From Alphaproteobacteria bacterium (GTDB taxonomy: Bacteria > Pseudomonadota > Alphaproteobacteria > Rhodospirillales > Rhodospirillaceae): a stretch of DNA of 64,000 nucleotides. Below are positions 1-64,000 of this stretch, piece by piece. The stretch lies in NCBI GenBank assembly GCA_030604885.1, contig JAUVUZ010000002.1, positions 124,001 through 188,000 of the forward strand. Reading direction: 5' to 3'. The notes beneath the pieces were generated by a model. It had not been told where the DNA came from. It searched no databases and worked only from the letters and a program-made list of their open reading frames with translations. The number at the start of each line of letters is the position of its first letter. The stretch's first letter is position 1. The translations under genes and the position numbers were made by a program.

Positions 1-238
1 CGGCTCCGGTGGGGGATCCGGAACCGGCGTTGGCGCCGCGGGACGGAAGCTCCGTCCCGCCGCATTCGCTGGAGAGCCACCAACGTATTCGATTCGCCGC
101 TCAAGAGAAGTGACGAATTGTTGCGAAGTGTTTCAAGGGGTTGGCGAGAGAACCCTGAGTTTATTTCATTCGCCGTTCATGCGAAACGCCGCGCGGCCCG
201 GAGGCTGCGCGGCGTTTGATTTGCGCGCTCTCCCGGAA
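1..238. other. Gene-free left edge with a hairpin
   Basis: I see no gene here that I would defend. The stretch holds a perfect 10-base-pair hairpin at 38-60 (arm GCGGGACGGA, loop AGC) with no T-tract on either side. A second hairpin at 184-217 is listed separately. A gene lying mostly to the left of the window could end here, but nothing identifies it. Confidence 0.4.
184..217 (-). terminator. Candidate terminator after ligA
   Basis: A perfect 11-base-pair stem (arm AAACGCCGCGC, 184-194, pairing with 207-217) lies 22 bases past the ligA stop. No run of T follows on the minus strand, so it may be a weak intrinsic terminator or an RNA-end stabiliser. Confidence 0.5.
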
Positions 239-4826
<4,588 letters not shown>

Positions 4827-4873
4827 GGTGGGGACACCCTCTTGGGGACGCGGCGGATCGGCACAGGAGACGG

Positions 4874-4903
4874 ACTATAAAGCAAAGCGGGAGGCTTTGT
4901 CAG
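4874..4903 (-). promoter_or_regulatory. Candidate promoter for bamD-recN-ligA
   Basis: On the minus strand CTGACA (4898-4903) is followed by 18 bases and then TATAGT (4874-4879). Both resemble sigma-70-type boxes. The -35 box lies mostly in the loop of the lpxC terminator hairpin, and the -10 box lies in its T-rich tail. This is a sequence match only. Confidence 0.5.
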
Positions 4904-4911
4904 CCTCCCGC
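4876..4911 (-). terminator. Intrinsic terminator of lpxC
   Basis: A perfect 10-base-pair stem (4887-4896 with 4902-4911, arm GCGGGAGGCT, loop TTGTC) begins 25 bases after the lpxC stop. On the minus strand it is followed by TTTGCTTTATAG, a T-rich tail. Confidence 0.85.
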
Positions 4912-4936
4912 GTGCGGTACCCGAATGTGCGGAAAC

Positions 4937-5926
4937 TCAGGCGGTGTGCCGCCATTCGCGCAGGGTTTCGGCGGCGAGGTCGTCGACTTCGACGAAGGTC
5001 CAGGCGTCGGCGTCGGCGAACAGGGCGCGCAGCAGCAGGTTGGAGTGGGCGTGGCCCGACTTGAGGCCGGAGAAGCGGCCGACCAGCGGCGCCCCGGCGA
5101 GGTAGAGGTCGCCCAGCGCGTCGAGGGCCTTGTGGCGCACGCACTCGTCGTCGAAGCGCAGGCCTTCCTCGTTCAGCACCTTGTTGCCCGAGATCACCAC
5201 CGCATTGTCGAGGGAGCCGCCGAGGGCGAGGCCCATCTTGTTGAGGCGCTCCACGTCTTCGAGGAAGCCGAAGGTGCGCGCGGAGGAAACCTCGGCGCGG
5301 TAGCCGCTCTCGGCCGGAGCCTCGGTGAGCGGGAAGGTCATGCCGAAGGTCTGGCGGCCGATCAGCGGATTGGCGAAGTCGATCTCGAAATCCACGGTGA
5401 AGCCTTCGTCGGCGGGGTCGAGGCGGGCGAGGATGCCGCCGTCCGCCACCGAAACCGGCTTCAGAACCTTGACGGCGCGGCGCGGCGCGTCCTGCTCCGC
5501 CACGCCCGCGCACTCGATCAGGAACACGAACGGAGCGGCCGAGCCGTCCATCACCGGAACCTCGGGGCCGTCGATGTCGATGACGAGGTTGTCGATGCCC
5601 ATGCCCGCCAGCGCCGACATCAGGTGCTCGATGGTGCCGACGGTGAAGCCCGCCGCGTTGCCCACGCAGGTGCAGAGCCGGGTGTCCACCACCCTGTCGT
5701 AGCGCGCCGGGATGCGGCCGTCCGCCTCGCCCGCGTCGGTGCGGTTGAAGACGATGCCGGTGCCGATCGGCGCGGGCTTCAGGGTCATCGAGATCTTCTT
5801 GCCCGAGTGCAGGCCGACGCCCGAGCATCCGATCGCGGACTTCAGGGTCTTCTGCTTGAAGGCGACGACCCGGCCGGTGGGACGGTCGGCGGCGAGGGCC
5901 TCGTGGGCGTGGGTGACATCGAACAT
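4937..5926 (-). CDS. lpxC: UDP-3-O-acyl-N-acetylglucosamine deacetylase LpxC
   Basis: LpxC is the zinc enzyme of the committed step of lipid A synthesis, removing the acetyl group from UDP-3-O-acyl-GlcNAc in the cytoplasm. The 329-residue protein shows the expected zinc ligands His101 (in TIEHLMSAL), His265 and Asp269 (in [10 protein letters not shown]). The catalytic histidine is His292 in SGHAHSN. It starts at the ATG 350 bases downstream of ftsZ, after the ftsZ terminator, and has its own terminator at 4876-4911. It may therefore be a separate transcription unit within the cluster. Confidence 0.98.
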
Positions 5927-6276
5927 GGGCGCGGACTTTCCACAGGAGCATCAACACAACCGGCCCCTATCGGGCGGTCACCGGCGCGAAGGTGAAAAAC
6001 GGATGCGCCTTGAATGGGACCGCGAGGGTTCCCTGAAACCGTTTGGCGCGGGGCCGTTCGCACCGCCTTTCGGGAACCATGACTTATGTAACAGCCGGTC
6101 GTCTTCTCCTCAAATCAAGGATTGTTACCGATTGTTACACGATTCGGTGCGGGAAAATCCTTGAGAATCATCGGGATATAAACCCGCTGCGGGGCTTTTC
6201 AGAAACGCGAAACCGGAGGCCGCGGGGCCTCCGGTTGGGGTTTTGCGTGGGCGCACCCACCAGATCTTGATATCGC
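5927..6276. promoter_or_regulatory. ftsZ-lpxC intergenic region, probable lpxC leader
   Basis: This 350-base gap has no gene. It holds the ftsZ terminator (6211-6236). It also has two direct copies of ATTGTTAC on the plus strand at 6121-6128 and 6131-6138, exactly 10 bases apart. GANTC sites occur at 6141-6145 and 6165-6169. It is locally much richer in A and T than the flanking genes, as expected for a promoter region. I could not settle on a single -35/-10 pair. Confidence 0.5.
6211..6236 (-). terminator. Terminator after ftsZ
   Basis: An 11-base-pair perfect stem (AACCGGAGGCC, 6211-6221, with 6226-6236; loop GCGG) lies 41 bases past the ftsZ stop. The minus strand continues CGCGTTTCTG, a weak T-tract. 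The plus strand continues GGGGTTTTG, so it could act in both directions. Confidence 0.7.
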
Positions 6277-7755
6277 TCAGTTCGCCTGACGCCGCAGGAA
6301 CGCCGGGATGTTGTCGATCTCGGGATCGAGGCCCGAGACCCGCGCGCGGTCTTCCGGCTCCACCGCGAGGTGGTGGGCCACCTCCTCGTGCGGCTTGGCG
6401 GCCTGCGGGTTGCCCCACAGCGCCCAGCGGCGCGGGCGGGAGTCGTCGGCCGCCGGGGCCGCGGCCGGGGCCGCCGGCTCGGGCGCGAGCTGCGGCTCGG
6501 GCTGCGACGGGATCGCCATCTCCTCCGGCATCATCGGCGCGGCGGGAATGAAGGCGTCGGACTGGGACGGCACCGGCGCCACCCGGGCGGCCGGCGGGTC
6601 GAACAGCGAGAGGCCGAGCGGATCGGCGGCCGGAGCGGTCTTCTCCGGCAGCGGCCCCTTCGGCCCGCCCGAGGGCGGGGTGGGCGGCAGCGGCGGCTGC
6701 GGCTGCGGCGCGGCCGCGACCGGCTGCGGCGCCGGGGCGGTGGTCACGGTCGGCACGCGCTCGTCGGGGCGCTTCGCCGCCACCGCGCCGCCGATGCCGG
6801 TGGCGACCACGGAGACGCGGATCTTGCCCGCGAGGCGGTCGTCGAAGCACGAGCCGAAGATGATGTTGGCGTCTTCGTCCACTTCCGAGCGGATGCGGTT
6901 GGCGGCTTCGTCCGCCTCGTAGAGGCCGAGATCCGGGCCGCCGGTGATGTTGATGAGCACGCCCTTGGCGCCCGCCATCGAGGTGTCGTCGAGCAGCGGG
7001 TTGGCGATCGCCATTTCGGCGGCGCGCACGCCGCGATCCTCGCCCTCGGCCTCGCCGGTGCCCATCATCGCCTTGCCCATGCCCTCCATCACCGTGCGCA
7101 CGTCGGCGAAGTCGAGGTTGATGAGGCCGGGCATGATCATCAGGTCGGTGACCGAGCGCACGCCCGAGTGGAGCACGTCGTCGGCCATCTTGAAGGCGTC
7201 GGCGAAGGTGGTCTTCTCGGTGGCGACGCGGAAGAGGTTCTGGTTGGGGATGACGATCAGGGTGTCGACGTACTGCTGCAGCTCCTCGATCCCCTTGTCG
7301 GCGAGGCGGCGGCGGTGCAGGCCCTCGAAATCGAACGGCTTGGTGACGACGCCGACGGTGAGGATGCCGAGCTCGCGGGCGGCCGAAGCGATCACCGGCG
7401 CGGCGCCGGTGCCGGTGCCGCCGCCCATGCCGGCGGTGATGAACGCCATGTTGGCGCCCTGCATTTCCTTGACGATTTCCTCGAGGCTTTCCTCCGCCGC
7501 GCGGCGGCCGACCTCGGGGCGGGCGCCCGCGCCCAGGCCCTGCGTCACCGCCGCGCCCAACTGGATGCAGCGGTTCGAGCGCGAGGTGGAGAGCGCCTGG
7601 GCATCGGTGTTGGTGACGAGGAACTCGACGCCTTCGAGTTCGGACTGGATCATGTTGTTGACGGCGTTGCCGCCGGCGCCGCCGACGCCGATCACGAGGA
7701 TCCGGGGCTTCAGAAGGGTCGCTTCCGTCTGTGGCAGTCCGAGAGTGATGGGCAT
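6277..7755 (-). CDS. ftsZ: Cell division GTPase FtsZ
   Basis: FtsZ is the tubulin-like GTPase that forms the division ring. The start at 7755 gives [19 protein letters not shown], which matches the usual N-terminus and has GGAG six bases upstream. A longer reading from 7890 would run into ftsA. The core begins [15 protein letters not shown] and contains the tubulin signature GGGTGTGA. A Pro/Ala-rich linker of about 150 residues leads to the C-terminal partner-binding peptide [10 protein letters not shown]. The 492-residue length is greater than in E. coli because of this linker, as is common in alphaproteobacteria. Confidence 0.98.
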
Positions 7756-7868
7756 ATCCGTCTCCGCGTGCGTGGATCGAGGCATTGAATCAGAAGTCGG
7801 CGAATCGGGCAATGCCCTGTCTATACTTTTTCGTACCAAGTTATCCGCCGAGTCGCCTGTGACGGTCG
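7756..7868 (-). promoter_or_regulatory. ftsA-ftsZ intergenic region
   Basis: This 113-base spacer is the widest gap between mraZ and ftsZ, where most neighbours overlap. It is AT-rich around 7820-7845 and carries two GAATC (GANTC-type) sites at 7787-7791 and 7802-7806. This suggests an extra promoter for ftsZ, but no clear -35/-10 pair with 16-18 base spacing is visible. Confidence 0.4.
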
Positions 7869-9179
7869 TCAGAAATTCTGTTTGAACCATTGTCCCAATC
7901 TCCCCAGTCGGCTGGTGGCGCGCGGGGCGCGGTTCGCCCCCGCATCGGGATTGGCGAAGGGCTTGCGGAAACGGTCGAGGCCCCGGTCGAACGGAACCCC
8001 CATCATGCCGTAGCGCAAAAGCCCGGCGCAGGCCGCGAACCCGGGGCCTGCAGCGGCGTCGGGCATGCCCTTGAGGCCGAGCGGACGGCCGAGGCGCACC
8101 TGACGCTGGAGAATTTCGGCGGCGACCTCGCGCGCGCCGTTGAGCTGGCTGGCGCCGCCGGTGAGGACGACGCGCCGCCCCGCCGCCGAGAACAGCCCGG
8201 CGGTTTCCAAATGGTCGCGCACCAGCTCGAAGGTCTCCTCGAGCCGGGGGCGGATGATCTGGGTGAGCATCGAGCGCGGCACCTGGTTGGTCTGGCCCTC
8301 CTCGTCCTCGCCGATCAGCGGCACGTCGAGCAGCTCGCGATCCGCCGAGGGGGCGTGCATCGCGTGGCCGTAGAGGGTCTTGAGGCGTTCCGCCGAGGCC
8401 ACCGGGGTGGAGAGGCCGCGGGCGATGTCGTTGGTGACGTGCTGGCCGCCGATCGGCAGCACGCCGACGTGGACCACGTAGCCCTCGACGAACACCGCCA
8501 CCGAGGTGGTGCCGCCGCCCATGTCGATCACCGTGACGCCGAGGTCGCGCTCGTCGTCCACCAGGCAGGCGAGGCCCGAGGCGTAGGCCGTCACCACCAG
8601 GGATTCGATGCCGAGGTGGCAGCGCTGGATCGCGGTTTCGAGGTTGCGCACCGGCCCGGGCGCGGCGGTGGCGAGGAGGATGTCGACCGACAGGGTCTCG
8701 CCGAACATGCCGGTGGGGTCCTTGACCCCGGCGCCGCCGTCCACCGCGAAGCCCACCGGAATCCGGTGGATCGGCACCGAATCCACGCCCGCCTTGTCTT
8801 CCGCCTCGCGCAGGGCGGCGGAGGCGCTGTCGATCACCCGCACCACGTCGGCCGCCTGGATCGCGTGGCCCGCCACCGAAACCTCGGCGTTGAGGCGGTG
8901 GGCGCGGATCTGCGCGCCCGACACCCCGAGGATCACCCGCTCGATGCGGGTGCCCGCCATCTGCTCGGCGGCGTCCACCGCGCTGCCCACGGCGGCCTCG
9001 GTGGCGTCCATGTCCACCACCACGCCGTGGCGCAGGCCCGAGCTGCGGTAGGTGCCGACGCCGAGCACGCGCATGCCCTCCGCGCCTTCGCCCTGGGCGA
9101 TGACGCAGGTGACCTTGGTCGAGCCGATGTCGAGGGCGGCGATCAGGTCCTTGCGCGAGGCCTCGGCGGGTGGCGTCAT
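7869..9179 (-). CDS. ftsA: Cell division protein FtsA
   Basis: FtsA is an actin-like ATPase that anchors FtsZ filaments to the membrane and recruits later division proteins. The 436 residues carry the phosphate-1 motif ([10 protein letters not shown], near residue 15), the phosphate-2 motif ([14 protein letters not shown]) and the adenosine motif ([10 protein letters not shown]). The C-terminus [14 protein letters not shown] is the expected amphipathic membrane-targeting helix. Its ATG overlaps the ftsQ stop by ATGA. Confidence 0.98.
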
Positions 9180-10321
9180 GCGCTGTGTCCTTTCTGGGGA
9201 AGGCCGAAGTTGGGGGTGGGCAGGGTTTTGCCGTCGGTGAGGCGCACCACCATGCGGTCGGGCATGCGCAGGTCCACCAGCGACACGCTGCGTTCCAGCA
9301 GGCGGTGCTTGCGGTCGAGTTCGGCGAGGCGGCCGATGGCGGCGGCGCTCTCGATCTCGGGCAGGCGCACCTCGACGCCGTCGGCGACGGAATCGAGCTT
9401 GATGTCCCAGCGCCGGTCGCCCACCCGCACCGCCGCCTTGACCCGCGACGCCACCTCGGGGAAGCGGGCGAGGTCGGCCAGCAGGTCGGCGACGTTTTCC
9501 GCCGCGCCGCGCCCGGTGACGATGGGCAGGCCGCCCGATTGCGCCGCCACCGGCACGATCTGCACGCCCTTGGCGTCGATCAGCATCGAGCGGTCGGCGG
9601 TCTGGAGGATCGCCACCGGCACCCGCTCGGTGATGACGATGCGCAGGGCGTGGGGCAGGCGGCGCTCGATCTCGGCGGAGGCGACCCACGGCAGGCTTTC
9701 GACGCGGCGCTTGGCGTCCACCAGGTCGAGGCCGAGGATCGGCGTGCGGGCGCTCACCCCGAGGGCCAGGAGGATGTCCTCGCCCGAGGTGTTGCGGCGG
9801 CCGATCGCCTGGATGTCGGTGACCGCGAGGCCGTTGCGCGCGGTCCAGTCGAGCACGTCGGCGCGCGCCTCGCGCCAGACCTGCGCCGGGCGGTCGGCGG
9901 CGATCGCGATCGCCGCCGCCACCGCGAGGGCGGAGGCCGCCGCCGCGATCCCGGCGATGGTGAGGCGCTTTTTCCACATCAGCGCGCGGCGCGACAGGCG
10001 CGAGCCGCCGCGCTTCGGCGTCGCCGCGGCGCGGCGCGGCGCGAGGCGCGGCTCGGGCGCCAGGGCGGCGCGGCGCTTGGGCGCGGCCGGTTCCTCGCGC
10101 GGCTCGGGCGCGAGGGCGGGAACGCGGCGCTCGGGCGCGGAGGGTTCCTCGCGCGGTTCGGCCAGCAGCGCCGGAGCGCGCTCGCCGTCGTCGAAGCCGC
10201 CGCGCGGGCGATAGTCGGCGGAGAGCGCCGGGCCGTCGTCGCGCTCGGGCAGGGTGGCGCGGCCGGTCGCCCAGGGCGCCGCCGACAGGGCGGGTTCGGA
10301 CTCGTGGGTCAGTCGTCGCAT
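9176..10321 (-). CDS. ftsQ: Cell division protein FtsQ
   Basis: FtsQ is a bitopic division protein linking cytoplasmic and periplasmic parts of the divisome. The start at 10321 overlaps ddl by 13 bases and gives 381 residues. About 110 cytoplasmic residues rich in Ala, Pro, Glu and Arg, with near-repeats of the type PALxxEPREEP, precede one membrane segment (about 118-140). A POTRA domain (about 150-220) and the FtsQ beta domain follow. The cytoplasmic tail is longer than in E. coli. If a later start were used, the tail would be shorter, but no better start is evident. Confidence 0.93.
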
Positions 10322-11225
10322 TGCGCGTTCTCCACCATCCAGGACACCAGTTCCTCGAACGTCATGCCCGCCGCGCGCGCCTGCTCGGGCACCAGCGACA
10401 GGGGCGTCATGCCGGGCTGGGTGTTGACCTCGAGGATCACGCAGCGGATCCGCTCGGGGTCGCTGTCGTCGAGGCGGAAATCCGCCCGCGACGCGCCGCG
10501 GCAGCCGAGCGCCCGGTGCGCCCGCACCGCGTAGTCCTGCGCCAGCTCGGCGACGCCGGGCGGCAGTTGCGCCGGGCACACGTGCACCGCCTTGCCCTCG
10601 GTATACTTCGCCGCGTAGTCGTAGAACCCTTCCGCCGGGCAGATCTCGGTGACGCCGAGGGCGCGGTCCCCCAGCACCGCCACCGTCACCTCGCGGCCGG
10701 GGATGTATTCCTCCGCCATCGCGTGGCTGCCGTAGGGCCAGCTCTCCGCCGTGAAGGGCTGGCGGTTGTCGCCGTGGTGGACGATCCGCACCCCCACCGA
10801 GGAGCCTTCGTTGAACGGCTTCAGCACGTAGGGGCGGGGCAGGGGGTCGGCGGCGTTGTAGGTGTCGCGGTCCACCAGGGCGTCCGCCGCCACCGGAATT
10901 CCGGCGCTCGCGAACACGTGCTTGGCCATCGGCTTGTCCATGGCGAGCGCGGAGGCGAGGCGGCCCGAGTGGGTGTAGGGCACGCCCATGATGTCGAGGA
11001 TGCCCTGGATGCAGCCGTCCTCGCCGAAGCGGCCGTGCAGGGCGTTGAACACCACGTCGGTGTCCTTGGGGATGCCCGCGACGATGGCGCGCACGTCGCG
11101 CGGCACGTCGAGGGTGGAGACGGTGTACCCGGCGGCGGCGAGGGCGCGCGCGCACGCGGCGCCGGAGGTGAGGCTCACCTCGCGCTCGGCGGAAAAGCCG
11201 CCCATCAGAACCGTGACGCGCTTGC

Positions 11226-11229
<4 letters not shown>
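10309..11229 (-). CDS. ddl: D-alanine--D-alanine ligase
   Basis: Ddl joins two D-alanines with ATP to make the dipeptide that MurF adds to the peptidoglycan stem. This is a 306-residue DdlB-type ATP-grasp protein. It starts with [16 protein letters not shown] and contains the glycine-rich loop FNEGSSVGV. The C-terminal motif [13 protein letters not shown] holds metal and substrate ligands. Its ATG overlaps the murB stop (ATGA), and its end overlaps the ftsQ start by 13 bases. Confidence 0.98.
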
Positions 11230-13557
<2,328 letters not shown>

Positions 13558-13561
<4 letters not shown>

Positions 13562-14672
13562 CGGGCGGACTCCTTGGGCAGCAGGCCCGCCACCACGTCG
13601 GCGAGGCGGGCGGCGGCGTCGGCGCTCCCGGCGGCGCGGGCGGCGGCGGCGGCGGTTTCGAGGGCGCGCGGCTGGGCGAGCAGGCTTTCGAGCCGCGCCG
13701 CCAGCGCCTCGGGGGTGAACACGTCCTGCGGCATCAACCAGGCGCCGCCGGTCTCGGCGACCGCCTGGGCGTTGGCGGTCTGGTGGTCGTCGATGGCGTG
13801 GGGATAGGGCACCAGGATCGCCGGGCGTCCGGCGGCGGTCAGCTCCGCCACCGTCGAGGCGCCGGAACGCGAGATCACCAGGTGCGCGCGCCCCAGGCGT
13901 TCGGGCACGTCGTCGAAAAAGCTCTTGAGGGTGACGTCGAGGCCGCTGCCCGCGTAGGCCGCCTGCGCCTGGTCGAGGTCCGCCGGGCGCGCCTGCTGGC
14001 TCACCCGCAGGCGCGCCTTCAGGCCCTCGGGCAGCGCCTTGAGCGCCGCCGGGATCACCTGCGAGAACACCGTCGCCCCCTGCGAGCCGCCGAGCACGAG
14101 AATTTCCACCGGCCCGGCGTCGTCCAGCAGCGGCGCGGGAACGTCGCGCAGCGCGAGAACCGCCGCGCGCACCGGCATGCCCACCCGCACCGCGTCCGCG
14201 TCGGCGGGCAGGAAGCGCACCTCGGCGAACGACGTGGCGACGCAGCGCGCGCGGGCGGCGAGGCGGCGGTTGGCGCGGCCGAGCACCGCGTTCTGCTCGT
14301 GCACCACGGTCGGCACGCCGCGCCACTGGGCGGCGGCGACGCCGGGGATCGAGGCATAGCCGCCGAAGCCCACCACCGCCGCGGGCTTGAGGGTTTCGAG
14401 CAGCCGCCGCGCCTGGAGCACGCCGAAGCCGAGGTCGAGGATCGCCTTCGCCTTCGCCTTGAGGCCGCGTCCGGCGACGCCGCCGCCGCGCAGCGGGTGG
14501 ATGGCGACGCGTTCGAGGGCGCCGCCCCATTTCACGCCGCGCCGGTCGGTGAGCAGGGCGAGGGCGTAGCCGCGCGCCAGCAGCTCGCCCGCCAGCGCCT
14601 CGGCGGGGAAGACGTGGCCGCCGGTGCCGCCGGCGGCGAGGACGATCAGGTTCGGGTCGGTCGGCGCGGCCA

Positions 14673-14673
<1 letters not shown>
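13558..14673 (-). CDS. murG: Undecaprenyl-PP-MurNAc-pentapeptide GlcNAc transferase MurG
   Basis: MurG converts lipid I to lipid II on the inner face of the membrane. It is a GT-B glycosyltransferase of 371 residues. The N-terminal loop GGTGGH is at 15-20, [12 protein letters not shown] follows, and the UDP-GlcNAc-binding C-half contains VLGGSQGA and [15 protein letters not shown]. Its ATG shares one base with the ftsW stop (TGATG). Confidence 0.98.
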
Positions 14674-15799
<1,126 letters not shown>

Positions 15800-15803
<4 letters not shown>

Positions 15804-17197
15804 GGCGCGCCTCCCGCCGCGATGCGCGCGGCCACCAGGGCGCGGAAGCTGTCGCCGCGATGCTCGAAGCTCTTGAACTGGTCCCAGCTGGCGCAGGCGG
15901 GCGAGAGCATCACCACCGGCCGGGCGCCCGGGTGGGCGGCGGCGAAGGCCTCGGCGTCGGCGGCGGCGCGGGCGGTGGCGGTATCCAGGGTGCCGCAGCG
16001 CTCGAAGGCCACCGCGTCGCCGAGGGTGGCGGCGAACGCCTCGGTCGCCTCGCCGATCAGGTAGGCCTTGCGGATGCGCGGGAAATAGGGCGCGAGCGGG
16101 GTTATGCCGCCCGCCTTGGGCTGGCCGCCGATGATCCAGAACATCGTGTCGTAGGCGGCGAGCGCCTTTTCCGTCGCGTCGGCGTTGGTGGCCTTGCTGT
16201 CGTTGACGTAGAGCACGCCGTTCGCCTCGCCGACCCGCTCCTGGCGGTGGGCGAGGCCGGGGAAGCTCAGGATGCCCGCCGCCGCGTCGGCGCGGGAGAC
16301 GCCGAGGGCGCGCAGCGCGGCGTAGGCGGCGGCGGCGTTCTGGGCGTTGTGCCGCCCGGCGAGGGCGGGCGCCTCGGCGAGGTCGAGCACCGCCTCGGGC
16401 GCGCCGGTCGCGGCGTCGTAAACGGTGCGGCCCAGGGCGAACGCGCCGCCCTCGGCCACCGCCTCGGTGGCGAGCGGCAGCAGGCGCCAGCCGCCCTGCG
16501 CGGCGACGCCGGCGGCGATGCCGCGGGACTCCGCGTCGTCGACGCCGACGACGGCGGTGGCGCCGGGGGCCGGATGGTCGAACAGGCGGCGCTTGGCGGC
16601 GACGTATCCGGCGAGGTCGCCGTGGCGGTCCAGGTGGTCGGGGCTGACGTTGAGGTGCACCGCCACGTCCGGCCGCAGCGACGGCACCAGTTCGAGCTGG
16701 TAGGACGAGAGTTCGAGCACGTAGACGCCGCCCTCGGGCAGGTCGTCGAGTTCGAGGGCGGCGGTGCCGAGGTTGCCGCCCGCCGCGCACGGCACTCCGG
16801 CCTGGGCGAGGCAGTGGGCGATCAGGCTGGTGGTGGTGGATTTGCCGTTGGTGCCGGTGATGCCGACGAAGCGGCAGCCGGGCTTGGCGCGGGCGAGCAG
16901 GTCCACGTCGCACACCAGCGGCACGCCGTGGGCGCGCGCGGCGGTGGCGACCGGGTGCGGCTTCGGCAGGGTGTGGGGGATGCCCGGGCTCCACACCACC
17001 GCCTCGACCCGCGCCCAGTCGATGGCGTCGGGGCTGTCGAGGGCGATGCCTCCGGCCTCGGCGCGCAGCTCCGGCTTGTCGTCCCAGGCGCGCACCGTCG
17101 CGCCCGCCGCGCCGAGGGCGTGCGCTGCGCCCCGGCCCGACTTGCCGAGGCCGACGACGACGAAGGTTTTCCCCTCGAGACCGGACAGCGGGATCAT
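15800..17197 (-). CDS. murD: UDP-N-acetylmuramoylalanine--D-glutamate ligase MurD
   Basis: MurD adds D-glutamate to UDP-MurNAc-L-Ala. The 465 residues start with a Rossmann domain (VVVGLGKSGRGAA) that binds the UMP moiety. The ATP loop GTNGKS (115-120) follows, and later RQERVGEANGVLYVNDSKATN, typical of MurD. It starts 17 bases after mraY and ends inside the GTGA overlap with ftsW. Confidence 0.98.
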
Positions 17198-17213
17198 TTC
17201 CCCTTCGACTCCT

Positions 17214-18305
17214 TCAGCGCAGTTTCAGCGTGGTCAGCCCGATCACGCCGAGGATCATCGCGATGATCCAGAAGCGGATCACCACCGTCGGTTCGGCCCA
17301 GCCCTTCTTCTCGAAGTGATGGTGCAGCGGCGCCATGCGGAAGACGCGCTTGCCGGTGAGCTTGAAGCTCGCCACCTGGACGATCACCGACACCGTCTCC
17401 AGCACGAACAGGCCGCCGACGATGCCGAGCACCAGTTCGTGCTTGGTCACCACCGCGATGGCGCCGAGGGCGCCGCCGAGGGCGAGCGAGCCGGTGTCGC
17501 CCATGAACACCTGGGCGGGCGGGGCGTTGAACCACAGGAAGCCCATCGCCGCGCCGACCATCGCGCCGCAGAACACCGCCAGCTCGCCCGAGCCGGGGGT
17601 GTGGTGGATTTGCAGGTAGTTGGCGAACACCGCATGGCCCGAGAGGTAGGCGATGATCATGAACACCGCCGAGGCGATCATCACCGGCACGATCGCGAGG
17701 CCGTCGAGGCCGTCGGTGAGGTTCACCGCGTTGCCCGCGCCCGCGATCACCACCGCCGCGAACGGCAGGTAGAACAGCCCCATGTTGAGGACCACGTCCT
17801 TGAGGAACGGCACCGCGAGGCCCATGCGGTCCGGGTTGGCCGAGCCGATCCACGAGATCCAGGCGGTGGCGAGCAGGCCGATGAGAAGCTCGGCGGCGAG
17901 CTTCTTCTTGCCCGAGAACCCGGCGGTGGAGCGCTTGTGGACCTTCATGTAGTCGTCGGTGAAGCCGATCATGCCGAAGCCGATGGTCACCAGCAGCACC
18001 GCCCAGACGAAGCCGTTGTCGAGCTTGGCCCAGAGCAGGGTGGAGATGCCGACGCCCAGAAGGATCATCAGCCCGCCCATGGTCGGCGTGCCCTGCTTGG
18101 TGAGCAGGTGGGTTTCCGGCCCGTCGGTGCGGATCGGCTGGCCGCGCCCCTGCTTGCGGCGCAGCATGCGGATGATCGCCGGTCCGAACACGAACGCGAA
18201 CAGCAGCGCGGTGAGAACCGCCCCCGCGGTGCGGAAGGTGACGTACCGGAACAGGTTGAACACCTGGAACTGGTCGGCCAGCGGGGTGAAGAGGTGGTAG
18301 AGCAT
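17214..18305 (-). CDS. mraY: Phospho-N-acetylmuramoyl-pentapeptide transferase MraY
   Basis: MraY transfers phospho-MurNAc-pentapeptide to undecaprenyl phosphate, making lipid I. It is a 363-residue protein with ten membrane segments. The catalytic motifs GFTDDYMKV and [10 protein letters not shown] are clear. The cytoplasmic loop with histidines, [13 protein letters not shown], is near the C-terminus. It follows murF by 14 bases. Confidence 0.98.
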
Positions 18306-18319
18306 CGGGTCGGCTTTCG

Positions 18320-19729
18320 TTACGCGCGGTTCGGTCCGGCCTTGAGGGCGGCGACGATGCGGTCCATCCGCATGCCGTGGGAGCCCTTGATCATGACGAT
18401 GTCGCCGGGTCGGATTTCGGCGGACAGCGGGTCGACGAGTTGGGCGGCGTCGTCGGCGAAGGCGGCGCGCATCGCTTCCGGCGCGGCGTCGAAGGCGCAG
18501 CGCATCAGCTCGCCGCAGGCGAACAGGCGGTCCACCTCGCGCGCCTTCAACTGGTGCGCCACCTGCTGGTGCAGGGCGCGGGCGGTGGGGCCGAGTTCGA
18601 ACATGTCGCCCAGCACCGCGATGGCGCGGCCGGTGCCGTACATCTGGCGCACGTTGGCGACCGCCGCGAGGGCGTCGATGGCGGCTTCGAGGGATTGCGG
18701 GTTGGCGTTGTAGCTTTCGTCCAGCAGCACGAAGGCGCCGCCGTCCACCGCGATTTCGGTGATCGCGCCGCGCCCGTCGGGCACGCGGATTTCCGCCAGG
18801 GTTTCGATGGCGCGCGCCGGGTCGGCCCCGGCGGCGATCGCGGCGCCGAGCGCGGCGAGGCTGTTCATCGCCCAGTGGCGGCCGATGAAGGGCAGGGCGA
18901 ACTCCACCGCCTGGCCGCCGATTTCCGCCTCGACGCGGGTTTCGAGGGCGATGACGCTGGCGGAGACGAGGCGGATGTCGGCCCCCGGCGCGGTGCCGAA
19001 GGTGATGACGTTGGCGGCGCCCGCGGCGCGGGCGGCCTGCTCCATGGTGCCGAAGAAGGCGTGGTCGGCGGGCAGCACGGCGGTGCCGCCGTCGCACAGG
19101 CCCGCGAAGATCTCGCACTTCGCCGCGACGATCTCGGCGAGGTCGCCGAAGTGTTCGAGGTGGGCGGGGCCGACGGTGGTGATCACCGCCACGTGGGGCC
19201 GGGCGATCTGCGTCAGCGCCGCCAGCTCGCCCGCGTGGTTCATGCCCATTTCCTGCACCGCGTAGACGCTGTCGCGCGGCAGGCGGGCGAGGGTGAGCGG
19301 CACCCCCCAGTGGTTGTTGTGGCTGCCCAGGCTGACGTGGGCGGAGCCTTGCGCGGCGAGGATCGCGCCGAGCATCTCCTTGGTGCCGGTCTTGCCCACC
19401 GAGCCGGTGACGCCCACCACCTTGGTGCGCGCGGCGCGGGCGCGGCCCGCCGCGCCGAGGGCGGTGAGCGCGGCGAGGGTGTCGTCGACTTTCATCACCG
19501 GGCCGGGATAGTCGCCGTCGTTATGCACCAGCGCCGCCGCCGCGCCCCGGGAAAAGGCGTCGGCGACGAAGGCGTGGCCGTCGTGGCTCGGCCCGGCGAG
19601 GGCGACGAACAGGTCGCCGGGGGCGACGCTGCGGCTGTCGATCGACACGCCGGTCGCCGCGAAGCGGGCGGAGGCCTTCGCCTTCAGGACCTTTTCCAGT
19701 TCGGCCGAGGTCCACAGGGGGGTCGTCAT
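18320..19729 (-). CDS. murF: UDP-MurNAc-tripeptide--D-Ala-D-Ala ligase MurF
   Basis: MurF adds the D-Ala-D-Ala dipeptide made by Ddl, completing the pentapeptide. The start at 19729 ([15 protein letters not shown]) lies one base after the murE stop with GGTGAG just upstream. An upstream in-frame ATG at 19816 would lie inside murE and is less likely. The 469-residue protein has the ATP loop [15 protein letters not shown] and the MurF-typical [16 protein letters not shown]. Confidence 0.97.
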
Positions 19730-19730
19730 C

Positions 19731-21203
19731 TCACCAGATCTCCCGCGACAGCGCATCGACCGTTTCCCGGTCGTCGAAGGGCAGCACCGTCCGTCCGACG
19801 ATCTGCCCGGTTTCATGTCCCTTGCCCGCGACCAGCAGCACGTCGCCCGCCCGCATCTCCGCCATGGCGGTGCGGATCGCGCCGCCCCGGTCGCCGATCT
19901 CCCGCGCCTCCGGGCACCCGGCCAGCACCTCCGCGCGGATCGCGGCGGCCACCTCGGTGCGCGGGTTGTCGTCGGTGACGATCACCGCGTCGGCCAGTCG
20001 GCAGGCGATGCCGCCCATCACCGGGCGCTTGCCGCGGTCGCGGTCGCCGCCGCAGCCGAACACCGCGATCAGCCGTCCCCGGGTGTGGGGGCGCAGCGCG
20101 GTGAGCACGGTTTCGAGCGCGTCGGGCGTGTGGGCGTAATCGACATAGACGGCCGCGCCGTCGTCGCGCAAGGCCCTTCTTTCGAGCCGTCCGGGGGCGC
20201 CCTTGAGGTGGCCCAGCGCGGCGAGGGCGATGTCCTTGGAAACCCCGGTGGAAAGGGCGAGGCCGAGGGCGGCCAGCGCGTTCATCGCCTGGAAGGTTCC
20301 GGCGAGCGGCAGCACCACCCGCTCCGCCGATCCCGTCACCGTGAGGTCGAGAATCTGCCCGTCCGGCGTCGCCGCGCGCCCGGCGAGGCGCAGGGCGCGG
20401 CCGTTGCGGCCGTAGTCCACGAGGTCGAGGCCGCGCGCGCGCGCGGTCTCGGCGAGGGCGGCGAACTCGGGCACGTCGGCGTTGAGCACGGCGGCGGCGC
20501 CCCGGGGCAGCAGGGTGTCGAACAGCCGCGCCTTGGCGGCGAAATAGGCGGCCTCGGTGCCGTGGTAGTCCATGTGGTCGCGGGTGAGGTTGGTGAACGC
20601 GGCGGCGGACAGCGCCAGGCCGTCGAGGCGGCGCTGGTCGAGGCCGTGGCTCGAGGCTTCGAGGCAGGCGCGGTCGACGCCCCGCGCGGCGAGACCCGCG
20701 AGGGTGCGGGTGAGGGTGACGACGTCGGGGGTGGTGAGGCTGCCCTTTTCGTGGCCGAACGGCGAGATCGCGCCCAGGGTGCCGAGGGAGGCGGCGGCGT
20801 GCCCGGCGCGGGTCCAGATCTGGCGGGTGAACTCGGCCACCGAGGTTTTGCCGTTGGTGCCGGTGACGGCGGCGAGCACGGCGGGCAGCGGCGCGTGGAA
20901 ACGCGCGGCGAGGCGGGCGAGCAGGCGGCGCGGGTCGGCGGAGCGGATCGCCGCCATGCCCGGCGGAATCCGCGCCGCGTCGGTGTCGGCGGGCACCAGC
21001 GCCACGGCGGCCCCGGCGGCGGCGGCCTGGGGGAGGAAGTCGCGGCCGTCGGCGGCGGCGCCCGGCAGCGCCGCGAACAGCGCCCCCGGCACCGCGAGGC
21101 GGGAGTCGAGCGCGAGCGCCGTCACCTCCGCCGGAGCGTCCCCCGCCACGGCGAGGTCCGGCTCGGCGGCGCGGGCGGCGGCGATCAGCGCGTCCCAGCG
21201 CAT
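19731..21203 (-). CDS. murE: UDP-MurNAc-L-Ala-D-Glu--meso-diaminopimelate ligase MurE
   Basis: MurE adds the third residue of the stem peptide. The motif DNPR (in VTDDNPRTEV) near the C-terminus is the one that binds meso-diaminopimelate rather than lysine. The ATP loop GTNGKT is at residues 115-120. The 490 residues are normal length. It starts two bases after ftsI and ends one base before murF. Confidence 0.98.
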   Translation of the reverse strand: MRWDALIAAARAAEPDLAVAGDAPAEVTALALDSRLAVPGALFAALPGAAADGRDFLPQAAAAGAAVALVPADTDAARIPPGMAAIRSADPRRLLARLAARFHAPLPAVLAAVTGTNGKTSVAEFTRQIWTRAGHAAASLGTLGAISPFGHEKGSLTTPDVVTLTRTLAGLAARGVDRACLEASSHGLDQRRLDGLALSAAAFTNLTRDHMDYHGTEAAYFAAKARLFDTLLPRGAAAVLNADVPEFAALAETARARGLDLVDYGRNGRALRLAGRAATPDGQILDLTVTGSAERVVLPLAGTFQAMNALAALGLALSTGVSKDIALAALGHLKGAPGRLERRALRDDGAAVYVDYAHTPDALETVLTALRPHTRGRLIAVFGCGGDRDRGKRPVMGGIACRLADAVIVTDDNPRTEVAAAIRAEVLAGCPEAREIGDRGGAIRTAMAEMRAGDVLLVAGKGHETGQIVGRTVLPFDDRETVDALSREIW

Positions 21204-21205
21204 GC

Positions 21206-22954
21206 TCAGTCCCCCTTCATCGCGGCGACCATCAGCGGCCCGCTCTTCGGGTCCGCCTGCTGGAACGGGTCCATCGCCGGTTCGACGCCGAGCATCGGCG
21301 CGATCGCGGCGATCAGCTTGCCCGCCGTCGGCGCGGCGTTCCACCCGGCGGTGGCGAAGTTGTAGGTGCTGGGGATGCCCTTGGGCGCGTCGAGGGTGAC
21401 GATCACGGTGTAGCGCGGGTTGTCCGCCGGGAACACGCCGAGGAAGCTCGACCGCACCTGGTTCTTGGCATAGCGGCCGTTGACCACCTTTTCGGCGGTG
21501 CCGGTCTTGCCCGCGACGCGGTAGCCCGGCACGTCGGCCTTCTTGCCCGAGCCTTCGGTCACCACCATGCGCATCAGGCGGCGCATCATCAGCGAGGTGC
21601 GCTCGGACACCGCGCGCACCCCCGGCACCGCCTCGCCCGGCTCCCGCGCCACCAGGGTGGAGGGGCGGAACACGCCGCCGTTGACCACCGCCGAGGTGCC
21701 GGTGGCCACCTGAAGGGGCGACACCGACATGCCGTGGCCGAAGGCGACGGTGGCGACGGTGATGTTGGACCAGTTGCCGGCGGGCACCTGCGGCGCGCCC
21801 ACCTCGGGAATTTCGAGGGCGGCGGGGCGGGTGAGGCCGAAGCGGTCGAGATAGGCGCGCTGGAACTCGGCGCCGAATTCCAGAGCCATGCGCGCCGAGC
21901 CGATGTTCGACGAGTTGATGAGGATGTCGGACACCGACGCCGGACCCTTGAGGGCGTGGATGTCGTTGATGGTGTAGTTGGCGATCTTGAGCGGGCTGGT
22001 GTCGTAGCGCGAGGTGGCCTGGATCTTGCCGCTTTCGAGCGCGATCGCGGTGTTGAACACCTTGAAAACGCTGCCCATTTCGTAAACGCCCAAGGTCGCG
22101 CGGTTGAACGCCGCGTCGTCGGTCATGGTTTCCGGGCGGTTGGGGTCGAAATCCGGCAGGGAGACCAGCGAGATCACCTCGCCGGTGCGGGCGTCCTGCA
22201 CCACCGCCGCCGCGCCCTCGGCGCGGAAGGTGGCGATCGCCTCGTTGAGGATGCGCACCGCCGCCGTCTGCACCCGCAAATCCACCGAGAGCCGCAGCGG
22301 CTGGCCGTCCTTCAGGCGATCCTCGAAGCGCTTCTCGACTCCCGAGATGCCGCGGTTGTCCACGTCGGTCTTGCCCACCACGTGGGCGAACAGGCCGCCC
22401 TGAGGGTAGACCCGCAGCTCGCCGTCCTCGAACCCGAGGGCGGGCACGCCCAGGCGGTTGACCGCGAACTGCTGCGCCGGGGTGAGGTGGCGGTGGAGGT
22501 AGACGAACGCCTGCCCCGACTTCAGCCGCTCGACGGTGCGGGCGAAGTCGATCTCCGGGAGGATCTCCTTGAGGTCGCGGGCGATCTTCTCCGGCTCGCG
22601 GACGATGCGGGCGTCGGCGTAGAGGTTCACCGTCGGCAGGTTGGTGGCGAGCAGCATGCCGTTGCGGTCGGTGATGTCGGCGCGCACCGTCTTCATCGGC
22701 AGCTCGGGCTGCGGCACCGCGCGCGCCATCTGGACGGCGCCGGGGTGGAAGGCCACGTCCACCAGCCGCACCGCCACCGAGAGGAACAGCAACAGAAAAA
22801 CCCCGCCGGCGAAGGCGAGGCGGTTGCGGCCGGTCTCGAGCGCGGTCTTGGCGGTGCCCTCGACCCGCACCAGCCCGGGGCGGGCGGCGGGGGTCGGCTC
22901 CGGCAGGTCGACGCCGGGCACGATGGCGGGCGCACTCCTGCGGCGGATGATCAT
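21206..22954 (-). CDS. ftsI: Peptidoglycan transpeptidase FtsI (PBP3)
   Basis: FtsI cross-links septal peptidoglycan in the periplasm. The start at 22954 overlaps ftsL by ATGA and gives 582 residues with one N-terminal membrane segment (about 46-64). The non-catalytic domain follows. The transpeptidase domain has active-site Ser295 in SVFK, SSN at 348-350 and KTGT at 483-486. All three penicillin-binding motifs are intact. Confidence 0.98.
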   Translation of the reverse strand: MIIRRRSAPAIVPGVDLPEPTPAARPGLVRVEGTAKTALETGRNRLAFAGGVFLLLFLSVAVRLVDVAFHPGAVQMARAVPQPELPMKTVRADITDRNGMLLATNLPTVNLYADARIVREPEKIARDLKEILPEIDFARTVERLKSGQAFVYLHRHLTPAQQFAVNRLGVPALGFEDGELRVYPQGGLFAHVVGKTDVDNRGISGVEKRFEDRLKDGQPLRLSVDLRVQTAAVRILNEAIATFRAEGAAAVVQDARTGEVISLVSLPDFDPNRPETMTDDAAFNRATLGVYEMGSVFKVFNTAIALESGKIQATSRYDTSPLKIANYTINDIHALKGPASVSDILINSSNIGSARMALEFGAEFQRAYLDRFGLTRPAALEIPEVGAPQVPAGNWSNITVATVAFGHGMSVSPLQVATGTSAVVNGGVFRPSTLVAREPGEAVPGVRAVSERTSLMMRRLMRMVVTEGSGKKADVPGYRVAGKTGTAEKVVNGRYAKNQVRSSFLGVFPADNPRYTVIVTLDAPKGIPSTYNFATAGWNAAPTAGKLIAAIAPMLGVEPAMDPFQQADPKSGPLMVAAMKGD

Positions 22955-23319
22955 GGCACGGTCCTCCGGCTGGCAACCTCGGGCGCGCCGGGCAGGGGCG
23001 CGGGGCGGGCGGGCTGCTTGGCGGTGCGGGCTTCCGGTTCGGCGGGGTCGGCGAAGGGCAGCGCCTTGACCGAGGCGATCTGCGCCGGGGCGACGGGGGC
23101 GAGCTTGAGGTAGGCGTCGGCGAGGCGCTTCAGTCGCGACGGGTCGTTGAGGTGGCTCCACTCGGCCTTGAGCACGCGGATCGCGTCGCGGTCGGAGCGG
23201 ATGTCGCGCTGGAGGGTGGCGAGGCGGGTTTCCATGTCCTGCACGCGGGTCTTCACCGCCACCAGACCGACGCTGATGACGCTGAACAGGAACGCGGTGA
23301 CGACGATCAGACGGATCAT
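22951..23319 (-). CDS. ftsL: Cell division protein FtsL
   Basis: FtsL is a small bitopic division protein that forms a complex with FtsQ and FtsB and activates FtsWI. The 122-residue product has a short N-terminus, one membrane segment (about 4-22) and a periplasmic coiled coil (about 25-60). It ends in a Pro/Ala-rich tail. The sequence is poorly conserved, so the call rests on size, topology and position between rsmH and ftsI. Both ends overlap neighbours by ATGA. Confidence 0.9.
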   Translation of the reverse strand: MIRLIVVTAFLFSVISVGLVAVKTRVQDMETRLATLQRDIRSDRDAIRVLKAEWSHLNDPSRLKRLADAYLKLAPVAPAQIASVKALPFADPAEPEARTAKQPARPAPLPGAPEVASRRTVP

Positions 23320-24251
23320 GCCGGACCTCCTTCGGTCCGCACCGCGACGCGCAGCCGGGCGCTGCGGGCGCGCGGATTGAGGCGGGTTTCGCTGTCGCCG
23401 GCGACGATCGGCCGCCGCGACGGCAGGGTGAACGCCGGCGCCTCGGCGGGCGCGGCGTGGGGCATGTGGCGCGAGGGCGCGGCGGCGCGGCCCGCCCGCG
23501 CGTCGAGGAAGCGCTTGACGATGCGGTCCTCGAGGGAATGGAAGCTCACCACCGCGAGCACGCCGCCCGGCGCCAGCAGCTCCACCGAAGCGGCGAGCGC
23601 GCGCTCCAGCTCGCCCAGCTCGTCGTTCACGGCGATGCGCAGGGCCTGGAAGGTGCGGGTCGCCGGGTCGATGCCGTCCTTCGACGGCCGCACCGCGCCG
23701 CGCACCGTGGCGGCCAGTTGCAGGGTGGTGGCGAAGGGCGTCAGCGCCCGGTCGCGCACGATCGCGGCGGCGACGCGGCGGGAGGCGCGCTCCTCGCCGT
23801 ATTGGTAGATCACGTCGGCCAGTTCGGCCTCGGGCAGGGTGTTGACGAGGTCGGCGGCGGTGGGGCCGTCGCCGCCCATGCGCATGTCGAGCGGTCCGTC
23901 CTTCTGGAACGAGAAGCCGCGCGCGGCCTGGTCGATCTGCATCGAGGAGACGCCGATGTCGAGGGCGATGCCGTTCACCCGGCCCTTCGCCGCCACCGGC
24001 ACCAGCGACGCCATGTCGCCGAAGCGGCCGGGCAGGAACTCGAAGCGGGCGGGGAACGAGCGCGCCACCTCGGCCGCCGCCGTGGCGGCGGAGGGATCGC
24101 GGTCGATGGCGAAGACGCGGCAGTCGGCGGCGCCGAGGATCGCGCGGGTGTAGCCGCCCGCGCCGAAGGTGCCGTCGACGTAGACGCCGCCGTCCTTGGG
24201 CTTGAGCGCGCCCACCACCTCGGGCAGCAGAACCGGGATGTGCGGCGTCAT
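23316..24251 (-). CDS. rsmH: 16S rRNA m4C1402 methyltransferase RsmH (MraW)
   Basis: RsmH methylates N4 of C1402 in the 16S rRNA decoding centre. The 311-residue protein starts MTPHIPVLLPEVV, as the family does. The SAM-binding loop DGTFGAGGYTRAIL (about 26-39) and ALDIGVSSMQIDQAARGFSF follow, then VVSFHSLEDRIVKRF near the C-terminus. It overlaps mraZ and ftsL by ATGA. Confidence 0.98.
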   Translation of the reverse strand: MTPHIPVLLPEVVGALKPKDGGVYVDGTFGAGGYTRAILGAADCRVFAIDRDPSAATAAAEVARSFPARFEFLPGRFGDMASLVPVAAKGRVNGIALDIGVSSMQIDQAARGFSFQKDGPLDMRMGGDGPTAADLVNTLPEAELADVIYQYGEERASRRVAAAIVRDRALTPFATTLQLAATVRGAVRPSKDGIDPATRTFQALRIAVNDELGELERALAASVELLAPGGVLAVVSFHSLEDRIVKRFLDARAGRAAAPSRHMPHAAPAEAPAFTLPSRRPIVAGDSETRLNPRARSARLRVAVRTEGGPA

Positions 24252-24727
24252 GATCCGGCCTGCCCGCGCAGCACCATCGACAGACCCTTGTCGCGGGCGC
24301 GCTGCATCTTCGCTTCCATGTGGGCCTGGTATTCCTTGGGGCTCCAGATCCGGAAGGTGCGGCCCATGCCGGTGATCACCGCGGTATCGGCGATGCCCGC
24401 GTGACCCATGAACCCCTGCGGCAGGGTGATGCGGCCGGTGGTGTCCCACGGCAGCGCCTGCGACTGGCTGAAAATCAGGCTGGTGATGTCGTCCACCTCG
24501 TCGGAGAACAGGTCGAGGCCCTCGGTGGCCTCGGACATCGCGTTGATGCGGTCCCAGTCGCAGCACTCGATGCACGGCAGCTTGAAGTTCGGAAAGGCGA
24601 CGACTTCCTGCATGCCTTTTTCGATCAACGGATTGCGCAACGCCGCAGGGACGGAGAGCCGTCCCTTCGCGTCGACCTTCACGGTCGTGGTGGAAATGAA
24701 GGCCCTGGCCTTCGTTCCTTCCGCCAT
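24248..24727 (-). CDS. mraZ: Transcriptional regulator MraZ
   Basis: MraZ is a ring-forming DNA-binding protein that represses its own cluster in the species studied. The 159 residues contain two AbrB-like halves, each with a DxxGR motif: DAKGR (about residue 19) and DTTGR (about 99). I chose the ATG at 24727 because the conserved domain begins about 12 residues after it and AAAGG lies 9 bases upstream. Upstream in-frame codons would encode unrelated sequence. It is the first gene of the cluster, and its candidate operator is at 24786-24809. Confidence 0.97.
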   Translation of the reverse strand: MAEGTKARAFISTTTVKVDAKGRLSVPAALRNPLIEKGMQEVVAFPNFKLPCIECCDWDRINAMSEATEGLDLFSDEVDDITSLIFSQSQALPWDTTGRITLPQGFMGHAGIADTAVITGMGRTFRIWSPKEYQAHMEAKMQRARDKGLSMVLRGQAGS

Positions 24728-24785
24728 GGTGTTGCGCCTTTCGTTGATGCGCCGCGTCCGGCGCGCCCCGCAAGTCCTCCTTGCA

Positions 24786-24809
24786 TGGGTATTCATGGGG
24801 TAACATGGG
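24786..24809 (-). promoter_or_regulatory. Candidate MraZ operator (three TGGG repeats)
   Basis: TGGG occurs on the plus strand at 24786-24789, 24796-24799 and 24806-24809, exactly 10 bases apart and 59-82 bases upstream of mraZ. Known MraZ boxes are TGGGN direct repeats separated by five bases, which is the same period. The repeats lie just downstream of a TTGACT box, where bound MraZ would block transcription. Confidence 0.7.
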
Positions 24810-24825
24810 AATGCTTGCCAGTCAA
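24797..24825 (-). promoter_or_regulatory. Candidate mraZ promoter
   Basis: TTGACT on the minus strand (24820-24825) is a near-consensus -35 box. The best -10 at 16-17 bases is poor (TTACCC or TACCCC), so only the -35 is convincing. It overlaps the TGGG repeats. Confidence 0.4.
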
Positions 24826-24921
24826 TCAACGCGGCATGGGAAAAATCGCCGAAAACCCGTGGTTTTTCGGGGAGTTCGGCGAAACGCCCCGCGACTCGGG
24901 GTAAGGCGTTCGGAAATCTCG

Positions 24922-24933
24922 ATTTTGCAAAAT
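24922..24933. promoter_or_regulatory. AT-rich palindrome upstream of mraZ
   Basis: ATTTTGCAAAAT is a perfect 12-base palindrome about 200 bases upstream of mraZ. It stands out in a GC-rich genome and looks like a protein-binding site. I cannot name the regulator. Confidence 0.35.
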
Positions 24934-24973
24934 GCAAACAAACCCGACCGCAGCACTCGGCGGCGGGCGCACT

Positions 24974-24989
24974 TGTGACGTGCATCACT
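24974..24989. promoter_or_regulatory. CRP/FNR-family binding site candidate
   Basis: TGTGA-CGTGCA-TCACT matches the CRP consensus TGTGA-N6-TCACA at 9 of 10 specified positions. It lies between rnpB and mraZ, about 150 bases upstream of the TTGACT box, which is far for direct activation. A related sequence occurs at 28956-28975. Confidence 0.45.
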
Positions 24990-25023
24990 CGGGAATATTG
25001 GAGTTCTTGTTTTGTTCTACTTG

Positions 25024-25043
25024 GCGCCGCTTCGCCGCGGCGC
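25024..25043 (-). terminator. Hairpin after rnpB
   Basis: A 7-base-pair stem (25024-25030 with 25037-25043; arm GCGCCGC) starts about 30 bases past the RNase P RNA 3' end on the minus strand. No T-tract follows, so it may be a processing barrier rather than a full terminator. The rest of 24728-25071 holds only the mraZ control sites listed. Confidence 0.4.
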
Positions 25044-25071
25044 GACGCGGGAGCGGCTCGGGGGAGAGAAA

Positions 25072-25466
<395 letters not shown>

Positions 25467-25470
25467 GGGG

Positions 25471-25499
25471 ATATTAGCCGAAGCCCCGGATTATGCAAA
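25471..25499 (-). promoter_or_regulatory. rnpB promoter
   Basis: TTTGCA (25494-25499), 17 bases, then TAATAT (25471-25476) on the minus strand, ending 7-8 bases before the P1 helix. The -35 box overlaps the last codons of the upstream amidase gene. Confidence 0.7.
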
Positions 25500-26180
25500 C
25501 GGCGCGTCGTCGCCCGCCGCCCGCAGCAGCCCGGCGAGGCGTTCGGCGGTCTCCCGGTCCGGCAGGCCGTCCACCCGGCTCTGGCGGAAGTGACGCTGGA
25601 ACGCGGCGATCGCGGCGTGGGGGTCGGCGGTGTCGTAGCCGTAGCGGGCGAGGGCGGCGAGGGTGGCGGCCATGCCCCAGTGGGGCACCGGCGCCGGGGC
25701 GGGCCACAGGCCGACGCCGACGGCGGCGAGGCGGTCCCACGGGAACCGCTCGCCCGGGTCCTGCTTGCGCCGGGGCGCCACGTCCGCATGGGCGACGACG
25801 TTGCGCGGCGGGATCGGGTGGCGCGCCAGAATGCCGCGGCAGAGGTCGCACACCGCGTCCACCTGGCGGGCGGGAAAGTCGCGGTAGCCCCACTCGTGGC
25901 CGGGATTGACGATCTCGACGCCGATCGAGCGGTCGTTGACGTCGGCGGCGCCGCGCCACGCCGAAACCCCGGCGTGCCACGCCCGCATCGCCTCGGGCAC
26001 CAGCAGGGTCACCGCGCCGTCCTCGTCCACCAGATAATGGGCGCTCACCTTCGCTGCCGGGTCGCACAGGCGGTCGCGGGCGGCGCGCGCGGTTTCCATG
26101 CCGGTGTAGTGGAGCACCAGCAGGTCCACCGTCGCGCCCGCAGGCCTCGGTTCGCAATTGGGCGAAAGCGCATCGGACAT
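25491..26180 (-). CDS. N-acetylmuramoyl-L-alanine amidase, AmpD/AmiD family
   Basis: This zinc amidase cleaves the bond between MurNAc and L-Ala, probably in peptidoglycan turnover. The Amidase_2 fold shows zinc ligands His24 (VLHYTG), His131 (VVAHADVAP) and Asp141. The catalytic pair is Glu89 and Lys139 (RRKQDPG), in the same arrangement as AmpD. A C-terminal part (about 165-220) resembles a peptidoglycan-binding domain, as in AmiD. No signal peptide is visible, so a cytoplasmic location is likely. AmpD and AmiD cannot be told apart from sequence alone. It is transcribed away from the methyltransferase gene. Confidence 0.9.
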   Translation of the reverse strand: MSDALSPNCEPRPAGATVDLLVLHYTGMETARAARDRLCDPAAKVSAHYLVDEDGAVTLLVPEAMRAWHAGVSAWRGAADVNDRSIGVEIVNPGHEWGYRDFPARQVDAVCDLCRGILARHPIPPRNVVAHADVAPRRKQDPGERFPWDRLAAVGVGLWPAPAPVPHWGMAATLAALARYGYDTADPHAAIAAFQRHFRQSRVDGLPDRETAERLAGLLRAAGDDAPFA

Positions 26181-26270
26181 GGCGGCGGTTCCTTGGCGGT
26201 GGCGAAAGCCGAGTTATATGGCATTCGTCGCCCCGACGAAAGCCGGGGGCGTGCGAAGAAAGGAAACGCC

Positions 26271-26879
26271 ATGACCCGGGAATTCTGGGACGAACGCTTC
26301 GGCGGCGAGGACTACGTCTACGGCACCGCGCCCAACGCGTTCCTGCGCGCCCAGGCGGAGCGCCTCGCGCCCGGGGCGCGGGTGCTCCTGCCCGGCGACG
26401 GCGAGGGCCGCAACGGCGTGTGGCTGGCGGAACGGGGCATGGAAGTGCTGTCGGTCGACGCCTCGCCGGTGGGGCTGGACAAGGCGCGGCGCCTCGCCGC
26501 GGCGCGCGGCGTGCGCATCGCCACGGCGTGCGCCGATCTGACGCGCTGGTCGTGGCCGGTGGCGGCGTTCGACGCGGTGGCGGTGGTGTTCCTGCATCTG
26601 CCGCCGGAGGCGCGGGTCGTCGTCCATCGCCGCATCGTCGCGGCGCTGCGCCCGGGCGGCGCGGCGATCCTCGAGGCGTTCCGCCCGGCGCAGCTCGATT
26701 ACGCCAGCGGCGGGCCGAAGGACGCGGCGATGCTCTACACGCCGGAGCAGCTGACGGCGGATTTCGCGGGCCTCGACGTGCGGCTGTGCGAGGAGGCGCT
26801 GGTCGACCTCGACGAGGGCGCCTTCCACGCGGGCGCCGCCGCCACCGTGCGCTTCGTGGGGGTGAAGCCGGAGGCGTGA
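26271..26879 (+). CDS. Class I SAM-dependent methyltransferase
   Basis: A 202-residue protein starting MTREFWDERFGGEDYVYG, with the SAM-binding motif VLLPGDGEGRNGVWLAERG (about 38-56). The acidic residue ending strand 2 is in VLSVDASPVGL. It resembles the TehB/thiopurine-like branch of small-molecule methyltransferases, but the substrate cannot be read from sequence. AAAGGA lies just upstream of the ATG. Its stop is one base from the stop of the convergent transporter gene. Confidence 0.85.
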   Translation: MTREFWDERFGGEDYVYGTAPNAFLRAQAERLAPGARVLLPGDGEGRNGVWLAERGMEVLSVDASPVGLDKARRLAAARGVRIATACADLTRWSWPVAAFDAVAVVFLHLPPEARVVVHRRIVAALRPGGAAILEAFRPAQLDYASGGPKDAAMLYTPEQLTADFAGLDVRLCEEALVDLDEGAFHAGAAATVRFVGVKPEA

Positions 26880-26880
26880 G

Positions 26881-27774
26881 TCACAGCGAGCGTGCGCGGC
26901 GGCGCGGCCAGGCGAACTGGATCAGCGCCACCCCCGCCATGGTGACGAGGCCGCCCGAAAGCTTCGCCAGGGTGAACGGCTCGCCGAGGATCAGCACCGC
27001 CGCGATCACGCCGATCACCGGCGCCAGCAGGGTGAAGGGCACCACCAGCGACAGGTCGTGGCGCTGCACCAGGCCGTACCACAGGCCGTGGCCGACGATC
27101 GACGCGCCCACCGCCGAGAACAGCACGCCGCCCCAGCCGAACGCGCTCGCCGCCGAGATCGCCGCCATCTGGTCGTGCTCGAACAGCAGCGAGGCGGCGA
27201 GGGTCTGCGGCACCGCGAACAGCGCCGTGCCGCCGATGTAGGTGAGCGCCGGGATCGGCGGCACCAGCTTGAACAGGGCGCTCGAGAACGCCCAGCACAG
27301 CGCCGCGAACAGCAGCATCGCGATCGCCACCGGGTGGCCGCCGCCCTCGGGCGCTCCGGCGAGGATGACGATGCCGCCGAACCCCAGCACCACGCCGAGG
27401 CCGCGCTTGAGGCCGACGCGCTCGCGGAACATCAGCGCGCCGATCAGCACGCCGAACGGCACCGAGGCCTGCAGCACGATCGCCGCGGTGGCGGCGTCCA
27501 CCGACACCATGGCGAAGAACAGGATGCCGAAGTGCAGGCTGCCCATGGTGAAGGAGAGCAGGATCAGGCTCGGCACCTGCGCCCGGCGGATTGGCGCGAA
27601 CGGCAGGATCGCCGCCGCCACCATGGCGAACCGCAGCGAGGTGACGAGCAGGGGCGGCAGCTCGGAGACGCTGAACTTCACCGCCACGTAGTTGAGGCCC
27701 CAGCACACCACCACCAGGGTGGCGAAGAACAGGTCGCGGCCGCCGAGGCGGTCGCCGCTTGCCGGTGGCGTCAC
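26881..27774 (-). CDS. DMT-superfamily (EamA) transporter
   Basis: A 297-residue inner-membrane protein made of two EamA repeats, about ten membrane segments in all. It probably exports an amino acid or other small metabolite, but the substrate is unknown. Typical pieces are WGLNYVAVKFSVSELPPLL in the first helix pair and LLAPVIGVIAAVLILGEPFT in the last. The start is GTG within a GTGA overlap with the djlA-like gene. Confidence 0.88.
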   Translation of the reverse strand: MTPPASGDRLGGRDLFFATLVVVCWGLNYVAVKFSVSELPPLLVTSLRFAMVAAAILPFAPIRRAQVPSLILLSFTMGSLHFGILFFAMVSVDAATAAIVLQASVPFGVLIGALMFRERVGLKRGLGVVLGFGGIVILAGAPEGGGHPVAIAMLLFAALCWAFSSALFKLVPPIPALTYIGGTALFAVPQTLAASLLFEHDQMAAISAASAFGWGGVLFSAVGASIVGHGLWYGLVQRHDLSLVVPFTLLAPVIGVIAAVLILGEPFTLAKLSGGLVTMAGVALIQFAWPRRRARSL

Positions 27775-28553
27775 TTCAGGCCCCGCTGGCGTTTGATCTC
27801 CTCGAACGCCGCGTTGATCGCCGCCATCGTCGCGTTGGCGTTGGCCACCAGTTCGGGCGGCATGCCCTTGGCGATCAGAAGGTCCGGATGGTTTTCGCGG
27901 ATCAGGCGGCGGTAGGTGTCCTTGACCTCCTGGTCGGAGGCGGAGCGCGCCAGCCCCAGCACCGCGTAGGGGTCCTCGCCGCTCGGCCGGGAGCCGGGGG
28001 CGCCGCCCGCCCGGGCGCGGGCGCGGATGGTCTCGAAATGGGCGGCGGAGAAGCCGAAGATCTGCGCCACCCGGGCGAGGAAGGCGGCCTCCGCCGGGTG
28101 CAGGTCGCCGTCCGCCTGGGCGATCAGGAACAGGGCGTGGAGCAGTTCCTCCAGCACCGCCGGGCTGTCGTGGAACAGCTGGGCGATCTGCCGCGCGTAG
28201 GGTTCGAAGCCCTCGGCGGTCTGGCGCGCCTGGTCGAACATCGCGCCGACCTTGGCCATGTCGTGCTGGGGAATCTGGAACAGCCGCTTGAAGGCGTCGA
28301 TCTCGGCGCGGGTGACGACGCCGTCGGCCTTCGCCATTTTCGCGGCGAGGCCGATCACCGCGAGGGTGAAGGCGATCTGCCGCTGCTGTTCCGAATGGGG
28401 GGCGCCCTCCATCCAGGGCGGCAGGCTGGCGGGTTCGGCCCCGGCGATGCGTTTGTCGACGGCGTGGCCGATCGCCGCGCCCAGCAGCGCGCCCAGCGGG
28501 CCGCCGAGCGAAAACCCGGCCATGCCGCCGATGATCTTGCCCCAGATGCTCAT
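27771..28553 (-). CDS. djlA: DjlA-like J-domain co-chaperone
   Basis: A 260-residue membrane-anchored co-chaperone. A glycine-rich N-terminal hydrophobic segment (about 5-30) is followed by a TerB-like helical domain (about 60-180). A C-terminal J domain (about 195-258) has the HPD motif in RENHPDLL, needed to stimulate DnaK. The order membrane segment, TerB, J domain is that of DjlA. It precedes the EamA transporter in a two-gene unit. Confidence 0.9.
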   Translation of the reverse strand: MSIWGKIIGGMAGFSLGGPLGALLGAAIGHAVDKRIAGAEPASLPPWMEGAPHSEQQRQIAFTLAVIGLAAKMAKADGVVTRAEIDAFKRLFQIPQHDMAKVGAMFDQARQTAEGFEPYARQIAQLFHDSPAVLEELLHALFLIAQADGDLHPAEAAFLARVAQIFGFSAAHFETIRARARAGGAPGSRPSGEDPYAVLGLARSASDQEVKDTYRRLIRENHPDLLIAKGMPPELVANANATMAAINAAFEEIKRQRGLK

Positions 28554-28599
28554 GTGGTGGAGTCCTCAAGCCGAGGGTGTCTGCGCAATGGATAATCCG

Positions 28600-28629
28600 G
28601 GTTCCGCCCCGGGGCAAGGGGGCGGAACC
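28600..28629 (-). terminator. Hairpin after the glycine-zipper lipoprotein gene
   Basis: An 11-base-pair perfect stem (28600-28610 with 28619-28629; arm GGTTCCGCCCC) lies 12 bases past the stop of the lipoprotein gene. The minus strand has no T-tract after it. Confidence 0.5.
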
Positions 28630-28641
28630 GGGATCGGTTGG

Positions 28642-28893
28642 TTACTGCCACACCGGCTTGCCGAGGTGGATCTGGCTGTCGTCGGTGAGGATGCCGGTGG
28701 CGGCGCCCGCCGCGGCGCCGATCGCCGCGCCGGTCACCCAACTGCCGGTCATCGCGCCGATCACCGCGCCGCCCGCGGCACCCAGCCCGGCGCCCGAGAG
28801 GCCACGGTCGCCGGTGCTGCTGCCGCAGCCCGACAGGCCGAGCGCGAGGGCGGCGGAAAGGCCGATGGCGGCGATGCTGCGTTTGATGTTCAT
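28642..28893 (-). CDS. Small glycine-zipper lipoprotein
   Basis: An 83-residue precursor with a signal peptide ending in LSGC (lipidated Cys23). A glycine-zipper segment follows (GAGLGAAGGAVIGAMTG and further GxxxG repeats, about 34-70) of the kind seen in small outer-membrane lipoproteins such as the SlyB/YMGG families. The role is unknown, perhaps envelope integrity. AGGAG lies 9 bases upstream of the ATG. Confidence 0.85.
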   Translation of the reverse strand: MNIKRSIAAIGLSAALALGLSGCGSSTGDRGLSGAGLGAAGGAVIGAMTGSWVTGAAIGAAAGAATGILTDDSQIHLGKPVWQ

Positions 28894-29118
28894 GTCCGTA
28901 TGCTCCTGAATTCGCGAACTGCCCCCGATGTAAGCGCAACCGACTCGCGGGGGAAGTGATGTGCGTCGGGAATATAACGGAATATCCCGAAAATTCGTTG
29001 CACCGGCGGCGTCGCGGTCGATCCTTCGGACGGGTTGCGTTATTCTCGCGCGGTTTGCAAATTCTCTGGGTGTTTTGCGCGCGGCCGCCGGGGCCGCGCC
29101 CATGGGTCGGGATCTTCG
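28894..29118. promoter_or_regulatory. Divergent control region (lipoprotein / asmA-like gene)
   Basis: At 28956-28975 lies GTGATGTGCGTC followed by GGGAATAT, close to a sequence at 24975-24998. An imperfect palindrome built on GGGAATAT spans 28968-28991. A possible plus-strand promoter is TTGCGT (29035-29040), 17 bases, CAAATT (29058-29063). A GC-rich hairpin (29079-29099, arm GCGCGGCC) sits in the leader of the asmA-like gene. Confidence 0.4.
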
Positions 29119-32100
29119 ATGCGGAAATCGTTGCGTTACGGGGTGGTCGCGCTGGCCGGGGTGGTGGCGCTGGCGGTGGTGCTGCCGATGGTGCTGGTGG
29201 ACGAGGCGGCGATCAAGCGCCAGATCGCCCGCGCGGTGGAAGCCCGCACCGGCCGCACCCTCGAAATTCGCGGCGATCTCGATTTCGCCCTGCTGCCGAC
29301 GCCGCGCATCGCCGCCGCCGACGTGCGCCTCGCCAACTGGACCGAGAGCGCCGAACCCTGGATGGTGGAAATCGCCCGCGTCTCCGCCACGCTCTCGCCC
29401 GCCGACCTGTTGCAGGGCGAGATCGTCGCCCGCAGCGTCGAGCTGGAGCGGCCGCGCGTGCTGCTGGAGCGCCGCGCCGGGCGCGGCAACTGGAACTTCG
29501 TGCCCGCCGGGGTGATGCCCGACCGCATCGGCCTGACCGGCGGCCTGATCTCCGCCGCCCACGCCCAGACCGGCGACGGCACCGCCAGCCTCGCCTTCCG
29601 CCGCCTCGCGGTGCGCGACGGCCGGGTGGTTTACCGCGACGCGGGCAACGAGACCGAGGCCACGGCGGTGCGCTTCGAAATGGAGGCCGAGGGCGCCGAG
29701 GGACCGTTCCGCGGCAACGGCGCCGCCACCGTCGGCGGGCGCGGCCTCGCCTTCGACGGCGACGTCGGGCGCATCCAGGGCGGCCGCGCCGTGCCGGTGC
29801 GGGTCAACGCGCGCTCCGGCGCCCTTTCGGGCAAGATCGACGGCCTCCTGCTGCGCGACACCGATTCCGGGCCGGTGCTCAAGGTCGCCGCCGACGCCTC
29901 CGCCCCCGACGCCGCCGCGCTGCTGGCGGAGTGGGGCGTCGCCGCGCCCGCCGCCCTCGCCGGGCGGCCGCTGGCGCTGGGCGGCCAGCTCCGCCTCGAC
30001 GCCAACTCGGGCGAACTGGACGAGGGCCAGTTGCGCCTCGGCCCCGCCACCGCCGCCGCCGAACTCCAATGGACCCTCGACACGCCGCGCCCGCGCGTCG
30101 CCGTGCGCCTCGCCGCCCGTCATGTGGACCTCGACGCCTGGGGCGCCCAGCGCGCCGCCGCCGCGCCGGGGTTCTCGCTGGTCTCCGCCGCCGTCGCGCA
30201 GCAGGCCCCCGCGTCCGCCTTCGCCCTGCCGCTGCCCGCCGACGTCGACGTCGGCTTCGACCTTTCCGCCGCCACCGTGGTGTGGCGCGGTCAGGCCGCC
30301 CAGTCGGTGGTGGCGGAAGGCGAGATCAGCCGGGGCGACCTCGTCCTCAACCAGATCGCCGCCGAGCTGCCGGGGGCGGCGCAGGTGCGCGCCTTCGGCT
30401 TCGTCGGCGGCGACGCGCAGCGCAGCCTCGACCTCACCCTCCAGGCCAGCGCCGCCAACCTGCGCGCGGTGCTCGACTGGGCGGGGGTGGACGTGGCGGG
30501 CGTGCCCTCCGACCGCCTGCGCCGCGCCGGGTTCGCCGCGCAGGTGCGCGGCGGCCAGGGCGACCTGCTGCGGATGCGCGACATCGACCTGGTGCTGGAT
30601 TCCACCCGCGCGCGCGGCGCCCTCGATCTGCGCTGGGCGGCGCGCCCGGCGTTCGGCCTGTCGCTGGCGGTGGACCAGTTCAACCTCGACGCCTACCGTT
30701 CCGTGGCGGTCGCCCCCAAGGCGACCGCCGCGCCCGCCGCCCTGGCAGAGGCCCAGGCGCAACCGCCCCAGCCCGCGCCGTGGCAGGGCTTCGACGCCAA
30801 TCTCGACCTCACCGTCGGCCGCCTCACCGTCGGCGGCCAGCCCCTCGACCGGGTGTCCGCCAAGGGCGCGTGGCAGGGCGGGGTGCTCGACCTCGCCGGG
30901 GTGGAGGCGGACCTGGGCGGCGCCGGGCACCTGCGCGCGCGCGGCCGGGTGCGCACCGTGGGCGAGGGCGCGCCGCGCTTCGAGGGCGCCGCCGCCGAGG
31001 TGACCACCCAGCGCGGCGACCGGCTGGTGGGCCTGCTGCCGTTCGCCGCCCCGGCGTTCACCCGCGACTGGCGGGCGCTCACCGCCTCGGTCGCCGCCGA
31101 AGGCCCGCTCGCCGACTTGAAGCTCGACGCCGCCGCCCGCGTCGGCGATGTCTCCGCCAGCCTCGCGGGCCGCTTCGACGGCGTCGCCGGGCGCCCGGCG
31201 GGCGACGGCGAGGCCCGCCTCGCCGCGCCCACCCTCGGCGCCCTCGCCCGGGTGTTCGGCGCCGATCTCGCGCCCGATCTCGCGCGCAAGGGCAAGGTCG
31301 AGGCGGTGATGCCGGTGGTCGGCCGCGCCGACGGCTACGCCGTGCCCGCCCTCAGCATCAAGGCGGGCGACGTGGCGATCCAGGGCAGCGCCGAGGTGCG
31401 CACCGACGGGCCGCGCCCGTTCGCCCGCGTCCGCCTCGACGGCAACACCCTGCCGTGGCCCTCCACGGTGGCCGACGCCGCCGCGCCCGCGCCGGTGCGC
31501 CTCGCCTCCGCCGGATTCCTGCCGGTGGCGGCCCGGGCCGAGGCCCCGGCCCCGGCGTGGGCGGCGCTGCGCGAGTTCGACGGCGAACTCGACGCCCGCT
31601 TCGACACCCTCCAGGCGCCCAAGCTCCGCGCCGACGGGCTGGAGGCCGCGCTCAAGCTCAACCAGGGCATCGCCACCCTGGAGCGCGCCGCCGCCCGCGT
31701 CCTCGGCGGCAACGTCGCGGGCAGCGGCCGCGCCGATCTCACCGGCGCGGTGCCACGCCTCGAAGGGCGCCTCGACGTCAAGGACGTCACCGTCGCCTCC
31801 AACAGTCCGCTGTTCGACGGCAACGCGCCGCTCGCCGGGCGCATCGACCTCGAAGCCGAGGGCGGCGCCAGCGGCGCCGACCGCGACGCGCTGCTGCGCG
31901 CCCTCTCGGGCAAGGGGCGGCTGTCGGTGACCCAGGGGTCGTTCGCCGGGGCCAACCTCGGCGCCGTCAACGAACGCCTCAACCGCATCCGCAACCTGCA
32001 GGACATCCTCGGCGCGATCGAGGCGGGCAGCCGCGGCCGCACCGCCTTCGACACCCTCACCGGCACCTTCGTGGCGGACAAGGGCGTGGTGCGCTCCGAC

Positions 32101-32427
32101 GATCTCGCCCTCTCGGCCCCGGCGGGCACCGCCAGCGCCAAGGGCAGCGCCGACCTCGCCGCCGAAACCCTGACCGCCGACCTGCGCTTCACCCTCGACA
32201 ACCTCAGGGAGGCGCCGCCCCTCGGCATCAAGCTGGCGGGGGCGTGGGCGGCGCCGCGCGTCACCTTCGACACCAACGCCTTCCAGGGCCACGTGCTGAA
32301 GCAGGGCCTGGGGTCGTTCCTCAAGTCCCTCGCCAAGCCCCAGTCGGGCGAGCCGCCGGAACCCAGCGCCGCGCCCAAGCCCCGCGACGTGCTGCGCGAA
32401 ATCCTCGCGCCGATCCCGCAGCAGTAG
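29119..32427 (+). CDS. AsmA-family protein
   Basis: A 1102-residue protein with one N-terminal membrane helix (about 5-27) and a long periplasmic region. The AsmA domain starts straight after the helix (DEAAIKRQIARAVEARTGRTLEI). The C-terminal AsmA-type domain contains LLRALSGKGRLSVTQGSF and a long beta-rich tail. AsmA-like proteins are thought to move phospholipids across the periplasm or to affect outer-membrane assembly. The ATG at 29119 places the membrane helix at the N-terminus. An upstream ATG at 29035 would add an unlikely 28 residues. Confidence 0.92.
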   Translation: MRKSLRYGVVALAGVVALAVVLPMVLVDEAAIKRQIARAVEARTGRTLEIRGDLDFALLPTPRIAAADVRLANWTESAEPWMVEIARVSATLSPADLLQGEIVARSVELERPRVLLERRAGRGNWNFVPAGVMPDRIGLTGGLISAAHAQTGDGTASLAFRRLAVRDGRVVYRDAGNETEATAVRFEMEAEGAEGPFRGNGAATVGGRGLAFDGDVGRIQGGRAVPVRVNARSGALSGKIDGLLLRDTDSGPVLKVAADASAPDAAALLAEWGVAAPAALAGRPLALGGQLRLDANSGELDEGQLRLGPATAAAELQWTLDTPRPRVAVRLAARHVDLDAWGAQRAAAAPGFSLVSAAVAQQAPASAFALPLPADVDVGFDLSAATVVWRGQAAQSVVAEGEISRGDLVLNQIAAELPGAAQVRAFGFVGGDAQRSLDLTLQASAANLRAVLDWAGVDVAGVPSDRLRRAGFAAQVRGGQGDLLRMRDIDLVLDSTRARGALDLRWAARPAFGLSLAVDQFNLDAYRSVAVAPKATAAPAALAEAQAQPPQPAPWQGFDANLDLTVGRLTVGGQPLDRVSAKGAWQGGVLDLAGVEADLGGAGHLRARGRVRTVGEGAPRFEGAAAEVTTQRGDRLVGLLPFAAPAFTRDWRALTASVAAEGPLADLKLDAAARVGDVSASLAGRFDGVAGRPAGDGEARLAAPTLGALARVFGADLAPDLARKGKVEAVMPVVGRADGYAVPALSIKAGDVAIQGSAEVRTDGPRPFARVRLDGNTLPWPSTVADAAAPAPVRLASAGFLPVAARAEAPAPAWAALREFDGELDARFDTLQAPKLRADGLEAALKLNQGIATLERAAARVLGGNVAGSGRADLTGAVPRLEGRLDVKDVTVASNSPLFDGNAPLAGRIDLEAEGGASGADRDALLRALSGKGRLSVTQGSFAGANLGAVNERLNRIRNLQDILGAIEAGSRGRTAFDTLTGTFVADKGVVRSDDLALSAPAGTASAKGSADLAAETLTADLRFTLDNLREAPPLGIKLAGAWAAPRVTFDTNAFQGHVLKQGLGSFLKSLAKPQSGEPPEPSAAPKPRDVLREILAPIPQQ

Positions 32428-32497
32428 GGGTTCGCCGAAGTGCTGCCGGGGCGTTGGCCGTGGCGGCATGGACCCCCGGTCGAGCCGGGGGTGACGA
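32425..32497. repeat. REP-like repeat, copy 1
   Basis: A 73-base repeat that begins at the stop codon of the asmA-like gene. Its end holds an 8-base-pair hairpin (arm ACCCCCGG, loop TCGAG). Read on the other strand, the hairpin is flanked by CGTCA and TCCA, the same flanks as the elements at 63.3-63.8 kb. Confidence 0.8.
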
Positions 32498-32516
32498 GGA
32501 GTGGGGAGGCGGGCCG

Positions 32517-32589
32517 TAGGGGTTCGCCGAAGTCCTGCTGGGGCGTCGGCCGTGGCGGCATGGACCCCCGGTCGAGCCGGGGGTAACGA
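32517..32589. repeat. REP-like repeat, copy 2
   Basis: A second copy of the 73-base repeat, 92 bases after the first and differing at only a few positions, with the hairpin intact. I see no gene in 32590-32651. Confidence 0.8.
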
Positions 32590-32651
32590 TGTTTGGGTAG
32601 GTGGGTGAGCCGTCGAACCCGGCGCCGATTCCGCAGCCGGGGGGGCGGGAC

Positions 32652-33185
32652 TTATCGGTTGAGGATCATCATCGGCGAGCTTTGGGTGCCGGGGACAACC
32701 AAGGTTCGGCTCTGAGGTACGAAGAGCGGTGCCGTCACCACTGGCGAGCGCCGTTCGCCATCGGGCGTTTCTGCCCAAAGGTCGATCCGCATGCTGCCGT
32801 TGTCCGCCTCGGGCGGTGCCCAGCCGCGGATCGTGTAGCTCTCTCCCGCACGCGCCTCGATCTGGAGTTCCGCGAATCCCGCCCGCATCGGCCATTTGAC
32901 CAGTTCCAGATGCAGCGCCATCACGTGCGGCCCGGGAGTCAGAAGTTCCTTTGCATCCCATTCGAGGAAGAAGGACTGCGAAGCTTCGGTGGCTTTTCCG
33001 TCGATTCTGTTCACGACGATGCGAGTCCGGTATCCGGAAGGCTGGGAGACGTCGTTGCTGCCAGTGACCCACGCCCCCGCCTCCGGCGTCAGCCCGGGCG
33101 GCGGCGCGTAGGTGGTCTCGTGATGCCGGGCGCAGGCGGAGAGCGCGAGGGCGGCGAGGGCGATCAGGCAACGGGCGGGGGTCAT
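32652..33185 (-). CDS. Hypothetical lipoprotein
   Basis: A 177-residue precursor with a lipoprotein signal (ALSAC, Cys18). The mature part looks beta-rich, with segments such as GYRTRIVVNRIDG and ESYTIRGWAPPEADNGSMRI. I do not recognise a family. It overlaps the ribbon-helix-helix gene by ATGA and is the third gene of that operon. The DNA from about 32650 to 33060 is visibly less GC-rich than its neighbours and uses more A/T-ending codons, which suggests transfer or relaxed selection. Confidence 0.75.
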   Translation of the reverse strand: MTPARCLIALAALALSACARHHETTYAPPPGLTPEAGAWVTGSNDVSQPSGYRTRIVVNRIDGKATEASQSFFLEWDAKELLTPGPHVMALHLELVKWPMRAGFAELQIEARAGESYTIRGWAPPEADNGSMRIDLWAETPDGERRSPVVTAPLFVPQSRTLVVPGTQSSPMMILNR

Positions 33186-33430
33186 TCCGGGCTTTCCTCT
33201 CGATCGTGGAGCTTGGCCTGCAACGCGCGCAGCACGTGGACGCGCAGCGCGCCCGAAAGGTTCACCTCCGGATCGTCGCGGCCGTGGTCGATCGCCTGCA
33301 CCAGGGCGTGCAGGCTCATCCCCCGCTCGTGGGCGAGGTCCTTCAACGCGTCCCAGAACGGCTGCTCCAGGGACACGCTGGTGCGGTGGCCATCCAGGGT
33401 CACCGACCGCTTCTGCACGCCGTCGGTCAT
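33182..33430 (-). CDS. Ribbon-helix-helix domain protein
   Basis: An 82-residue protein with a short basic start (VQKRSVTLDGHRTSVSLEQPFWDALKDLA) typical of the RHH_4 family of small DNA-binding proteins found mostly in alphaproteobacteria. It probably dimerises and binds DNA, but its target is unknown. It overlaps both neighbours by ATGA, so it is co-translated with the hydrolase and the lipoprotein. Confidence 0.82.
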   Translation of the reverse strand: MTDGVQKRSVTLDGHRTSVSLEQPFWDALKDLAHERGMSLHALVQAIDHGRDDPEVNLSGALRVHVLRALQAKLHDREESPE

Positions 33431-34056
33431 CGGCAGATCCTCCGTGCGAACGCCGCCGCCGTGTCGGCGGCCGAATCGAGCGCCGCCTCCGGCGCAAGCC
33501 CCGAGGCGCGGCGCGGCTTGAGCGAATGGTCGCCGTCGGCGATCCACACCACCTCCACCGCCGCCCCCAGGGCGTAGCCCGCCACCTCTTCCGCGCTGCC
33601 CAGCGCGTCCCGCGTGCCCTGCACCACCAGCACCGGGCAGGGCGGCGCCGCCAGGGGCAGGAGCCGCTCCGGCGTCGCCGCCTTGCCAGCCGGGTGGAAC
33701 GGATAGCCCAGCGCCACCACGCCCGCCGGGGCGATTGCCGCCGCCGCCATCGCCGCCGCCCGCCCGCCCATCGACTTGCCGCCGATCAGCAGCGGCACCC
33801 CGGGAAACGCCGCCCGCGCTTCCGCCGCCGCCTCGGCGAAGCGCGCCAGAAGCACCGGCATCCGATCCGGCGGCCGCTTCGCCCCCGCCGCCCGCCGCGC
33901 CGCCATGTAGGGGAACTCGAACCGCGCCACCGCCACCCCGCGCGCCGCCAGCCGCGACGCCATCCCGGCCATGAACGGGCTGTCCATCGGCGCTCCGGCG
34001 CCGTGGGCGAACAGCAAAACCGCGAACGGGGCGTGGCTGGGGGTGTCGAAAATCAT
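33427..34056 (-). CDS. Alpha/beta hydrolase of the KANL3/Tex30 type
   Basis: A 209-residue hydrolase. LLFAHGAGAPMDSPFM near the N-terminus forms the oxyanion region. The nucleophile elbow GGKSMGG gives Ser95. Asp150 (in QGTRDALG) and His177 (in DGDHSLKP) complete the triad. The substrate is unknown. It is the first gene of a three-gene operon with the RHH protein and the lipoprotein. Confidence 0.85.
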   Translation of the reverse strand: MIFDTPSHAPFAVLLFAHGAGAPMDSPFMAGMASRLAARGVAVARFEFPYMAARRAAGAKRPPDRMPVLLARFAEAAAEARAAFPGVPLLIGGKSMGGRAAAMAAAAIAPAGVVALGYPFHPAGKAATPERLLPLAAPPCPVLVVQGTRDALGSAEEVAGYALGAAVEVVWIADGDHSLKPRRASGLAPEAALDSAADTAAAFARRICR

Positions 34057-34089
34057 CGGGTTTCGTCCGTTGTGCGCAGGGGCGCCGCC

Positions 34090-34200
34090 CCTGCACCCCG
34101 CAAAGGGCCGGGGGCCCTTTGATCCCGTTCGTTCGCCGGGATCGGCCGGGGAGCCGTCGCGCGGCCGAGGGGCTGATCGCGCTTCGCGCAAAAACCCATC
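34090..34200. repeat. Dispersed hairpin element, copy 1
   Basis: A hairpin (34101-34121, arm CAAAGGGCC) is followed by GATCCCGTTCG. The segment GCTGATCGCGCTTCGCGC then AAAAACCC follows at 34172-34197. The same pieces recur, one of them inverted, in the larger element at 53490-53640. It lies between the fumarase gene and the hydrolase operon and may act as a terminator for fumarase. Confidence 0.6.
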
Positions 34201-34259
34201 GGGGCCGGAGCCGAGGGAAACGCCGGGTGGGCGCTTCCCTCGCAAGGTTTTGGAACGGG

Positions 34260-35873
<1,614 letters not shown>

Positions 35874-35925
35874 GGAAGGCTCCCTGTATCTGTGTGTGTC
35901 CCGGGTCGCTCCGCCTCGAGGTTTC

Positions 35926-36444
35926 TTATTTTTTGCGGAACGCGTCCAGCACCACCACCTTGCGGTCGCTGCCGGGCGACGGGTCGTCGTCGTCCGGTTT
36001 CGGCGTCGCCTCGGCGGCGGGCGGCGGAGGCGGCACATCCTCCGCGAGGTCGTCGTCGAGGAAGTCCTCGAAGTCGTCCTCGTACTGGAATTGCAGGCCG
36101 AACTTGGCCGACGGGTCGGCGAAGCCGGTGATCGCCGGGAACGGCACCACCAGGCGTTCGCGCCGGTTGTTGAAGGACAGGCTCACCGAGAAGCTGTCGG
36201 GCGCGTCGACGTCGACTCCGAGGTCCCAGTATTCGTGCTGCAGCACGATGGTGATGTCCTCGGGGTGCGCCGCCTTGAGGCCGGCGGGCATCGTCACGCC
36301 TTCGGCGTCGGTGCGGAAGGTGATGTAGAAGTGGTGGTCGCCCGGCAGTCCGTGGGCGGCGGCGCGGGTCAGCGCCTCCCGCACCACGCCGCGCAGGGCG
36401 TGTTCCACCAGGGCATCGTAGTCGAAGGAGGGATGGTTCTCCAC
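35926..36444 (-). CDS. sspB: SspB, ClpXP adaptor (alphaproteobacterial type)
   Basis: SspB tethers ssrA-tagged proteins to ClpXP. The tag-binding domain runs from [18 protein letters not shown] to about residue 120, including FYITFRT and [12 protein letters not shown]. An acidic Pro-rich linker then leads to the ClpX-binding tail [11 protein letters not shown] chose the GTG at 36444 because AGAGG lies about 7 bases upstream and the length (172) fits. An ATG at 36474 is possible. The gene for the tag it recognises, ssrA, lies just upstream. Confidence 0.93.
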
Positions 36445-36559
36445 AGGCGCGCCTCTCGTGTTTTGGCGGCCCATATTAGGCACGATCGCGCCATGGAGAA
36501 AGCCCCTAACGCAGGGGAGAGGGCGAGAAAAATCGGGGGAAGAGAAGCGGGGCGTTCTG

Positions 36560-36857
36560 TTGCTAGGTGCCCCATCCCCCACCTGATACCGCTCAAGGCA
36601 CCAGGGATTGAGTTCGGTCAGGATACCGCTTACGCGGCAGCCAGAACCGGAGCGCGATTATCGTTCGCAGCTACTAAACGGCCCGATAACGGCGGAACCA
36701 TGCCGAGCACAGCCATGATCTTTACCACGCGCGTCGATCCTGTTTCGCCCCCATGGCCCCGGGCTTTCCGGGATATGGTGGAGGCGCCGGGCACTGCCCC
36801 CGGGTCCGCAACGATTATTCCATCATGGGTTTAGCACCGTAGTCCGGTTGCCCGGAC
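36560..36857 (-). ncRNA. ssrA: tmRNA, circularly permuted two-piece form
   Basis: tmRNA rescues stalled ribosomes. On the minus strand the acceptor piece comes first and ends in CGCCTCCACCA (3' CCA at 36776-36778). After a short spacer the coding piece starts GGGGGCG (36752), whose seven bases pair with the acceptor 3' strand. The tag frame at 36630-36671 encodes AANDNRAPVLAAA and a stop. CCATGAT in the acceptor piece (36822-36828) pairs with ATCATGG in the coding piece (36713-36719). A pseudoknot-type hairpin closes at 36566-36602. TATATAT just upstream may be its -10 box. Outer ends are approximate. Confidence 0.94.
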
Positions 36858-36973
36858 AGCCCATATATAGGGCGAACCGCCGCCCCGCGAAAGGGGAAAA
36901 CCGATGGGGGTTGGAGCCGCGGGGCCGAGCCGGTATGCTCGGCCTCCGCTTTCGCCTTCGAGGATACGAGTCC

Positions 36974-37909
36974 ATGCCGCTTTCCGCCGAACAGGCCGCC
37001 GAGATCGATGCCCTGCGCGCCCGGCCGCACGACACCCTGCGCCCCTCCGTTCCCGCCCTCGAGGCCCTGCTCTACACCGCCCTGCCGGTGCTGGACCACG
37101 GCTTCGTGCGGGTGATCGACTACATGGGCGACGACGCCGCGATCGTGCAGGCGGCGCGGGTGTCCTATGGCCGCGGCACCAAGAAGGTGTCGGAGGACCG
37201 GGGCCTGATCCGCTACCTGATGCGCCACCGCCACTCGACTCCGTTCGAGATGTGCGAGATCAAGTTCCACGTCAAACTGCCGATCTTCGTCGCCCGCCAG
37301 TGGATTCGCCACCGCACCGCCAACGTCAACGAGATCTCGGCGCGCTACTCGATTCTCGACAAGGAGTATTACATCCCGGCGCCGCAGCAGCTGGCGGCGC
37401 AGAGTTCGGTCAACCGCCAGGGGCGCGGCGACCTGATCGAGGGCGAGCAGGCGAAGGCGGTGCTCGACCTCCTGCGCGCCGACGCCGAGCGCTGCTACGC
37501 CGACTACGAGTTCCTGCTCAACGTCGACGCCGAGGGCAACCCGGCGGACGAAAGCCGCGACGGTCTCGCGCGCGAGCTGGCGCGGATGAACCTCACCCTC
37601 AACACCTACACCCAGTGGTACTGGAAGATCGACCTCCACAATCTCATGCACTTCCTCTCGCTGCGCGCCGACCCGCACGCGCAGTACGAGATCCGCGTCT
37701 ACGCCGAGGAGATGCTGAAGGTGCTGGAGGCGTGGGTGCCCGCCACCTACGAGGCGTTCTGCGACTACCGCATGGGCGGCGCGACGTTCTCGGCGAAGGA
37801 CCTCGCCGCGATCAAGGCGCTGATCGCGGGCGACACCCCGACCGCCGAGTCCGTCGGCCTGTCGAAGCGCGAATGGGGCGAACTGATGGTGAAACTCGGC
37901 CGGGAGTGA
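36974..37909 (+). CDS. thyX: Flavin-dependent thymidylate synthase ThyX
   Basis: ThyX makes dTMP from dUMP using FAD, methylene-tetrahydrofolate and NADPH. The signature [15 protein letters not shown] begins at Arg112 and matches the ThyX motif. The remaining conserved parts ([35 protein letters not shown]) are intact. The 311 residues are slightly longer than many ThyX. The ATG at 36974 is chosen to start shortly before the conserved region. Confidence 0.97.
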
Positions 37910-37916
37910 GGCGGAG

Positions 37917-38732
37917 ATGCGGCTGAACTACAGCGTCGTCGATGCGTTCGCCGACTCGGTGTTCCGGGGCAACCCGGCGGCGGTGGTGACGATTGACGCC
38001 TTCCTCCCCGACGACACGCTGCGCGCCATCGCCGCCGAGTTCAACCTGAGCGAGACCGCCTTCGCGGTGCCGGAGGGGGAGGCGTGGAACCTGCGCTGGT
38101 TCACGCCCACCACCGAGGTACAGCTGTGCGGCCACGCCACCCTCGCCACCGCGTTCGTGCTGCGGCGGAAGGGCGTGCCGCTGCCGCTGCGCTTCCGCAC
38201 CCTGTCGGGGGAGCTGCGGGTGGAGGAGGCGGAGGACAAGCTGGTGCTCGACTTCCCCGCTTGGCATTCCGAACCCGCCGAGGCGCCCGCCGGGCTGGCC
38301 GAGGCGTTGGGGGCGGCGCCGGTCGAGGTGTACAAGGCGCGCGACTGGATCTGCGTGTTCCGCACCCCCGCCGAGGTCGAGGCGCTGAAGCCCGACCACG
38401 TCAAGATCGCGGCGCTCGACGGCAACCGGGTGATCGCCACCGCCGCGGACGACGACACCTGCGTGATCGCCACTGCGCCGGGCGGCGCGCGCGCCGACGT
38501 CACCTCCCGCTACTTCGCCGCCAAGGTCGGCATCCCCGAGGACCCGGTGACCGGCGCGGCGCACACCCAGTTGGCGCCGTTCTGGTCGGCGCGGCTCGGC
38601 AAGGCGAAGCTGGTGTGCCGCCAGGCGAGCGCGCGCGGCGGCACCCTCTGGACCGAGGTGGCGGGCGACCGGGTGAAGATCGCCGGGCACGCCGTCGCCT
38701 TCGCCGAGGGCGTGCTCACCATCCCCGACTGA
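37917..38732 (+). CDS. PhzF-family isomerase/epimerase-like protein
   Basis: A 271-residue protein of the PhzF fold, two similar halves with an active site between them. The catalytic acid of the family is Glu46 (EFNLSETAF). Other family parts are FRGNPAAVV, LRWFTPTTEVQLCGHATLA and VGIPEDPVTGAAHTQLAPFW. No other phenazine genes are present, so this is a housekeeping or unknown-function relative rather than a phenazine enzyme. It starts 7 bases after thyX. Confidence 0.9.
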   Translation: MRLNYSVVDAFADSVFRGNPAAVVTIDAFLPDDTLRAIAAEFNLSETAFAVPEGEAWNLRWFTPTTEVQLCGHATLATAFVLRRKGVPLPLRFRTLSGELRVEEAEDKLVLDFPAWHSEPAEAPAGLAEALGAAPVEVYKARDWICVFRTPAEVEALKPDHVKIAALDGNRVIATAADDDTCVIATAPGGARADVTSRYFAAKVGIPEDPVTGAAHTQLAPFWSARLGKAKLVCRQASARGGTLWTEVAGDRVKIAGHAVAFAEGVLTIPD

Positions 38733-38743
38733 GGAGGCCGACG

Positions 38744-39244
38744 ATGCGGCGTTGCGCGCTTCTGCTGCTGCCCCTGGCGCTCGCCGCCTGCGGCGACGAC
38801 GGCCGCGACGCGGTGTGCGGGGCGGTGGACGCCAACCGCGCCCAGTGGCTCCGCGCCGAACGCATCGCCGACGCGGCGGAGCGGGAGCGGGCGCTCTCCG
38901 CCGCCGCCGCCGAGGGGCGGGCGCGCCTCGCCAAGGCGGTGGACGCGGGGCGCATCGCGGGGTGGAAGGTGGACGTGATGGCGGTGACCGCCGGGCTGCC
39001 GCGCCTCGGCATGGTCAAGTTCGCGCTGCCCTGCGCCGCCACCCTGATCGCGCCGGAACTCAACGCCGAGCCGACCGCCTTCGGCCCCGCCGCCGCGCTC
39101 AAGCCGGGCGATTCCGCCACCATCGACGGCGGCTTCGCCCGCTCGCTCGACGGCGCCCTGCCGTTCCTCGAACTCTCGGTCACCGACCGGGGCCTGATGA
39201 CCGATCCGGAGTTCGTGATCCGCCTGGAAAAGCTCCGCCGCTAA
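38744..39244 (+). CDS. Hypothetical lipoprotein
   Basis: A 166-residue precursor with a lipoprotein signal (LALAAC, Cys16). The mature part has an Ala/Arg/Glu-rich helical region followed by a beta-rich C-terminal half (KPGDSATIDGGFARS, PFLELSVTDRG). No family is recognised. GAGGAGG lies 7 bases upstream of the ATG. It is the third gene after thyX and the PhzF-family gene, and its stop is two bases from the convergent apbC gene. Confidence 0.8.
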   Translation: MRRCALLLLPLALAACGDDGRDAVCGAVDANRAQWLRAERIADAAERERALSAAAAEGRARLAKAVDAGRIAGWKVDVMAVTAGLPRLGMVKFALPCAATLIAPELNAEPTAFGPAAALKPGDSATIDGGFARSLDGALPFLELSVTDRGLMTDPEFVIRLEKLRR

Positions 39245-39246
39245 AC

Positions 39247-40341
39247 CTATTCGGCGCCGTAGAGGATCGCCTCGGCGATGGCGAGGTAGGCCTTGGCGTG
39301 GGGGCCTTCCGGGTCCTTGAGCGCCAGCGGGGTGCCCGCGTCGGCGGCTTCGCGGATCGCCAGGGTGAGCGGCACCGCGCCGAGGAACGGGGTTTCCAGC
39401 TCGCGCGCCGCCGCCTGGGCGCCGCCGTGGGAGAAGATGTGCTCGCGGTGGCCGCAGTTGGGGCACTCGTAATAGCTCATGTTCTCGACGATGCCGAACA
39501 CCGGCACCTCCACCTTGCGGAACATCAGCAGCGCGCGGCGCGCGTCGATCAGCGCCAGGTCCTGCGGCGTCGAGACGATCACCGCGCCCGACAGCGGCGC
39601 CTTCTGGCTCATCGTCAACTGGGCGTCGCCGGTGCCGGGCGGCAGGTCGATCAGCAGCACGTCGAGGGTGCCCCAGTCGACGTCGCGGAACAGTTGTTCG
39701 ATGGCGCCGGACACCATCGGCCCGCGCCAGATCACCGGGGTGTCGGGCGGCAGCAGGAAGCCGATGGAGATCAGCTTCACGCCGTGGGCCATCACCGGGA
39801 TCATCCTGCCCTCGGCCATCGTCGGCTTGGCGCCCTCGCAGCCGAACAGGGTGGGGATCGAGGGGCCGTAGATGTCGGCGTCGAGCACGCCCACCTTGAG
39901 GCCCTTGCCCGCCAGCGCCAGCGCCAGGTTGGCGGTGGTGGTGGACTTGCCGACCCCGCCCTTGCCCGAGGCCACCGCCACCACCAGGCCGACGCCCGGC
40001 AGTTCGATCTTGCCGCCGGTGGGGTGCTGGCCGATGCGCGGGCCGGGCTGCGGCGCCTGCGGCGGCGCGGCGGCGCGCTCGGCGGTGAGGATCACGCTGG
40101 CGGCGGTCACGCCGGGCACCCGGGCCACCGCCGCCTCGATCGCGGCGCGGGCGGATTCCAGGCTTTCCGCCTGTTCCGGCCGGGCTTCGAGGGCGAGCAG
40201 CACGCGGCCCTCGGCGATGTCGAGGCCCGCTACCCGGTCGGATGGGTTCCAGTCCGCCACGGTGGCGGCGGGCGCGGCGGCGAACACCGCGCGCAGCACC
40301 GCCTCCGCCAGGGCCTCCTTGGGGTCTGAGGCCGTTGACAC
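39247..40341 (-). CDS. apbC: Iron-sulfur cluster carrier ATPase Mrp/ApbC
   Basis: This P-loop ATPase carries Fe-S clusters to apoproteins. The N-terminal DUF59-like domain (about 8-88) is followed by the deviant Walker A GKGGVGKS (126-133) and DADIYGPSIPTLF. The cluster-binding motif CPNC is in NMSYYECPNCGHREH. No ATG is available at the right place. GTG at 40341 gives 364 residues and a normal N-terminus, while a GTG 21 codons upstream is an alternative. It is divergent from hflK. Confidence 0.94.
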   Translation of the reverse strand: MSTASDPKEALAEAVLRAVFAAAPAATVADWNPSDRVAGLDIAEGRVLLALEARPEQAESLESARAAIEAAVARVPGVTAASVILTAERAAAPPQAPQPGPRIGQHPTGGKIELPGVGLVVAVASGKGGVGKSTTTANLALALAGKGLKVGVLDADIYGPSIPTLFGCEGAKPTMAEGRMIPVMAHGVKLISIGFLLPPDTPVIWRGPMVSGAIEQLFRDVDWGTLDVLLIDLPPGTGDAQLTMSQKAPLSGAVIVSTPQDLALIDARRALLMFRKVEVPVFGIVENMSYYECPNCGHREHIFSHGGAQAAARELETPFLGAVPLTLAIREAADAGTPLALKDPEGPHAKAYLAIAEAILYGAE

Positions 40342-40410
40342 GCGTGGGGATTGTCCCGATATGCGGGGGAGAAACTTTCGCCAACTCACTTCGGTGGTCC
40401 GATCAATCGG

Positions 40411-40438
40411 GTGACAGGGTTCGGTCCTTCGATATAAG
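40411..40438 (+). promoter_or_regulatory. Candidate promoter for hflK-hflC-degP
   Basis: GTGACA (40411-40416), 16 bases, TATAAG (40433-40438), about 65 bases upstream of hflK. It resembles a sigma-70-type promoter, not a heat-shock promoter. Confidence 0.5.
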
Positions 40439-40504
40439 GTCTCGGGGACGGGGCAGGCAAACCCGGAATCCAAAATAAATCCAATCCAGAGGGGACAAGC
40501 GACG

Positions 40505-41692
40505 ATGCCCTGGAATACCGGCAGCGGGAATGGAGGTGGGCCTTGGGGCGGAGGCAATCCGCCCGGCGGCACGCCGCCCAACAGCCCTTGGGGGAACGGT
40601 CCGCGCAAGGGCGGCGGACGCGGGCCGGGGCAGCAGCCCCCGGATCTCGAGGACATTCTGCGCAAGGGACAGGACCGCATGAAGGGCTGGTTCCCGCGCG
40701 GCCCGCAGGGGCCGAAGGCGGTGGTGCTCGGCCTCGCGCTCCTGGTCGCGGTGTGGGGCGTCACCGGGTTCTACAAGGTTCAGCCGGACGAACAGGGCGT
40801 CGAGCTGATGTTCGGCGAGTTCGTCAAGTCCACCGAGCCGGGCCTGCACTACTGGTTCCCCGCGCCGGTGGGCGACGTGGTGACGGTGTCGGTGACGCAG
40901 ATCCGCCAGATCAACATCGGTGCCCAGACCGTCGACGAGAGTCAGCGGCGCTACGGCCAGGTGCAGCGCGCCAGCGACGACCGCCAGGTGCTGACCGCCG
41001 ACCAGAACGTGGTGGACGCCGACTACTCGGTGTTCTGGCGCGTCGCCAAGGCCGAGGACTTCCTCTTCAACATCCGCGATCCGGAGGCGACGATCCGCCG
41101 CGCCGCCGAGAGCGCGATGCGCGAGGTGGCCGGGCGTTCGAGCCTCGACGAGCTGATGACCGACCGCAAGGAGGCCCTCCAGGCCGACATGCAGACCCAG
41201 CTCCAGGCGCTGCTCGACTACTACGGCGCGGGCGTCGCCATCACCGGCGTCAAGCTGCTCGCGGTCGACCCGCCGAAGCAGGTGATCGAGGCGTTCCACG
41301 ACGTCAACAACGCCCGCCAGGACCTCGACCGCCAGCGCAACGAGGCGAACGCCTACCGCAACGACATCCTGCCGCGCGCCAAGGGCGAGGCGGAAAAGAT
41401 CCTCCAGGACGCGATGGCCTACCGCGAACGCCAGGTCAAGGACGCGCAGGGCGAGGCGGACCGCTTCAATTTCGTCTACGACACCTACAAGGCGTCCTCG
41501 GGCGTCACCCGCGAGCGCCTCTACCTCGAGACGATGCAGGAGGTCCTCACCCGCTCCAACAAGGTGCTGATCGACCCGGCGCAGGGCGGTTCGGGCGTGG
41601 TGCCCTACCTGCCGCTGCCGGAAATCCAGAAGCGTAGCGGCGCACCCGCTCCCGCCAACGTCGCCAACATGCCGAACCGGGGGGCGAAATAA
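40505..41692 (+). CDS. hflK: FtsH protease modulator HflK
   Basis: HflK is a membrane SPFH-domain protein that forms, with HflC, a cage around the FtsH protease. The N-terminal 65 residues are rich in Gly, Pro and Asn, as is usual. One membrane helix (about 71-91) precedes the SPFH domain (about 95-280) and a coiled coil. The 395 residues are typical. It is followed one base later by hflC. Confidence 0.97.
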   Translation: MPWNTGSGNGGGPWGGGNPPGGTPPNSPWGNGPRKGGGRGPGQQPPDLEDILRKGQDRMKGWFPRGPQGPKAVVLGLALLVAVWGVTGFYKVQPDEQGVELMFGEFVKSTEPGLHYWFPAPVGDVVTVSVTQIRQINIGAQTVDESQRRYGQVQRASDDRQVLTADQNVVDADYSVFWRVAKAEDFLFNIRDPEATIRRAAESAMREVAGRSSLDELMTDRKEALQADMQTQLQALLDYYGAGVAITGVKLLAVDPPKQVIEAFHDVNNARQDLDRQRNEANAYRNDILPRAKGEAEKILQDAMAYRERQVKDAQGEADRFNFVYDTYKASSGVTRERLYLETMQEVLTRSNKVLIDPAQGGSGVVPYLPLPEIQKRSGAPAPANVANMPNRGAK

Positions 41693-41693
41693 C

Positions 41694-42557
41694 ATGAACC
41701 GTCGTTACGCCGTCTTCGGCCTCGGGGCGCTGATCGCCCTGTTCGTCGCCGCCAACAGCATGTTCGTGGTGCACCAGACCAAGCAGGCGCTGGTGCTGCA
41801 GTTCGGCGACCCGCGCGCCGTCTATCAGGAACCGGGCCTCTACTTCAAGCTGCCGTTCATCCAGGAAGTGGCGATGTACGAGAAGCGCATTCTCGACCTC
41901 GACCCGGAATCCGAGGAGATGAACCTGCGCGACCAGCGCCGCATCATCGTCGACCTCTACGCCCGCTACAAGATCACCGACCCGCTGCAGTTCCGCAAAT
42001 CCGCGGGCAGCGAGGCGGTGCTGCGCGAGCGCCTGGGCCGCGAGCTCAACAACGCCGTGCGCGTCGAGGTGGCGAAGGTGCTGCTCACCGACATCCTCTC
42101 GGAAAAGCGCGCGGCGGTGATGGAGAACATCAACAAGGCGATGACGGTGCGCGAGCGCGAGTTCGGCATCGAGGTGATCGACGTCCGCATCGGCCGCACC
42201 GAACTGCCGAAGGACACCGCCGACGCCCTCTACAACCGCATGCGCTCCGACCGCTTCGCCGAGGCCGCCCGCTACCGCGCCGACGGCGCCGAGCTGAAGG
42301 CCCGCATCCAGGCGGAGGCGGACCGCGAGCGCACCGTGATCCTCGCCGAGGCCCGCCGCCAGGCGGTGGCGATGCGCGGCGAGGGCGACGCGGAGCGCAA
42401 CCAGATTCTCGGCGCCGCCTACGGCCGCGACCCGGAATTCTTCGCGTTCTACCGCTCCATGGAGGCGTACCGCGAATCCCTCGGCACCGACACCACCCTG
42501 GTGCTGTCGCCGGATTCCCACTTCTTCCGCTACTTCGGGCGGATGGGCGGCAAGTAA
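41694..42557 (+). CDS. hflC: FtsH protease modulator HflC
   Basis: HflC is the partner of HflK. The 287-residue protein has an N-terminal membrane helix (about 5-24) and an SPFH domain. The conserved stretch VIDVRIGRTELPKDTADALYNRM and a helical C-terminus (YRSMEAYRESLGTDTTLVLSP) follow. hflK, hflC and degP run in one direction with small gaps. Confidence 0.97.
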   Translation: MNRRYAVFGLGALIALFVAANSMFVVHQTKQALVLQFGDPRAVYQEPGLYFKLPFIQEVAMYEKRILDLDPESEEMNLRDQRRIIVDLYARYKITDPLQFRKSAGSEAVLRERLGRELNNAVRVEVAKVLLTDILSEKRAAVMENINKAMTVREREFGIEVIDVRIGRTELPKDTADALYNRMRSDRFAEAARYRADGAELKARIQAEADRERTVILAEARRQAVAMRGEGDAERNQILGAAYGRDPEFFAFYRSMEAYRESLGTDTTLVLSPDSHFFRYFGRMGGK

Positions 42558-42579
42558 GATCAGACGGAGGTTACGCATA

Positions 42580-44112
42580 GTGTCGGATCCGCAACTGACG
42601 ACCCGCGGGCGCCGGGGCTTCGGCCCCGGCCTCCGCGCCTGGGTGCGCGCGCTCGGCGTGCTGGCGATCGTCCTGATGGCGGCGCCGCTGCCGGCCCTCG
42701 CCCGGCCCGCGCCGGACAGCTTCGCCGATTTGGCGGACAGGCTGCTGCCCGCGGTGGTCAACATCTCCACCACCCACGACGCGGAGAGCGCCGAGCCGCT
42801 GATTCCCGGCCTGCCGCAGTTGCCGCCCGGTTCGCCGTTCGAGGAGTTCTTCAAGGACTACTTCGAGCGCTTCCAGAACCAGCAGCCGCCCGGCGCCAAC
42901 CCGGCGCCGAAGCGCAAGACCCGCTCCCTCGGCTCGGGCTTCGTGATCAGCGCCAAGGGCCTGATCGTCACCAACAACCACGTCATCGACGAGGCGACGG
43001 AAATCGTCGTGGCGTTCCACGACGGCCGCGAGGCCCCCGCCAAGCTGGTGGGCCGCGACGCCAAGTCGGACATCGCGCTGTTGCAGGTGGAGCCGAAGGC
43101 CGACCTGCCGTTCGTCGAGTTCGGCGATTCCGACAAGGCCCGGGTGGGCGACTGGGTGCTGGCGATCGGCAACCCCTTCGGCCTGGGCGGCAGCGTCACC
43201 GCGGGCATCGTCTCGGCGCGCGGGCGCGACATCAACGCCGGTCCCTACGACGACTTCATCCAGACCGACGCCTCGATCAACCGGGGCAACTCGGGCGGGC
43301 CGATGTTCGACATGGACGGCAAGGTGATCGGCGTCAACTCGATGATCTTCTCGCCCTCGGGCGGCTCGGTGGGCATCGGTTTCGCGATTCCGGCGCGCAC
43401 CGTGCAGCAGGTGATCCGCGACATCCAGCAATACGGCCACGCGCGGCGCGGCTGGCTGGGCGTTACCATCCAGCAGGTCACCGAAGACATCGCCGAAAGC
43501 CTCGGCATGGATCACCCGGTCGGCGCCCTGGTGCAGGGCGTGCAGTCGGGCAGCCCGGCCGCCGAGGCGGGCATCGAGGAGGGCGACGTGATCGTCTCCT
43601 TCGACGGCAAGGCGATCGAGGAAATGCGCCGTTTGCCGCGCATCGTCGCGGAGACCGAGATCGGCAAGTCGGCGACCGTCGAGCTGGTCCGCAACGGCAA
43701 GCGCATGACCAAGAAGGTCAAGGTCGGCGAGCTTCAGGACGAGATCAAGGCGGCGGAAGCGGCCAAGCGCCCCGCCCCCGGCAAGTCCACCGGCCCGGCG
43801 GCGGAGGTCAAGACCCTCGGCCTCACCGTCACCGCGCTCACCCCGCAGATGCGCGAGAAGTACGGCGTCGGCGACGACGTCAAGGGCGTGGTGGTGATCT
43901 CCGTCGAGGCGGGCGGCCAGGCCGCCGACAAGGGCGTGCAGCCCGGCATGGTGATCGAGGCGGTGACGCAGCGCCCGGTGACCACGCCGGACGACCTGCG
44001 GGCGGGAATCGAGTCCGCGCGCAAGGCGGGCCGCCAGTCGGTGCTGTTGCAGGTGCGCCTGGGCGACCGCAAGCGCTTCCTCGCGCTGCGCATCGACGAC
44101 GCCAAGAAATAA
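42580..44112 (+). CDS. degP: Periplasmic serine protease of the DegP/Do family
   Basis: This periplasmic protease and chaperone handles misfolded envelope proteins. It starts at GTG with GGAGG 9 bases upstream. A signal peptide ends about residue 41 (LPALA). The catalytic triad is His134 (TNNHVID), Asp164 (AKSDIALLQV) and Ser238 (RGNSGGPM). Two PDZ domains follow (about 310-400 and 420-505). The 510 residues fit the Do family. A terminator follows at 44142. Confidence 0.96.
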   Translation: MSDPQLTTRGRRGFGPGLRAWVRALGVLAIVLMAAPLPALARPAPDSFADLADRLLPAVVNISTTHDAESAEPLIPGLPQLPPGSPFEEFFKDYFERFQNQQPPGANPAPKRKTRSLGSGFVISAKGLIVTNNHVIDEATEIVVAFHDGREAPAKLVGRDAKSDIALLQVEPKADLPFVEFGDSDKARVGDWVLAIGNPFGLGGSVTAGIVSARGRDINAGPYDDFIQTDASINRGNSGGPMFDMDGKVIGVNSMIFSPSGGSVGIGFAIPARTVQQVIRDIQQYGHARRGWLGVTIQQVTEDIAESLGMDHPVGALVQGVQSGSPAAEAGIEEGDVIVSFDGKAIEEMRRLPRIVAETEIGKSATVELVRNGKRMTKKVKVGELQDEIKAAEAAKRPAPGKSTGPAAEVKTLGLTVTALTPQMREKYGVGDDVKGVVVISVEAGGQAADKGVQPGMVIEAVTQRPVTTPDDLRAGIESARKAGRQSVLLQVRLGDRKRFLALRIDDAKK

Positions 44113-44141
44113 CCCTCCGCCCCACGGGGTGCGCGGGTGCG

Positions 44142-44170
44142 AGGCCGGGGGAGACCCCGGCCTTTCGCTT
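44142..44170 (+). terminator. Intrinsic terminator of hflK-hflC-degP
   Basis: A 9-base-pair stem (AGGCCGGGG, 44142-44150, with 44155-44163) with a GAGA loop is followed by TTCGCTT, 29 bases past the degP stop. Confidence 0.78.
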
Positions 44171-44198
44171 GCCCGCCGCGCCGTGGTATGACGGAGCC

Positions 44199-44663
44199 AT
44201 GGCGCGAATCGATTTCTACCACTTGCAGAAATGGCCCCTCGAACGGGCGCTGCCCGAACTCCTCGAACGGGTGCTGGCGCGCGGCCTGCGCGCGGTGGTG
44301 ACCACCGGCTCGGCGGACCGGGCGAAGGATCTCGACGCGCTGCTCTGGACCTATGCCGACGACTCCTGGCTGCCGCACGCCGCCAAGGGCGGCGCCGAGC
44401 CCGCCGAGCAGCCGGTGTGGATCACCGACGAAGCCGAAAACCCCAACGCCGCCAACGTTCTCGTCATCACCGAGGGGGCGGATTTCCTCGATCCCGCCGG
44501 GTTCGAACGCTGCCTCGACATTTTCGACGGCGCGGTGCCCGACGACGTGGAGTCGGCGCGCCGCCGCTGGACCCGGCTGCGCGACGCCGGGCACGATCTC
44601 AGCTATTGGCAGCAGGACGAGAACGGACGCTGGACGCAGAAGGCGAATTCGGCCAAAAGCTGA
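44199..44663 (+). CDS. holC: DNA polymerase III chi subunit HolC
   Basis: HolC links the clamp loader to single-strand-binding protein at the replication fork. The 154-residue protein begins MARIDFYHLQKWPLERALPELLERVL, as in alphaproteobacterial HolC. The motifs LWTYADDSWLPHA and NVLVITEGADFLDP are those of the family. The start at 44199 is preferred over an ATG 30 bases upstream. Confidence 0.93.
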   Translation: MARIDFYHLQKWPLERALPELLERVLARGLRAVVTTGSADRAKDLDALLWTYADDSWLPHAAKGGAEPAEQPVWITDEAENPNAANVLVITEGADFLDPAGFERCLDIFDGAVPDDVESARRRWTRLRDAGHDLSYWQQDENGRWTQKANSAKS

Positions 44664-44759
44664 TAAACCGGGTGAGGGCGGCACGGCACGAAGGCGGCCC
44701 CGTCCCGGAAAGGTTCCCGAGAAGCGGAACCCGTGGGGATCGAGGGAAAGGACGCGGCG

Positions 44760-46466
44760 ATGTCGAACCGACGCGCGGCATTCGAGGTGCAGGTTCTGGT
44801 CGCCAAGAACTGGACGGTCAAGAACCTCTACGACGACGAGGACGCCGCCAGGCAGGCGTCCGAGGCCGAACTCAAGTCCGGCCGGGTCGAGGGCGTGCGC
44901 GTCTACCGGTTGTGGAAGCGGGTGGACGGCGAACACGCGGAAAAGCTGGTGTTCGAGAAGATGGGCGCGGTCAAGCCGCTGCGCGACGTACGCGTCACCC
45001 CCGTCGACAGCGCGCCGATGTGCCGCGAAGAGGCGGATTTCCTCGGCCACGAGAGCCTCGCGCTGATGGCGCGGCTGTTCCGCAAGTATCTCGACGAAAC
45101 CTGCCTCACCCCCACCGAGGTGCTGCACGTCTGGCGCGAGTATCAGCGCGCGTGGGACACCGAATCCATCGTCATGTCCGGCGTCGACCGGGTCGCCCTG
45201 GTGCAGACCCGCGGCTCGGAGATCGCCCCCAAGACCCGCGCCGACGAGATCTATCGCGCCGTCGAGGGCATCGGCGCCCGCGCCCGCCGCGCCGACCGCC
45301 GCAAGGACCTGCCGCGCCGGGTCGGCGCCAGCTTCGGCGCGGTGTTGCGCGCCGAGGGAGACGCCGACCCGTTCGACGGCGTCTTCGCCGCCCACGTGGT
45401 GCTGGCGCGCGACCTTTCCGAGCGCCGCGATTGGCTCGGCAAGCTCGAACGGCTGGGGGAACTGCTGGCCGCCGAAACCGACGCGGAGGCCCGCGGCGTT
45501 CTCGATTCCGTCGCCGCCCAGGTGTTCATGAGCCGCGACGTGCTGATCGACGCCCTCGGGCCGCGCTCCAACCTCGCCGCCGCCATCGACGCGCTGCTGC
45601 CGCTGCTGGCGGGCGGCGCGCCCGCCTTCGACGCCGCGCTGCCGCGCCGCGAGGTGTTCGTGCGCGGGCTGGCCGGCGGCGCCCTGCCGCTGCTGCGCGC
45701 CACCCTGGTGGAGCGCTGCCTGAAGATGATCGCCGGGCCGGGCGAACTCTCCCGTTTCGACGCCAGCCGCGAGGATGCCTGCTTCCGCGCCCTCGCCAAC
45801 CGCCTCGTCGGCCCCGCCGGCGTGCTGGAGGGGGAGGCGGGGGCCGCCGCGCTGCTGGAGCGGGCCGCCACCTTCGTCGTCGAGGGCGGCGTCACCGGCC
45901 GCAAGCGCGCCCTCGACTGGCTGCTGATGGCGCTGGAGGGCGCGCCGCGCCGCATCGCGCTGCTGCGCTGCCTCGACGCGCCGCTGACCCGCGAGCCGGA
46001 GGTGCGGGTGGCGCTGTTCGAGGCGCTCAAGCGCACCGTCGGCGGCGCCACGCTCGCCGATCTCGCCCCCGGCGCCGACGACCCGCTGGCGCCGCTCGCC
46101 GCCGCCGCCGAGCTTTCGCGCTGGCTGGCGTCGCGCTTTCCGCCCAAGGCGGCGGAGCCGCTGTGCGCGCGGCTCGACGGCCTGTCCGCCGAGCATCTCC
46201 TCGTCCACCGCGTCATCGAGCGCATCGACCGGCCCGACTTCGGCCTCGCCCAGCGCGCGACGCGGTTGCTCAGCTTCCTGCTTTCCGGCACCTTGACCGA
46301 GGGCCGGGCGACGGAGCTGGCGCGCGGGCGCATCCGCGACCATCTCAGGCGTCCCGATTTCGTCGAGGCGTTCGCCGTCGGCTTCGCCGACGCCGCCGCC
46401 TGCGAACGGGGCCTGAGGGAGCTGCACGCGCTGATGACCCGCGCGGGCATCTCGGCCGACGCGTAA
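44760..46466 (+). CDS. Protein of unknown function (568 residues)
   Basis: I do not recognise this protein. It has no signal peptide or membrane segment, so it is probably cytoplasmic. The first 80 residues look like a small alpha/beta domain (FEVQVLVAKNWTVKNLYDDE). The rest is Ala/Leu/Arg-rich and helical, with repeated patterns reminiscent of HEAT-like solenoids, though this is inference. The ATG at 44760 has AAAGGA 8 bases upstream. It may be co-transcribed with the small membrane protein that follows after 18 bases. Confidence 0.7.
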   Translation: MSNRRAAFEVQVLVAKNWTVKNLYDDEDAARQASEAELKSGRVEGVRVYRLWKRVDGEHAEKLVFEKMGAVKPLRDVRVTPVDSAPMCREEADFLGHESLALMARLFRKYLDETCLTPTEVLHVWREYQRAWDTESIVMSGVDRVALVQTRGSEIAPKTRADEIYRAVEGIGARARRADRRKDLPRRVGASFGAVLRAEGDADPFDGVFAAHVVLARDLSERRDWLGKLERLGELLAAETDAEARGVLDSVAAQVFMSRDVLIDALGPRSNLAAAIDALLPLLAGGAPAFDAALPRREVFVRGLAGGALPLLRATLVERCLKMIAGPGELSRFDASREDACFRALANRLVGPAGVLEGEAGAAALLERAATFVVEGGVTGRKRALDWLLMALEGAPRRIALLRCLDAPLTREPEVRVALFEALKRTVGGATLADLAPGADDPLAPLAAAAELSRWLASRFPPKAAEPLCARLDGLSAEHLLVHRVIERIDRPDFGLAQRATRLLSFLLSGTLTEGRATELARGRIRDHLRRPDFVEAFAVGFADAAACERGLRELHALMTRAGISADA

Positions 46467-46484
46467 CGATCGGAAGGATGGGGA

Positions 46485-46895
46485 ATGCTGACTGCGGTGG
46501 TGGTGGTGCTCGTGCTGGTGTTCGGCCTCGGCGTCGCGATGGCGGCGCGCTATTTCCCCGACCGGCGGCGCATGCCCGCCAGCCCCGACGTCGCCCGTTT
46601 CGTCGGCGAGGTGCGCAGCCGCAAGCTGTTCGGCCCCGAGGGCTGCGACGACCCGGGCATCCGCAGCCTCGCCGCCGCCTACGGCTTTCGCGTCGTCGAC
46701 CGCGACGGCACCATCCTCAAGCTGCGCCGCGACCTGTGGGCCAAGTTCAAGAGCTTGAGCGCGGGCGGGCGGCTGCTCGGCATCCTGCTGTTCCCGCTCT
46801 CCGTCACCTTCGCCGCCGGGCTGCTGACGGGCCTGGGTTGGCGCCGCGGCTACGACGAACTCGTCCACCTGGATTCGGTGGCGCGGGGTTTCTAG
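46485..46895 (+). CDS. Small membrane protein of unknown function
   Basis: A 136-residue protein with an N-terminal hydrophobic segment (about 2-20) and a second near 98-116. Between them lies a basic soluble part (MPASPDVARFVGEVRSRKLFG). No family is recognised. GGAAGG lies upstream of the ATG. Its stop codon TAG overlaps the stop of the convergent GNAT gene as CTAG. Confidence 0.7.
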   Translation: MLTAVVVVLVLVFGLGVAMAARYFPDRRRMPASPDVARFVGEVRSRKLFGPEGCDDPGIRSLAAAYGFRVVDRDGTILKLRRDLWAKFKSLSAGGRLLGILLFPLSVTFAAGLLTGLGWRRGYDELVHLDSVARGF

Positions 46896-47509
46896 TCGGT
46901 CGTTTCGGTGTCGTGACGTTCCAACTGCCATTGCAGGTGACGGCGCACCGCGGGCCATTCGGCGGCGACGATGGAATAGACGCAGGTGTCGCGCAAGGAG
47001 CCGTCCTTGGCGCGCTGGTGGGCGCGCAGCACGCCGTCGAGCTTCGCCCCCAGGCGCTCGATGGCGCGGCGGCTCTGCTGGTTGAGAAAATGGGTGCGCA
47101 GTTCCACCGCCGGGCAGCCGTAGACCTCGAAGGCGTGGCCCAGCAGCAGCAGCTTGGCCTCGGTGTTGAGGCCGGTGCGGTGGACCGAGGCCGCATACCA
47201 GGTGGAGCCGATCTCGACCCGGGGCAGGGCGGCGTCCACGTTCATGAAGGTGGTCATGCCGACGATCCGGCCGGAGCGGCGGTCCGCCACCGTGAAGGGC
47301 AGCATCGTGCCCGCCTTCAGCAGCTCCAGCCGCCGCGCGATTTCCGCCGACATCGCCTCGGGCGCGGGGACGCTGGTGTACCACAGCTTCCACAGCTCGC
47401 CATCCCGCGCCGCCGCCACCAGGGCGTCGTGGTGCTCGGGCGCGAGCGGCAGGAGTTCGACGATGCGGCCGCGCAAGGCCTCGGGAAGCGGAAGCGGGGG
47501 TGCGGACAT
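46892..47509 (-). CDS. GNAT-family N-acetyltransferase
   Basis: A 205-residue RimJ/RimL-like acetyltransferase. Characteristic parts are RIVELLPLAPEHHDALVAAA near the start, RIVGMTTFMNVD and RVEIGSTWYAASVHRTGLNTEAK, then LRTHFLNQQSRRAIERLGAK. This arrangement is common in acetyltransferases annotated for ribosomal or small-molecule amines. The substrate is unknown. It sits 18 bases downstream of the GntR gene and may be co-transcribed with it. Confidence 0.88.
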   Translation of the reverse strand: MSAPPLPLPEALRGRIVELLPLAPEHHDALVAAARDGELWKLWYTSVPAPEAMSAEIARRLELLKAGTMLPFTVADRRSGRIVGMTTFMNVDAALPRVEIGSTWYAASVHRTGLNTEAKLLLLGHAFEVYGCPAVELRTHFLNQQSRRAIERLGAKLDGVLRAHQRAKDGSLRDTCVYSIVAAEWPAVRRHLQWQLERHDTETTD

Positions 47510-47527
47510 CGGAGTCTCCTGGCGGGC

Positions 47528-48265
47528 CTAATAGATGTCGATCTGATAGCGGAAGGTGTCGGCGGCGCCGGTCGAGCGGCGCCATTCGAGCGGCTGGCGG
47601 TCGTAGCCGAGGGCGAGGCGGTCGATCACCACCACCGGCCGTCCTTCGGCGATGCCGAGGGTGCGGGCGGTTTCGGCGTCGGCGGCGTCGACCGTGAGGG
47701 TTTCCCGCGCCGACGCCACCACCCGGCCGCAGTGCGCCTCGTAGAACGGATAGAGCAGGTTGCCGAATTCGGCGATGTCGATGTCCATGAGCTTGGCGAA
47801 GGCCGTCTCGGGCAGCCAGATTTCCTCCACCAGCACCACCGCGCCGCCGAGCAGGCGCAGGCGGTCGAGGCGGATGGCGCGGGCGCCCGGCTCCAGGCGC
47901 AGCGCCTCGGCGACCGCCTCGGGCGGCGTGCCGAGGCTGCGCGCCAGCACCTTGCCGTCGGGGACGATGCGCTTGCCCTGCGACGACAGCAGCCGGAAGA
48001 ACCGGAACAGCGAGTTGTCGAAGCTCGGCCGCCGCACGAAGGTGCCGCGCCCCTGGTTGCGCTCCAGCAGGCCGTCGGCCACCAGCATCTCCACCGCTTT
48101 GCGCACGGTGCCGGTGGAGACGCCGTAGGCGCGGGTCAGCTCGGCCTCGGTGGGAATCGCCTGGTCCGGCCGCCATTCGCCGCGGGTGATCCGCCCCAGC
48201 ATTTCATCGCGCAGACGGTGATAGAGGGGGAGGCGGGCGTCCTGCGGGAGGTGGGGCGATTTCAT
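47528..48265 (-). CDS. GntR-family regulator, HutC (UTRA) type
   Basis: A 245-residue repressor-type protein. A winged helix (about 12-75, with IPTEAELTRAYGVSTGTVRKAVEMLVADGLL) binds DNA. A UTRA domain (about 95-240) binds a small effector. The ATG at 48265 is chosen since the winged helix starts soon after. An ATG 123 bases upstream is an alternative. It is divergent from the amidohydrolase and permease genes and probably controls them through the AT-rich site at 48506-48529. Confidence 0.92.
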   Translation of the reverse strand: MKSPHLPQDARLPLYHRLRDEMLGRITRGEWRPDQAIPTEAELTRAYGVSTGTVRKAVEMLVADGLLERNQGRGTFVRRPSFDNSLFRFFRLLSSQGKRIVPDGKVLARSLGTPPEAVAEALRLEPGARAIRLDRLRLLGGAVVLVEEIWLPETAFAKLMDIDIAEFGNLLYPFYEAHCGRVVASARETLTVDAADAETARTLGIAEGRPVVVIDRLALGYDRQPLEWRRSTGAADTFRYQIDIY

Positions 48266-48466
48266 CTGGCGTTCCACGAGTCGTTGAATGTCGTCCCCGG
48301 AGAGGATCGCCGCCGGTTCGGTCCGCCGGTGCTCCGCGCCCGCCGCGCCCTTCGGGCACGGCCTGCCCGGTTTCGCCAAACCCTGCAATAACAGGCGCCT
48401 GGACCGATCTCCCGGGCGCGCGGACGCAGGCCGAGTCTACCTCGGGGGCGGCGGCGAGTCCACGGC

Positions 48467-48529
48467 TTGACGGAGCCGGGGAAGCTCCGTAGCCTGGGAG
48501 ACATAAAACATATAGATGAATAAATGTTT
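48467..48529 (+). promoter_or_regulatory. Promoter and candidate GntR operator
   Basis: TTGACG (48467-48472), 17 bases, TAGCCT (48490-48495) form a likely promoter for the amidohydrolase. Right after the expected start lies an AT-rich inverted repeat, AAACAT-N12-ATGTTT (48506-48529). A repressor bound there would block transcription. The rest of 48266-48560 shows no gene. Confidence 0.5.
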
Positions 48530-48560
48530 GCATGAAAGTGCACGCGCCAGGGAGGCCCAC

Positions 48561-49403
48561 ATGACCGAACTCCGGGAGAGTCCCGCTCCGTCCGCCGTCG
48601 CTCCGATCGTCGGCATCGACACCCACGCCCACATTTTCGAACGCGGCCTGCCGCTGGTCTCCGGGCGCCGCTACACCCTCGATTACGACGCCACCGAAGC
48701 CGATTATCTCGCCCATCTCGACGCGGCGGGGCTGTCGCACGGGGTGCTGGTGCAGCCGAGCTTTCTCGGCACCGACAACGGCTACATGATCGCCGCGCTG
48801 CGGCGCCACCCGGGCAAGCTCCACGGCATCGCCGCGGTGGACCCGGAGATCGGCGACGCCGCCCTCGACGAGATGGACGCCGCCGGGGTGGTGGGCATCC
48901 GCCTCAACCTCATCGGCCTGCCGATCCCCGATTGCCGCGCCGAGCCGTGGGCCGGGTTGTTCCGCCGCCTCGCCGAGCGCGACTGGGTGGTGGAGATCCA
49001 TCGCGGCGCCGCCGACGTGTCGCAGGTGGCGATGCCGCTGCTCGAATACGGCGTGCGCGTCGTCGTCGACCACTACGGCCGCCCCAACCCGGTTCTGGGC
49101 GCCGACGACGCGGGCTTCCGCGCCATGCTCGACCTCGCCCGCACCGGGCGGGTGTGGGTGAAGCTTTCCGCGCCCTATCGCGCCGAGGCCGACGCCGAGA
49201 CCGAGGCGCGGATGTCCGACCTGCTGCGCGCGGCGTTCGGGCCGTCGCGGCTGCTGTGGGGCAGCGACTGGCCCCACACCCAGTTCGAGGCCCGCGCCAG
49301 CTACGACGCCGAGTTCGCCGCGCTCGCCCGCCGCGTTCCCGACGCCGCCGAGCGGCGCCGCGTTCTCGTCGACACCCCGGCGCGGCTCTATCGCTTCGCC
49401 TGA
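48561..49403 (+). CDS. TIM-barrel amidohydrolase (COG3618 type)
   Basis: A 280-residue metal-dependent hydrolase related to lactonases such as 2-pyrone-4,6-dicarboxylate hydrolase LigI. The metal motif HxH is His22/His24 (GIDTHAHIF). Further conserved sites are VVEIHRG, VVVDHYGRPNP and LLWGSDWPHT. The start has a strong GGGAGG 5-6 bases upstream. The likely substrate is a lactone of a carboxylic acid, in line with the carboxylate-type permease downstream and the GntR regulator upstream. Confidence 0.88.
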   Translation: MTELRESPAPSAVAPIVGIDTHAHIFERGLPLVSGRRYTLDYDATEADYLAHLDAAGLSHGVLVQPSFLGTDNGYMIAALRRHPGKLHGIAAVDPEIGDAALDEMDAAGVVGIRLNLIGLPIPDCRAEPWAGLFRRLAERDWVVEIHRGAADVSQVAMPLLEYGVRVVVDHYGRPNPVLGADDAGFRAMLDLARTGRVWVKLSAPYRAEADAETEARMSDLLRAAFGPSRLLWGSDWPHTQFEARASYDAEFAALARRVPDAAERRRVLVDTPARLYRFA

Positions 49404-49488
49404 GGCGCCACTGTCGTCACAATCGCGCGTCGGCGCGTCGGGCGGGGTCTTCCGGCGCGAACCGGGGCGAACACGGGAGGAACGGGGA

Positions 49489-50796
49489 ATGATGAGTTTG
49501 CTGGTGGTGCTGGCGATCGTGATCTCGATCGCCCTCGGATACCGCACCAAGATCAACACCGGCTTTTTCGCGATCGCCTTCGCCTATCTGCTCGGCTGCT
49601 TCGTGCTCGGCCTCAAGGCGCCCGAGGTGATCCGGATGTGGCCGATCCAGATCTTCTTCGTGATCTTCGCGGTGTCGGTGTTCTACAACTTCGCGCTGGT
49701 CAACGGCACCCTCGAAAAGCTCGCCGGGCACCTGATGTATTCCTGCCGGTCGTTCCCCTACCTGCTGCCGTTCGCGGTGTTCCTCGCCGCCACGGCGATC
49801 GCGGCGCTGGGCGCGGGCTTCTACACCGTGCTCGCGTTCATGGCGCCGATCACCCTGCTGCTGTGCGACAAGACCGGCATGAGCAAGATGATCGGCGCGA
49901 TGGCGGTCAACTACGGCGCGCTGGCGGGTGCGAACTTCATGACCAGCCAGAGCGGCCTGATCTTCCGCGGCCTGATGCAGAACGCCGGGGTGGCGCCCGA
50001 CGTCGCCTTCGTCAACGCCATCGCCATCTTCGCCAGCACGATGATCATTCCGGTGAGCGTGCTCGGCGTGCTGGTGTTCTCGAACGGCCACCGCGCGGCG
50101 ATGAACGGCGCGGCCGACGCGGCGGCGCGTCCGGAGCCCTTCGACGCGACGCAGAAGACCACCCTCGCCCTGATCTTCACGATGATGGCGATCGTGCTCG
50201 GCGCGCCGCTGCTCCACCTCGCGTTCCCCGCCAACGCCGCCATCGCCTTCGTCAACGCGAAGATGGACATCGGCCTGGTGGCGAGCGTGTTCTCGGTGGT
50301 GGCGCTGCTGCTGCGCCTGGGCGACGAGAAGAAGGTGGTGGCGATGGTGCCGTGGAGCACCCTGATCATGATCTGCGGCGTCGGCATGCTGATCTCGGTG
50401 GCGATCAAGGCCGGGACCATCGACCTGCTCGCCTCGTGGGTCACCGCCAGCCTGCCCGGCGCCCTGGTGCCGCTGGCGATGGGCGTGGTGGGCGGGGTGA
50501 TGTCGCTGTTCTCCAGCACCCTCGGCGTGGTGACGCCCGCGCTGTTCCCCACCGTGCCGACCATCGCCGCCGCCACCGGCATCGACCCGATGGTGCTGTT
50601 CGTCAGCATCGTCGTCGGCGCGCAGGCCTCGGCGATCTCGCCGTTCTCCTCGGGCGGCAGCCTGGTGCTCGGCTCGTGCGCCACCGACGAGGGGCGGGCG
50701 AAGCTGTTCCCGCAGCTCCTGTTCCACGCGGTGCCGATCGGCGGCGTGGCGGCGCTCGGGTTCGTCGCCCTGCTGTCGCTGGCGTTCCGAGGGTAG
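49489..50796 (+). CDS. SLC13/MatC-like carboxylate permease
   Basis: A 435-residue inner-membrane protein with about eleven to twelve membrane segments. It resembles the MatC/DcuC-like group of dicarboxylate carriers (GYRTKINTGFFAIAFAYLLG near the start, GAQASAISPFSSGGSLVLG near the end). It probably imports a di- or tricarboxylate. It follows the amidohydrolase by 85 bases on the same strand. GGGAGG lies upstream of the first of two adjacent ATGs. Confidence 0.85.
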   Translation: MMSLLVVLAIVISIALGYRTKINTGFFAIAFAYLLGCFVLGLKAPEVIRMWPIQIFFVIFAVSVFYNFALVNGTLEKLAGHLMYSCRSFPYLLPFAVFLAATAIAALGAGFYTVLAFMAPITLLLCDKTGMSKMIGAMAVNYGALAGANFMTSQSGLIFRGLMQNAGVAPDVAFVNAIAIFASTMIIPVSVLGVLVFSNGHRAAMNGAADAAARPEPFDATQKTTLALIFTMMAIVLGAPLLHLAFPANAAIAFVNAKMDIGLVASVFSVVALLLRLGDEKKVVAMVPWSTLIMICGVGMLISVAIKAGTIDLLASWVTASLPGALVPLAMGVVGGVMSLFSSTLGVVTPALFPTVPTIAAATGIDPMVLFVSIVVGAQASAISPFSSGGSLVLGSCATDEGRAKLFPQLLFHAVPIGGVAALGFVALLSLAFRG

Positions 50797-50799
50797 GGG

Positions 50800-50819
50800 G
50801 AGAGGGGCTCGGCCCTCTC
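50800..50819. terminator. Shared terminator hairpin
   Basis: GAGAGGG (50800-50806) pairs with 50813-50819 across a 6-base loop, between the convergent permease and ABC-F genes. The T-tracts are weak. Confidence 0.5.
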
Positions 50820-52735
50820 TACTCCTGTTCCGCCTCGGCGGTCTCGTAGTCTTCCATCGCCTGCATCCACGCGGCCTCGGCCTCCGCGATGCGGGCGTTG
50901 AGGGCGCCCAGGTCCTTTTGCAGCGCCACCACCTGGGCGCCGCCCTCGCGCTCGTAGAGCTTCGGGTCGGCCAGCGCGTTTTCCAGCTTCGACGCCTGGG
51001 CCGAGAGTTTTTCCAGCGCCTTTTCCGCCTCCGTCACCTTCTTCTTCAAGGGCGCGAGCTGGGCGCGCTTTTCGGCGCGCTGGCGGCGGTCCTCGCGGCG
51101 GTCGGGGGCGTCGTCGCGCGGCGGCGCGTCGTCGCGGCCCTCGCGGGCGGCGGCGCGGCGCTCCTCCAGCAGGGTGCGGCGATAGTCGGAAAGGTCGCCT
51201 TCGTAGGGGGTGCAGGTGCCGTCGGCCACCCGCCACAGGCGGTCGGCCACCATCTCCACCAGATGGGTGTCGTGGGAGATCAGGATCACCGCGCCGTCGT
51301 AGGCGTTGAGCGCCGCCACCAGCGCCGCGCGGGAGTCGATGTCGAGGTGGTTGGTGGGTTCGTCGAGGATCAGGACGTGGGGCGCCTCCCGCGTCATCAG
51401 CGCGAACAGCAGCCGCGCCTTCTCGCCGCCCGACAAGGTCGAGACCTTGCTGTCCGCCAGCTCGGCGCCGAAGCCGAAACGGCCGAGGTGGGCGCGCACC
51501 TTGGTCTCGTTGGCCATCGGCATCTTCTGCGCCATGTGGGCGTAGGGCGTGGCGGAGAGGTCCAGCTCGTCGGCCTGATGCTGGGCGAAATAGCCGAACT
51601 TCAGCTTCGGCGAGCGGCGCATCTCGCCCTCCATCAGCCCCAGGCGGTCGGAGAGCACCTTCGCCAGGGTCGACTTGCCGTTGCCGTTGGCGCCGAGCAG
51701 GGCGATGCGGTCGTCGGTGTCGATGCGCAGGTCGAGCTTTTTCAGCACCGCCCGGCCGTCGTACCCGGCGACGCCGTTCTCGATCACGATCAGCGGCGGC
51801 GACAGCGGTTCCGGATCGGGGAAGTCGAAGGACACCGCCTTCTCCTCCACGATCGGCACCGGAACCTCCATCTTTTCCAGCATCTTGATGCGGCTCTGCG
51901 CCTGCCGCGCCTTGGTCGCCTTGGCGCGGAAGCGGTCGATGAAGCCCTGAATCTTGCGGCGCTGCTCCAACTGCTTGGTGAGCGCCTTGGCGGCGAGGTC
52001 GAGCTTCAGCCGCCGCGTCGTCTCGAAGGCGTCGTAGTTGCCGCCGTAGGCCACCAGCCGCTTGGCGTCGAGATGCACGATGCGGTCGGGCACCGCGTTC
52101 AACAGGTCGCGGTCGTGGGAAATCAGAATCAGCGTGCCGGGATAGGCGGCGAGGTGGTTCTGCAACCACAGCGTCGCTTCGAGGTCCAGGTGGTTGGTCG
52201 GTTCGTCGAGCAGCAGCAGGTCGGGGCGGGGGAACAGCGCCGCCGCCAGCGCCACGCGCATCCGCCAGCCGCCCGAGAACTGCTCCACCGGCAGGCCGTG
52301 CTGCTCCGCCGCGAAGCCGAGGCCGGTGAGAATCGCCGCCGCCCGCGCCGGGGCGGAATGGGCGTCGATGGCGATCAGGCGTTCGTGAATCTCGGCGATC
52401 CGCAAGCCGGACTCCGCCGCGTGCGCGGTTTCGAGCGCCGCCAGCTCGTCCAGCAGCGCCTTGCGCTCCGCGTCCGCGTTCAGCACCCAGTCGAGCAGGC
52501 TGGTCTCGCCGGAGGGGATGTCCTGCGACACCCAGCCGAGCTTGATCCGCGGCCGCAGCGCCAGGGAGCCGCCCGAAGGCTGCGCCTCGCCGCGGATCAT
52601 CCGGAACAGGGTGGTCTTGCCCGAGCCGTTGCGCCCCACCAGGCCGACGCGCTGGCCCTGGGCGATGTGGACGGTGGCGCCCTCGAACAGGACGCGGGGG
52701 CCGATGCGGTAGCCGAGGTCGTTGATGTGCAGCAT
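50819..52735 (-). CDS. ABC-F family ATPase
   Basis: A 638-residue cytoplasmic protein of two ABC ATPase domains with no membrane part. Domain 1 has GRNGSGKTT (about 34-42) and FSGGWRMRVALAAA, and domain 2 has GANGNGKST and LSGGEKARLLFAL. The linker between them is the ABC-F signature region. A C-terminal coiled coil (about 560-635) follows. ABC-F proteins act on ribosomes. Its length and start (MLHINDLGYRIGPRVLF) are closest to the YheS/Uup types. Confidence 0.92.
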   Translation of the reverse strand: MLHINDLGYRIGPRVLFEGATVHIAQGQRVGLVGRNGSGKTTLFRMIRGEAQPSGGSLALRPRIKLGWVSQDIPSGETSLLDWVLNADAERKALLDELAALETAHAAESGLRIAEIHERLIAIDAHSAPARAAAILTGLGFAAEQHGLPVEQFSGGWRMRVALAAALFPRPDLLLLDEPTNHLDLEATLWLQNHLAAYPGTLILISHDRDLLNAVPDRIVHLDAKRLVAYGGNYDAFETTRRLKLDLAAKALTKQLEQRRKIQGFIDRFRAKATKARQAQSRIKMLEKMEVPVPIVEEKAVSFDFPDPEPLSPPLIVIENGVAGYDGRAVLKKLDLRIDTDDRIALLGANGNGKSTLAKVLSDRLGLMEGEMRRSPKLKFGYFAQHQADELDLSATPYAHMAQKMPMANETKVRAHLGRFGFGAELADSKVSTLSGGEKARLLFALMTREAPHVLILDEPTNHLDIDSRAALVAALNAYDGAVILISHDTHLVEMVADRLWRVADGTCTPYEGDLSDYRRTLLEERRAAAREGRDDAPPRDDAPDRREDRRQRAEKRAQLAPLKKKVTEAEKALEKLSAQASKLENALADPKLYEREGGAQVVALQKDLGALNARIAEAEAAWMQAMEDYETAEAEQE

Positions 52736-52834
52736 GGCGGCGGTGATACCACATGCCCCCCGGTCGGCCAAGTGGGCGGCGCGCTCGGCGGAATCTCCCT
52801 CATCCGCCCCTGAAAAAAATGCACCATCGCGCGG

Positions 52835-52863
52835 TTGCGTTCGGCATGGGATGCGGGTATGTA
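52835..52863 (+). promoter_or_regulatory. Candidate ndk promoter
   Basis: TTGCGT (52835-52840), 17 bases, TATGTA (52858-52863), about 100 bases upstream of ndk and after the divergent ABC-F gene. Confidence 0.55.
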
Positions 52864-52966
52864 ATGCGGCCAGTCTGGGCCTGCGTGCGGCGCATCCCCC
52901 CGGACGCCGCCGGTGCGGCCGTTCCCGGCCCCGGCGAACCTCACAGGACCAAACACAAGGAATTTC

Positions 52967-53392
52967 ATGATGGGCGTTGAACGCACGTTCTCTATCGTCA
53001 AGCCGGACGCCACGCGCCGCAACCTCGTCGGCAAGATCTGCGCCCGCTTCGAGGAAGCCGGCCTGCGCATCGTCGCGCAGAAGCGCATCCAGATGACCCG
53101 CGAACAGGCCGAGGGCTTCTACGGCGTCCACCGCGAGCGCGCCTTCTTCGGCGAGCTCGTCGAGTTCATGATCTCCGGCCCGGTGGTCGTGCAGGTGCTG
53201 GAAGGCGAAAACGCGATCGCGCGCAACCGCGAGATCATGGGCGCCACCAACCCGGCCAACGCCGCCCCGGGCACCATCCGCGCCGACTTCGCGGAATCCA
53301 TCGAAGCCAACTCGGTCCACGGCTCCGACGCTCCGGAAACCGCCGCCGAGGAAATCGCCTACTTCTTCTCGAAGTGCGAAATCGTCGGCTAA
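52967..53392 (+). CDS. ndk: Nucleoside diphosphate kinase
   Basis: Ndk transfers phosphate between nucleoside di- and triphosphates through a phosphohistidine, here His118 ([12 protein letters not shown]). The 141-residue length and [17 protein letters not shown] at the start are typical. Two ATGs stand side by side, and the first has AAGGA 5 bases upstream. A strong terminator follows. Confidence 0.98.
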
Positions 53393-53419
53393 ACCCGACA
53401 CCCTCGCCCGAGATCGCGC

Positions 53420-53449
53420 AAACGGCCCGGAGTTCGCTCCGGGCCGTTT
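53420..53449 (+). terminator. Intrinsic terminator of ndk
   Basis: A 13-base-pair perfect stem (53420-53432 with 53437-53449; arm AAACGGCCCGGAG) with a TTCG tetraloop, 27 bases after the ndk stop. The T-tract is short. Confidence 0.85.
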
Positions 53450-53489
53450 CGCATGTGGGGTGAAAACCAGGCCGGGTGCTGCCCGGACC

Positions 53490-53640
53490 CGCGAAGGGGC
53501 TTGGCCCCTTCGATCCCATTCGCTGGGGTTTTTTCCGCGAAGCGGGATCAGCCCGTCACGCCGCGCGATGGTCGTATCCCGCTACGCGGAAAAACCAAAA
53601 CGAATGGGAGGTGCGGAGGGACCGAGTCCCTCCGCGACCT
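53490..53640. repeat. Large palindromic element, dispersed family
   Basis: Two inverted arms (53514-53548 and 53576-53609) match over most of 35 bases, with outer parts TCCCATTCG and inner parts CCGCG.AGCGGGAT. Each arm is flanked outside by a hairpin (53492-53512 and 53613-53635). The second hairpin is followed on the plus strand by CTTTTTCTTTTC, a terminator tail. A partial copy is at 34090-34200. Confidence 0.7.
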
Positions 53641-53649
53641 TTTTCTTTT

Positions 53650-54297
53650 CTAAATCTTGGGGTTCACCGCAGCATCCGGCAGCCCCGCTCCCGAAACGAC
53701 GACGCGCTCGCCCTCGACGCAGGCGCGGCCGGTGGCAATCAGGCGGATGGCTTCGGGGTAGATGCGGTGCTCGCTCAGGAGCACGCGGGCGGCGAGGGTG
53801 TCGGGGGTATCGTCGGGGGCGACCGGGACGGCGGCCTGGATGACGATGGGTCCGGTATCGCAATCGGGTCGGACGAAGTGGACGGTGCATCCGGTGAAGC
53901 GGACGCCGTCGGCCAGGGCGCGGGCGTGGGTATCGAGGCCCTTGTAGGCGGGCAGGAGCGAGGGGTGGATGTTGACGAGGCGGTCGCGCCAGTGCGCGAC
54001 GAAGCCGGGGGTGAGCAGGCGCATGAAGCCCGCGAGGCAGACGAGTTGGGCGTTCGCGGCTTCGAGTTCGGCGGTGAGGGCGGCTTCGAAGGGTTCGCGG
54101 CCGGGGTAGGCCTTGTGGTCGACGGTGGCGGTGGCGATTCCGGCGCGGGCGGCGGCGTCGAGGCCCGCCGCGCCGGGAACGTTGGCGACCACCCGCACGA
54201 TTTCGGCGGGGAAGCCCGGATCGGCGCACGCGTCGATCAGGGCCTGTAGGTTGGATCCGCGCCCCGAGATCAGGACGCCGAGTCGCAGTCGGCTCAT
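53650..54297 (-). CDS. purN: Phosphoribosylglycinamide formyltransferase PurN
   Basis: PurN uses 10-formyltetrahydrofolate to formylate GAR in purine synthesis. The 215-residue protein has the phosphate loop [10 protein letters not shown] (11-20) and the catalytic residues Asn109, His111 ([12 protein letters not shown]) and Asp147 (DTGPIV). It overlaps the purM stop by ATGA. Confidence 0.98.
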
Positions 54298-55460
54298 CGT
54301 TCCGCCCGGGTGCGGCGCGGGTCGAAGCCGGAGACGACGCAGGTGGGGTCTTCGGCGCCCGCCTCGATGCGGCCGATGTCGTAGACCGCCTCGCCCGCGG
54401 CTTCGAGGGCCTGGGTGACGGCGGCGACCGCCTCGGGGGCGACGACCACCACCATGCCGATGCCGCAGTTGAAGGTGCGGAGCATTTCCGGCAGGGCGAC
54501 GCCGCCCTGTTCGGCGAGCCACGCGAACACGGTTGGCACCGGGAAGCGGCGGCCGTCGATCATCGCGTGCAGGCCCTTGGGCAGCACGCGCGGCACGTTT
54601 TCGGTCATGCCGCCGCCGGTGATGTGGGCGAAGCCCTTGACGCCGCCCGCCTTGATCGCGGCGAGGCAGGATTTGACGTAGATGCGCGTCGGCACCAGCA
54701 GCGCCTCGCCGACGGTTTTGCCCGGCGCGAACGGCGCGGCGTCGGCGAACGACAGGCCCGAGCGTTCGACGATGCGGCGCACCAGCGAGAAGCCGTTGGA
54801 GTGGACGCCGTGGGAGGCGAGGCCGAGGATCACGTCGCCCGCCCGGATGGTGCGGCCGGTGATGACGTTCGCCCGCTCCGCCGCGCCGACGCAGAAGCCC
54901 GCGAGGTCGTAGTCGCCGTCGGCATACATGCCGGGCATTTCGGCGGTTTCGCCGCCGATCAGGGCGCAGCCCGCCTGGCGGCAGCCTTCGGCGATGCCCG
55001 CGACGATGGCGCGCCCGGCCTCCACCGAAAGGCGGCCGGTGGCGAAGTAGTCGAGGAACAGCAGCGGCTCGGCGCCCTGGACGACGAGGTCGTTGGCGCA
55101 CATCGCCACCAGGTCGATGCCGACGAAATCGTGGATGCCGGTGTCGATGGCGATTTTCAGCTTGGTGCCGACGCCGTCGGTGGAGGACACCAGGATCGGG
55201 TCGGTGAATCCGGCGGCGCGCAGGTCGAACAGCGCGCCGAAGCCGCCCAATTCGGTATCCGCGCCGGGGCGCATGGTCGAGCGCGCCAGCGGCTTGATCG
55301 CCTCGACGAGGGCGTCGCCGGCGTCGATGTCGACGCCCGCGTCGCGGTAGCTGAGGCCGTTGCCGCCCCGGCCGTTCTCGGGAAAACTGGAAATGGCCGC
55401 ACCTTTTGTTAGAGTGGTCTCGCGCGTGGCGGATTTTTCCCGCCGACGCGGTTGAACCAT
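54294..55460 (-). CDS. purM: Phosphoribosylformylglycinamidine cyclo-ligase PurM
   Basis: PurM closes the imidazole ring to make AIR. The conserved part starts [21 protein letters not shown] and continues with [24 protein letters not shown] and [11 protein letters not shown]. The 388 residues from the ATG at 55460 include about 35 poorly conserved residues at the N-terminus. A strong AAAGGTG lies before an in-frame ATT that would give a more usual length, so the true start is uncertain. It overlaps purN by ATGA. Confidence 0.95.
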
Positions 55461-55538
55461 ACGGTTTCCGGCGCCTTTTTGCAAAGGCGCTCGCGCGGCT
55501 TTTTCGGCCGCGGGCGGAACGGGCGAAAGGACGAGGAA

Positions 55539-56645
55539 ATGGGTCGCGGGTTGCGCGCCATGCTGGTGGCCGCTCTGGGTGTTCTGCTGCTGGCGACCGC
55601 CGGCGGCACGGCGTGGGCGGATGCCTTCACGGTGTCCGGGGTGCGGGTGGACGTGCGCGCGGCCTCGGCGGTGCAGGCGCGCGAGCAGGCGCTGCGCCAG
55701 GGCCAGGTGGAGGCGTTCCGTCGGATGATCTCGGTTCTGGTGTCCGAGGGCGACCGGGCGCGGCTCGCCGATCCCTCCGCCGAGACCGTCGAGACGATGG
55801 TGAGCGACTTCACCGTGGCCGACGAGCGCTCCTCGGCGACCCGCTACATTGCGGTTCTCACCGTGCATTTCGACCCGGCGCGGGTGAACGCCTTCCTCGG
55901 CGGGCGCGGCGTGACGGTGGTCAAGGGGTCCGACGAGAACGTGATTCTCCTGGGCGTCTACCGCGACGCGCCGGGTGCGGCGCCGCAGCTGTGGGAGGAG
56001 ACCAATCCCTGGCGGCCGCTTTTGACCGACGCGGCGGTGTCGCGCGGGCTGTTCCCGGTGGTGGTGCCGCTGGGGGATCTGGAGGACGTGGCGCAGGCCT
56101 CGGCCGAGAAGGCGCTGGCGCTGGACGCCGCCGGGCTGGACGCGCTGATGGCGCGCTACGGCGCCGACGCGGTGGTGGTGGCCGAGACGGTGACCAAGCC
56201 GGGGCAGGGCGCGAGCCTCACCCTCAAGGGCTATCCCCGGGCGATTCCGGGGGCGCTGGCGCGGCTGGAATCGCCGATCGCCGACGACACCGCGGCGGCG
56301 CTGGGCGACCTCGCCGCCCACGCGGTGCTGGCGGTGGCGCGTGCCGCGCGGCCGCAGACCGGCGGCACGATGGTGGGCGAGTTCGACCAGCTGGCGATCC
56401 TGGTGCCGGTGCAGGGGATAGCCGACTGGGTGCGGGTGGAGCGCACCCTGCGGGCGCTGCCGGGGGTGCGCGGCGTCTCGCTGCGCGCCTCGCGGCCCGA
56501 CGTGGTGCAGGCGGCGGTGCAGTATGCGGGCGACCCCGAGGCGCTGCGGCAGGCGATGGCGCGGGTGGGCTTCGGCGTGACGCAGCGTGACGGCTATTGG
56601 GAAGTCGTGCCCGGCGGCGAGCCGGCGACGCCGTTGCCGCGATGA
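55539..56645 (+). CDS. DUF2066 protein, exported
   Basis: A 368-residue protein with a signal peptide (cleavage about residue 27, in TAWADAFTV). A conserved beta/alpha core follows, with [22 protein letters not shown]. It is found mostly in proteobacteria beside purM/purN and hdaA, but its function is unknown. AAAGGA lies upstream of the ATG. It overlaps the AI-2E gene by ATGA. Confidence 0.85.
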
Positions 56646-57730
56646 CCCGCGAAACCTTGATCGCCCAGCGCACCCTGCGGGGGTGGCTGATCGCCATCGC
56701 GCTGTTCTTCCTGACGCTGTACCTGCTGCGCGGCATGCTGCTGCCGTTCGTGGCGGGCTTCGCGCTCGCCTATTTCCTCGACCCCATCGCCGACCGGCTG
56801 GAGCGCGCCGGGATGCGCCGGGTTCCGGCGGTGGTGGTGCTGTCGGTGGCGTTCGCGCTGGTGGTGGTGGGGCTGGCGCTGGTGCTGGTGCCCGCGATCC
56901 AGGCCCAGGTGGTGGCGCTGATCGAGAACGCGCCGGGCTACGCCGACCGCTTCTGGGCGACCATCAGCCCGCATGTGGACTGGGCCATCGACCACCTGCC
57001 GCCCGAGCAGGTGCAGGCGCTCAAAGACGGCGCGGGCAGCTTCGCGGGCGGCGCGGTGAGCTGGGCGGGCGGCTTCGCCAAGGGGTTGCTGCGCCAGGGC
57101 TTCGCGGTCATCAACGTGGTGTCGATCCTGGTGGTGACGCCGGTGGTGACGATCTACCTGCTGCGCGACTGGGACCGCATGGTGACGCGGGTGGACGGCT
57201 ACCTGCCGCGCGCCCACGCGCCGACGATCCGCGCGATCTTCGCCGACATCGACCGCACCCTCGCCGGGTTCGTGCGCGGGCAGGCGACGGTGTGCCTGTG
57301 CCTCGCGGCGGTCTACGGCGGCGGCCTCAGCCTGGTGGGGCTGGAAGCGGGGCTGCTGGTGGGCATCGGCACCGGGCTGCTGTCGTTCATCCCCTACGTC
57401 GGCAGCATCACCGGCTTCGCGATCTCGATGGTGCTGGCGCTGGTGCAGTTTTCCGACTGGCCGCACATCCTCGGGGTGATCGCGGTGTTCGGCGTCGGCC
57501 AGACCCTCGAAGGCTATGTCCTCACGCCCCGGCTGGTGGGCAACCGCGTCGGGCTGCATCCGGTGTGGGTGCTGTTCGCGCTGTTCGCGGGCGGCAACCT
57601 GTTCGGCTTCCTCGGCGTGCTGGTGGCGCTGCCGGTGGCGGCGGTGATCGGCGTGCTGGTGCGCTACGCCCTGCGCCGGTATCTTGCCAGCGGTGCCTAC
57701 GCCAACGGAACGCCGCCCGCCGATGACTGA
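56642..57730 (+). CDS. AI-2E-family transporter (PerM-like)
   Basis: A 362-residue inner-membrane protein of about seven to eight segments, with the family pieces [13 protein letters not shown] and [13 protein letters not shown]. The end contains [24 protein letters not shown]. The family name comes from one proposed quorum-signal exporter, and the substrate here is unknown. It overlaps both the DUF2066 and hdaA genes, suggesting one operon. Confidence 0.9.
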
Positions 57731-58400
57731 CCGGCCTTCGCAATACGTGCTCGACCTGCCGCACCGCGCGGCGCTGGGGGGCGAGGACTTCTGGGTGTCC
57801 GACTGCCACGGCGCGGTGACGGCGTGGCTCGACGCATGGCCCGGGTGGAGCGCCCCCGGGCTGGTGGTGGTGGGGCCGCCGCGCGGCGGCAAGACCCACC
57901 TCGCCCGCATCTTCGCCCACGAGACCGGCGCCGAGGTGGCCCGCGCCGACGCCCTCGCCGACGACCTGCGCCTGCCCGCGCCCGGCGCGAAGGCGCTGAT
58001 CGTCGAGGACATCGACCGGAACCCGGACGAGACCGCGCTGTTTCACCTCTACAACCGCGCCCGCGAGGCGGGGGTGTCGCTGCTGTTCACCAGCCGCGTC
58101 GCGCCCTCGGCGATTCCGCTCAAGCTGGCGGACTGGCGCTCGCGGCTGCTGACCTGCGCGGTGGCCGAGATCGGCCGCCCCGACGACCGGCTGATGGCGG
58201 CGGTGCTGGCGAAGCTGTTCCACGACCGCCAGCTTGTGGTGGGGGAGGCGGAGATTTCCTACCTCCTCACCCACATGGAGCGCGCCATCGCGGTGGCGGA
58301 GGCGGTGGTGGCGGAGGCGGACCGCCGCGCCCTGGCGCAGAAGCGCAAGGTGGGCGTGCCGATCCTCAAGGAGACCCTGGACGCCCTCAGCCCGGGTTGA
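57723..58400 (+). CDS. hdaA: DnaA regulatory inactivator HdaA
   Basis: HdaA, with the DNA clamp, stimulates ATP hydrolysis by DnaA after initiation, preventing re-initiation. The 225-residue AAA+ protein has an N-terminal clamp-binding motif (QYVLDLP, residues 7-13). Walker A is [10 protein letters not shown] (about 51-60) and Walker B is ALIVEDID (about 92-99). It starts inside the transporter gene (8-base overlap) and its end overlaps the convergent sixA gene by 14 bases. Confidence 0.92.
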
Positions 58401-58908
58401 CCAAACTCTTGGGGGAGAAGCAGGCGAGGATGGCTGCGCGCCCCGGGCCGATTTCGCTCCACGCGGAAATCGGCAGGGCGAAGCCGACGGTGGCGCCGGT
58501 GGGGAAGCGCGTCAGCCCCGGGTGGGCCGCCGCCTCGGAGCGCCGCGCCAGCGTCCAGGCGAGGTCGAACAGGCCCGGGTTGTGGCCGACGATCAGCGCG
58601 GTCTCGGCATCCTCGGGCAGCGTCGCGGCGAGGCGCATCAGGGTCTGCGCCGAGGCCTCGTAGACCTGCGCGGCATAGTCCACCGCGGTTTCCGGGATCT
58701 CGGGCAGCACCGCCTTCAAGGTTTCGCGGGTGCGCCGCGCGGTGGAGCACAGCACCGCATCGGGCCGCGGCAGGCGGGCGGCGAGGGCGGCGCGGACCGC
58801 CGGGCCGTCGTCGATGCCGCGTTGCGCCAGCGGGCGGTCGTGGTCGGCCAATGCCGGGTCGTCCCACCCGGATTTGAGGTGGCGCATCAGGATCAGGGTT
58901 TTTGTCAT
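58387..58908 (-). CDS. sixA: Histidine phosphatase SixA-type
   Basis: A 173-residue phosphatase of the histidine phosphatase superfamily. The catalytic RH is at Arg9-His10 ([11 protein letters not shown]). Further sites are [11 protein letters not shown] and the second His in [11 protein letters not shown]. In E. coli SixA removes phosphate from histidine-phosphorylated PtsP/NPr-type proteins. Its role here is inferred only. Confidence 0.88.
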
Positions 58909-59046
58909 GAAAACATCATCCTGGAAGGGGCCCGAGGTCCGCTATGCGAAGTGTTGGCTCTTTCGACGCCCGCGAGTTTCCGCCACAATGGACGCCGGAG
59001 TCCAGCGGCGCGTGAAGCCCGCGCCCTGTCATCGGAGATCGTTTGC

Positions 59047-61215
59047 ATGAGCGGCGCCCAGCCCGTCCCCACGCCTGCCCCCGTCGACCTCGGGTCGCTG
59101 CCCGTGGACGCGCTCTACATCAACCGCGAGCTGTCGTGGCTGGCGTTCAACACCCGCGTCCTCGAGGAGGCCGACAACCCCAACCATCCGCTGTTCGAGC
59201 GGGTGCGGTTCCTGTCGATCTCGGCGTCGAACCTCGACGAGTTCTACATGGTGCGCGTGGCGGGCCTCAAGGGGCAGGTGGACGCGGGCGTCAACACCCC
59301 CTCCGACGACGGCCTCACGCCGGAGCAGCAGCTCGCCCGCATCAACGCCGAGGTGCGCAACCTCGTGGCGCGGCAGGTCAACACCTGGAAGTTCCTGCAG
59401 GCCGAGCTGCGCAAGGAAGGCGTGGCGGTGATCGAGCCGAAGGAGCTGACCCAGGCGGACCGCGCCTGGCTCGCCGAGCACTTCATGAGCCAGATCTTCC
59501 CGATCCTCACGCCGCTCGCGATCGACCCGGCGCATCCGTTCCCGTTCATCCCCAACATGGGCATGGCGCTGGTGCTGGAATTGCAGGCGAAGGCCCGGCC
59601 CGAGCTGTTGCACGCGCTGGTGCCGTTGCCCAATCAGGTGGGCCGGTTCATCCGCCTGCCGGGGGAGGGGATCCGCTTCATCCTGCTCGAGGCGGCGACG
59701 ATGCTGTTCCTCGACCGCCTGTTCCCCGGCTACACCCTGGCGAAGAGCGGCCACTTCCGCATCCTGCGCGACAGCGAAATGGAAATCGACGAAGAGGCCG
59801 AGGACCTGGTGCGCAGCTTCGAAAGCGCGCTCAAGCGCCGCCGCCGCGGCCACGTCATCCGCCTCACCATGACGCACGAAATGGCGCCCGAGCTGCGCGC
59901 CCGCCTGTCCGACGCCTTCGACATCGCCCAGGAGGACATGTTCGACCTCGAGGGCATGATCGGCATCGCCGACATCAAGCGGATCATCGTCAACGACCGG
60001 CCGGACCTGCAATTCTACCCCTTCACCGCGCGCTTCCCCCAGCGCATCCGCGATTTCGGCGGCGACTGCTTCGAGGCGATCCGCAACAAGGACATGGTGG
60101 TCCACCACCCCTACGAATCCTTCGACGTGGTGGTGCAGTTCGTGCGCCAGGCGGCGCGCGACCCGGACGTGGTGGCGATCAAGCAGACCCTCTACCGCAC
60201 CTCCGACGACTCGCCGATCGTCGCCGCGCTGGTGGAGGCGGCGGAGGCCGGCAAGTCGGTCACCGCGATGGTGGAGCTGAAGGCCCGCTTCGACGAGGAG
60301 GCCAACATCCGCTGGGCGCGCCGCCTGGAGCGCGCGGGCGCGCAGGTGGTGTACGGCTTCATCGACCTCAAGATCCACGCCAAGGTGTCGCTGGTGGTGC
60401 GGCGCGAGGGCGGCCAGTTGCGCTCCTACGTCCACTTCGGCACCGGCAACTACCACCCGATCACCGCCAAGATCTACACCGACCTGTCGTTCTTCACCTG
60501 CGACCCGGCCTTGTGCCGCGACGCCGCCAAGGTGTTCAACTTCATGACCGGCTACGCCCGGCCGGAGGCGATGGAAAAGCTCACCATCGCGCCGATCAGC
60601 CTGCGCGGACGCCTGATCTCCGACATTGAGCAGGAAATCGCCAACGCCCGCGAGGGCAAGCCCGCGGCGATCTGGGCCAAGCTCAACAGCCTGGTCGACA
60701 CCGCGGTGATCGACGCCCTTTACCGCGCCTCCCAGGCGGGGGTGAAGGTGGAACTGGTGATTCGCGGCATCTGCTGCCTGCGGCCGGGCATCCCGGGGGT
60801 TTCCGACAACATCCGGGTCAAGAGCATCGTCGGCCGCTTCCTCGAGCACGCGCGCATCGCCTGCTTCGCCAACGGCCACGAGATGCCCTCGCCCCACGCC
60901 AAGGTCTACATCTCCTCCGCCGACTGGATGCAGCGCAACACCCTGCGGCGGGTCGAGACCCTGGTGCCGATTGAAAACCCCACGGTGCATCGCCAAGTCC
61001 TCGACCAGATCATGGTGGCGAACCTCAAGGACACCGCGCAAAGCTGGCTGCTGGAGCGCGACGGCACGTTCCGCCGCGTCGAGCCGATCGGCGAGGGCTT
61101 CAACGCGCACACCTACTTCATGACCAACCCCAGCCTCTCGGGCCGGGGCAGCGCCCGCGTCAAACGCGCCGACGGCGAGATTCCCGGCTTGTCCTCCGCC
61201 CGGGCGGGCAACTAA
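59047..61215 (+). CDS. ppk1: Polyphosphate kinase Ppk1
   Basis: Ppk1 makes polyphosphate from ATP. The 722-residue protein has the N-terminal domain ([18 protein letters not shown]), a head domain and two catalytic domains. The phosphorylated histidine is His444 ([11 protein letters not shown]), and the second conserved histidine is His617 ([11 protein letters not shown]). Its stop is one base from the ppx start, so both are probably co-transcribed. Confidence 0.98.
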
Positions 61216-61216
61216 G

Positions 61217-62809
61217 ATGCGCCCCGCGCCCGCTTCCCCGATGGCAGGCGACGGATTCAGCCAGATTCGGTGGGGCATGACCGCGCATCCTCTTCACCAC
61301 GTCGCCGACGCGGCGGTTTCGGTCTCCGGCGACGGCCGCCCGGTGGGCGTCATCGACATCGGTTCCAACTCGGTGCGCTTCGTCGTGTTCGCCGGGTTGA
61401 CCCGCGCGCCGGTGCAGCTGTTCAACGAGAAATCCGCCTGCGCCCTCGGCGCCGGGCTGCAAACCTCGGGCGTGCTCAACCCCTCGGGGCGGGATTGCGC
61501 CGTCACCGCCGTGGGGCGCTACGTGCGCCTCGCCCGCGCCATGGGGGTGGGGCGGCTCGAACTGCTCGCCACCGCCGCGGTGCGCGACGCCGCCGACGGC
61601 CCCGACCTGGTGGCCGAGCTGGCGCGCCGCTTCGACGTCGAGGTCAAGGTGCTCTCGGGCGACGACGAGGGGCGGCTCGCGGCGCTCGGCGTGCTGCTCG
61701 GCACCCCGGATGCCGACGGCATCGTCGCCGATCTCGGCGGCGGCAGCCTGGAACTGGTGGAGATCGACGGCGGGCAGGTGGACCCGCTCGGCCGCCTGCG
61801 CTCCTTCCCCCTGGGCGTGCTGCGCCTCGACGACATCGAGCGCGGCGGCGGCGAGGCGGCGGTGGACGCGGCGATCAAGGCCGAACTCGCCCATTCCCCC
61901 TGGATTTCCGAGCGCCCGGTGAAGACCCTCTACGCCGTCGGCGGCTCGTGGCGGGCGATGGCGAAGCTCTGCATGCTGCAGGAGAACCACCCGCTCCAGG
62001 TGCTCGACAAATACACCCTCAGCCGCGCCAAGGCGGTGGAGATGTCGGACCTGGTGGCGCGCATCGGGCGGCGCTCGCTCGACAAGATTTCCGGCATCTC
62101 GCGCCGCCGCCTGGCGGTGCTGCCCCACGCGGCGCGGCTGCTCCAGGTGCTGCTGGCGACGATCCGGCCGGAGCGCGTGGTGTTCTCGATCCACGGCATG
62201 CGCGAGGGGTTCTATTACTCGCTGATGCCCGACGCGATCCGCGATCGCGACCCGATCGTCGACATGTGCGAGGCGGTGGCGGGCAACGGCCACCGCTTCG
62301 CCCAGCAGCCCGCGGTGCTGATGCGCTTCCTCGACCCGCTGTTCCCCGAGGAGACCGACAAGCAGCGCCGCCAACGCTTCGCCGCCTGCATGCTGGGCGA
62401 CCTCTACTGGGACGAACACCCGGATTTCCGCGGCCAGCAGGCGTTCTTCAAGACCCTGCGCCTGCCGGTGGTGGGCTTCGACCACCAGGACCGCGCCGCC
62501 CTGGCGCTGATGGTGCTCTATCGCTATCAGTCCTACGACGAGATCCACGACGCCCAGGACGTGCTGGCGCTGCTGAACCCCGACGACCGGGTGCGGGTGC
62601 AGGCGGTGGGCTGCGGCCTGCGCCTCGCGCACATGATCTCGGGCGGCGCGCCGGGAATCCTCGGCGGCTGCCGCCTGATCCTCGAACCCCGGCGGCTGGT
62701 GCTGCGCATCCCCGGCGACGACCCGGCGTTCGACATTCCCGCCTTCGACAAACGCCTCGAACGCCTCGCCCGCCTCCTCGGCCGCGAGCCGGCGATCGAA
62801 GTCGCCTAG
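61217..62809 (+). CDS. ppx: Exopolyphosphatase Ppx
   Basis: Ppx removes terminal phosphate from polyphosphate and may also hydrolyse pppGpp. It has the ASKHA phosphate motif GVIDIGSNSVRFVVF (44-58) and DLGGGSLELVEID, with a helical HD-like C-terminal half. I give the start at 61217, one base after ppk1. ATG at 61277 with GGTGG upstream would give 510 residues and is possible. Its stop overlaps the Rrf2 gene as CTAG. Confidence 0.96.
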   Translation: MRPAPASPMAGDGFSQIRWGMTAHPLHHVADAAVSVSGDGRPVGVIDIGSNSVRFVVFAGLTRAPVQLFNEKSACALGAGLQTSGVLNPSGRDCAVTAVGRYVRLARAMGVGRLELLATAAVRDAADGPDLVAELARRFDVEVKVLSGDDEGRLAALGVLLGTPDADGIVADLGGGSLELVEIDGGQVDPLGRLRSFPLGVLRLDDIERGGGEAAVDAAIKAELAHSPWISERPVKTLYAVGGSWRAMAKLCMLQENHPLQVLDKYTLSRAKAVEMSDLVARIGRRSLDKISGISRRRLAVLPHAARLLQVLLATIRPERVVFSIHGMREGFYYSLMPDAIRDRDPIVDMCEAVAGNGHRFAQQPAVLMRFLDPLFPEETDKQRRQRFAACMLGDLYWDEHPDFRGQQAFFKTLRLPVVGFDHQDRAALALMVLYRYQSYDEIHDAQDVLALLNPDDRVRVQAVGCGLRLAHMISGGAPGILGGCRLILEPRRLVLRIPGDDPAFDIPAFDKRLERLARLLGREPAIEVA

Positions 62810-63228
62810 GCTTCGGCGCGCAGCTTTTCCATCACGTCGGCGAGGGTGACGCGTGCCAGCTCGGCGCGGCGCGCGGTTTCGGCGCGCTCGATGAACTCGG
62901 CGAGCACCGGCTGGATGAAGCGCCCGACGATGCACACCGGGCTGGGCGGATTGGGGGCGAAGGCGGGGCCGTCGTCGTCGTCCACCGCGAGGGCGATGGC
63001 GGCGAGATCGATGGCGCCCGGCGCCCGCGCCAGGCGGTAGCCCCCGGCGCTGCCGCGCTTCGAGCGCACCAGCCCGGCGGCGCCGAGCGCGGCCAGCAGG
63101 CGGCGCACCACCACCGGATTGGTGTTGAGCGAGGCTGCGACGGTCTCGGAGGTGAGGTCCTCGCCCGGATGGTGGGCGAGCACGGCGCAGACGTGAACGG
63201 CTGCGGTGAAGCGGCAGTTGCGGCCCAT
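62806..63228 (-). CDS. Rrf2-family transcriptional regulator
   Basis: A 140-residue winged-helix regulator (residues 1-70, with SLNTNPVVVRRLLAALGAAGLV and GSAGGYRLAR). Only Cys5, Cys14 and one Cys near residue 99 are present. The three-cysteine Fe-S cluster of IscR/NsrR is absent, so it is likely a different, non-cluster Rrf2 protein. GGAGG lies upstream of the ATG. A candidate operator lies at 63243-63259. Confidence 0.88.
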   Translation of the reverse strand: MGRNCRFTAAVHVCAVLAHHPGEDLTSETVAASLNTNPVVVRRLLAALGAAGLVRSKRGSAGGYRLARAPGAIDLAAIALAVDDDDGPAFAPNPPSPVCIVGRFIQPVLAEFIERAETARRAELARVTLADVMEKLRAEA

Positions 63229-63242
63229 GAAAGCCCTCCTTC

Positions 63243-63259
63243 GTAACAGACTAGGTTAC
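63243..63259. promoter_or_regulatory. Candidate operator of the Rrf2 regulator
   Basis: GTAAC-N7-GTTAC inverted repeat, 15-31 bases upstream of the Rrf2 start, overlapping its likely promoter. Position suggests autoregulation. Confidence 0.5.
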
Positions 63260-63312
63260 CAATTCGGGAAAAATCAAGGCCCGGGCGCGCGGCGCTCGGC
63301 CCCGTCTCCGTT

Positions 63313-63782
63313 CGTCATTCCGGACGGGGTGGATTCCCGCTTTCGCGGGAATGACGGGGGGAGAGGCGGACGGCCGCGCGGTTCTATCCCATTCGTCATT
63401 CCGGACGCCGCGCAGCGGCGAGCCGGAATCCATGGGTGCGGCCGGGGGTGGAGTCCCGCTTTCGCGGGAATGACGAGGGGGGAGGGCGAGGGTTGCGGTG
63501 CGCGCGGGAGGAGGGGGCGGTGCGCGCGCGCGGTTCCGCCTTCATTCGTCATTCCGGACGCCGCGTAGCGGCGAGCCGGAATCCATGGGGGCGAGCGAGG
63601 GTGGATTCCCGCTTTCGCGGGAATGACGAGGGGGAGAGGGTGAGGGATGCGGTGGGCGCGGGAGGAAGGGGCGGGTGGGGCGCGCGGTTCCGCCTTCATT
63701 CGTCATTCCGGACGCCGCGTAGCGGCGAGCCGGAATCCATGAGTGCGGCCGGGGATGGATTCCCGCTTTCGCGGGAATGACG
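63313..63782. repeat. Tandem cluster of paired REP elements (REPIN-like)
   Basis: Three full 82-base units (63394-63475, 63547-63628, 63701-63782) lie 153 and 154 bases apart. A shortened copy is at 63313-63356. Each unit is two facing hairpins: CGTCATTCCGG..CCGGAATCCATG and TGGATTCCCGC-TTTC-GCGGGAATGACG. The spacers are G-rich and vary. The rest of the gene-free stretch 63229-63860 holds nothing else recognisable except the sites listed. Confidence 0.9.
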
Positions 63783-63826
63783 AGGGAGGGAGGGGAATGA
63801 CGAGGGGAAGGGCCGGGAAGGGGCGG

Positions 63827-63853
63827 CGTCGAGGCCCGGGCGGGGCCTCGACG
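63827..63853 (-). terminator. Terminator of the right-edge gene
   Basis: An 11-base-pair stem (CGTCGAGGCCC, 63827-63837, with 63843-63853) lies 8 bases past the stop of the partial gene at the right edge. No T-tract on the minus strand. Confidence 0.6.
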
Positions 63854-63860
63854 TGCGCGG

Positions 63861-64000
63861 TTACGCCGCGTCGGTGTCGGCGATCAGTTCGGCGGTGTTG
63901 CCGGAGGTGACGTCGGCGGCTTCGCCCACCGGCATCGCCTCGGCGTCGTCTTCCACCGGGATCAGCTCGATGCGGCCGTTGTCGGGCGAGATCGCCAGCG
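63861..64000 (-). CDS. 3' end of an unidentified gene
   Basis: The last 45 codons of a minus-strand gene that continues beyond the window, ending TAA at 63861-63863. The visible peptide is acidic (for example IELIPVEDDAEAMPV) and ends IADTDAA. It is too short to identify. Its high-GC codon use and the hairpin after the stop support a real coding end. Confidence 0.6.
   Translation of the reverse strand, partial: LAISPDNGRIELIPVEDDAEAMPVGEAADVTSGNTAELIADTDAA

Follow-up and report, generated by a model that had tools for sequence, protein, structure and literature searches.

Tandem CGTC-tagged REP dimers in an alphaproteobacterial genome and a REP-framed GIY-YIG nuclease as their candidate mover

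The stretch of alphaproteobacterial DNA analysed here (64,000 nucleotides, called the window) carries near its right end an array of four short palindromic units, which lies between two genes that we take to be those of an Rrf2-like regulator and an RNase D-like protein (Table 1). Each unit runs from tag to tag, beginning with CGTC and ending with GACG (4/4), with CGTCATTCCGGACG at its start and GCGGGAATGACG at its end.

Table 1. Features of the array and its surroundings, in positions of the window
Feature	Position	Strand	Basis or remark
Neighbouring Rrf2-like regulator gene	62806..63228	-	transcribed away from the array
Unit 1, shortened CGTC-REP dimer, 44 bases, middle missing	63313..63356	.	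sequence, folding
Spacer 1, short, G-rich	63357..63393	.	sequence
Unit 2, full CGTC-REP heterodimer, 82 bases	63394..63475	.	sequence, folding
Spacer 2, G-rich, copy of spacer 3	63476..63546	.	spacer comparison
Unit 3, full CGTC-REP heterodimer, 82 bases	63547..63628	.	sequence, folding
Spacer 3, G-rich, copy of spacer 2	63629..63700	.	spacer comparison
Unit 4, full CGTC-REP heterodimer, 82 bases	63701..63782	.	sequence, folding
Lone extra tag GGAATGACG past unit 4	63794..63802	.	sequence
Neighbouring RNase D-like gene, 3' end	63861..64000	-	transcribed towards the array; runs past the window (L032 2362-3606)

The initial annotation had described this stretch (63313-63782) as a tandem cluster with a 153-154 base period, in which three full units of 82 bases, each made of two facing REP hairpins, and one shortened unit alternate with G-rich spacers, and the analysis bore this out. 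The units start 81, 153 and 154 bases apart, and TRF placed a repeat with a period of 154 at 63390-63794 (2.6 copies, 91% matches, score 685). The left palindrome of a unit forms a long hairpin in two steps, the right one a compact stem of 8 bp around a 4-base loop, so that the units are heterodimers. The proposal that both hairpins can also pair as one long hairpin holds as well, CGTCATTCC being able to pair with GGAATGACG across the unit. That the shortened unit arose by internal deletion fits the data; unit 1 of the array on contig C12 has likewise lost internal sequence, through another deletion (L041 1061-1128).

Folded as DNA, the four units gave z-scores of -2.8 to -3.5 versus +1.9 for a control stretch, and the minus strand of the array folded as RNA gave a z-score of -6.5. 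Exact copies of CGTCATTCCGGACG occur four times in the 64-kb window, every one inside the array. With two mismatches allowed, two more were found outside it, and since this is about the level of shuffled sequence (mean 1.4), the chance argument for CGTCATTCCGGACG rests on the exact matches. The pattern ATTCCC-N8-GGGAAT is likewise confined to the array, with four occurrences in the window (one with a mismatch), where 0.08 are expected and none of 100 shuffles reached four. Spacers 2 and 3 align to each other with a local score of 100, and local comparison of the array's spacer with its own outer flanks revealed no detectable copy. At the gathering threshold, no Rfam family was found across the array, and an RNase P and two tmRNA models matched elsewhere in the window. 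A search of the plasmid collection as DNA with a 171-base stretch of the array gave no match.

Judged by its sequence, the array is a member of a known, published family, the CGTC-tagged REPs, since its units agree in tag, stem, loop, CCA tail and head-to-head layout with the description by Di Nocera et al. (2013, PMC3733652). All four units have the terminal tag at one end (CGTC, for which TGTC or CCTC is also accepted in CGTC-1). The 8-bp stem that starts with AT and encloses a 4-base loop is present in the right REP of three of the four units (ATTCCCGC-TTTC-GCGGGAAT) and deviates by one mismatch in unit 2; the left REP, with its longer two-step structure, falls outside the strict CGTC-1 stem definition. 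Within the full units, the CCA tails stand head to head (GGAATCCA / TGGATTCC, with TGGAGTCC in unit 2) and the tags are outermost. Family CGTC-1 of that paper, which includes dRS3 of Neisseria, resembles the units in CGTC tag, AT-starting stem, 4-base loop, CCA tail, head-to-head dimers, heterodimers and alphaproteobacterial host, but here the clusters are mostly tandem arrays and the left palindrome is the longer two-step hairpin (PMC3733652). The same authors state that CGTC-tagged REPs 'apparently lack a dedicated transposase' (Di Nocera et al., 2013, PMC3733652).

Like other CGTC-1 REPs, those of the source genome are present in many copies. The right palindrome was found with at most three mismatches at 48 places and a wider REP pattern at 51, both reversed patterns giving none. 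The description as REPIN-like therefore stands, the units consisting of two inverted, facing REPs with many relatives elsewhere in the genome. By manual reading, these places group into about 18 clusters, of which about 14 are tandem, which runs against a lack of related elements elsewhere, named beforehand as one observation that would speak against a REPIN-like cluster. Since eight of the 18 clusters are no farther than about 100 bases from a contig end (C12, C13, C19, C24, C36, C38, C43 and C52), true copy numbers are probably higher, and the array types that match in pairs (C13/C36, C38/C52 and C12/C43) suggest assembly breaks inside longer arrays.

Spacers were compared in eight of the approximately 18 clusters, seven of which had at least two spacers and seven a readable flank. 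Spacers of the same array aligned with local scores of 49-154 (7/7 arrays), whereas those of different arrays scored at most 34, and a match to the array's own flank was found in three of the seven arrays with readable flank (the window array not among these). Since, in the arrays compared, spacers are alike within arrays and unlike between them, the arrays grew in place. In the C33 array, units 2-4 duplicate the 3' end of the adjoining gene, and the tandem REP units at L377 649-1171 contain copies of the neighbouring gene's 3' end. Several array edges show runs of bare tags without a hairpin, spaced 17-20 bases apart and reading GGAATGACG or the complement of it (L040 1958-2030, L040 5287-5404, L037 1700-1790, L039 266-306 and 63774-63802 of the window), as if tag and G-rich linker had been amplified alone.

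Across sister species, the array is not a fixed part of its locus. A copy number fixed in all strains had also been named as evidence against a REPIN-like cluster, and the array is absent in five of five sister species that have kept rrf2 and rnd as direct neighbours, the gap between the genes being about 77-132 bases there versus 632 here. A sixth sister (L242) has kept rnd, with no rrf2 detected nearby and one different, weak hairpin. The gap in the five sisters is short and its sequence too diverged to place the joint of an exact empty site; for the single dimer on C16, the best place in sister genomes aligns on the right-hand side only. Within the genus, the REP class of the window is present in 51 copies in the source genome and in 0-1 copies in each of the seven other genomes.

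A candidate partner gene lies in a further REP cluster of the source genome (C56, 91.9-92.8 kb), where a 96-residue GIY-YIG gene is enclosed by two facing CGTC REPs, the next REP array being some 2.7 kb away. At its simplest, this gene-bearing form (CGTC REP, GIY-YIG gene, facing CGTC REP) takes up about 370 bases. The encoded protein matches PF01541 (E 3e-14), no family in NCBIfam and nothing in the phage collection. No tagged hairpin lies within 1.5 kb of the other two GIY-YIG genes of the source genome, of which one resembles UvrC in length. The subfamily was found in two of the eight genus genomes, namely the source genome and G293, of which the latter has REPs of the other loop class; a further genome of the genus (G290, 590 contigs) contains 17 CTTGA-class REPs and no gene of the subfamily.

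The protein keeps residues that would be expected of an active enzyme. The conserved Tyr, Arg, Glu and Asn of GIY-YIG proteins have catalytic roles, and in the class loci described below residues Y7, R28, H32 and E65 are kept in 106/106 and Y18 and N84 in 104/106. The ratio dN/dS was 0.01-0.14 in all eight pairs with dS >0.6 among 11 pairs tried; the three very close pairs gave 0.36, 1.0 and an undefined value and are too near to judge. An AlphaFold model of the protein reached a pLDDT of 95. The nearest solved folds are those of UPF0213, Slx1 and the UvrC N-domain (PDB 1zg2, 6seh and 1yd6), only the first match having E <0.001, and the predicted fold would suit an enzyme that acts on DNA in folded or branched form. 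The partner subfamily shares with these proteins the domain and the residues expected of an active GIY-YIG enzyme, but among the controls tried it alone is framed by REPs.

The association of this subfamily with CGTC REPs is real, of which we are nearly certain. The genome_contigs collection was scanned with the C56 protein and the best 80 of 199 relatives were kept. Their record titles span many phyla; many records are MAGs and single titles may be wrong. Within 250 bp of the gene, an inward-facing tagged hairpin was found on both sides in 45 of these best 80, on one side in 23 and on neither in 12, and seven of the 12 have no tagged hairpin whatsoever. The median distance of the hairpin from the gene is 33 bp upstream and 24 bp downstream. 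Hairpins are 28-fold denser close to the gene (163 in 45.5 kb at up to 300 bp) than away from it (36 in 286 kb beyond 800 bp), and the reversed sequences gave none near the gene.

The second sample was drawn from the class with alignment A1, which retained 61 of 81 rows; 20 rows had been removed by hand as disrupted, cut off, of odd length or near-duplicate, a few without recorded reason. This alignment was run over 289 genomes and 106 of 110 regions were used, taken mainly from the top of the matches listed and hence weighted to high scores; L217-L219 (weak) and L220 (a 10-base placeholder) were excluded. Under the strict rule, inward hairpins are present on both sides at 34 of the 106 loci, on one side at 20 and on neither at 52, and the density of tagged hairpins is 35-fold above background. 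No tagged hairpin at all was detected by this rule at 39 of the 106; of these, 26 were viewed, and most have palindromes with altered tag or loop by eye. That reading is backed by a rule-free test for inverted repeats between the two flanks, which was applied to the 94 class loci with enough flank. Scores of at least 12 were reached at 66/94 loci, compared with 1/94 at 700 bp and 14/188 for swapped loci. Taken together, a tagged hairpin or an inverted repeat was found at 85 of the 94 class loci and nine fail both tests, while neither feature was found at any of 20 UvrC genes or of 14 other GIY-YIG genes, one of these truncated by its contig end.

The boundaries of the similarity and the history of the repeats point in the same direction. 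Between non-syntenic loci, similarity stops within 3 bp of the outer tag at 44/59 left and 35/46 right ends, counting ends where similarity passes the gene and both loci have the hairpin, a result that is partly expected since REPs resemble each other. On the protein tree, the loop class of the REPs (4 or 5 bases, by rule) changes 11 times, compared with 35.8 times when shuffled, and none of 500 shuffles was as low; the tree comprises the 114 of 168 rows with a single class, has few columns, and most of its forks are weak. In RAYT systems, too, the REP type is tied to the gene lineage. Of the 33 records of the plasmid collection that matched, 11 were inspected, and in ten of these the detector found a hairpin no more than 200 bp from the gene. 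At three loci (L141, L212 and L366), genes of the subfamily are framed by other palindromes (CATCCCGAG..., CATTGCGAGG... and CATTCTGAG..., respectively), which points to further repeat families within this system.

Presence and absence of the gene-bearing form can be followed within one operon. Azospirillum lipoferum 4B has a REP dimer, the gene and a second REP dimer between sufB and sufC, whereas the gap measures 87-129 bases and contains no element in A. oryzae, A. ramasamyi and strain B510; the empty gap of the relatives is too diverged to place the joint, and no target duplication or exact empty site was recognised at sufB-sufC or at rrf2-rnd. Upstream of the gene, three tandem dimers are present in Sinorhizobium meliloti Ak57 versus one in Sinorhizobium sp. 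M103. A relative of the protein is encoded in two Neisseria gonorrhoeae records filed as plasmids. In the one of these two that was inspected, the chromosome-size record L359, the gene lies inside a dense cluster of dRS3-like hairpins and is unannotated in the collection's table. At least two REPs of the tested class were found in 31 of the 82 class genomes with a strong gene match versus 10 of the 207 without, counts that are affected by kinship. Nine class genomes have at least four REPs of the tested class without a strong match to the subfamily, namely G277 with 101 and eight more with 6-19. Genome G123 has 12 gene matches; 4 hairpins were counted in 400 kb sampled from it versus 3 in reversed sequence, and no dispersed paralogue-specific REPs were found in that sample.

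The system thus outlined has likenesses to several others. Free-standing GIY-YIG homing endonucleases are small mobile genes for a GIY-YIG nuclease as well, but the partner gene was not seen within an intron and has palindromic ends and gene-less derivatives. With the REPIN/RAYT system ('REPtron', GTAG REPs with an IS200-like transposase), it has in common a REP-framed gene and gene-less dimers dispersed in the genome; it differs in the GIY-YIG nuclease of unrelated fold, the CGTC tag and the lack of a Y1 transposase. The string GIY is absent from the main text of the 2013 paper (PMC3733652). Our literature searches, with preprints and most subscription papers outside their scope, found no link between GIY-YIG genes and CGTC, dRS3 or REP repeats among the papers listed; publications that name GIY-YIG and related terms deal, by their titles and the start of their abstracts, with subjects such as restriction enzymes, fungal mitochondrial genomes, casposons and Tn7. 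As far as these searches show, the novelty is the partner, i.e. a GIY-YIG subfamily framed by CGTC REPs, and an earlier description is possible.

Since the gene is framed by CGTC REPs in many bacteria, its product is the best candidate for spreading the repeats. We consider it probable, from comparison of sequences, that a GIY-YIG nuclease element has CGTC REPs as its ends and that the units of the window are gene-less derivatives of it, amplified in tandem; that the nuclease is what moves CGTC REPs is an inference to which we give the same weight. The window array consists of four gene-less CGTC-REP dimers, which were amplified in place along with some 70 bases of spacer, and these dimers would be members of a mobile family in which the form with a gene consists of the GIY-YIG gene between facing CGTC REPs. 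The GIY-YIG protein would recognise the folded REP and cut at or near the unpaired tag, both in its own element and in dimers without a gene, and would thereby move them. Cuts or stalled forks at the hairpins may then lead host replication and repair to copy a dimer plus its flank, which would yield tandem arrays.

Several other readings have to be weighed against this one. The gene could be a passenger or a preferred landing place, while another enzyme moves the CGTC REPs and these settle beside it or profit from the position, e.g. as terminators. The nine genomes with at least four REPs and no strong gene match would agree with this, as would the location of REPs in general, which according to the abstract of the 2013 paper is mostly downstream of genes (PMC3733652). 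It is rather unlikely, however, as the REPs stand on both sides of the gene, face inward and lie at short distance, UvrC and other GIY-YIG genes show none, each locus has flanks that resemble one another and not the flanks found at other loci, and the loop class tracks the protein tree. A further, improbable reading is that the nuclease serves surveillance or maintenance, trimming REP cruciforms, limiting their spread or making the host dependent, so that it is carried with REPs and moves none. Purifying selection in the eight informative pairs would suit such a role, and so would the Slx1-like fold, Slx1 being a nuclease of branched DNA according to the titles of the solved entries. A maintenance function is hard to reconcile with the patchy occurrence in sister species (2/8), the high copy number in certain genomes (12 matches in G123) and the presence or absence within one operon in Azospirillum (sufB-sufC).

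The idea that the window units are REPINs of a RAYT, i.e. of an IS200-like tyrosine transposase, had been part of the initial annotation, and it is the one part that failed. The head-to-head dimer architecture is common to both, and tandem clusters are known for GTAG REPs too (PMC3733652). Yet Y1_Tnp (PF01797) has no match in the source genome (98.9% complete), in a search that was positive in 5 of 14 control genomes; within the genus, one of eight genomes has a match and that genome contains neither REP class tested. The tag is CGTC and not GTAG, and the 2013 paper reports that no RAYT flanked by CGTC units was found (PMC3733652). A resident RAYT as partner is refuted by these data, a RAYT on an unassembled plasmid would be required, and we regard the whole reading as most improbable. 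Quite improbable, too, is that the dimers are relics that no longer move and that arrays arise from replication slippage or unequal exchange at hairpins. The spacers, alike within and unlike between arrays in all seven arrays with at least two of them and matching their own flank in three of seven, speak for it, but it leaves the association of gene and REPs and the species-limited REP classes unexplained. As a route of array growth, slippage or unequal exchange is probably true and is compatible with a mobile element whose nuclease acts on the REPs.

In a more general form, to which we give a little better than an even chance, CGTC REPs would be the ends of a very small and widespread mobile element, whose sole gene encodes a GIY-YIG nuclease of about 96 residues acting on the folded REP ends, and most CGTC REPs, including dRS3 of Neisseria, would be gene-less derivatives of it. 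CGTC REPs occur across many groups of bacteria, and what moves them was left open when they were defined (PMC3733652). A REP-framed nuclease with conserved active-site residues and lineage-matched REPs makes that question testable, and the arrays offer a case of array growth at REP dimers. If the proposal is true, it would account for the scatter of small GIY-YIG genes over unrelated bacteria, and the REP way of life would have arisen a second time, apart from RAYTs, in an unrelated class of enzymes.
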